A DNA stretch of 33,036 nt from a virus: positions 1-33,036 of the IMG/VR virus record IMGVR_UViG_3300035034_000107. One strand, written 5' to 3'. Positions 1 to 33,036 of this stretch are shown here, in pieces; position 1 is the first letter of the stretch; every line of letters starts with the position of its first letter. The position numbers and the translations under genes are program-made. The notes under the pieces were generated by a model. It made no database searches. It saw only the letters and a list, made by a program, of their open reading frames with translations, and had not been told where the DNA came from.

Positions 1-249
1 GGTAACACAGTAGATGGTGAATTCACTGTGATGAGAATGGAGAATTGGTTGTTGAGTGGTACGTTTTATTTGAATAGTATCTTGAGTACACCCAAAGGTG
101 ATTCTATGGCTGATGCTTTATTGGGTAACACCTCCTCTATAATTATACAGATTCAGAGTGATGCTGTTCTAAAACAATCTTTATTAGATAATGACGAATT
201 ACGTATCAATAGTAATGGGATACCAATTAACGCATTCAATCAATTTTAA
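1..249 (+). CDS. C-terminal part of an unidentified protein
   Basis: The frame is open from the first base and ends at TAA 247-249, giving 82 residues of a gene that begins outside the window. The segment has no cysteine and no motif I recognise; it is rich in Asn, Ser and Leu, as phage structural proteins often are. It lies directly upstream of a hydrolase gene and gp13. In T4 the genes before 13 encode the short fibre gp12 and fibritin, so a fibre, whisker or baseplate protein would fit the place, but that is position only. An internal ATG at 31 could start a shorter reading, but the frame is open upstream of it, so I treat this as a partial gene. Confidence 0.6.
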   Translation, partial: GNTVDGEFTVMRMENWLLSGTFYLNSILSTPKGDSMADALLGNTSSIIIQIQSDAVLKQSLLDNDELRINSNGIPINAFNQF

Positions 250-264
250 CTAGAGAGAAGTATA

Positions 265-720
265 TTGAAAATCGCATTTTATAAAGGCAAAGGCACTATA
301 TTCGATAAGTTAATACGCTTATGGACTTTCAGTAAATATAGCCACGTTGAGTTGGTTAATCAGGATTCACCGGATAATTGGCTTTGGTACACATCCTCAC
401 CACGTGATGGGGGTGTTGTGGTGCGTAACATAGAATACAATGCTGACCATTGGGATTTATTTGATATTAACATTCCGCATGAACAGGATGTTTTAGATTT
501 CATTCAAACCAGAGTAAATAAGAAATATGATTGGTTAGGTATTATTTTATCACAAATCTTAAAGCTAAATATTCATAACCAGAATAGATGGTTCTGTTCT
601 GAAATTATACATGCGGCACTTATTATGGGTGGTTTAAATAATAGTTATTTCATTGAATCTCATAACTATAATCCCGGTAAACTGCATAGTTGTTTAATAT
701 CAATTGGAGCGATTAGTTAA
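265..720 (+). CDS. Papain-fold (YiiX/NlpC-P60-like) cysteine hydrolase
   Basis: This 151-residue protein has the pattern of permuted NlpC/P60-like (YiiX/YebB) hydrolases. A His follows a small aromatic segment (SKYSHVEL, His27). A YDWLGII motif lies near residues 88-94. A Cys follows an aromatic pair (RWFCSEII, Cys111). In this fold the Cys and His form the catalytic pair that cleaves amide or thioester bonds. The start is a TTG at 265 with a purine-rich AGAGAG stretch upstream; no ATG fits the N-terminal strand. The gene ends at 720, sharing one base with the gp13 start. Its place among neck and tail genes suggests a virion or lysis-related peptidase, for example acting on cell wall peptides at entry. 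The substrate is unknown and the family call rests on motifs only. Confidence 0.6.
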   Translation: MKIAFYKGKGTIFDKLIRLWTFSKYSHVELVNQDSPDNWLWYTSSPRDGGVVVRNIEYNADHWDLFDINIPHEQDVLDFIQTRVNKKYDWLGIILSQILKLNIHNQNRWFCSEIIHAALIMGGLNNSYFIESHNYNPGKLHSCLISIGAIS

Positions 721-1538
721 TGGCAAAAGTAATATCAAGAGTTGGATTAAAAGATTATTGTCTACGTAGACTTGGGTTCCCTGTTATTGAAATTAACGTG
801 GATGACGACCAAGTAGACGATAGGATTGATGATGCATTCCAAATCTTTTTTGATTATCATTATGATGGTGTAGAAAGAAAATATCTTTCTGTTCAGATTA
901 CACAAACAGATATGGATAATGGATATGTAGAGATACCTGATTCTATGATTCATGTTACGCGGGTATTACCTTTCAATGCAGGTGGTGGCGGTGCTACATC
1001 ATTATATCCTATGGGCGACCCTTCATTGGCATGGGATTTCACAGTCAATAACCCATTTTCAGCTGGTATGCCGAGTGGTGGTGGTGGTGCATCTACTACA
1101 TCAGAAAGAGCAGGGGGTGCAACTGGTTTTGATAGAGTCAGTTACGTTCTTTCAATGGATTTATATGAATCAATCCAAAGCATGTTCGGCGGCGAAATGT
1201 CAATTAGTTTTTCACGTCATACTAACCGTGTTTACATTGATATGGATTGGGCAGAGAAATTAGCAGTTGATGACTATATCATAATTGAGGGGTGGAGTTC
1301 TTTAGACCCTGATGTTTATACTGATGTGTATAATGATAGATGGATTAAGCGATATTGTACTGCTGCGATTAAGCAACAATGGGGTGCTAATCTAATCAAA
1401 TACTCAGGTATTCAATTGCCCGGTGGTGTAACTCTGGATGGTGATAAAATGTTTGAATCTGCTTCTACTGAGTTGGAAAAACTTGAAGAAGAAATTCAAA
1501 TTAAGTATGAAGAACCGCCAACATTTTACATGGCATAA
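720..1538 (+). CDS. 13: Neck protein gp13
   Basis: This 272-residue protein matches T4 neck protein gp13 in its N-terminal region (a basic YCLRRLGFP segment followed by the acidic DDRIDDAFQIFFDYHYDG) and in its place just before gp14 and gp15. gp13 and gp14 form the collar that closes the filled head and receives the tail. T4 gp13 has 309 residues, so this one is shorter. Odd feature: two glycine-rich stretches (near residues 89-93 and 120-137, including a GGGGA run) form what looks like a flexible loop in the middle. The start ATG overlaps the stop of the upstream gene, which suggests translational coupling. Confidence 0.85.
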   Translation: MAKVISRVGLKDYCLRRLGFPVIEINVDDDQVDDRIDDAFQIFFDYHYDGVERKYLSVQITQTDMDNGYVEIPDSMIHVTRVLPFNAGGGGATSLYPMGDPSLAWDFTVNNPFSAGMPSGGGGASTTSERAGGATGFDRVSYVLSMDLYESIQSMFGGEMSISFSRHTNRVYIDMDWAEKLAVDDYIIIEGWSSLDPDVYTDVYNDRWIKRYCTAAIKQQWGANLIKYSGIQLPGGVTLDGDKMFESASTELEKLEEEIQIKYEEPPTFYMA

Positions 1539-1562
1539 ATAATAGATAAATAATAGATAAAT
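1534..1562 (+). promoter_or_regulatory. Tandem ATAAATA-type repeats, possible late promoters
   Basis: CATAAATA at 1534-1541 is followed by two perfect head-to-tail copies of the 11-mer AATAGATAAAT (1541-1551 and 1552-1562). Each unit contains xATAAATA, one base away from the T4 late promoter octamer TATAAATA. The array overlaps the gp13 stop and lies just upstream of the Shine-Dalgarno of the next structural gene. A late promoter cluster is likely, but no perfect octamer is present. The repeats could also be simple AT-rich slippage. Confidence 0.4.
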
Positions 1563-1587
1563 AATAAATTCTTAGGAGAATAATTTA

Positions 1588-2298
1588 ATGGCTAACGAAA
1601 ATCAATTTACAGTACAAGCACTTGGTGCATACATTGAAGAACTGGTTCGTCAATTTGACAGTGCAGTTACTTCAGTTGCAGTAAATGCAGATGGTACAGG
1701 TTATGTTGCTGAAGATGTAGTAACAATTGATGGTGGTGATGGTACTGCTACTATCCGTGTTGACACAGTAACATCAGGTGCAATCACAACATTCACTTTA
1801 CTATCTGGTGGTGCGCAATATGTAAACGCAACTGGTGCTACAGTAACAGGTGGTTCAGGTGCTGATGCTACATTCGACGTAACAGTTAATCCAGTTGACG
1901 ATGCTGAACTAGAAACAGCACTGGAAACTTTTGACACAGCATCTGCTCAAGCGAATCTACGTAAACTTCAGGTTCTACGTCAATTCCTTAGAAGCAATTC
2001 TATTGCAGGTGGTAAGGTTGCTTCTGTTGCTATCTCTGATGGTGGTACAGGTTACTCAGTAGGTGATGTTCTACCTGTTGCAGGTACTACAGGCGGTACA
2101 AGTGGTGCGGTAATCGTAACTTCTGTTAGTGCTGGTGTCATTGACGGTGTTGCGGTACATAACGCTGGTGGTAACTACTCAGGCGTAATCAGTGTTGATA
2201 CAACTGGTATCGGTGGCGAAGATGCGGTTATTACTGCTGTTGCAACTGTTGAATCAGAAAAGATTGTTAAGGATGTTATCTCTAATCTAGGTGGCTAA
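1588..2298 (+). CDS. Virion protein with two GTGY/GD beta-repeat modules
   Basis: This 236-residue protein lies between gp13 and gp14 behind a strong Shine-Dalgarno (AGGAGA). A short helical core (QALGAYIEELVRQFDSA at the start; a helix-rich stretch around residues 105-140) is interrupted and followed by two related beta-rich modules. Module 1 (about 32-98) has SVAVNADGTGYVAEDVV; module 2 (about 148-225) has SVAISDGGTGYSVGDVL. The same GTGY...GD module occurs in the gp18 sheath of this phage, which suggests a shared surface-exposed decoration domain. Composition (Gly, Ala, Thr, Val; no Cys) fits a virion protein. I know no T4 counterpart at this position; a head-tail joining or decoration role is inference. 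Confidence 0.6.
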   Translation: MANENQFTVQALGAYIEELVRQFDSAVTSVAVNADGTGYVAEDVVTIDGGDGTATIRVDTVTSGAITTFTLLSGGAQYVNATGATVTGGSGADATFDVTVNPVDDAELETALETFDTASAQANLRKLQVLRQFLRSNSIAGGKVASVAISDGGTGYSVGDVLPVAGTTGGTSGAVIVTSVSAGVIDGVAVHNAGGNYSGVISVDTTGIGGEDAVITAVATVESEKIVKDVISNLGG

Positions 2299-2316
2299 TC
2301 TTTTGGAATAACTCAT

Positions 2317-2336
2317 ATACCAAGGATGGTATTTTA
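2317..2336 (+). terminator. Weak hairpin before gp14
   Basis: ATACC (2317-2321), a six-base loop and GGTAT (2328-2332) are followed by TTTATAAT. The stem is only five pairs and the T-run short, so this could be a weak terminator or an mRNA-stabilising hairpin between the beta-repeat gene and gp14. Confidence 0.25.
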
Positions 2337-2361
2337 TAATTATTAATCAACTGAGTAATAT

Positions 2362-3024
2362 ATGCCTACGAATCTATATTTCGACCACTATCAAAACCGA
2401 ACTGAACAAAACTTAATCGAAGATTTAACAATCGAAGCGATTAAGATGTATGGTGTCGATGTGATTTATATGCCACGTGATACTATTTCACGTGATGACA
2501 TATTTGGTGAAGATATAGTTACTAAGTTCAACGATAATTATATGATTGAAATGTACCTTGAAACTGTTGACGGTTTTGGTGGGGATGGTGATTTCCTTGC
2601 TAAGTTCGGTTTACAGATTAAAGATACTGCCACGTTTGTATTGTCAAAACGTAGATTTCAAGAAACAATTTTTGGGAAACAACGACCACTTGAAGGGGAT
2701 TTAATATATTTCCCTTTAACTAATTCTATATTTGAAATCAATCATGTTGAACATGAAAATCCCTTCTACCAAATTGGTAAACTCCATTCATATAGCTTAA
2801 GTTGTGAATTGTTCACATTCTCACATGAGGATTTCGAAACTGGTAGAACAGATATTGACCGCGTTGCAACAGATAATTCACCGGAATTACTAGATGCAAT
2901 GGGTGACTCTGGCGATATTGACATTGAAGCGGCTGATGTATTAGACCCGAATGCATCTTCTTCAAGCAAGAAAGATTTGTCAAATCCATTATTTGATGAA
3001 ACAAATCCATTTGGAGATTTTTAA
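2362..3024 (+). CDS. 14: Neck protein gp14
   Basis: This 220-residue protein begins MPTNLYFDHYQNRTEQNLIEDL, followed by IYMPRD, a typical start for T4 gp14, and sits between gp13 and gp15. With gp13 it completes the head and forms the collar to which the tail joins. T4 gp14 has 256 residues. The C-terminal 50 residues are acidic and of low complexity and end in the repeated NPLFDETNPFGDF pattern seen at the end of gp14 proteins. The Shine-Dalgarno is not obvious (an AT-rich leader with CTGAG). The next gene starts three bases after the stop. Confidence 0.85.
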   Translation: MPTNLYFDHYQNRTEQNLIEDLTIEAIKMYGVDVIYMPRDTISRDDIFGEDIVTKFNDNYMIEMYLETVDGFGGDGDFLAKFGLQIKDTATFVLSKRRFQETIFGKQRPLEGDLIYFPLTNSIFEINHVEHENPFYQIGKLHSYSLSCELFTFSHEDFETGRTDIDRVATDNSPELLDAMGDSGDIDIEAADVLDPNASSSSKKDLSNPLFDETNPFGDF

Positions 3025-3027
3025 TAA

Positions 3028-3828
3028 ATGTTGGGTAGAACTTTTTATCATGGTGCGTTACGCAAACTGGTAATAGCTTTTGGTGCGCTATTCAATAACA
3101 TTACCATAGAACGTGTTGACGAGGATGGTGAAATAATAAAAATATTACCTGTGCCGCTTCAATATGTCACAAAAGAAAAATTCATTCGTAGAATTAATGA
3201 CTACGCTTCTATTGATGAACCCAATCCACGTATTCAAGAAACCTTACCACGCATGGGGTTTGAGATAACTGGTGTTTCATATGCATCTGAACGTAAAACG
3301 AATACGATTGATAAAATATTTGATAAATCAACTGACTCTACATATATGTTTAACAGAGTTCCATATGATGTAGATTTCACTTTGTATATTGCCGCACGTA
3401 AGATTGATGACGCATTCCGTATTGTTGAACAGATTCTACCTTACTTCACACCTGAGTTAAATATTAGAATTCAGGATATGATGGATTTTAGTATTGTTAC
3501 GAATATCCCACTGATATTACGTGATACTGCATTTGAGGTTGATTCTGATGGTTCGTTTGATGACCGTAGAACCGTTATGTGGCAATTAACATTCTCTGCA
3601 AAAACTCATCTGTATGGTGCGGTTCGTGGTGCTGATTTAATCAAGCGTTCTATTATAGATTTACATAATGTGCCTAATGATGTTGCATACTTTGCCGAAG
3701 AATATATAGCAACTGTAAACCCCGATACATCTGAGATTGATTCTGATATTAGCGATTCACGATATTACGATAGTATAAATAATACATATGCAGGCGAAAC
3801 CGTAAGCGTTGATTCGTTAGTTGAATAA
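3028..3828 (+). CDS. 15: Tail completion and sheath stabilizer gp15
   Basis: This 266-residue protein matches T4 gp15 (272 residues) in length, position and sequence, for example MLGRTFYHGALRK at the start and FIRRINDY near residue 55. gp15 forms the hexameric terminator ring at the top of the tail. It caps the gp3/gp18 end and docks to the gp13/gp14 neck. The gene starts right after gp14 with GGAG in the end of gp14 as its ribosome binding site. The end of the protein (about the last 30 residues) is acidic and Ser/Asp-rich. Confidence 0.88.
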   Translation: MLGRTFYHGALRKLVIAFGALFNNITIERVDEDGEIIKILPVPLQYVTKEKFIRRINDYASIDEPNPRIQETLPRMGFEITGVSYASERKTNTIDKIFDKSTDSTYMFNRVPYDVDFTLYIAARKIDDAFRIVEQILPYFTPELNIRIQDMMDFSIVTNIPLILRDTAFEVDSDGSFDDRRTVMWQLTFSAKTHLYGAVRGADLIKRSIIDLHNVPNDVAYFAEEYIATVNPDTSEIDSDISDSRYYDSINNTYAGETVSVDSLVE

Positions 3829-3843
3829 GGGGAGAGGGGTTAG

Positions 3844-4497
3844 ATGTTTGAATCGTTTATTGGTATTATTTTTCAGAATTATGGAATGGTAGGGGTAGGT
3901 GTATTAGTAGCTGCTCTTGGTGTTATAAAATGGTCTAGTGCTTTACTTAATATAATTAAAAAGATAAACCCATTTAAAAATAAAACTAATTATATACCAC
4001 GAGATATTTTATATTCTAAATTATCTTATTGGTTGGATTTTAAAATAGGCAATATTAATATCGTTGATTTAGGTAGACGTTTAATATTTAAAGATTTGCT
4101 TCATTATAAATTTGAAAGTTTAAGAGATACTTTATTTGACATTGAAGATAGAGAAGGATTTGACAGTTGGGATAGCCCAACGTTCTACAACGAAATCTTA
4201 AAGCGTGTTACACATAATACATTAGCGTATGAACTTGAAGCTACAAGAAATGGCATTCCACTTGTTGTAGTTACTAAATTTAAAAGGTGGCATAGTGGAA
4301 CGTTAGATTTCCTACTTAAGAGTGCTGAGTTGATTTCTGCTTCAAATGTGTATAAAAACAACCATGAACGTATGCAAGCTATATATACTGTATATACTGC
4401 TATGTTGGAAATACTTATTAATGAAGCAGAAAAAACGTTAACAGAACTGAATGGTGAGTTAACAGGTGTTGAATATAAAGGGGTGGTGTGTGGTTAA
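3844..4497 (+). CDS. Membrane-anchored protein of unknown function
   Basis: I do not recognise this 217-residue protein. It starts with one clear hydrophobic segment (about residues 5-35, MVGVGVLVAALGVIKW in its middle), followed by a basic stretch (KKINPFKNK) and a soluble, mixed alpha-helical remainder. That predicts an N-out, C-in anchor in the inner membrane. The start has a very strong Shine-Dalgarno (GGGGAGAGGGG). It lies between gp15 and gp16, where T4 has no gene. Its codons are more AT-rich than those of its neighbours in the first half. An accessory role in lysis timing, exclusion or assembly is possible, but nothing in the sequence decides it. Confidence 0.6.
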   Translation: MFESFIGIIFQNYGMVGVGVLVAALGVIKWSSALLNIIKKINPFKNKTNYIPRDILYSKLSYWLDFKIGNINIVDLGRRLIFKDLLHYKFESLRDTLFDIEDREGFDSWDSPTFYNEILKRVTHNTLAYELEATRNGIPLVVVTKFKRWHSGTLDFLLKSAELISASNVYKNNHERMQAIYTVYTAMLEILINEAEKTLTELNGELTGVEYKGVVCG

Positions 4498-4603
4498 AAC
4501 ATTCAAACCATTTCTGAGTGAATCATTTCAGGCTGACTTAATTAAGAAACATGGATTAACCGATGTTTCTAATTTTGTTGGATTTTCTGATTATGTATCA
4601 TAG
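4490..4603 (+). CDS. 37-residue protein with capsid-targeting-like leader
   Basis: A short frame overlaps the end of the previous gene. GTG 4490 has AAGGGG six bases upstream, and the frame ends at TAG 4601-4603, just before the gp16 ribosome binding site. The product begins MVKTFKPFLSES and continues to 37 residues. The start resembles the MKT(Y/F)xxF(L/I)xE leaders of T4 internal proteins and Alt, which carry proteins into the prohead and are cut by gp21 after L/I-x-E; here that site would be FLSE|S. About 25 residues would remain after cleavage. A small internal head peptide is the best guess. A chance frame is possible, but the spacing, Shine-Dalgarno and leader support a real gene. Confidence 0.5.
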   Translation: MVKTFKPFLSESFQADLIKKHGLTDVSNFVGFSDYVS

Positions 4604-4610
4604 GTGAAAT

Positions 4611-5024
4611 ATGACTGATGAGATTAGCGAATGTTTAGATATAGACCCGATTGAAGATGAACCATTAGAAAGATTTCCAATGGTTCATTCTCCCGTGGTC
4701 AGAGAAAATGCAGAAGATGACTATGAACACGTTCGACAATCAATGAAAGATATGATTGCGGATGGCACTGATGCAATCAGCACATTATCCAACCTCGCTA
4801 AAGAATCTGAATCACTACGTGCATATGAAGTATTTGCTAACACGTTAAAAACTATTACAGAAATGAATAAAGCACTTATGGATTTACATAAAGATGCTAA
4901 AGATATAATGGCTCAAAAAGATGAAGGAGTTGGTGACGGTACAGAGAAAGGTGATGGAACTATCACATTTACTGGTTCAACAGAGGAACTACAACGTCAT
5001 CTAAAAACAATTAATGGTAAATAG
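4611..5024 (+). CDS. 16: Small terminase subunit gp16
   Basis: This 137-residue protein sits directly before gp17 and overlaps it by 11 bases, as in T4. The centre (about residues 50-105) is strongly alpha-helical: a run of charged heptads containing TLSNLAKESESLRAYEVFAN and EMNKALMDLHKDAKD. This matches the coiled-coil core of gp16, which forms rings that recognise DNA and stimulate the gp17 ATPase. Both ends are acidic or flexible. T4 gp16 has 164 residues. The ribosome binding site is GGTGA upstream of ATG 4611. Confidence 0.85.
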   Translation: MTDEISECLDIDPIEDEPLERFPMVHSPVVRENAEDDYEHVRQSMKDMIADGTDAISTLSNLAKESESLRAYEVFANTLKTITEMNKALMDLHKDAKDIMAQKDEGVGDGTEKGDGTITFTGSTEELQRHLKTINGK

Positions 5025-6912
5025 AAATGATTTTTATAACGGTAATGCGAGTATCAAGAAAGCAGGTATTCAACAATCATTTACCGCTGAACAAGTCACA
5101 GAATACGTTAAATGTCAGAATGATGTAATTTACTTCATTAAGAACTACTGTAAGATTGTTTCACTTGATGAAGGTTTAGTATTATTCGAATTGCGTGATT
5201 ATCAAGAGCGCATGATTCGTGCGTATGATGAAAATCGTTTTAACATCACACTTACATCCAGACAGATAGGTAAGGATTTAGTATACGGTACAAAACTGCC
5301 TACACCTGAAGGTTGGATTAATATTGAAGATATTCAGATTGGTGACAGTGTATATGGTGATGACGGTAAACCAACAACTGTAATTAAAACTGAAGATTTT
5401 TCTCAAAAGAATGATATTTTTGAATTCCGGTTTGATAATGGAGATTCATTAAAATCATCTTCAACACATTTATGGACTGTAAATCATAATTCATGGAAAG
5501 AACCAAAAACATTAGAAACAAAAGATGTTATTAAGGAACATGAGAAACATAAAAAACAGGCTAAGAGTGGAGCTATCTACATTGATATTACACAACCTGT
5601 TGAGTTTGAAGAAAAAGTATTACCAATAGACCCGTACACATTAGGTATGTGGTTAGGTGATGGCCATTCTGATAGTGGTAGAATATCTGGCAATGGTTCA
5701 GATTTAATTGATATTCTTTCTAATGTACCGTATAAATTCAGAACAATCAGAAAAGATAATAGAAGTAATGACTGTTATAGAGTAACAGTTGATGGTTTGT
5801 ACAATGATTTGCTTCAAAACATTCTTATTCAAAATAAACACATTCCAGTAGAATATCTTAGAAGTTCTATCAATCAACGATTCGAATTGCTCAAGGGATT
5901 GATGGATGCTGACGGGTGTGCTTATAAAAATGGTCGATGTGAGTTTTATCAGAAAGATTATGATTTAGTTAAACAGGTTAGAGAATTAATATCTTCATTG
6001 GGTATTAAGAGTCGATTAAACAGTAAAATCATAAACGATGAAACTTATTACACTATTGGCTTTATATCAGATGTTGAAGTTTTCAAGTTAAAAAGAAAAT
6101 TAGATAATCAGACTAAGGCTAAACACCACCCAAAGAATAAAAGAATTTATATCCATGACATATTACATGTAGATGAATTACATGATACTCGTTGTATTGC
6201 GGTTGATAATGAAAGTCATTTGTTTTTAGCGGGTGAAACTATGATACCAACCCATAATACAACCGTTGTTGCCGCATACCTAATTCATTACCTAATATTC
6301 AATCCTGATAAATCAGTTGCTATTCTAGCAAATAAAGCTGCTACGTCAAGAGAAATTTTATCCCGTGTACAAAGAATGTTGGAAGGGTTGCCTTTCTTCT
6401 TACAACCCGGCGTTAAAGAATATAACAAAGGTTCTGTTGTATTTGGTAATGGTTCAAAGGTATTAGCAAGCGCAACATCTTCAGATTCAATTCGTGGTTT
6501 TACGTTTAACTGCGTTACAGGAAATACCAAAATAACAATTTTGGATGACTATGGTAGAATATTCTACACAAATATAAGTAATGCCAACTCACCTAAGTAT
6601 AAATACAATAAAGACTATAACTTATATGGTGAATGTATGTACTATACTGTGTATAAAATAATAAATAATAAAAATCAGAAAGAATATATTGGGTATCATC
6701 AAACTGACGATTTAGATGATGGGTATATGGGTTCTGGTAAACTAATAAAACGCGCCATTGAAAAATATGGTATAGAAAACTTCAGTAAAGAATATATTCA
6801 GATATTTGATAATAAATTAGATGCTGAAAATTTAGAAGCATTATTAGTATGTGAAGAAATTCCTGACGGTTATATTAGAGGATTTGTTCCAAAGGATTCT
6901 ATTCGTGCCTAA
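5014..6912 (+). CDS. 17: Large terminase gp17, N-terminal part, with two intein insertions
   Basis: This 632-residue frame encodes the N-terminal half of the packaging ATPase. Residues 1-87 are terminase up to Walker A (SRQIGK). Residues 88-415 are intein 1 with a LAGLIDADG endonuclease. Residues 416-499 are terminase again (TTVVAAYLIHYL to RGFTFN). Residues 500-632 begin intein 2 and run into a GIY-YIG endonuclease domain before TAA 6910-6912. The terminase does not end here: Walker B and the nuclease domain follow in another frame from 6905. Joining the three terminase pieces gives about 535 residues, against 610 in T4; the shortfall lies mainly before Walker A. The start overlaps gp16, as in T4. 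A single-base sequencing error near 6905-6912 would also explain the break. Confidence 0.88.
   Translation: MVNRNDFYNGNASIKKAGIQQSFTAEQVTEYVKCQNDVIYFIKNYCKIVSLDEGLVLFELRDYQERMIRAYDENRFNITLTSRQIGKDLVYGTKLPTPEGWINIEDIQIGDSVYGDDGKPTTVIKTEDFSQKNDIFEFRFDNGDSLKSSSTHLWTVNHNSWKEPKTLETKDVIKEHEKHKKQAKSGAIYIDITQPVEFEEKVLPIDPYTLGMWLGDGHSDSGRISGNGSDLIDILSNVPYKFRTIRKDNRSNDCYRVTVDGLYNDLLQNILIQNKHIPVEYLRSSINQRFELLKGLMDADGCAYKNGRCEFYQKDYDLVKQVRELISSLGIKSRLNSKIINDETYYTIGFISDVEVFKLKRKLDNQTKAKHHPKNKRIYIHDILHVDELHDTRCIAVDNESHLFLAGETMIPTHNTTVVAAYLIHYLIFNPDKSVAILANKAATSREILSRVQRMLEGLPFFLQPGVKEYNKGSVVFGNGSKVLASATSSDSIRGFTFNCVTGNTKITILDDYGRIFYTNISNANSPKYKYNKDYNLYGECMYYTVYKIINNKNQKEYIGYHQTDDLDDGYMGSGKLIKRAIEKYGIENFSKEYIQIFDNKLDAENLEALLVCEEIPDGYIRGFVPKDSIRA
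5275..6258 (+). other. Intein 1: class 3-like intein with LAGLIDADG endonuclease, inside Walker A
   Basis: The insertion covers residues 88-415 of the gp17 N-terminal frame (328 residues) and splits SRQIGK from TTVVAA, i.e. the P-loop itself. Block A is GTKLPTPEGW; the first residue is Asp (GAT 5275), not Cys or Ser. Block B has SSTHLWTVN with His152 and Trp154. Block F has RCIAVD with Cys394. Block G is MIPTHN followed by Thr. Trp (B:12), Cys (F:4) and Thr (G:5) form the W-C-T triplet of class 3 inteins, which lack a nucleophile at position 1 and use the block F Cys instead. The endonuclease has LGMWLGDG (210-217) and LLKGLMDADG (292-301). Splicing would restore SRQIGKTT. Confidence 0.9.
6598..6605 (+). 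promoter_or_regulatory. Late-promoter octamer inside intein 2
   Basis: A perfect TATAAATA lies 32 bases before the ATG (6637) that begins the GIY-YIG domain. Some phage homing endonucleases, such as T4 I-TevI, are transcribed from their own late promoter embedded in the host gene. An A/T-only octamer is expected by chance a few times in 33 kb of AT-rich DNA, so this is weak evidence. Confidence 0.25.
6891..6896 (+). promoter_or_regulatory. Shine-Dalgarno for the C-terminal terminase half
   Basis: AAAGGA lies eight bases before GTG 6905, the start I choose for the second terminase frame. It lies inside the end of the first frame, whose TAA (6910-6912) comes just after the GTG, so ribosomes finishing the first half could restart on the second. 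The earlier GTG at 6851 in the same frame has no comparable site. Confidence 0.55.
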
Positions 6913-7207
6913 AGTATTGACCGATGTCGGGTTTAAATCATTTGATGGTGTTCGTATATCTGAGAACAGTGAAGAAAAGTATGTTATTAATGTTGATGGG
7001 GTAAAAACCACATGCACTAAAGAACATAGAGTAAAATTAATATCTGGAAACTTTATTGAAGTCGATAAACTAACAACTAATGATATTTTATCAAACAATA
7101 AACGAGTTAATGATATTGGACTTATCAACTCAAATGAACTTGTCTATGATTTAATTAACGTAGATGACACACATGCATATATAACAAATAATCTTACTTC
7201 ACATAAC
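6905..7207 (+). other. Intein 2, C-terminal piece
   Basis: These 101 residues have the plan of an intein body without endonuclease: the segment PKVLTDVGFKSFDGVR, block B with CTKEHRVKL, block F with VYDLINVDDTHAYI, and block G NLTSHN followed by the extein Cys of CVYLDE. The final His-Asn and the next Cys are the expected splicing residues. The length and opening resemble, from memory, the C-terminal piece of the AceL-TerL atypically split intein, inserted at the same terminase position before Walker B. Confidence 0.82.
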
Positions 7208-8302
7208 TGCGTTTATCTTGATGAATTTGCCTTCGTTGAAGGTGCTGACGATTTCTACACATCTACTTACCCTGTAATTTCATCCGGTAAAGATACCAAG
7301 ATTATCATTACATCAACTCCAAACGGTATGAATCTATTCTACAAGTTATGGATGGATGGTATAAATGACCAAAATGATTTCAATAACATTCGCGTCGATT
7401 GGTGGGAAGTTCCACATTATGACCAAGCATGGAAAGAAACAACTATAAGAAATATCGGTGAGAAGAAATTCTCACAGGAATATGCAAACTCATTCTTCGA
7501 TAGTTCTGCTACATTAATTGATGGTGAGAAATTAGCTGCAATGACGTGGGTTAGACCCCTTGAGGAATCAGAAACCATCAAGGTTTGGGAAAAATCAATT
7601 GAAGGTCATTCATACATTGCATTGATTGATGTATCTGAAGGTGCTGGTTCTGATTATTCTGTGATGAATATTATTGATATTACAGAAACACCATATAAAC
7701 AAGTATGTCAATACAGAAATAATAAAGTAACTCCACTTGTGTTCCCTGAGATTATTGAACGACTGGCTAAGGAATATAATGAATCATTTATATTAGTTGA
7801 AGTTAACTCTATTGGCGCACAGGTGGCGAATATTCTCTATTTTGATTATGAATGTGAAAATATGATTATATCCAACATAAAAGCCGGTGATAATGTTATA
7901 TCAGGTGGTTTTGCTGGTAATATTGATTACGGGCTACGAATGACTAAGAAATCTAAACGTATTGGTTGCTCAAATCTTAAATCATTAATCGAAAATGATT
8001 TATTACTAATACAAGATTTCGATGCAATATCAGAATTACAAACATTCACTAAAAAAGGGCAATCATATGAAGCTGAAGATGGAAAACATGACGATGTTGT
8101 TATGACTTTGGTTTTATTAGGGTGGTTGTCAACTCAGGATTACTTCAAAGATTTAATGGATTTCGATTCACGAGCAAGAATTCTTGAAATGAAAATGGAA
8201 TCAATTGAAGATGATTTAACCCCAATGGGATTTTTCAATAATGCGGCTGAAGAAGCCGAAGAAGCCTATTCACTATACGATGAATACAATAATGTTTTCT
8301 AG
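6905..8302 (+). CDS. 17: Large terminase gp17, C-terminal part, preceded by the intein 2 C-terminal piece
   Basis: From GTG 6905 the frame encodes 465 residues. Residues 1-101 are the C-terminal part of intein 2; residues 102-465 are the rest of gp17. Terminase motifs follow in order: Walker B (CVYLDEFAFVEG), the coupling motif (TSTPNG), then the RNase H-like nuclease with Asp in ALIDVSEGAGSDY, Glu in LVEVNS and Asp-Asp in KHDDVVMTLVLLG. The tail is acidic. Neither half has both Walker motifs in working form, so function needs joining by splicing. A longer reading starts at GTG 6851, but its first 18 residues are an off-frame reading of the GIY-YIG region and look artificial. The next gene is gp18, as in T4. 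Confidence 0.85.
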   Translation: MPKVLTDVGFKSFDGVRISENSEEKYVINVDGVKTTCTKEHRVKLISGNFIEVDKLTTNDILSNNKRVNDIGLINSNELVYDLINVDDTHAYITNNLTSHNCVYLDEFAFVEGADDFYTSTYPVISSGKDTKIIITSTPNGMNLFYKLWMDGINDQNDFNNIRVDWWEVPHYDQAWKETTIRNIGEKKFSQEYANSFFDSSATLIDGEKLAAMTWVRPLEESETIKVWEKSIEGHSYIALIDVSEGAGSDYSVMNIIDITETPYKQVCQYRNNKVTPLVFPEIIERLAKEYNESFILVEVNSIGAQVANILYFDYECENMIISNIKAGDNVISGGFAGNIDYGLRMTKKSKRIGCSNLKSLIENDLLLIQDFDAISELQTFTKKGQSYEAEDGKHDDVVMTLVLLGWLSTQDYFKDLMDFDSRARILEMKMESIEDDLTPMGFFNNAAEEAEEAYSLYDEYNNVF

Positions 8303-8319
8303 CCCACAATCTTATTTTT

Positions 8320-8327
8320 TATAAATA
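8320..8327 (+). promoter_or_regulatory. Late promoter for gp18
   Basis: A perfect TATAAATA lies 56 bases upstream of the gp18 start, in the only sizeable gap between gp17 and gp18. This is the octamer recognised by the T4-type late sigma factor gp55, which is encoded at 20944 in this window. The sheath Shine-Dalgarno AAGGAG follows. Confidence 0.8.
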
Positions 8328-8382
8328 TTGATAAATTAACTAGATTTTTGAAGTAAATTGACTGAGATTAAGGAGATAAAAT

Positions 8383-10338
8383 ATGGGTTTTCAATTAAGT
8401 CCGGGTGTTAATGTATCTGAAGTTGACTTAACTGGTTTCATCCCTGCTGTTGCAACTACAGGTGGCGCATTCGTAGGCCAGTTTGATTGGGGGCCAGTTG
8501 AAGAATATAAAACTATTGAAGATAAGAATAAACTTGAAAAATGGTTTGGTAAACCTTCTGATGTAAATTATAGAGATTGGTTTAGCTGCGCTAACTTTTT
8601 AGCATATTCAGCAAACTTGAATGTTGTTCGTGTTGTTGAATCAACCGCATTGAATGCTTCTGCTGATGGTTCTGGAATTCTTATTAAAAATGAAACACTA
8701 CACAGCACTATTTTAGGTACACCATCTGGTGATGCTGCAATGCTTGCTGCTCGTTTCCCCGGTGCATTGGGTAATAGTTTAAAAGTTTCAATGGCTGATG
8801 CTACAACTTTCGATTCATGGGATACCAATTATAAAGATTTATTCGATGGCGCACCAAGCACTTCAGGTTTTGCTGAAGTGCTTGGTGGTTCAAATGATGA
8901 ACTTCACGTTGTTGTTGTAGACGAAGATGGCTTGTTTAGTGGAGTGCCGGGCACTGTGCTAGAACGATTCGCTTATGTTTCAAAAGCAAAAGATGCAAAG
9001 CGTTTAGATGGTGAACCTTCTTTCTATGGTTCTATTCTTAATAAACAATCTGAATACATTTGGTTCCTAGAAGTTCCTGCTGCTAGTGCATATGTTGTTG
9101 ACGGTTCTGTTAATGAGCTTACAATCACTGATGCTGGTACAGGTTACGTTGTTGGTGACGCGATTACTGTAACAGGTGATGGTAGTGGTTTTACTGCTGA
9201 AGTAGCTACTATTGATACTGGTGGTGAGATTCTTACAATCACAATCACTAATGCTGGTACAGGTTACACAAATGCTACTGTAGATTTCAGTGCTGGTAGT
9301 GGTACTGGTGCAACTGCTGATGCGGTTATCACTGATACATCAACCGATGCTGCATGGAATACTGCTGCTGCTGGTGCAACTTTCTCTAACCTTGCAACTG
9401 CATATACTGTTTCATTATCTGCTGGTACAAATGGTTCTGCGGTAACTGCTAATGAACTGATTGTTGGTTGGGATATGTTCATTAACTCTGAAGTTGTTGA
9501 CGTGTCACTGTTATTCGTTGGTGATGCAGGTGGTGACACTGAACACACTGCTGTTGTAAAACACGTTATTGATAATGTTGTTGAAGCACGTAAAGATGCT
9601 ATAGCATTCTTCTCACCACTTTACAGTGATGTGGTTGGTATTTCTGAATCTACTGCTGTTGATAACGCAATTGCTACACGTGATACAGTTAACACAGTAT
9701 CTTCATATGCGGTAATGGATTCAGGTTACAAGTATCAATATGATGCATACAATGACAAATATCGTTGGATTCCACTGAATGCTGATATTGCTGGTCTAGC
9801 TGCATACACTGATAACGTATCTGACCCTTGGTATTCACCTGCTGGTTTCACTCGTGGTCAAATTAAGAATGGTATTCAACTTGCATTGAATCCTTCTAAA
9901 ACATCGCGTGATAAACTGTACAAGAGTTCAATCAACCCTGTTGTTTCATTCACAGGTGAAGGTGTTCTTCTGTATGGTGACAGAACACAGCAAGCTAAAC
10001 CTTCCGCTTTCCAGAAAATCAATATCCGTAGACTGTTTATTGTTCTTGAAAAATCGGTGGCGGTTGCTGCTAAGTATCAACTATTTGAGTTTAATGATTC
10101 ATTCACACGCGCCCAATTCGTTAATATGGTTGAACCTTTCTTACGTGAAGTAAAAGGTCGCCGTGGTATTTTCGATTACTCAGTGGTTTGTGATGAAACA
10201 AACAACACACCTGAAGTAATTGACCGTTCTGAATTTGTTGCAGATATTTACGTTAAACCTGCATACTCAATTAACTTCATTCAGCTTAACTTTGTAGCTG
10301 TTCGTAGTGGTGTTGAGTTCAGTGAAATCATTGGTTAA
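8383..10338 (+). CDS. 18: Tail sheath protein gp18
   Basis: This 651-residue protein matches T4 gp18 (659 residues) in length, position and sequence: an N-terminal LSPGVNVSEVDLTGFIPAV and a C-terminal strand pair (VKPAYSINFIQLNFVAVRSG) that interlocks neighbouring subunits. gp18 forms the contractile sheath around the gp19 tube. The middle domain (about residues 243-320) carries two copies of a GTGY beta-repeat (ITDAGTGYVVGD and ITNAGTGYTN) like those in the protein at 1588-2298. In T4 this part of gp18 is the exposed protruding domain, so the repeats likely decorate the tail surface. A late promoter and strong AAGGAG precede it. Confidence 0.93.
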   Translation: MGFQLSPGVNVSEVDLTGFIPAVATTGGAFVGQFDWGPVEEYKTIEDKNKLEKWFGKPSDVNYRDWFSCANFLAYSANLNVVRVVESTALNASADGSGILIKNETLHSTILGTPSGDAAMLAARFPGALGNSLKVSMADATTFDSWDTNYKDLFDGAPSTSGFAEVLGGSNDELHVVVVDEDGLFSGVPGTVLERFAYVSKAKDAKRLDGEPSFYGSILNKQSEYIWFLEVPAASAYVVDGSVNELTITDAGTGYVVGDAITVTGDGSGFTAEVATIDTGGEILTITITNAGTGYTNATVDFSAGSGTGATADAVITDTSTDAAWNTAAAGATFSNLATAYTVSLSAGTNGSAVTANELIVGWDMFINSEVVDVSLLFVGDAGGDTEHTAVVKHVIDNVVEARKDAIAFFSPLYSDVVGISESTAVDNAIATRDTVNTVSSYAVMDSGYKYQYDAYNDKYRWIPLNADIAGLAAYTDNVSDPWYSPAGFTRGQIKNGIQLALNPSKTSRDKLYKSSINPVVSFTGEGVLLYGDRTQQAKPSAFQKINIRRLFIVLEKSVAVAAKYQLFEFNDSFTRAQFVNMVEPFLREVKGRRGIFDYSVVCDETNNTPEVIDRSEFVADIYVKPAYSINFIQLNFVAVRSGVEFSEIIG

Positions 10339-10346
10339 TTTGGTAT

Positions 10347-10365
10347 GGGGTAGTTATTCTACCCC
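10347..10365 (+). terminator. Hairpin between gp18 and gp19
   Basis: GGGGTAG (10347-10353), loop TTATT and CTACCCC (10359-10365) form a perfect seven-pair stem. No T-run follows, so it is not a classic terminator. It may protect the 3' end of the sheath transcript or cause partial termination. A similar stem follows dUTPase (29267-29298). Confidence 0.5.
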
Positions 10366-10400
10366 TGCTAAATAATATAAAGAATAATAGGAGAATATAG

Positions 10401-10940
10401 ATGGCTGAAGAAATTGGCGTTAATAGTTTTATTGCGCAATTTACAGGTGGTGGTGCTAGACCTAACTTGTATAAGGTTACACTAAACTTCCCGGCAATTG
10501 CTGCTGGTCAAGGTAGTGCAACTAAACGTTCAATGTTATGTAAGGCGGCAACATTGCCACAATCAACTATCGGTATGGTTAACGTTCCATTCATGGGTCG
10601 TAACATTAAAGTAGCTGGTGATAAAGAGTTCCCTGAGTGGACTGTTACTATGCTTAACGATACTGATTTTGATACACGTAAATCGTTTGAAACATGGCTT
10701 AACCGAATTAATAATCATGCACTGAATGTTGGTGTAGCTACACCACTTGCGTATATGTCATCAATTCAAGTAGAACAATTAGACCGTTTAGGTCGAGTAA
10801 TCTACAAATATGAATTGGTTGGATGTTTCCCAACTGAAGTTGGAGAAATCTCATTAGGTTATGACCAAAATGATGCTGTGGAGGAATTTACTGTTACCTT
10901 TGCTATGCAGTATTGGACTTCCGATGGTGCAATTGTTTAA
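10401..10940 (+). CDS. 19: Tail tube protein gp19
   Basis: This 179-residue protein matches T4 gp19 (163 residues): a start of the type FIAQFTGGGARPNLYKVTLNFP, then CKAATLPQSTIG, the VAGDKEFPEWTVTMLND strand and a C-terminal VTFAMQYW. gp19 hexamers stack into the inner tail tube through which DNA passes. It follows gp18 as in T4, behind AGGAGA. The portal gp20 would normally follow, but a homing endonuclease gene lies between them here. Confidence 0.93.
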   Translation: MAEEIGVNSFIAQFTGGGARPNLYKVTLNFPAIAAGQGSATKRSMLCKAATLPQSTIGMVNVPFMGRNIKVAGDKEFPEWTVTMLNDTDFDTRKSFETWLNRINNHALNVGVATPLAYMSSIQVEQLDRLGRVIYKYELVGCFPTEVGEISLGYDQNDAVEEFTVTFAMQYWTSDGAIV

Positions 10941-10945
10941 AACAG

Positions 10946-12370
10946 ATGAAAACCTTTATTAATGAAAATCTTTTAACCAAGGATGGTATGAAGATTAATC
11001 CGCGAAAATGTAGAAAGGATTGGTTTGATAATAATGGATTTAGTTCTCAATACAATCAAATCGTAACATCTACTAATTGGTGCAGTTCATTTAGTGAGCG
11101 GTGCTACAGCATATTAAATAATATCACAGAAAACCCTACATGTGTTGACTGTGGTTCTGATACGAAGTTCCGAAATAAAACAGGGTATTCAGTTCGTTGT
11201 GTTACTTGTTCAAGTAAACATGAATCCACTAAACTACAACACCCCGATGTTGTAAATAGACGAAATGTTTCTATAAAAGAATCTTATCAAAACTTTAATT
11301 TCACTGATAGAAATATAAAGTCAAGAGAAACAACATTAATAAACCACGGCGTTTCACATCATATGAAGTTGGATGTTTATAGAGACTTCTATTCAAAACT
11401 ACAACGTAAAGAAATTCCGGTTAATCTACTTGATACTAATAAAACTATTGCAAATATTCAAGATGAAACTGGGTTTTCTGAGAGTCATATTAGACAGGAA
11501 TATCATAAAAATGACATTGAATGGAGGTCTGTTAAATCAAAGTACGAGCAAGAGCTTGTATCATTTTTAGACTCATTGGGTATTGAGAATATTGTAACTG
11601 GCACTCGCTCAGTAATTACACCCCTTGAACTAGATATTTATCTGCCAGATTATGACTTAGCAATAGAGTTTAATGGTTTATATTACCACTCAGATATATT
11701 CAAAGAAAAGAAATATCATTTACTTAAAACGGAATTATGTGAAGATAATAATATTCAATTACTTCATATATTTGAGCATGAATGGAATACTAAAAAAGAT
11801 ATATGGAAGGCATTAATATCGGCTAAGTTGGGTAAATCCGACCGTATATATGCTAGAAAATGTAAACTCGCTCTAGTTGAAAATAATGAATCGAATACAT
11901 TCTTAAATGAAAATCACTTACAGGGGTCGATTAATTCTTCATTATCACATGGTTTATATCATGATAATGAGTTAGTGGCTCTAATGACTTTCGGTAAATC
12001 TAGGTTTACATCAGGTGAATATGAATTATACAGATATTGTAATAGAAAGGATATTACTGTGGTTGGGGGTTTTTCTAAATTATTGAAAAACTCAAACATC
12101 ACTAATGTTATCTCATATGCAAATAGGCGCTGGTGTGGAAAAAGAAATGTTTATGAGTCTAATGATTTTGAGTTGATAAACACAACACCTCCGAATTATT
12201 TTTATTTTGATAATAAACATAATTTCTATAGCAGAAATAAATTTATGAAACATAAATTAAGTACCCAATTATCTCAATTCGATTCCAATCTAACTGAATA
12301 TCAAAACATGATAAATAATGGGTATAATCGCATATTTGATTGCGGTAACTACAAATACATTTATAGGTGA
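10946..12370 (+). CDS. Free-standing EDxHD/Vsr-like homing endonuclease
   Basis: The product has 474 residues from ATG 10946; the frame is open a little further upstream, but that part reads through the end of gp19. Near residues 66-88 two CxxC pairs (CVDC...CVTC) form a zinc finger. After a helix-turn-helix-like stretch (TIANIQDETGFSESHIRQEY), residues about 198-280 hold a PD-(D/E)xK-type nuclease core: ELDIYLPDYDLAIEFNG with Glu228, Asp230 and Glu241, then YYHSD (His248). This fits the EDxHD family of phage homing nucleases related to Vsr. The last 170 residues (HLQGS, LVALMTFGKSRF, SYANRRW, SRNKFMKHKL) are a domain often fused to such nucleases. No Shine-Dalgarno is seen. The N-terminus MKTFINE|N resembles a gp21-cleaved leader. 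The end of the gene supplies the gp20 ribosome binding site. Confidence 0.78.
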   Translation: MKTFINENLLTKDGMKINPRKCRKDWFDNNGFSSQYNQIVTSTNWCSSFSERCYSILNNITENPTCVDCGSDTKFRNKTGYSVRCVTCSSKHESTKLQHPDVVNRRNVSIKESYQNFNFTDRNIKSRETTLINHGVSHHMKLDVYRDFYSKLQRKEIPVNLLDTNKTIANIQDETGFSESHIRQEYHKNDIEWRSVKSKYEQELVSFLDSLGIENIVTGTRSVITPLELDIYLPDYDLAIEFNGLYYHSDIFKEKKYHLLKTELCEDNNIQLLHIFEHEWNTKKDIWKALISAKLGKSDRIYARKCKLALVENNESNTFLNENHLQGSINSSLSHGLYHDNELVALMTFGKSRFTSGEYELYRYCNRKDITVVGGFSKLLKNSNITNVISYANRRWCGKRNVYESNDFELINTTPPNYFYFDNKHNFYSRNKFMKHKLSTQLSQFDSNLTEYQNMINNGYNRIFDCGNYKYIYR

Positions 12371-12374
12371 ATAT

Positions 12375-14057
12375 ATGGATTTCCTTGGTTTTAATATATC
12401 AAAGATAAAAGATGAAGAAAAGAAGGGCAAAACATTTGTTCAGCCCTCTTTTGAAGATGGTGCTGTTGAGGTTGAATCAAATGACATGTCTAATTACTCA
12501 GCTAATATGGGTTATACATTTGACCTTGATGCTGTACCGGAAAGTGAATTTGAATTGGCTATGGCATATCGTAACCTTGCGATACAACCAGATATTGATG
12601 AAGCTATTCAGGAAATTATCAATGAGGCAATCATTACAGATGATTTAAAAGACCCTATCTCACTTATCCTTGAAGATGTTGATTTATCTCAAGGAATTAA
12701 GAATAAAATAAAAGAAGAATTTGATTACATTCTTAAACTATTAGATTTTAAGAATAATGGATATGGCATATTCCGTAAATGGTATGTTGATGGTCGCATA
12801 TACTTCCATAAAGTAATTGATAAATCAAGTTCTTCTTCAACTGGTATTGAAGAGTTAGTACCTATTGACCCAATGAATATCAAAATGATTCGTGAATATA
12901 AAACCGAAACGAAGAAGGATAGAAATGCAACTGATATTGATATTTTCAATTTAGCAGAGATTGAAGAATATTATATCTACTCACGTGTGCCATTTAACTC
13001 AGAAGCACATCAAGAGAAGAAGAACGCTGTAAGAATTCCAAAAGAAGCGGTTGCGTTTGCTCCATCAGGATTACTTTCAATTAATGGTAAACAGGTTCTA
13101 TCTTACCTGTACAAATCAATTAAACCTTTCAATGACCTAAAGTTATTAGAAGATTCAGTTGTTATTTACCGTGTTACGCGCGCACCTGAACGTAGAATTT
13201 TCTACGTCGATGTTGGTTCATTGCCTAAAGGTAAAGCTGACCAATATCTAAAAGATGTGATGAATCGTTTCAAAAATAAGATTGTTTACGATGTAACGAA
13301 AGGCACAATTAACAACCGTAAGAAGTTCCAGTCAATGATTGAAGATTACTGGTTGCCTAGACGTGAAGGTGGTCGTGGTACTGAGGTTTCAACACTACCG
13401 GGTGGTGAACAACTTGGTGAATTGAGTGATGTTGAATATTTCAAAACTAAGCTATACAAATCCCTAAATGTTCCATTATCGCGCTTCCAAGGGGATTCTA
13501 GTGCATTTAATATCGGTAGAACCACTGAAATAACTCGTGACGAAATTAAATTTAATAAATATATTCAAAGACTCCGTAGAAAATTCTCTGAGATTTTTAA
13601 TGATTTATTAAAAACCCAAGTACTTCTAAAGAAAGTAATGACAAGTGAAGAATGGAATGATATTGAACCTGAGATTACTTACTCATTCTTAGAGGATAAT
13701 TACTTCTCTGAATTGAAAGAAGTTGAGTTAATGAATGACCGTGTTGGTATGTTATCAACACTACAGAGTTCAGAAGCGATTGGTAAGTATTATTCACATG
13801 AGTTCATACGTAAAGAAGTTTTAAAACAATCTGAAGATGACATTATTGAAATGGATAAACAGATTGCTGAAGAAAAGAATGATGAACAATATTATCCGGT
13901 AGAAGATGATGGTATGGGTGGAGGTGGCTTCGGTGGTGAACCAACAGAACCTGAAGAACCTGAAGAACCTGTAGAGCCCAAACCTGAACCAGTGGTTGAA
14001 CCGGATGAAGATGAAGATGAAGATGAACAGAAAGATAAAGATGATGAGGAAAAATAA
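12375..14057 (+). CDS. 20: Portal vertex protein gp20
   Basis: From ATG 12375 (GGTGA upstream, within the end of the endonuclease gene) the product has 560 residues, against 524 in T4. Portal signatures include IQPDIDEAIQEIINEAI near the start, ITDDLKDPISL, the wing/stem region (YRVTRAPERRIFYVDVG, then LPKGKADQYL), and LNVPLSRFQGDSSAFNIGR before the crown helices. gp20 forms the dodecameric ring through which gp17 pumps DNA and where head assembly starts. The C-terminus is an unusually long acidic Pro/Glu/Asp tail (about the last 50 residues). A frame starting at 12318 reads through the endonuclease gene and is not the likely start. Confidence 0.93.
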   Translation: MDFLGFNISKIKDEEKKGKTFVQPSFEDGAVEVESNDMSNYSANMGYTFDLDAVPESEFELAMAYRNLAIQPDIDEAIQEIINEAIITDDLKDPISLILEDVDLSQGIKNKIKEEFDYILKLLDFKNNGYGIFRKWYVDGRIYFHKVIDKSSSSSTGIEELVPIDPMNIKMIREYKTETKKDRNATDIDIFNLAEIEEYYIYSRVPFNSEAHQEKKNAVRIPKEAVAFAPSGLLSINGKQVLSYLYKSIKPFNDLKLLEDSVVIYRVTRAPERRIFYVDVGSLPKGKADQYLKDVMNRFKNKIVYDVTKGTINNRKKFQSMIEDYWLPRREGGRGTEVSTLPGGEQLGELSDVEYFKTKLYKSLNVPLSRFQGDSSAFNIGRTTEITRDEIKFNKYIQRLRRKFSEIFNDLLKTQVLLKKVMTSEEWNDIEPEITYSFLEDNYFSELKEVELMNDRVGMLSTLQSSEAIGKYYSHEFIRKEVLKQSEDDIIEMDKQIAEEKNDEQYYPVEDDGMGGGGFGGEPTEPEEPEEPVEPKPEPVVEPDEDEDEDEQKDKDDEEK

Positions 14058-14224
14058 TGGCCGAAAATAACGAAACAGTATCATTAACACAACTTGCAAT
14101 TGATAAGAAACCTGCTGAATTTAAAGCAGTAGTTGGCGATAAATTAACTGACTTATTAAGAACTGCAATAGATGATAAAAAATCTGAAGTTGCTAATGGT
14201 ATGCTTAATACACAGGAAGATTAA
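14057..14224 (+). CDS. Small prohead core protein, gp67-like by position
   Basis: ATG 14057 overlaps the gp20 stop by one base, and the frame encodes 55 residues (MAENNETVSLTQLAIDKK..., ending NGMLNTQED). It is a charged, helical peptide without motifs. T4 has gene 67, an acidic prohead core protein of 80 residues, exactly here between 20 and 68. The tight coupling and position support the same role: a core component later cut by gp21. Similarity is too short to call from sequence alone. Confidence 0.6.
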   Translation: MAENNETVSLTQLAIDKKPAEFKAVVGDKLTDLLRTAIDDKKSEVANGMLNTQED

Positions 14225-14225
14225 T

Positions 14226-14822
14226 ATGCTTACATTTTCAGAATTACGTGAAGATTTGGAACAGGATATTGTAGATATTCTGAAGGGTTTAGGTACTCGT
14301 GAATTAGAAATTGACTACGAAGAAGGTTATGTTTCTGGTGAATTTGATACTAAAGAACAAGTTCAGAAAGCTGTAGATGCTATTCCCGATAATGTTGATT
14401 ATGAAATTGAAGTATCTATAGATGTTGGCGGCGCTGATGACGAAAAAATTGAAACATCTGATGACATAGACGAGATTGACTTCGACTCACTTGACGATGA
14501 CATACACACATATGAAATATATGTATACCTTGATAATGCATCATACGATGAAATGGATGAAGAAACCGATTTAAATGAACGTAAACGCGTTATAAAGGTT
14601 ACATCCAAAGGTAAACGCCGAATCAAAATTAAATGTAACAAAGGATTTAAATATGATGGCAAGAAGTGTGTAAAGATTGGTGGTACAGAAGCGATTAAAA
14701 AACGCAAAGCTATTAAGAAATCAGTACGCACCAAGAAAGCTAAAGGGGCTGGTTACGCGCGCAAATCTAGTAGATTGCGTAAGAAGGCAATGAAGAAACG
14801 CAAATCAATGGGATTATCATAA
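14226..14822 (+). CDS. Prohead core protein, gp68-like
   Basis: From ATG 14226 the product has 198 residues. The first 130 are very acidic (an alpha/beta part with LEIDYEEGYVSGEFDTKEQ, then Asp/Glu runs); the last 65 are extremely basic (KRKAIKKSVRTKKAKG, SSRLRKKAMKKRKS). The position between the gp67-like gene and gp21 is that of T4 gene 68, a minor core protein of 141 residues. The basic tail could bind DNA or the acidic scaffold. The N-terminus MLTFSELRE|D contains a gp21-type L-x-E site. A longer start at 14172 reads through the upstream gene, so I reject it. Confidence 0.7.
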   Translation: MLTFSELREDLEQDIVDILKGLGTRELEIDYEEGYVSGEFDTKEQVQKAVDAIPDNVDYEIEVSIDVGGADDEKIETSDDIDEIDFDSLDDDIHTYEIYVYLDNASYDEMDEETDLNERKRVIKVTSKGKRRIKIKCNKGFKYDGKKCVKIGGTEAIKKRKAIKKSVRTKKAKGAGYARKSSRLRKKAMKKRKSMGLS

Positions 14823-15089
14823 ATGAAAACTTTTAAAGGTATATTAAATGAATTAAATGAAGCCAAAGGGCGTAACTACTATGAGATTGGTGGCGACCGA
14901 TATGATGGCGGTGTTGTGCTTAAGGTATATATCAACGGAAAACAAGTGGTTGATGACATTTATGACGGTGAGCAGGAGTTCAGATATAAGGGCAAGATAG
15001 TTAAGGGAAATATTGATAATTTCTTGGATGTTGTGGGTAAGAAAGATAATCTGAAAGCAAAAGATTTTAAACGAATTGAATTGAAATAG
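14823..15089 (+). CDS. Small protein with capsid-targeting-like leader
   Basis: This 88-residue protein starts right after the stop of the gp68-like gene, just before the protease gp21. It begins MKTFKGILNELNEAKGR: an amphipathic MKTF- leader with two overlapping gp21-type cleavage sites (ILNE|L and LNE|A). The remaining 70 residues look like a small beta-rich domain (EIGGDRYDGGVVLKVYINGK). T4 internal proteins and Alt carry such leaders and are packed into the head for injection. An internal head protein injected with the DNA is the most likely role; its target is unknown. Confidence 0.65.
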   Translation: MKTFKGILNELNEAKGRNYYEIGGDRYDGGVVLKVYINGKQVVDDIYDGEQEFRYKGKIVKGNIDNFLDVVGKKDNLKAKDFKRIELK

Positions 15090-15099
15090 GAAACAATAT

Positions 15100-15753
15100 A
15101 TGCAGTTTATTACAGAAACCCTTGCGGATACTCATGTTCTAACAGAACTTGATAAGTCTACAGGGAATAAGCAAATGTTCATTGAGGGTATTTTTATGCA
15201 AGATACCATCAAGAATCGTAATGGGCGCGTTTATCCTAAAGCGGTTATGGCAGAGGCGGTTAATAAGTACATTGAAACTTATGTAACACCCAAACGTTCT
15301 ATGGGTGAATTAAACCATCCACCAACACCACAGGTTAACCCTGAGCGCGCTTCACACATCATAACATCCTTAAAAGAGGATGGCAACAACTGGATTGGTA
15401 AAGCTAAAGTTCTTAATACCCCAATGGGTAACTTAGTACGCAATCTTATTGACGATGGTGTACAGATGGGTGTTAGCTCACGTGGCCTTGGTGCGGTAAA
15501 AGAATCCAATGGTGCAAATGTTGTGCAAAGCGGGTATTTCATTACTGCTGTAGATACAGTTTCTGACCCTTCAGCACCTGAAGCATTTGTTAACGGGATA
15601 ATGGAAAATAAAGAATGGATATTTGAAAACGGTATTTTAGTTGAACGTGAAATTGAAGATGTAAAACATAAAGTTAATAAAGCTGTTGCTACAGGTAATT
15701 TCGATGGAGATTTCCTGACTGATATGTTTAAAAACATCCTTACCAATATCTAG
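15100..15753 (+). CDS. 21: Prohead core protease gp21
   Basis: This 217-residue protein matches T4 gp21 (212 residues), a herpesvirus-assemblin-like serine protease that cuts scaffold, capsid and internal proteins after L/I-x-E. The catalytic His is in GELNHPPTP (His73), the Ser in GVSSRGLG (Ser126/127), and an Asp in VDTVSDPSAP is a candidate third residue. The N-terminus MQFITE|T carries a possible self-cleavage site. It lies between core protein genes and scaffold gp22, as in T4, behind AGGAAA. Confidence 0.93.
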   Translation: MQFITETLADTHVLTELDKSTGNKQMFIEGIFMQDTIKNRNGRVYPKAVMAEAVNKYIETYVTPKRSMGELNHPPTPQVNPERASHIITSLKEDGNNWIGKAKVLNTPMGNLVRNLIDDGVQMGVSSRGLGAVKESNGANVVQSGYFITAVDTVSDPSAPEAFVNGIMENKEWIFENGILVEREIEDVKHKVNKAVATGNFDGDFLTDMFKNILTNI

Positions 15754-15756
15754 TTT

Positions 15757-15776
15757 TATAAATATCAATATAAATA
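15757..15776 (+). promoter_or_regulatory. Tandem late promoters for gp22
   Basis: Two perfect TATAAATA octamers lie 12 bases apart (15757-15764 and 15769-15776), between gp21 and gp22. Scaffold is needed in large amounts, so a double late promoter makes sense. Confidence 0.8.
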
Positions 15777-15808
15777 ATATTTACTAATTTTTATAGGAGA
15801 AGGCTACA

Positions 15809-16519
15809 ATGGCTGAAAAGAAAAATTTAACTGAACAGGTTGATGTTCTTTTTGAAGGAATTGAAGTTACTGATGAACAGAAAGAAAAGTTTGCAATTAA
15901 ACTTGAAGCTGTGTTGTCAGAAAAAACTCGTTCAATTGAAGAAGAACTATCTGCTAAAAAGGATGAAGAAGTTGCTACTGGTATTACAGAAGCTACTGAC
16001 GCTATGGAAGAAAACATTAACAAGTACCTTGAGTATGTTGTTACTGAGTGGATGGAAGATAATAAACTTGCTGTTGAAACCGGCCTAAAAGCTGAAATCA
16101 CTGAAAGTTTCATCAGTGGCCTAAAAGATTTATTTGAATCTTCATACATTGAAATGCCAGAAGGTAAGCAGGATGTACTTGCATCTACTGAATCTAAAGT
16201 TTCAAAACTTACTGATGACCTTAATGAATCAATCGAAACAATCACTACTCTGAAATCACAAATTGAAAAATTTGAAAAGAGCCAAGTTGTTGTTGAGTGT
16301 TCAGAAGGTTTAACTGATACACAGAAAGAAAAACTTTCTTCACTTGTTGAAGATATTGATTTCAGTAGCAAAGATGCTTATGAATCAAAAGTTAAAACTA
16401 TCCGTGAATCATTCTTCAAGAAAGAGTCACTGAATGAAGATGGTAAAGATAGTAAAGATTCTGACGATAACCGTTCTGATTCTAGCAATCGTATGAGTGC
16501 GTATATAGACGCTCTATAA
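15809..16519 (+). CDS. 22: Prohead scaffold protein gp22
   Basis: This 236-residue acidic, helical protein lies between protease and capsid genes, the place of T4 scaffold gp22 (269 residues). It is nearly all alpha-helix with Glu/Lys heptads (a coiled-coil stretch around 120-155, KVSKLTDDLNESIETITTL) and contains many L/I-x-E sites (for example NLTE and VLFE near the start) for degradation by gp21. It forms the prohead core around which gp23 assembles. The end is Ser/Asp-rich. Late promoters and AGGAGA precede it. Confidence 0.88.
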   Translation: MAEKKNLTEQVDVLFEGIEVTDEQKEKFAIKLEAVLSEKTRSIEEELSAKKDEEVATGITEATDAMEENINKYLEYVVTEWMEDNKLAVETGLKAEITESFISGLKDLFESSYIEMPEGKQDVLASTESKVSKLTDDLNESIETITTLKSQIEKFEKSQVVVECSEGLTDTQKEKLSSLVEDIDFSSKDAYESKVKTIRESFFKKESLNEDGKDSKDSDDNRSDSSNRMSAYIDAL

Positions 16520-16530
16520 AATTATATTTT

Positions 16531-16544
16531 TATAAATATAAATA
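16531..16544 (+). promoter_or_regulatory. Overlapping late promoters for gp23
   Basis: TATAAATATAAATA contains two overlapping perfect late octamers (16531-16538 and 16537-16544) 43 bases before the major capsid gene. This fits the very high expression of gp23. Confidence 0.82.
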
Positions 16545-16586
16545 ACAAAATAGTAAAAGATTAAATTTAATTAGGAGATAACTACA

Positions 16587-17771
16587 ATGGCTGAAACTTT
16601 AGACGTTCTACTTGAAAAGTGGGATGGTGTTATTAGCAACGATAAAGTTGAAAAGATTGAAAGTAACTACAAGCAGAAAGTTACTGCGCAACTTTTAGAA
16701 AACACTGAAAACTTCTTAGCTGAAGCAACACCAACTAACGTAGCTGGTGGTATGCAGAACTATGACCCAATTTTGATTAGCCTTGTTCGCCGCATGGCTC
16801 CAAAACTGATTGCATATGATATTGCTGGTCTACAACCAATGAACGGCCCTACTGGTCTGATTTTTGCTCTACGCGCACGTTACACTGACCAAGCTGGTTC
16901 TGAAGCGGGTGTTGATGAAGCAGATACTGATTTCTCTGGTGCTGGTACTCATGCAGGTTCTGACCCATTTGGTACATATACAACTGGTACTGGTATGTCA
17001 ACTGGTACTGGTGAAGGTGATACATGGGCTGAAATGGCATTCACAATTGAGAAATCAAGTGTTACTGCTGAATCACGTCAATTAAAAGCAAGCTACTCAA
17101 TTGAATTAGCACAAGACCTTAAAGCGATTCATGGCCTTGATGCTGACCAAGAATTAACTAACATTCTTTCAACTGAACTGATTGCTGAAATTAACCGTCA
17201 CGTTATCCGTACTGTTTACAGTGTGGCTAAAGCTGGTGCAGCATTTGCTACTACACCGGGTACTTTCGACCTTACAACTGACTCTGATGGTCGTTGGTCT
17301 GTTGAAAAATTCAAGGGCTTAATCTATGCGATTGAGCGTGATGCGAATGCTATTGCGATTGATACTCGTCGTGGTAAAGGTAACATCATTATCTGTTCTG
17401 CTGACGTTGCATCTGCAATGGCACTGGCTGGTGTTCTTGATTATAACCCTGCTCTTGCAACTAACCTTGACGTTGACCCTGCTGGTGCTACCTTTGCTGG
17501 TACATATCGTGGTCGCTTCAAAGTGTACGTAGACCCTTATGCAACTGGTGACTTCTATGTTGTTGGTTATAAAGGTGCTAACCAGTATGATGCTGGTATG
17601 TTCTACTGCCCTTACGTGCCACTACAGCAAGTACGTGCTACTGACCAAACTAGTTTCCAACCTTCAGTTGGTTTCAAAACTCGTTATGGTATGGTATCTA
17701 ACCCATTCACAAGCCTAAGTGCTGACTCTAACGCTTACTACCGTAAGGTTCGAGTTACAAACTTACTGTAA
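16587..17771 (+). CDS. 23: Major capsid protein gp23
   Basis: This 394-residue protein is gp23 by position (scaffold, then capsid, then terminator) and sequence: QNYDPILISLVRRMAPKLIAYD, GLQPMNGPTGLIFALRARY, and the C-terminal GFKTRYGMVSNPF. The first 46 residues are a helical propeptide ending NFLAE|ATPTN, a gp21-type site; the mature protein would have 348 residues. T4 gp23 has 521, so this one is short. It probably lacks the extra insertion domain T4 has on the HK97 fold, and the N-arm/E-loop region around residues 105-140 is reduced to a Gly/Thr-rich loop. Codons are strongly biased, as expected for a highly expressed gene. Confidence 0.92.
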   Translation: MAETLDVLLEKWDGVISNDKVEKIESNYKQKVTAQLLENTENFLAEATPTNVAGGMQNYDPILISLVRRMAPKLIAYDIAGLQPMNGPTGLIFALRARYTDQAGSEAGVDEADTDFSGAGTHAGSDPFGTYTTGTGMSTGTGEGDTWAEMAFTIEKSSVTAESRQLKASYSIELAQDLKAIHGLDADQELTNILSTELIAEINRHVIRTVYSVAKAGAAFATTPGTFDLTTDSDGRWSVEKFKGLIYAIERDANAIAIDTRRGKGNIIICSADVASAMALAGVLDYNPALATNLDVDPAGATFAGTYRGRFKVYVDPYATGDFYVVGYKGANQYDAGMFYCPYVPLQQVRATDQTSFQPSVGFKTRYGMVSNPFTSLSADSNAYYRKVRVTNLL

Positions 17772-17810
17772 TGGTAAACTAACAACTTACCCGACAAGGT
17801 GTTGTTATCA

Positions 17811-17839
17811 AAAGCCAGCTTAACCGCTGGCTTTTTTTT
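17811..17839 (+). terminator. Rho-independent terminator after gp23
   Basis: AAAGCCAGC (17811-17819), loop TTAACC and GCTGGCTTT (17826-17834) form a perfect nine-pair stem ending in a run of eight T. This is the clearest terminator in the window and closes the capsid transcript. Confidence 0.9.
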
Positions 17840-17844
17840 GCCTG

Positions 17845-17852
17845 TATAAATA
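17845..17852 (+). promoter_or_regulatory. Late promoter after the gp23 terminator
   Basis: TATAAATA directly follows the terminator and lies 24 bases before the next gene's start, so the tube-fold protein gets its own late transcript. Confidence 0.75.
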
Positions 17853-17876
17853 TTAGAAACAAATACAGGAATGATA

Positions 17877-18398
17877 ATGGCTACACCGAATTCATATAAT
17901 ATAATCAATAACGTCAATTTTAAGTTTGAGATTTCACGTGCGCCTAATATTACATACTATTCACAAGATGTGATATTACCATCAATCCAGATAGATTCCC
18001 CTATATTCTCAATGCCTAAGCGCGACTTTGGCTTGCCCGGCACTAAACCTATTTTTGATAATCTGAATATCAACTTTCTAGTTGATGAAGATTTGGCTAA
18101 CTATCTTGAAATCTATTCATGGATTATGGATGCAATGGCTACTGAAGATATTACTAAATGGTACTGTGATGGAACACTACATATACTGAGTTCTAATATG
18201 AATCCTGTGATGGAGATTCGTTTCTATAATCTTCATCCAGTTATGTTAGCTGAACTTCCATTTACAACATCTGACCCTGATGCAGCACCCATACAATGTA
18301 CTGCCAATTTCGCATACACACATTTTGAAGTGATTGGTAAAGATGTGAGAATGAGCGAAAACACTAACACTCAAGGTAGACTACCTGATAACATATAA
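17877..18398 (+). CDS. Second tail-tube-fold (gp19/gp54-like) protein
   Basis: The product from ATG 17877 has 173 residues; I prefer this start to ATG 17871 because AGGA ends right against the first ATG. Its pattern (an opening FKFEISRAPNITYYSQDVILPSI, then PGTKPIFDNLNINFLVDEDLANYLEIYSWI) is that of tube-fold proteins found in T4-like phages and related to gp19 and the tube initiator gp54. It is probably a minor tube or baseplate component: initiator, adaptor or end piece. It has its own late promoter and is the last structural gene before UvsY. T4 has no gene of this type at this place. Confidence 0.65.
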   Translation: MATPNSYNIINNVNFKFEISRAPNITYYSQDVILPSIQIDSPIFSMPKRDFGLPGTKPIFDNLNINFLVDEDLANYLEIYSWIMDAMATEDITKWYCDGTLHILSSNMNPVMEIRFYNLHPVMLAELPFTTSDPDAAPIQCTANFAYTHFEVIGKDVRMSENTNTQGRLPDNI

Positions 18399-18424
18399 GT
18401 AAATTTACAAAATAGGATTATATT

Positions 18425-18850
18425 ATGAAGTTCGATGAATTGAAAGAAATGATTGAAACTGATTCTAAATTAGATATTTCTAAGTTAGATAAAGATGCGC
18501 TACACGTTCCATATCTACAGGGTAAATATATAAACAAACATTCTGTAGAAAATGGTAAGTTGAAACGACTGGAATTAGAACTTAAAAAACTCAAGTTCAA
18601 AAAATATCAGTATTATAGTGGTAAGGCAACTGGTGCAGAGTATCAGGCTAAACCATTAGACCACACCATATTAAAAACAGATGTACAGAGATATATTGAT
18701 GGTGATGCTGAAATTTTCGAACTGGAAAATAGAATATTAACACAGAAAATGAAAGTGGATGCAATAAGTGAATTTGTTAAGGCGTTAGGTCAGAGAACAT
18801 ACCTAATCAAATCTGCAATAGATTACTTAAAGTTCACCAATGGTGTTTAA
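18425..18850 (+). CDS. uvsY: Recombination mediator UvsY
   Basis: This 141-residue protein matches T4 UvsY (137 residues): a LDISKLDKDALHVPYLQGKY segment at the start, then LKRLELELKKLKFKKYQYY, and helical remainder. UvsY loads the UvsX recombinase onto single-stranded DNA covered by gp32. The gene lies next to uvsW, as the two are near neighbours in T4. AGGA upstream gives a good ribosome binding site. Confidence 0.9.
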   Translation: MKFDELKEMIETDSKLDISKLDKDALHVPYLQGKYINKHSVENGKLKRLELELKKLKFKKYQYYSGKATGAEYQAKPLDHTILKTDVQRYIDGDAEIFELENRILTQKMKVDAISEFVKALGQRTYLIKSAIDYLKFTNGV

Positions 18851-18852
18851 TA

Positions 18853-20316
18853 GTGGATGACATAACCCTACATAAAGTAAATGATGTATACCTACAGGTT
18901 GAGTGTAATGATTCTATTGCATATGAACTGAGTGACTATTTCTCATTTTACGCTAAAAACTATCAACACATGCCAAAATACAAAGCAGGTATGTGGGATG
19001 GGAGAATCCGTCTATTCTCAATTAAAGATAACACTCTCTATTATGGATTACTAGAGAAATTAGCATATTTTGCGAAAACCCGTGAATATACTATTGGTAT
19101 GTCAGTTGACTTTAAACGCAATTTTGAAGCAAATACGACTAAAATTGCGTTTGATGTTAATTCATATAACCCACCATTCACTCCCTATGATTATCAGAAA
19201 ACATCTATTAATTTAATTCTGAATAAGAAACGTAGATTGATTGTTTCACCAACTTCATCTGGTAAATCATTCATCATATACGGCTCTATGCGCTATCTTG
19301 TCGAGCAAGGTAAGCAAGTGCTACTGGTTGTACCTACAACATCCCTTGTAGAGCAAATGGTGAAGGATTTCAAGGGTTATGGATGGGATGTGGATGAGTA
19401 TTGTCATAAGATTTACAGTGGTAAGGAAAAGTTATCTGATAAGCCTGTAATTGTCACCACATGGCAATCAATATACAAACTTGGTAAGAAATGGTTTAGT
19501 CGTTTTGATGTATGTTATGTTGATGAGGCTCACTTAGCTACTGCTGACTCTATTAAAGGTATCATGGAAAAACTTGAAAACTGCCCTTATCGTATTGGAT
19601 TAACAGGTACAGTTGAGGATACTCAAACACACAAACTGGTACTGCAAGGTGTATTTGGTAAAGTACATAACACTGTGTCAACTAAGAAATTAATGGATGC
19701 TGGTGTTGTTGCAAAACTAAAAATCAATGCAATCAGTTTAAAGCACAATGATGAAGATTGTAAAATTGTGTCGAAGATGAAATATTCAGATGAGATTAAA
19801 ACAATTATCAATGATGGTAAGCGTAATAAATTCATATGCAATCTGGCGCAAAAACAGAAAGGTAATACCCTTGTGTTATTCAATTTCGTTGAGAAACATG
19901 GTTTACCATTATATCAAACACTATCTGAAATGAATCAGGGTGATGAGGATAAGTTAGTTTTTTTCGTGCATGGTAATACACCAACTGATAAACGTGAAGA
20001 AATTCGAGAGATTGCTGAAAATAATAATAATGTAATCATTGTTGCTTCATATGGTACTTTTTCAACGGGTATAAATATTAAGAACTTAGATAGTGTTATA
20101 TTCGCACACCCATATAAATCTAAGATTAAAAATTTACAGTCAATCGGCAGGGTATTGCGTAAAGCGAGTAAAGATGCGAAGGCAACACTTTTCGATATTG
20201 TAGATAATTATGGATGGAAGAAAAAACGGAACACAACCTATAAACACTTTTTAGATAGGTTGTCTATATATGAGAAGGAACAATTTGAATATAAAATAAT
20301 TGAGTTGAATTTATGA
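18853..20316 (+). CDS. uvsW: Helicase UvsW
   Basis: This 487-residue superfamily 2 helicase matches T4 UvsW (503 residues in the corrected sequence). Residues 1-100 are the N-terminal DNA-binding part (YKAGMWDGRIRLFS). Then come Walker A (SPTSSGKSFIIYG, about 134-146), the DEAH box (VDEAHLA), motif III (GLTGTVED) and motif VI (SIGRVLRKA). UvsW unwinds branched DNA and R-loops and drives the switch from origin-dependent to recombination-dependent replication. The start is GTG 18853, three bases after the uvsY stop; the nearby ATG is in another frame. Confidence 0.92.
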   Translation: MDDITLHKVNDVYLQVECNDSIAYELSDYFSFYAKNYQHMPKYKAGMWDGRIRLFSIKDNTLYYGLLEKLAYFAKTREYTIGMSVDFKRNFEANTTKIAFDVNSYNPPFTPYDYQKTSINLILNKKRRLIVSPTSSGKSFIIYGSMRYLVEQGKQVLLVVPTTSLVEQMVKDFKGYGWDVDEYCHKIYSGKEKLSDKPVIVTTWQSIYKLGKKWFSRFDVCYVDEAHLATADSIKGIMEKLENCPYRIGLTGTVEDTQTHKLVLQGVFGKVHNTVSTKKLMDAGVVAKLKINAISLKHNDEDCKIVSKMKYSDEIKTIINDGKRNKFICNLAQKQKGNTLVLFNFVEKHGLPLYQTLSEMNQGDEDKLVFFVHGNTPTDKREEIREIAENNNNVIIVASYGTFSTGINIKNLDSVIFAHPYKSKIKNLQSIGRVLRKASKDAKATLFDIVDNYGWKKKRNTTYKHFLDRLSIYEKEQFEYKIIELNL

Positions 20317-20678
20317 GTGATGAGAAAACAAACGCTTCGGTGTTAGAGGATTCAACTAAAGAAAGCCCTTCGGGTAATGATGTGCCGCATCAGGATAAGT
20401 TGATTCTATTAGATAATGGTAGTTTATTAATAACACGGGTTTTAACTAAGGCTGAATTACCTAACCCAACGTTTATATGTGTATACAGACCCTTTGAAGT
20501 ATTTAATGATATGGATACAGGTGAGGTGCTGTTTCGTGATTGGATACCTGAATCCATTGATGAATTCTTTTATGTACCAGTGACAAAGATAATTAATGTA
20601 TCTCAACCTGACCCATATTTTCTAATCACCTATCATAACCAACTCCACTACATTGAAGTGGATAGGGTTATCCATTAA
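20313..20678 (+). CDS. Protein of unknown function after uvsW
   Basis: I do not recognise this 121-residue protein with confidence. It overlaps the uvsW stop by four bases, so it is translated with uvsW. The first 30 residues are a polar, disordered tail (SVLEDSTKESPSGND). The rest looks like a small beta-barrel: LILLDNGSLLITRVL, a central segment with FICVYRPFEVF, then FYVPVTKIINVSQPDPYFLITYHNQL. The pattern resembles the Sm-like proteins of some T4-like phages and the protein at 29628, but no motif proves it. T4 has uvsW.1 (76 residues) here, which is not visibly related. Confidence 0.6.
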   Translation: MSDEKTNASVLEDSTKESPSGNDVPHQDKLILLDNGSLLITRVLTKAELPNPTFICVYRPFEVFNDMDTGEVLFRDWIPESIDEFFYVPVTKIINVSQPDPYFLITYHNQLHYIEVDRVIH

Positions 20679-20943
20679 TATTTCGAGAACGATTAGATGC
20701 TATTAAATAACCACTTCGTGGTATTCGTTCACTTCGTTCACTCATCAATTAATTGATTAAGTAAACATAATTAATTTAAATCTATAATATCATCGGGGCC
20801 ACATGCGCAGCTTATCAATCTGTCAAGTGCTTGTCAAGCATTATTTTCATTTATTTTAAATTAATTGACGAGTGGCGGGTATTGTGCTACTATTCAGTCA
20901 TACTAAGTGCAATTAAGCACATATAATAAAAATAAGGTATAAT
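20679..20943 (+). other. Intergenic region before gp55
   Basis: No gene is visible in these 265 bases. They contain a short hairpin (ACCAC, loop TTC, GTGGT at 20710-20722), the direct repeat TTCGTTCAC just after it, the palindrome ATCAATTAATTGAT near 20744, and AGTGC-AATTA-GCAC just before the gene. A good sigma-70 promoter lies at 20865-20893. A tiny frame of 19 codons from ATG 20697 has no Shine-Dalgarno and I do not call it. Confidence 0.5.
20865..20893 (+). promoter_or_regulatory. Sigma-70 promoter for the gp55 operon
   Basis: TTGACG (-35), a 17-base spacer and TACTAT (-10) with an upstream TG (TGCTACTAT, extended -10) lie 50 bases before the gp55 start. This looks like a host-polymerase (early) promoter, which fits a gene that must be made before late transcription begins. 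Confidence 0.75.
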
Positions 20944-21414
20944 ATGAGTGAAAAGAATGAACCAGTAGCTTATGTTGACAATAAAGAATTCTTAGTTCTA
21001 ATGAAACAGAGGCGCGAAGCGGTGCTGAAAGCACAGGAGGATAATAAACCTATCCCTCGCATACCTGAGAACATTGGTAAAATTATTCTTGATATATCAA
21101 CAAATCTAGCGTATAAGGGCAACTTCGCCAACTATACATTCCGTGATGAAATGATTTCAGATGGTATTGAAAATTGTATCAAGTATCTTGATAATTTCGA
21201 TTCAGTTAAGTATAGTAATCCATTCGCGTACTTCACACAAATTTGTTGGTGGGCGTTTGTGCGTAGAATTAATAAAGAAGGCAGTCAAACTGAATTGAAA
21301 CAGAAGTATGTTCATAAGTTTGGTCAAGACCTTGAAGCATATGATACACAGCCGCACGATATGGATGAAGTGTATCATAATACATCTATTGAATTTGAAC
21401 AAGATAAACAATAA
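20944..21414 (+). CDS. 55: Late transcription sigma factor gp55
   Basis: This 156-residue protein matches T4 gp55 (185 residues). The core, NFANYTFRDEMISDGIENCI followed by a helix and NPFAYFTQICWWAFVRRINKE, is the shortened sigma region 2 that binds core RNA polymerase and opens TATAAATA late promoters. Together with the clamp gp45 and gp33 it drives late transcription. The gene is next to gp47 and gp46, as in T4-like phages, and its targets (octamers at 8320, 15757, 15769, 16531, 16537, 17845) are in this window. Confidence 0.9.
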   Translation: MSEKNEPVAYVDNKEFLVLMKQRREAVLKAQEDNKPIPRIPENIGKIILDISTNLAYKGNFANYTFRDEMISDGIENCIKYLDNFDSVKYSNPFAYFTQICWWAFVRRINKEGSQTELKQKYVHKFGQDLEAYDTQPHDMDEVYHNTSIEFEQDKQ

Positions 21415-21428
21415 CGAGTAATCACATA

Positions 21429-22490
21429 ATGGCTAAAGTGGCATTGATAACTGATACACATTTTGGTGTACGTAATGATTCACCTGCATTTTATGAGTAT
21501 CAGAAAGAGTTTTATGAAGATATATTTTTCCCTAAACTCGCAGAAGAAAAGATTGACCATATTATTCACTTGGGTGATATGTTTGACCGGCGCAAATATA
21601 CAAATCATGTAATCCTGTATAACTTCAAACGTATGTTCTTTGATACGTTAAGGGATATGGGTGTTACAATGCATTTAATCGTCGGTAATCACGATGTTGC
21701 ATATAAGAATACCAATGTAGTTAATTCCCCTGAACTGTTTTTAGGGGAATATCCGAATATAATTCCCTATATTCAACCAGAAGTAATCCGCATTGATAAT
21801 ACACCATTGGCATTATGCCCGTGGGTTAACTCAGAAAACTATAAACAGTTTGAGGATTTTGTACAGAATTGTAATGCGGATGTGTTGTTTGGTCATTATG
21901 AGATTATCGGTTTTGAAATGCATAAGGGTGCGGGTGCATGTGATAGTGGTTTGAATGGTAATATCTTTAAGAACTTTGAACAGGTCTATTCAGGTCACTT
22001 CCACGAAACTTCAATTCAACAAAACATAATGTATTTGGGTGCGCCCACTGAATATACATGGTCGGACTATGGTTGTACCCGTGGATTCTACCTGTATGAT
22101 ACGGATACAAAGAAATTGGAATTTGTAGAGAATCCGTATCATATGTTCCATAAGATTTATTATTCAGACGATATGGATATTAATTCATTCGATTATGGTG
22201 CGCTACATGGTAAGGTGGTTCATGTGATTGTACCTGAGAAAGAAAACCAGTTACAGTATGATACTTTCATTGATAGATTAAATGCTGTTGACATATACCA
22301 ATTGGATGTGATTGATAATAGCCAGTATCATTTCAACGAAGAAGGTGCGGATGAGGATTCTATTAAATCTGAAAACACCATTAAGATTGTCGATTCATAT
22401 ATTGATAATTCTGAACTTTCGATTGACCCTGATAAATTAAAAACAATGTTTAAGGAACTACACGCTGAAGCGGTAGCTTTAGAGGATTGA
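21429..22490 (+). CDS. 47: Recombination nuclease subunit gp47
   Basis: This 353-residue protein is the Mre11/SbcD-like subunit (T4 gp47, 339 residues). Phosphoesterase motifs are present in order: DTHFG near residue 9, GDMFDRR, GNHDVAY, GHYEI and SGHFHET, which bind two metal ions. With gp46 it resects DNA ends for recombination-dependent replication and degrades host DNA. It ends in TGA one base before a small gene and gp46. Confidence 0.93.
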   Translation: MAKVALITDTHFGVRNDSPAFYEYQKEFYEDIFFPKLAEEKIDHIIHLGDMFDRRKYTNHVILYNFKRMFFDTLRDMGVTMHLIVGNHDVAYKNTNVVNSPELFLGEYPNIIPYIQPEVIRIDNTPLALCPWVNSENYKQFEDFVQNCNADVLFGHYEIIGFEMHKGAGACDSGLNGNIFKNFEQVYSGHFHETSIQQNIMYLGAPTEYTWSDYGCTRGFYLYDTDTKKLEFVENPYHMFHKIYYSDDMDINSFDYGALHGKVVHVIVPEKENQLQYDTFIDRLNAVDIYQLDVIDNSQYHFNEEGADEDSIKSENTIKIVDSYIDNSELSIDPDKLKTMFKELHAEAVALED

Positions 22491-22491
22491 T

Positions 22492-22659
22492 ATGGATAAT
22501 GAAGAATTGGTACAGATGTTATTAATGATTATTTGTGAATTAAAACAGAAGCCAGATGAAAATCATGGCATCATGTTTGAGAATGATGTATGTAAGATGT
22601 ATAATAGTGTGGTGTATAAGGATGCACCATATAAACCAATTAATGGTGAAATTAAATAA
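22492..22659 (+). CDS. Small protein between gp47 and gp46
   Basis: This frame of 55 residues starts one base after the gp47 stop and its TAA overlaps the gp46 ATG by one base, so the three genes are coupled. The peptide (MDNEELVQMLLMIICELKQK... ending NGEIK) is acidic with one hydrophobic helix and no motif I know. The tight fit suggests a real gene; an adaptor for the gp46/47 complex is a guess. Confidence 0.6.
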   Translation: MDNEELVQMLLMIICELKQKPDENHGIMFENDVCKMYNSVVYKDAPYKPINGEIK

Positions 22660-24371
22660 TGATAATATTTGAGAAAATCCGTTTTAAGAATTTCCTTTCA
22701 TTCGGTAATACCTTTACAGAGATATTACTGAATCATTCACCCACTACATTAATCGTGGGTGAAAATGGCGCAGGTAAGTCCACACTACTGGATGCATTGA
22801 CATTCGTTCTGTTTGGTAAACCCTTCCGCAAATTCAATAAACCACAACTGGTCAACTCAGTTAATAAAAAACAATGTATGGTTGAGATAGAATTCCATAT
22901 CAATAAAAATCACTACCTAGTACGCCGCGGTATTAAACCGGCTGTTTTCGAGATTGAAGAAAACGGTAATCTTATTGCACAGGATGCAGCTAACGGTGAC
23001 TATCAAGGATTCCTTGAGAAGCATATTCTCAAGATGAATCTCACTGCATTTACACAGATTGTTATATTAGGTAAAGCAACCTATGTACCATTCATGCGTT
23101 TACCTGCTAAACAACGTAGAACACTCATCGAAGAACTGTTAGGATTAACTATATTCAGTAAAATGAACGAGGTTCTTTCTCAACGTAACAAAGATTTGAA
23201 AAATGAGTTGGCTAATACTGAAACATTCATTCGTGGATTAAATGATAAGATTGAAATTCGTAAAGAGTTTATCGAGAAGGTAACTGGTGATAAGGAAGCT
23301 GAACTAAAGGAAGTTGAAAATGAGATTGCGGATACTGACAAAAACATTAAAGATTATCGCAAGGATATTAAGCGCATCAGTGAAGAAGTTTCTACCCTCA
23401 CTTCACAGAAACCTTGTAAATCGGAAATTGATAAGAAGCATACTCAGTTAAATAATTACAATCATGAATTTAAAGTTAAGATTAATGCTTTAACTAAAGA
23501 GATTAAATTCTTAACATCTAATGATTCATGTCCAACATGTAATCAGGAAATTGACGATACTTTCTGTAAAAACATAGTTTCTAAAAATGAAAGTAAGATT
23601 GGTAGATTAGAAGAAGGTCAATTACACCTTGTTGGAAAATTAGATAGTGTTGAAAAAGAACTTAGTGAATATCAATCACTCCATCAAGAAATCCATAAAC
23701 TGGATGTTGAGTTAAATGGTAAACAAAATTCACTGGATGAGTTGGAGCGATATAAGGAAAAACTTTTAAAGCGTAAAGATAATCTGAATAAGATGAACAC
23801 GGTTGATGTTGATAATCATAAAGAGATTTTGGATATTCTCAATTCAGATTTGAATGACCACTTAACCAAGAAAAATGAACTGGTTGAAAAGCAGGGGTAT
23901 CATTCGTCAATTGGTTTAATGTTAAAGGATGACGGTATCAAATCACTAATCGTTAACAAATATTTACCTGTGTTTAATCAGTCAATCAACAAGTATTTAC
24001 AGCACATGGGTATGTTTGTTAAGTTTACATTGGATGAACAATTCAATGAAACTATTTTGGCACGGTACATGGATACCTACAGTTATGAAAGTTTTAGTGA
24101 AGGTCAGAAGTTGCGTATTGATTTAGCAATCATGTTAACATGGCGCGATATTGCAAAGATGAAAAACGCAATGGATACTAATCTGTTAATCATGGATGAA
24201 GTTTTTGATTCATCATTAGACCAAAGTGGTATTGATTCATTTGTTGATTTGATTCCATCTATGAAGAATACCAATGTATTTGTGGTATCACATACACCTG
24301 ATAAATTATCAGATAAGTTCCGCTCACAATTGGAAATTAAACTGGATGGTAATTTCAGTCGGATTATGTAG
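22659..24371 (+). CDS. 46: Recombination nuclease subunit gp46
   Basis: This 570-residue protein is the Rad50/SbcC-like ATPase (T4 gp46, 560 residues). Walker A is GENGAGKST (34-42). Long coiled-coil arms flank a zinc hook CPTC (291-294). The ABC signature is SFSEGQKLRIDLA and Walker B is LLIMDEVFDSSLD. It bridges DNA ends and controls gp47. A perfect inverted repeat follows 38 bases after the stop. Confidence 0.93.
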   Translation: MIIFEKIRFKNFLSFGNTFTEILLNHSPTTLIVGENGAGKSTLLDALTFVLFGKPFRKFNKPQLVNSVNKKQCMVEIEFHINKNHYLVRRGIKPAVFEIEENGNLIAQDAANGDYQGFLEKHILKMNLTAFTQIVILGKATYVPFMRLPAKQRRTLIEELLGLTIFSKMNEVLSQRNKDLKNELANTETFIRGLNDKIEIRKEFIEKVTGDKEAELKEVENEIADTDKNIKDYRKDIKRISEEVSTLTSQKPCKSEIDKKHTQLNNYNHEFKVKINALTKEIKFLTSNDSCPTCNQEIDDTFCKNIVSKNESKIGRLEEGQLHLVGKLDSVEKELSEYQSLHQEIHKLDVELNGKQNSLDELERYKEKLLKRKDNLNKMNTVDVDNHKEILDILNSDLNDHLTKKNELVEKQGYHSSIGLMLKDDGIKSLIVNKYLPVFNQSINKYLQHMGMFVKFTLDEQFNETILARYMDTYSYESFSEGQKLRIDLAIMLTWRDIAKMKNAMDTNLLIMDEVFDSSLDQSGIDSFVDLIPSMKNTNVFVVSHTPDKLSDKFRSQLEIKLDGNFSRIM

Positions 24372-24409
24372 TGTACCGAATTGTACCCATTAAGGGTGTT
24401 TTCATCAAT

Positions 24410-24462
24410 AATGTACAATATATTGGCCATTATGTAGGTTAAGGGCCAATATATTGTACATT
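24410..24462 (+). repeat. Perfect 19-bp inverted repeat after gp46
   Basis: AATGTACAATATATTGGCC (24410-24428) and its exact reverse complement (24444-24462) are separated by 15 bases. The stem is long but no T-run follows, so it is not a typical terminator. Four TGTAC(A/C) boxes lie in and just before it (gTGTACCg, tTGTACCc, aTGTACAa, tTGTACAt). It could end transcription, protect gp46 mRNA, or be a binding site for a dimeric protein. The stretch 24372-24638 holds no gene. Confidence 0.7.
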
Positions 24463-24565
24463 CACTCCCAACCCCCACAAAACCCTCTGAAATCGCCTGA
24501 GATTTGGCCTAATGCACACATTTGTGCTATATTTTAAGCCAGATTTTGACCTTATATAATTATTT

Positions 24566-24619
24566 TCGTAAATAGCTTGCATCTACGGCTCACTGTGGTA
24601 TAATATTTATATTGAGTAA
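24566..24619 (+). promoter_or_regulatory. 54-bp promoter repeat, copy 1
   Basis: This segment is identical over 54 bases to 24954-25007. It holds TTGCAT (24577-24582), a 16-base spacer and TATAAT (24599-24604) with an extended TG (TGGTATAAT), so it is a strong sigma-70-type promoter. It ends 19 bases before the next start codon, and the leader continues with ACAGAGG in both copies. It probably gives early or middle expression of the gene at 24639. Confidence 0.85.
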
Positions 24620-24638
24620 GAAAACAGAGGAATAAAAT

Positions 24639-24953
24639 ATGTTTGACGCGAATCTTGTACTTGACCAACTGACTATGAGTAACAACGGCGCTAACCGTTT
24701 AAAAGCAATGATTGGTGCAAAGAACTTTGCTCGTTCTGATGAACAACGTTATGTTAGTTTTCGCTTCCCAATGAAGGCGCGTAACAAAGCAAACTATGTG
24801 AAAATCACCCTGAATGATATGGACACTTATGATGTTGAGTTCGGTAGTATTCGTGGTATGAAGTATACTGTTAAAGGTGAAGCAAACGGTATGTACTTTG
24901 ATATGCTGAAAGAATATTTTGAAGTTGAAACTGGACTTTATTTGAGTTTATAG
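24639..24953 (+). CDS. Small protein of unknown function
   Basis: I do not recognise this 104-residue protein. It is basic and mixed alpha/beta (NNGANRLKAMIGAKNFARSD, then RYVSFRFPMKARNKANYVKI and YDVEFGSIRGMKYTVKGE). No membrane segment or Cys is present. It stands between two copies of the 54-bp promoter repeat; the second copy begins right after its TAG. Strong promoter and AGAGGA ribosome binding site suggest high early expression, as for host-takeover proteins, but that is inference. Confidence 0.75.
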   Translation: MFDANLVLDQLTMSNNGANRLKAMIGAKNFARSDEQRYVSFRFPMKARNKANYVKITLNDMDTYDVEFGSIRGMKYTVKGEANGMYFDMLKEYFEVETGLYLSL

Positions 24954-25007
24954 TCGTAAATAGCTTGCATCTACGGCTCACTGTGGTATAATATTTATAT
25001 TGAGTAA
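24954..25007 (+). promoter_or_regulatory. 54-bp promoter repeat, copy 2
   Basis: Identical to 24566-24619: TTGCAT (24965-24970) and TATAAT (24987-24992). It starts at the base after the previous stop and drives the gene at 25027 and probably the small genes behind it. The perfect identity points to recent duplication or gene conversion. Confidence 0.85.
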
Positions 25008-25026
25008 ACAAACAGAGGTAAAAAAC

Positions 25027-25299
25027 ATGACATTAAACGAATTTAAAAACAGCTTAGTTATCGGTGATTCTTACCAGACCACACATGAATTTACTGGTGA
25101 TAATCCAAGTGCTCCAAAAGATTTGGGTGTTCGTAAACTTGGTTATAAGGATACTGTTAAGTTTGGGTTTGAATCTACTCGGAACGCTGGTGAGTTTTCA
25201 TATCGTGATTGGCCTAAAAAGTCTGAATTGACTGTAATTGAAAATGGGTTTATACTTGAAAATGATTTTTGTAAATTAACTTATGTGAAGGTGTCATAA
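25027..25299 (+). CDS. Small protein of unknown function
   Basis: From ATG 25027 (CAGAGG upstream) the product has 90 residues. A start at 25000 would lie inside the promoter repeat and before the ribosome binding site, so I reject it. The protein is small and probably beta-rich (DLGVRKLGYKDTVKFGFEST, FSYRDWPKKSELTVIENGF). I know no family. It overlaps the next gene by one base. Confidence 0.7.
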   Translation: MTLNEFKNSLVIGDSYQTTHEFTGDNPSAPKDLGVRKLGYKDTVKFGFESTRNAGEFSYRDWPKKSELTVIENGFILENDFCKLTYVKVS

Positions 25300-25565
25300 T
25301 GGATTCTGCAACTAAAAACATTGAACAGTTTAAAGAAGTTCTTAACGCAACTAATGGAGATTTACGTGACCCTGTTGCATATTGGGCACGAAGGGCTGTA
25401 ATCACCGAGGCGCTGAGAAACAGTGCATACCTAAAGCGCAGGGTTATTGAACTTTATCCTGAGCGTGGCAATACATTTAATCGTTTCAGATTAAAACGTG
25501 CCCTTGAATATCTACGTGACCTGAAGCCTGTTACTGAAGCCTGTGCAATCTTGCGAGTAGTGTAA
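25299..25565 (+). CDS. Small basic protein of unknown function
   Basis: This 88-residue protein is helical and Arg-rich (DPVAYWARRAVITEALRNSA, YLKRRVIELYPERGNTFNRF, FRLKRALEYLRDL). It looks able to bind nucleic acid or protein, but has no recognised motif. ATG overlaps the upstream TAA by one base. Confidence 0.7.
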   Translation: MDSATKNIEQFKEVLNATNGDLRDPVAYWARRAVITEALRNSAYLKRRVIELYPERGNTFNRFRLKRALEYLRDLKPVTEACAILRVV

Positions 25566-25567
25566 TC

Positions 25568-25942
25568 ATGAGTCTATCAATAAACACAGCAAAGATGCAG
25601 AAACAAATTGATTTATGGCGTGATAAAATCACCAAAGCCATTAAAGATATAACCGTAGATTATCTACATGGTTCTGGTTACTCTAAAGGTATCGGTGAGA
25701 ATGGTTGTTTAAGGTTATGCACATATCCAGATTCACTTGATAGTGACGGTTACACAATGGCCACGTACATTTCTACAGATGAAACAGATGCAGATGCGTT
25801 CGCTATTATGGGCTTCACTGAACAGGGTGTAATCAATGATGCATATTGTGGATTGGTCACAACTGATTATGAGGATTTAACCCTTGAACAGTTAATATGG
25901 GTGTATGATAATTTAAAAGAAACACACACATACTTGCAATAA
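25568..25942 (+). CDS. Protein of unknown function
   Basis: This 124-residue protein follows two bases after the previous stop. It is acidic in the second half (ATYISTDETDADAFAIMGFT, TTDYEDLTLEQLIWVYDNL) with a helical first part. I recognise no family. It is the last of four small genes behind the duplicated promoters and precedes the sliding clamp. Confidence 0.7.
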   Translation: MSLSINTAKMQKQIDLWRDKITKAIKDITVDYLHGSGYSKGIGENGCLRLCTYPDSLDSDGYTMATYISTDETDADAFAIMGFTEQGVINDAYCGLVTTDYEDLTLEQLIWVYDNLKETHTYLQ

Positions 25943-25990
25943 CAATTCACTTATGTTAGCATTCATACTTTATTATGTATGAGGTATAGT

Positions 25991-26638
25991 ATGAAGCTAA
26001 CTAAAAAGGTGTTGGCCGTTCTAAAGAATTTTGCAACGATTAATTCTGGAATAATCATTAAGGCGGGTTCGTCAATTCAAACCAAATCAATTGAGAAGAA
26101 TATTTTCACTCAGTGTGATATTGATGTTGAGTTCCCAATAGAATTTTGCATATTCGATTTGAACGAATTCCTGTCAACCATTTCTATATTCAATGACCCT
26201 GAACTTGAGTTTGAAGAAAAGTATGTAACTATCAGTGAAGGTAAATCTTCTGTGCGTTACTATTATTCGTCACCAACTGTTGTCACAGGTGTTACTAAAA
26301 TGCCTTCATTCCCTGAAGGTAAAAATAAGTTCAGTATTACACAAGATGAATTGCTTAGTCTAACTAAGGCATCCAATATTCTTGAACTTAACACATTAAA
26401 ACTATGTAATGATGCTGCTGGTGTATCATTGATTGTAACTGATGTTGATAACTCAACCAGTAATCAATTTAAACAACACATAGACACTTCAGATGTTGAA
26501 GATTTTTCAGATGAGGTATCCATTGAATATCTCAAAATGCTACCACTTGACTATGACGTTGAAGTGAAATCTGGTATGTTCATTCACTTTAAAAACGATA
26601 AAGAAAATATCCGTTATTGGGTATCGGTGGGTGTGTAA
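25991..26638 (+). CDS. 45: Sliding clamp gp45
   Basis: From ATG 25991 the product has 215 residues, against 228 in T4. The start MKLTKKVLAVLKNFATINSG matches gp45; GAGG six bases upstream supports it over ATG 25979. gp45 is a trimeric ring that tethers DNA polymerase gp43 and, with gp55 and gp33, activates late promoters. The order 45-44-62-regA is that of T4. The final codon overlaps the next ATG. Confidence 0.92.
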   Translation: MKLTKKVLAVLKNFATINSGIIIKAGSSIQTKSIEKNIFTQCDIDVEFPIEFCIFDLNEFLSTISIFNDPELEFEEKYVTISEGKSSVRYYYSSPTVVTGVTKMPSFPEGKNKFSITQDELLSLTKASNILELNTLKLCNDAAGVSLIVTDVDNSTSNQFKQHIDTSDVEDFSDEVSIEYLKMLPLDYDVEVKSGMFIHFKNDKENIRYWVSVGV

Positions 26639-26862
26639 TGGCATTGTATAGATTTATTGGGTTTAAGGCGGTTGCAACAAAACCTAACGATGAAGAATAT
26701 GATGCCCCCTTTATGGTATACTTCCCTATGGGGTTAAATGAAATAACAGGTGAAATGGTTAACACTGCTGTTAGTTCGGCTGTAAGTCAATTTCTACAAC
26801 TCCATCCAACAGGGTCAATTATATCACAGATGGAACGAACAGTTAATATGGTAGGTAGATAA
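26638..26862 (+). CDS. Small protein between gp45 and gp44
   Basis: From ATG 26638, overlapping the gp45 stop by one base, the product has 74 residues. It begins MALYRFIGFKAVATKP, has a PFMVYFPMGLNEITGEMV segment and a helix at the end. I recognise no family, though it occupies the gap where T4 has rpbA-type genes near 45; it is shorter than RpbA (129 residues) and not visibly similar. Overlaps at both ends indicate coupled translation with clamp and loader. Confidence 0.65.
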   Translation: MALYRFIGFKAVATKPNDEEYDAPFMVYFPMGLNEITGEMVNTAVSSAVSQFLQLHPTGSIISQMERTVNMVGR

Positions 26863-27800
26863 TGATAGATGACGAATTTCTATATGTAGAAAAATATCGC
26901 CCACAAACTATTGATGAATGTATTTTACCAGAACGGTATAAAGATAAATTCAAAGGGTTTGTTGAGAAAGGTGAAATCTCAAATTTACTTTTATCTGGTG
27001 ATTCAGGTATGGGTAAAACAACTATTGCACGTGCATTGGCCCGTGAACTTGGTGCGGATATGTTATTCATAAAGGCATCTGAAGATGGTAACATTGATAC
27101 ATTGCGTACTACGATACGTAAGTTTGCATCAAGTGTATCACTGGAAGGTGGTACTAAAATTGTTATACTGGATGAATCTGATTATCTTAATGCTAATTCA
27201 ACTCAACCAGCATTGCGTTCATTCCTTGAAGAATTCAGTAAGAATTGTCGATTCATATTCACGGCTAATTATCCAAATCGGATAATTAAACCGTTGCGTT
27301 CACGTTTAACTGAAATTGAGTTTAAATTTAATCGAAAAGAATCGGCTGCATTAGCCGGTCAATTCATGAAACGGGTTAAAGAAATACTCAAGAATGAAGA
27401 AGTTGAATTTGACCAAAAAGTGGTTGCTGAAATTATTATGAAATTCTTCCCTGATTTCAGAAAGGTTCTTAGTGAATTACAGGGGTTTGCGTCAACAGGT
27501 ATCACAGGTGATGCTCTTAGCAAGATTTCTGGTACATCCCTTGATGAGGTCATGGGGTATCTAAAGAAAAAAGAATTCACAAAGATGCGTAAATGGGTTG
27601 CGGAAAATAGTGACCATGACCCAATAATGATTATGCGCAGTGTTGTGGATAATGCATATGATTTGTTTGATTCACCATCAATCCCTAATGTGGTGATGTT
27701 TTATAATCAATATGATTATCAGAATGCATTCGTTACGGATAAGGAAATTAACCTTGTGGTATTCTTCACTGAACTTATGATGAATTGTGAGTTAAAGTAA
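26862..27800 (+). CDS. 44: Clamp loader large subunit gp44
   Basis: This 312-residue AAA+ protein matches T4 gp44 (319 residues): EKYRPQTIDECILPE near the start, Walker A GDSGMGKTT (46-54), Walker B VILDESDYLN, the Arg-finger/sensor region (CRFIFTANYPNRIIKPLRSR) and a helical C-terminal collar. Four gp44 subunits with one gp62 load the clamp using ATP. Starts and stops overlap neighbours by one base. Confidence 0.94.
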   Translation: MIDDEFLYVEKYRPQTIDECILPERYKDKFKGFVEKGEISNLLLSGDSGMGKTTIARALARELGADMLFIKASEDGNIDTLRTTIRKFASSVSLEGGTKIVILDESDYLNANSTQPALRSFLEEFSKNCRFIFTANYPNRIIKPLRSRLTEIEFKFNRKESAALAGQFMKRVKEILKNEEVEFDQKVVAEIIMKFFPDFRKVLSELQGFASTGITGDALSKISGTSLDEVMGYLKKKEFTKMRKWVAENSDHDPIMIMRSVVDNAYDLFDSPSIPNVVMFYNQYDYQNAFVTDKEINLVVFFTELMMNCELK

Positions 27801-28189
27801 TGGCCGCATTAGGTGATTTTCTAAATTCGATTAATAATAAAACAGGTATAATTGAACCGGAAGAAGTTCAAAAGGGTTATGTTCCGTTTGTTATTAATCG
27901 TACATTGAGTTATTTCATTGATACGGTTGTGTTAGCCAATGAAATGAACCACTATGTGAATACACCTAAGAACTATCAATATCTTTTCTATGTCAATTCT
28001 GTGCGCAAGAAAAAGCGATTCACGAAATGGCACAAATCTGAACATGATAAATACTTGGAAGTGGTAAAAGAGTATTATGATTATTCGTATGAAAAGGCGA
28101 ATGATGCACTCAAATTACTGACAGTTGAACAATGTAAGGAATTAGAAAAGAGATTGTATAGAGGTGGCAAAAATGAGTTCGTGTGTTGA
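27800..28189 (+). CDS. 62: Clamp loader small subunit gp62
   Basis: This 129-residue protein follows gp44 with a one-base overlap, the place of gp62 (187 residues in T4). Features are the opening LGDFLNSINNKTG, the aromatic AAKNYQYLFYVNSVRKKKRF-like stretch (residues about 54-74), and a basic helical end. gp62 is the single subunit of the loader that lacks ATPase motifs. It is about 60 residues shorter than the T4 protein, so part of the C-terminal domain may be missing. Its last 17 bases overlap regA. Confidence 0.82.
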   Translation: MAALGDFLNSINNKTGIIEPEEVQKGYVPFVINRTLSYFIDTVVLANEMNHYVNTPKNYQYLFYVNSVRKKKRFTKWHKSEHDKYLEVVKEYYDYSYEKANDALKLLTVEQCKELEKRLYRGGKNEFVC

Positions 28190-28646
28190 TGATATTTTCG
28201 AGGGATTAGGTGTTGAAATCACCCTCAAAACAAGTGAAGATTTTTTAAAGGTTAAGGAAACCTTAACACGAATTGGTGTTGATTTGGATATTCTATATCG
28301 CAATGAACTGAAAGATGTTGCGGTAAAAGAAAAACAAATCCCTAAAACACTTTATCAATCTTGCCACATATTACATAAACGTGGTCGTTACGCCATTCTA
28401 CATTTCAAGGAATTGTTTGCATTAGATGGTAAACATTCAGATATTACAGATGTTGATTTAGCTAGACGAAACACAATCGTCAAGTTATTAAGTGAATGGA
28501 ATATGATTGATGTGGTTAATAAAGAATCATTTTTCACAGTTTCTGATTTTGCAGAAATGAATCAAATGAAAATAATTTCACATAAAGCTAAACACGATTG
28601 GGAATTAATTACAAAATATACAATCGGTTCTAACAAAGAAAAATAA
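28173..28646 (+). CDS. regA: Translational repressor RegA
   Basis: From ATG 28173 (GAGG upstream) the product has 157 residues. It matches T4 RegA (122 residues): EITLKTSEDFLKVKETLTRIG, LYQSCHILHKRGRYAILHFK, and the end KHDWELITKYTIG. RegA binds AU-rich start regions of early mRNAs such as 44, 45 and its own and blocks translation. An insertion of about 20 residues (GVDLDILYRNELKDVAVKE) and an N-terminal extension explain the larger size. A GTG start at 28164 is possible, but spacing favours the ATG. Confidence 0.9.
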   Translation: MSSCVDDIFEGLGVEITLKTSEDFLKVKETLTRIGVDLDILYRNELKDVAVKEKQIPKTLYQSCHILHKRGRYAILHFKELFALDGKHSDITDVDLARRNTIVKLLSEWNMIDVVNKESFFTVSDFAEMNQMKIISHKAKHDWELITKYTIGSNKEK

Positions 28647-28659
28647 GGTAAAATATATT

Positions 28660-29256
28660 ATGGAAACAGAAGCGGAATATAAAACCCCTCCAAAGCGTAC
28701 ACAGAAACATGAATCTAAAAAAGCAATGCAGTTAGGTTTATTTAAAATCTATAGTGATGCATCTGACCCGTTGTGGGCTACTAATGGTTCAGCATGTTTT
28801 GATTTAAAGGCATATTTGAAACCTTCAACTGAAGTTAATATTTATGATTCTAACAATGAAAAAACAACTCGAAATGCCCGTGATGAAATTGCCCGTGATG
28901 AATCTGGTATCTGGCTAAACCCCGGCGATAGAGCGTTAATCCCAACTGGTCTAGTTTTTGATATTCCAGAATACCATTCAATCCGTATACACCCCCGTTC
29001 TGGTCTATCATGGAAATCTGGTCTAAACCTTTCAAACTGTGAAGGTGTAGTTGATTATGATTACGTTGAACAGATGTTTATCTCAATCCACAACACATCG
29101 CGCGCGCGAGTATGGATAGCAGATGGTGAACGTATAGCACAAGCTGAACTGGTAGAAGTGATTCACTCAAATGCTATTGACGTGGTTTCACTTTCAAAGA
29201 AACCTGCTAAGAAAACAACTCGCTCGGGTGGATTTGGTTCTTCTGGTAAAAAATAG
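28660..29256 (+). CDS. dut: dUTP diphosphatase (trimeric type)
   Basis: This 198-residue protein has the five motifs of trimeric dUTPase: ACFDLKA, the segment around ALIPTGLVFDIPE, RIHPRSGLSWKSGLNLSN, GVVDYDYVEQM and DGERIAQAELVEV, then the flexible GGFGSSGKK end that closes over the active site. It hydrolyses dUTP to dUMP and pyrophosphate, keeping uracil out of DNA and feeding dTMP synthesis. T4 itself uses the unrelated gp56 dCTPase-dUTPase tied to hydroxymethylcytosine. The first 30 residues are a basic extension (KTPPKRTQKHESKKA), and an insertion near residues 60-85 lengthens the protein. Confidence 0.93.
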   Translation: METEAEYKTPPKRTQKHESKKAMQLGLFKIYSDASDPLWATNGSACFDLKAYLKPSTEVNIYDSNNEKTTRNARDEIARDESGIWLNPGDRALIPTGLVFDIPEYHSIRIHPRSGLSWKSGLNLSNCEGVVDYDYVEQMFISIHNTSRARVWIADGERIAQAELVEVIHSNAIDVVSLSKKPAKKTTRSGGFGSSGKK

Positions 29257-29266
29257 TTGTACTTTA

Positions 29267-29298
29267 TTGGTAGGTGTGGTATTCTACCCGCCTACCAA
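29267..29298 (+). terminator. Hairpin after dUTPase
   Basis: TTGGTAGG (29267-29274) pairs perfectly with CCTACCAA (29291-29298), and GGTA/TACC (29278-29288) can form an inner stem. No T-run follows. It shares the core ATTCTACCC with the hairpin after gp18, so both may serve the same purpose in mRNA processing or partial termination. Confidence 0.5.
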
Positions 29299-29326
29299 AT
29301 AACAATAATAAATAGGTAATTATATT

Positions 29327-29626
29327 ATGTCGATTGAAGAAAGTTCTAAAGTTAAGATTCCATCGCGCCCCCAAGATTTGAAAGATATTGCCAAAGTCAT
29401 TGATGACATTTGTAATGTTAAAACAATGATTGCTGCGAAGAATGATTACATCAAAGAAGCTAAGAAGGCTTTGAAAGATGACTATGAATTGGATGGTTCG
29501 GCAATTACGCTTATGATTAAGTTGCGTGAAAAAGAAATGGCTGAAGATTATTTTGAAACACAAGATGAACTTCATACATTGTATGAAAAACTGTTTAATT
29601 TAAATGAAAATGGAGATAGTGAATAA
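29327..29626 (+). CDS. dsbA: dsDNA-binding protein DsbA
   Basis: This 99-residue helical protein resembles T4 DsbA (89 residues), which binds double-stranded DNA near late promoters and can enhance their use. Similar features are the DLKDIAKVIDDICNVKTMIA start, IKEAKKALKDDYELDGSAIT in the middle, and LREKEMAEDYFETQDELHTL at the end. It follows dUTPase and a hairpin. The call rests on pattern and length, so it is less sure than the replication genes. Confidence 0.72.
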   Translation: MSIEESSKVKIPSRPQDLKDIAKVIDDICNVKTMIAAKNDYIKEAKKALKDDYELDGSAITLMIKLREKEMAEDYFETQDELHTLYEKLFNLNENGDSE

Positions 29627-29627
29627 T

Positions 29628-29927
29628 ATGGGTACAACTATTATAATGTTGATACTGGATACTGGTGAATACATGATGGGTGTTCAAATATCCAATGATG
29701 AGAACGGTGTTGTGTTGGATAAACCAGTTGCTGTTCAGGTTCGTGAAGATGGTCAAGGCTTGATGTTTATGCCATACTTACAGTTGGTTGAAGAAACTCA
29801 ATGTTTATATAAGCCACACCATGTACGTCATGTATTATCACCAAAAGAAGCACTGGTTGATAACTACCGCAAACAGTTTCTTGATGACGTGGGGTTGATG
29901 GTTCCTGACCAAAACATAATCTCATAA
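29628..29927 (+). CDS. Possible Sm-like beta-barrel protein
   Basis: From ATG 29628 (GGAGA upstream) the product has 99 residues; the frame is open to 29604, but that part reads through dsbA. It looks like an Sm/LSm fold: TTIIMLILDTGEYMMGVQIS (two strands with a central Gly), GVVLDKPVAVQVREDGQGL, then FMPYLQLVEE. Phage Sm-like proteins of this size occur in T4-like marine phages, but their role is not known to me; RNA binding is suggested by the fold. The next gene starts within its stop. Confidence 0.6.
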   Translation: MGTTIIMLILDTGEYMMGVQISNDENGVVLDKPVAVQVREDGQGLMFMPYLQLVEETQCLYKPHHVRHVLSPKEALVDNYRKQFLDDVGLMVPDQNIIS

Positions 29928-30340
29928 TGATTAAATTGTTATCCAGATTTGTAGTGATGGTATCACTGGTTATGGTTTTATCCTGCACCAGTGATACCAC
30001 TTCAGATTTAGTGATTAACACTTTACCTGATAGAGATTTAATGTTATCTTGGAATACAGTAACGAGATACATGTCAGATGAATGTATTGTAGGTGATATA
30101 CAATATACGTTATATTATGGTAATCAAAGTGGTGTTCACCCTATAACACTTGAGATACCCTCAGTCAGTATTGAATGTTCCCATACTACATATGATACAC
30201 AATGTGGTGTATTTAAAATGCGGTGTAGCTATATACTAACTGATGTACCAAAAAATAATTGGTATTTTACATTAACTGCTACAGATGAAGCGGGTAATGA
30301 AAGTGCTAAATCAAATGAGGTAAATGTTTTACTTCAGTAA
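29927..30340 (+). CDS. Lipoprotein with fibronectin III-like domain
   Basis: This 137-residue protein has a signal peptide: basic MIKLLSR, a hydrophobic core and lipobox VLSC with Cys20, so it should be acylated and anchored in a membrane after cleavage. Residues about 30-137 look like one fibronectin type III domain (LMLSWNTV, DIQYTLYYGN, WYFTLTATDEAGNESAKSN), with four further Cys that could form disulfides. Phage-encoded lipoproteins often act in superinfection exclusion or lysis control, but this role is inference. The start overlaps the upstream stop by one base. Confidence 0.78.
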   Translation: MIKLLSRFVVMVSLVMVLSCTSDTTSDLVINTLPDRDLMLSWNTVTRYMSDECIVGDIQYTLYYGNQSGVHPITLEIPSVSIECSHTTYDTQCGVFKMRCSYILTDVPKNNWYFTLTATDEAGNESAKSNEVNVLLQ

Positions 30341-30363
30341 ATCGACAATTAGGGAGTCTAATA

Positions 30364-31419
30364 ATGTCAAATAAAAAGTATGATTTAATAATCTACATAG
30401 GTAGATTTCAACCTTTCCACAATGCACATGAATATGTTGTTCGTGCTGCTCAGGAACTAGCAGATGAAGTTCTTATTCTAATAGGTTCATCAAATGTTGG
30501 TCGTTCTATTAAAAATCCTTTCACAGGTGATGAAAGGTATTTCATGATTCTAAGAGCATTACCTGATTTTGATAATTCATGTGGTGCAATTAAATTTATC
30601 AACGATTATACCTATGATAATAATCTCTGGGTTGGACACGTGGGTGAAGTTGTTAATGAATATGCAGGCCCACGTATGTGTCAGAAGATTGGTGTTATTG
30701 GTCACGATAAAGACCATAGTTCATTCTATCTAAACTCATTCCCTCAATGGGATTATATACCTATAGGTTCGTATCCAGAAAAAGGTAATATAATTGATGC
30801 AACACAGATTCGTCGCCTGTTGTATACACGTAATTATCATTTCATTAAGGGTGTAATTTCACCTAATGTGTATGAATGGATTGATAAAGAATTTATATAC
30901 ACAGATGAATATGATGGGTTGGTTGAAGAACATAACTTTGTTGAGAATTATAAAAAGGCATGGTCGGTTGCACCTTATCCACCTGTATTTGTAACGGTTG
31001 ATTCTGTTGTGTATCAATCAGGTCATGTGTTACTCATACAGAGAGGCGGATTCCCCGGTAATGGTCAGTGGGCATTGCCGGGTGGATTTATCGGCCCACA
31101 TGAAACATTAGAGTACGCGAGTATTCGTGAACTGCGTGAAGAAACCCGCGTTAAAGTTCCTGAAAAGGTTCTACAGGGTTCCATTGTTGCAAGTGAAGTA
31201 TTCGATGACCCTAATCGGTCTACACGTGGTAGAACTATCACACACACATACCTGTACCAATTAGACGATTCTGAATCTCTACCAAGAGTTAAAGGTTCTG
31301 ACGATGCTATGGCTGCTAAGTGGTTTTCACTGGCAGAAATAAATGACATGGCAACTGAAATGTATGAAGAACATTGGCACATTATCAAGCACATGTTAAC
31401 TAAACTTAAACAACATTAA
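30364..31419 (+). CDS. natV: Bifunctional NMN adenylyltransferase/Nudix hydrolase
   Basis: This 351-residue protein has two domains. Residues 1-190 are a nucleotidyltransferase with GRFQPFHNAH (13-22, the H-x-x-H site) and ATQIRRLL (ISSTxxR-like), which makes NAD+ from NMN and ATP. Residues about 205-345 are a Nudix domain with WALPGGFIGPHETLEYASIR and RELREETRV; the Nudix box has Thr where Gly is usual. It matches the KVP40 NatV type and bacterial NadM-Nudix proteins. The leader AGGGAGTCTA recurs before nadV. Confidence 0.92.
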   Translation: MSNKKYDLIIYIGRFQPFHNAHEYVVRAAQELADEVLILIGSSNVGRSIKNPFTGDERYFMILRALPDFDNSCGAIKFINDYTYDNNLWVGHVGEVVNEYAGPRMCQKIGVIGHDKDHSSFYLNSFPQWDYIPIGSYPEKGNIIDATQIRRLLYTRNYHFIKGVISPNVYEWIDKEFIYTDEYDGLVEEHNFVENYKKAWSVAPYPPVFVTVDSVVYQSGHVLLIQRGGFPGNGQWALPGGFIGPHETLEYASIRELREETRVKVPEKVLQGSIVASEVFDDPNRSTRGRTITHTYLYQLDDSESLPRVKGSDDAMAAKWFSLAEINDMATEMYEEHWHIIKHMLTKLKQH

Positions 31420-31432
31420 TAGGGAGTCTATT

Positions 31433-32842
31433 ATGAATAACAATATTATTTTAAACACAGATAGTTATAAAGTATCCATGTACGAACAGTATCCTGAAGG
31501 TACGGAATATATCTCATCCTACATTGAAGCACGTGGTGCGGATGACCCAGATTATCAGAGTGTATTATTTTTCGGCCTGCAAATTTTTATCAAGGAATAC
31601 TTGACAAAACCTATTACCCGTAAAGAGTTATATGAAGCACGTGATATTTACGCAATGCACGGTGTACCATTTAACTTTGATGGTTGGATGTACATTGTGA
31701 ATCAATGTGGTGGTAAGCTTCCAATTGAAATCAGTGCAATTCCTGAAGGTACACGCACACCACTAGGAACTGCACTGGTTCAAGTTCGTAACACTGATAA
31801 GAATGTTCCGTGGTTAACTACATGGGTTGAAACTGCACTACTACGTGCAATTTGGTATCCAACAACTGTTGCTACAAATAGTTGGACTATCAAACAATTC
31901 ATGAAAATGTACTATGACATGGATGGTTCTAAAGATGGTCTGAATTTTAAACTACATGACTTCGGTTCACGTGGTGCAAGTTCAATGGAATCTTCAATGA
32001 TTGGTGGCCTTGCACACATGGTTAACTTCATGGGCACTGATACAGTTTCTGCATTGGTTGCTGGTCGCAGATGGTATAATGAAAAGTGTGCTGGATTCTC
32101 TATTCCGGCTGCTGAACACAGCACTATCACAACATGGGGTGAAGAAAATGAAGTTGATGCATATCGAAATATGCTGAACAAGTTTGGTGGTAATGGTAAA
32201 ATGTTAGCTGTTGTATCTGATAGCTATGATATTTACAATGCTGCTAGAAACCTTTGGGGTGATGAACTGAAACAGGAAGTTATTGATTCTGGTGCAATTG
32301 TAGTAATTCGTCCAGACTCAGGCAATCCAGAAACTGTACCAATTGAGATTATTAAAATCTTAATGGATAAATTCGGATACACTGAGAATGAACAAGGATT
32401 TAAAACACTACCGGGCAATGTGCGCGTCATTCAAGGTGATGGTATTAACCGTATGAGCATTAAAAATATCTTGCAAAATCTTCACAAGAGTAAAATGACG
32501 GTTGATAACCTAGCTTTCGGTATGGGTGGTGCGCTACTTCAAGGCTCAGATGTACAACCTATTAATCGTGACACATTGAAGTTTGCTATGAAGGTTAGTG
32601 CTATCTGTGTTAATGGTGAATGGCGTGATGTGTATAAGAATCCAGTAGGTGATTCAAGTAAAGCATCTAAGCGCGGTGTTCTTGATACAGTAACTGATGG
32701 GTTTGGGAATGTACTAACAGTACGTGTTGGTGAAATGCCAATTGGTTACAACTCAATGATGCCTACTGTTTATCGTGATGGTGAACTGTTGATTGAAGAT
32801 GACTTTGCAACTATCCGAGAACGTGCTAACTATTCAGGATAA
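31433..32842 (+). CDS. nadV: Nicotinamide phosphoribosyltransferase NadV
   Basis: This 469-residue protein matches NadV/NAMPT: an NTDSYKVSMYEQYPEGTEY start, HDFGSRGASSMES, AAEHSTITTWGEENE with the catalytic-type His, VVIRPDSGNPETVP, and VIQGDGINRMSI near the end. It converts nicotinamide and PRPP to NMN, which the NatV protein upstream turns into NAD+. The two genes form one salvage route that rebuilds NAD+ during infection. The ribosome binding site is AGGGAG. Confidence 0.94.
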   Translation: MNNNIILNTDSYKVSMYEQYPEGTEYISSYIEARGADDPDYQSVLFFGLQIFIKEYLTKPITRKELYEARDIYAMHGVPFNFDGWMYIVNQCGGKLPIEISAIPEGTRTPLGTALVQVRNTDKNVPWLTTWVETALLRAIWYPTTVATNSWTIKQFMKMYYDMDGSKDGLNFKLHDFGSRGASSMESSMIGGLAHMVNFMGTDTVSALVAGRRWYNEKCAGFSIPAAEHSTITTWGEENEVDAYRNMLNKFGGNGKMLAVVSDSYDIYNAARNLWGDELKQEVIDSGAIVVIRPDSGNPETVPIEIIKILMDKFGYTENEQGFKTLPGNVRVIQGDGINRMSIKNILQNLHKSKMTVDNLAFGMGGALLQGSDVQPINRDTLKFAMKVSAICVNGEWRDVYKNPVGDSSKASKRGVLDTVTDGFGNVLTVRVGEMPIGYNSMMPTVYRDGELLIEDDFATIRERANYSG

Positions 32843-33036
32843 TGTTTCTAAAAAGTCTTGACATAAACAGAGGGGTTGGTGTAAGCTGACCCTTTTATTT
32901 CTATACTAATTCTGTTAACGGGTTTACTGACAGAGATGGTAATAGAGTATCGGCTGTGACAAATAGTTATTACTTGTGTAATGAATGTTATAACCGAATA
33001 GCTCTTGTTTCTCTTAAGAAGTTTAATGAGTTAAAA
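32842..33036 (+). pseudogene. Possible interrupted small gene, running off the window
   Basis: ATG 32842 overlaps the nadV stop by one base with CAGGA just before it, like other coupled starts here. After 15 codons there is a TGA (32887-32889), and the same frame then stays open for 49 codons to the window end with a protein-like sequence (PFYFYTNSVNGFTDRDGNRV, then SYYLCNECYNRIALVSLKKF). A CxxC pair and Tyr-rich text suggest a small zinc-binding protein. TGA replacing a Cys codon would restore one frame. Either a nonsense mutation or sequencing error broke the gene, or the true start is downstream (GTG or TTG). Confidence 0.4.

What the first reader, a model, noticed from the sequence alone, without database searches (positions are those of the whole stretch)
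6511..7207. Large terminase appears to be encoded in two pieces joined by a split intein with a GIY-YIG gene at the break
The intein before Walker B starts normally with Cys at 6511, but after about 40 residues the frame enters a GIY-YIG domain and stops at 6910-6912. The remaining intein (101 residues) and the rest of gp17 are in the +1 frame. GTG 6905 has AAAGGA eight bases upstream and overlaps the stop, so the second half can be translated on its own. Seen directly: the frames, motifs and splice residues. Known: the AceL-TerL/GOS-TerL family of atypically split inteins sits at this terminase site with a very short N-piece and a roughly 100-residue C-piece, and 'fractured' phage genes with endonucleases at the split exist. 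Inferred: trans-splicing. A GIY-YIG domain fused to the N-piece would be an unusual arrangement and could show how split inteins arise.
Basis: partly seen in the sequence, partly recalled or inferred. Interest (0 to 1): 0.95.

Follow-up and report, generated by a model that had tools for sequence, protein, structure and literature searches.

The report
Split intein fused to GIY-YIG nuclease
This phage makes its DNA-packaging motor protein as two separate chains that are predicted to be joined by a split self-splicing protein (an intein), and the first chain also carries a GIY-YIG gene-homing nuclease glued to the intein; the same layout recurs in a dozen other viral contigs and, with a different nuclease, in cultured E. 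coli phages that differ from RB49 at this gene by just this element.

Summary
terL is read as two overlapping ORFs: 5014-6912 (TerL N-half, IntN, GIY-YIG, stop) and GTG 6905-8302 (101-aa IntC, TerL C-half). It is not a frameshift error. Two near-identical contigs each carry the layout in part, and at least 11 diverged contigs (37-54% IntC identity) repeat it, most with ATGA or TAATG stop/start overlaps. The IntC matches the engineered AceL/GOS-TerL consensus intein Cat in sequence (E=1e-7) and fold (Z=13.3). Predicted splicing gives a gap-free 535-aa gp17.

IntN-nuclease fusion is recurrent. The GIY-YIG fusions form one nuclease clade; Vibrio phages carry a different GIY-YIG fused at another terL site; E. 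coli phage kaaroe carries a TnsA-like nuclease fused to IntN. Kaaroe's terL equals RB49's uninterrupted terL (99.6%) plus exactly 1288 bp from Cys1 to Asn, a length not divisible by three. Contiguous inteins nested among the fusions keep a Met where the split IntC starts, so splitting may be reversible. The window's own nuclease lost about 214 aa including its DNA-binding repeats, so it is probably no longer mobile.

Trans-splicing itself is inferred. New variant of a known kind (fractured genes with split inteins).

The parts
5014..5274 (+). TerL (gp17) N-extein, first part, to Walker A (SRQIGK)
   Evidence: spliced product aligns without gap
5275..6258 (+). contiguous 328-aa intein 1 at Walker A, LAGLIDADG, Asp at position 1, probably class 3
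   Evidence: (LAGLIDADG_3 E=5e-11); class 3 is my reading of W/C/T residues
6259..6510 (+). TerL N-extein, second part (TTVVAAY...SIRGFTFN)
6511..6582 (+). IntN core of the split intein, CVTGNTKITILDDYGRIFYTNISN
   Evidence: conserved in 12 fusions; model strands 7-11 and 16-21
6583..6636 (+). linker between IntN and nuclease (low pLDDT at residues 32-40)
6637..6852 (+). GIY-YIG catalytic domain fused in frame to IntN; Met at its first residue is probably a vestigial start codon
   Evidence: I-TevI Z=6.3, rmsd 2.7, 78 aligned
6853..6909 (+). remnant of nuclease C-tail after an in-frame deletion of about 214 aa (NUMOD3 region); a TGAAGA repeat at the junction is a possible cause
6892..6896 (+). 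AAGGA Shine-Dalgarno-like site for the second ORF, inside the nuclease tail
   Evidence: AAGGA also found in L003 and L006
6905..6912 (+). 8-nt stop/start overlap: GTG start of IntC ORF (6905) and TAA stop of N-half (6910-6912)
6905..7207 (+). IntC, 101 aa, with TxxH motif (TKEH) and terminal SHN
7208..8302 (+). TerL C-extein, starts Cys+1 then VYLDEFAF (Walker B) and the nuclease domain

Best explanation
gp17 (TerL) is made as two polypeptides by translationally coupled ORFs. The first ends in a short IntN (about 24-31 aa) fused through a flexible linker to a GIY-YIG homing nuclease; the second begins with a 101-aa IntC. The two intein pieces associate into one Hint fold and splice in trans (Cys1 / Asn101 / Cys+1), giving a 535-aa gp17 and releasing an IntN-nuclease/IntC complex. 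In full-length relatives the nuclease then drives homing of the whole cassette into intein-less terL alleles; in this window the nuclease has lost its DNA-binding tail, so the cassette is probably a fixed, splicing-only remnant. Shown: architecture, homology, conservation, fold, cassette mobility in relatives. Inferred: trans-splicing, nuclease activity, homing.
For: Same two-ORF layout in at least 11 diverged contigs, most with ATGA/TAATG overlaps. IntC = CatC by sequence and fold; model pLDDT 91.5. GIY-YIG catalytic residues invariant; I-TevI-like model. dN/dS below 0.5 wherever it could be estimated, for IntN, GIY, tail and IntC. Cassette of L003/L048 94-96% nt identical against 78-80% in flanking exteins. 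Cultured analogue with another nuclease: kaaroe terL = RB49 terL (99.6%) plus exactly 1288 bp from Cys1 to Asn; the cassette in JK32 is 99.5% identical with only synonymous codon changes while the exteins are 94.3%. These phages have no other visible route to a full-length TerL.
Against: No splicing or expression data exist for any of these. The two TerL halves might work without ligation. GIY-YIG Pfam hits in the window are just below the curated cut-off. The kaaroe case uses a different nuclease and a different terL site, so it supports the architecture class, not this exact element.
Confidence: 0.88

Rival explanations
1. Sequencing or assembly frameshift in a contiguous cis-splicing intein that carries a GIY-YIG domain.
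For: A single-base indel would put both parts in one frame in the window.
Against: Near-identical contigs keep the break; diverged relatives have clean stop/start overlaps with their own ATG start and another relative frame; kaaroe's cassette is 1288 bp, not divisible by three, in several independently sequenced isolates.
Confidence: 0.02
2. The halves are never spliced; TerL works as a two-chain protein, as in the genes-in-pieces NrdA split by a homing endonuclease.
For: A nuclease-split gene that works as two peptides is known (cited in PMC10448857).
Against: Cys1, TxxH, SHN and Cys+1 are kept in nearly all members and IntC is under purifying selection; AceL/GOS/Cat relatives splice in trans (PMC11766414).
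Confidence: 0.06
3. Programmed ribosomal frameshifting near 6905 yields one long polypeptide with an intact cis-splicing intein.
For: The two frames overlap by 8 nt.
Against: Relatives have overlaps of 1, 4, 8, 13 and about 29 nt, or a 320-nt gap (L006), with different relative frames and no shared slippery site.
Confidence: 0.03
4. Evolutionary direction: a contiguous intein was split by nuclease insertion several times, rather than a split fused ancestor being rejoined in L096, L108 and L112.
For: Contiguous members exist at all terL sites; an internal Met could have been pre-adapted as a start.
Against: Fused GIY-YIG domains (11 of 12) form one clade (95/92) while fused inteins do not form one clade (AU p=0.012); L096, L108 and L112 keep a Met at the IntC start position, absent from the other contiguous inteins looked at.
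Confidence: 0.35

Closest known systems
AceL-TerL / GOS-TerL atypically split inteins and engineered Cat (6dsl)
   Same: TerL host, short IntN and ~100-aa IntC, homologous IntC (E=1e-7; Z 13.3, rmsd 1.6), Cys1/Cys+1 as in AceL
   Different: IntN here is not the end of its polypeptide but is fused to a GIY-YIG nuclease; native gene layout and insertion site of AceL/GOS could not be checked here
AceL NrdHF split class 3 intein with intervening GIY-YIG (PMC7891396)
   Same: fractured phage gene, split intein, GIY-YIG nuclease at the break
   Different: described there as an intervening nuclease between the two genes; canonical split (98/48 aa), class 3, another host gene
Fractured genes with split inteins and free-standing nucleases (Dassa 2009, not held; MIJ3 PolB with HNH, PMC6892783)
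   Same: split intein with nuclease at the break in a phage gene
   Different: nuclease is a separate ORF there; here it is fused to IntN and coupled to IntC
VidaL intein (6vgv)
   Same: atypical split, similar IntC fold (Z 12.9)
   Different: only 15% identity
Krischvirus terL cassette (kaaroe, SAP, TB34, G2494, phiS, JK32)
   Same: IntN fused in frame to a nuclease, overlapping IntC ORF
   Different: TnsA-like nuclease, inserted inside Walker B (IDE|C); annotated as hypothetical protein or terminase, no description of the intein found

Membership tests
AceL/GOS-TerL-type atypically split intein | IntC of ~100 aa homologous to AceL/GOS/Cat IntC | tested here: met
   6dsl_B E=1e-7 over residues 3-102; Z 13.3
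AceL/GOS-TerL-type atypically split intein | short IntN (15-37 aa) split near strand 2 or helix 1 | tested here: met
   IntN core 24-31 aa before low-confidence linker; range from PMC13014065
AceL/GOS-TerL-type atypically split intein | same terL insertion site | not tested
   native flanks of AceL/GOS-TerL not available here; relatives of this IntC occupy at least three terL sites
AceL/GOS-TerL-type atypically split intein | protein trans-splicing | not testable with these tools
   needs co-expression
Class 1 intein | Cys/Ser at 1, TxxH block B, terminal HN, nucleophile at +1 | tested here: met
   Cys6511, TKEH, SHN, Cys+1
Fractured-gene split intein | host gene in two ORFs each carrying an intein piece, homing nuclease at the break | tested here: met
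Fractured-gene split intein | nuclease as separate free-standing ORF | tested here: not met
   nuclease is in frame with IntN
GIY-YIG homing endonuclease | GIY-YIG fold and catalytic Y, Y, E residues | tested here: met
GIY-YIG homing endonuclease | DNA-binding tail (NUMOD3) | tested here: not met
   lost in window (about 214 aa missing), present in L002 (weak), L003, L054, L057, L060

The most novel reading that the evidence does not exclude
IntN-nuclease/IntC cassettes are a distinct, recurrently evolved form of mobile intein in phage terL (fusion arose at least three times, with three nuclease lineages), in which a split intein plus fused nuclease homes as one unit and, once the nuclease is lost, can revert to a contiguous intein; splitting is thus a reversible stage of the intein homing cycle.
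Probability: 0.5. Interest if true: 0.88.

Novelty: new variant of a known kind. Interest (0 to 1): 0.8.

Why it matters
How naturally split inteins arise and spread is an open question. Here free-standing, fused, decayed, absent-nuclease and contiguous states of one intein family can be compared side by side, and cultured E. coli phages (kaaroe with the cassette, RB49 without it, 99.6% identical exteins) allow a direct test of splicing and homing. A 2006 survey stated that GIY-YIG nucleases were not found in inteins (PMC1564403). The family is also a source of new short-IntN split inteins for protein chemistry, and some members appear to build TerL from three chains by two tandem split inteins.

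Tried and rejected
Frameshift artefact (rejected by L002, L005 and diverged relatives). Group I/II intron (Rfam gave only two chance snoRNA hits). Relatives in bacterial and archaeal genome contigs: none confirmed. Programmed frameshift: no shared slippery site, variable overlap. RNA_capsid Pfam hit on IntC (E=5e-4, below cut-off) judged chance. Scan with the IntN-GIY-YIG protein mostly returned free-standing GIY-YIG genes. One nucleotide profile (L060 against L108) was unusable because of alignment gaps and was replaced by part-wise identities. Dassa 2009, Aranko 2014 and Sekar 2022 are not held, so prior description of a fused layout cannot be fully excluded.

Full report
WHAT IS THERE. The window is a 33-kb IMG/VR virus record with T4-like structural genes. 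Its terL is read as two ORFs. ORF 1 (5014-6912) holds the N-half of TerL, a contiguous LAGLIDADG intein at Walker A (5275-6258), then from Cys 6511 a short intein N-piece that runs in frame into a GIY-YIG domain and stops at TAA 6910-6912. ORF 2 starts at GTG 6905, eight bases after AAGGA, and holds a 101-aa intein C-piece ending SHN, then the C-half of TerL. Removing both inteins gives a 535-aa gp17; the junction region aligns without a gap to an uninterrupted TerL region.

NOT AN ARTEFACT. Contig L005 (99.9% over window 1511-6966) and contig L002 (99% over 6840-10592) carry the same stop and start. More telling, diverged contigs have the same layout with their own start codons: TAATG in L003 and L048, the 4-nt ATGA overlap in L054, L057, L060, L102, L106 and L113, 13 nt in L117, about 29 nt in L064. 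L006 has a decayed nuclease with a 320-nt gap, yet keeps IntN and an ATG-started IntC. Rfam finds no intron.

INTEIN IDENTITY. The IntC matches CatC, the engineered consensus intein of the AceL/GOS-TerL type, over its length (E=1e-7). A confident model (pLDDT 91.5) matches Cat best (Z 13.3, rmsd 1.6 over 97 residues), then VidaL and many other inteins. The N-piece model has two strands (7-11, 16-21), a low-confidence linker at 32-40 and a GIY-YIG fold (43-124) like I-TevI (Z 6.3, rmsd 2.7, 78 aligned). Z of 6.3 alone is modest; the invariant catalytic residues carry the assignment.

THE NUCLEASE. In relatives the fused protein is about 333-350 aa after Cys1 and carries NUMOD3 DNA-binding repeats. 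The window lacks about 214 of these residues, in frame, while close relative L002 still has the tail. A TGAAGA repeat, seen at the junction in L002 and in the homologous left flank of L003, is a possible cause (inference). The window's nuclease is therefore probably inactive in homing. In 9 of 11 fusions examined a Met stands exactly at the first residue of the GIY-YIG domain, mostly without a ribosome site. This looks like the vestige of the start codon of a once free-standing gene (inference).

A SERIES OF STATES. The same IntC family is found with free-standing GIY-YIG (L053, L058, L073, L148), HNH (L059) or other nucleases between the halves, split without nuclease (L049, L063), and contiguous (L062, L083, L096, L108, L112 and others). 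L052 is contiguous with a linker resembling a NUMOD3 remnant by eye; Pfam does not call it. In Campylobacter phage CPX the halves lie about 22 kb apart.

INDEPENDENT FUSIONS IN CULTURED PHAGES. Vibrio phages 1.244.A and VP-1 have IntN fused to a different GIY-YIG at a third terL site. E. coli phage kaaroe has IntN fused to a TnsA-like nuclease whose relative is free-standing, at the same site, in HY03, phiR1-RT and PspYZU05. Kaaroe terL minus the cassette is 99.6% identical to RB49 terL; the cassette is exactly 1288 bp, from Cys1 to Asn, not a multiple of three. The JK32 cassette is 99.5% identical to kaaroe's with six synonymous and no nonsynonymous codon changes, while the exteins are 94.3% identical: horizontal movement of the cassette as a unit. 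L003 and L048 show the same in the GIY-YIG group (cassette 94-96%, exteins 78-80%, dS about 0.2-0.4 against saturated).

DIRECTION OF CHANGE. Eleven of twelve fused GIY-YIG domains form one clade against free-standing ones (95/92). Their inteins do not: contiguous L108 and L112 are sisters of fused L060, and L096 groups with the window's clade in the IntN+IntC tree. The IntC-only tree rejects a single fused clade (AU p=0.012), although it leaves L096 unresolved. L096, L108 and L112 retain a Met where the split IntC begins; the other contiguous members looked at do not. The simplest reading is loss of nuclease and rejoining, so splitting is reversible; repeated invasion of contiguous inteins by one nuclease lineage is the rival. 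The trees rest on about 100-124 columns and have long branches.

MECHANISM. Coupled translation, association of IntN and IntC, trans-splicing through Cys1, Asn101 and Cys+1, and release of an IntN-nuclease/IntC complex. Architecture, homology and mobility are shown; splicing, cleavage and homing are inferred from established intein biology.

PRIOR KNOWLEDGE. AceL-TerL and GOS-TerL are known trans-splicing inteins with short IntN (PMC11766414, PMC13014065). AceL NrdHF has an intervening GIY-YIG nuclease (PMC7891396). In 2006 GIY-YIG was reported as not found in inteins (PMC1564403). No held paper describes an IntN-nuclease fusion, but key papers are not held.

Noticed in passing
L003:1721-5468; L057:798-5318; L060:1906-6389: TerL appears to be made from three chains: a split intein at Walker A (IntN ends ORF 1, IntC starts ORF 2, a separate ORF lies between) plus the split intein described here; a natural tandem trans-splicing set.
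   Followed up: partly
window 5275-6258: Walker A intein starts with Asp and seems to have the W/C/T residues of class 3 inteins, with a LAGLIDADG domain.
   Followed up: no
L082:2501-3829 and L092:2602-3318 (minus): Campylobacter phage CPX has its two TerL halves with IntN and IntC about 22 kb apart on opposite strands; the N-half is annotated hypothetical.
   Followed up: partly
L072:3345-3746: Possible Ser1 split intein at Walker B of TerL (VDE|SLYGSS) with Cys+1, the residue pair reported for GOS-TerL.
   Followed up: no
L081:742-2493: kaaroe_25, annotated hypothetical protein, is the TerL N-half fused to IntN and a TnsA-like nuclease; six Krischvirus records share the cassette.
   Followed up: yes
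window 10913-12370: ORF of 485 aa between structural genes with homing-endonuclease-like look (zinc-ribbon-like CxxC motifs), overlapping the end of the preceding tail-tube-like gene (10401-10940).
   Followed up: no
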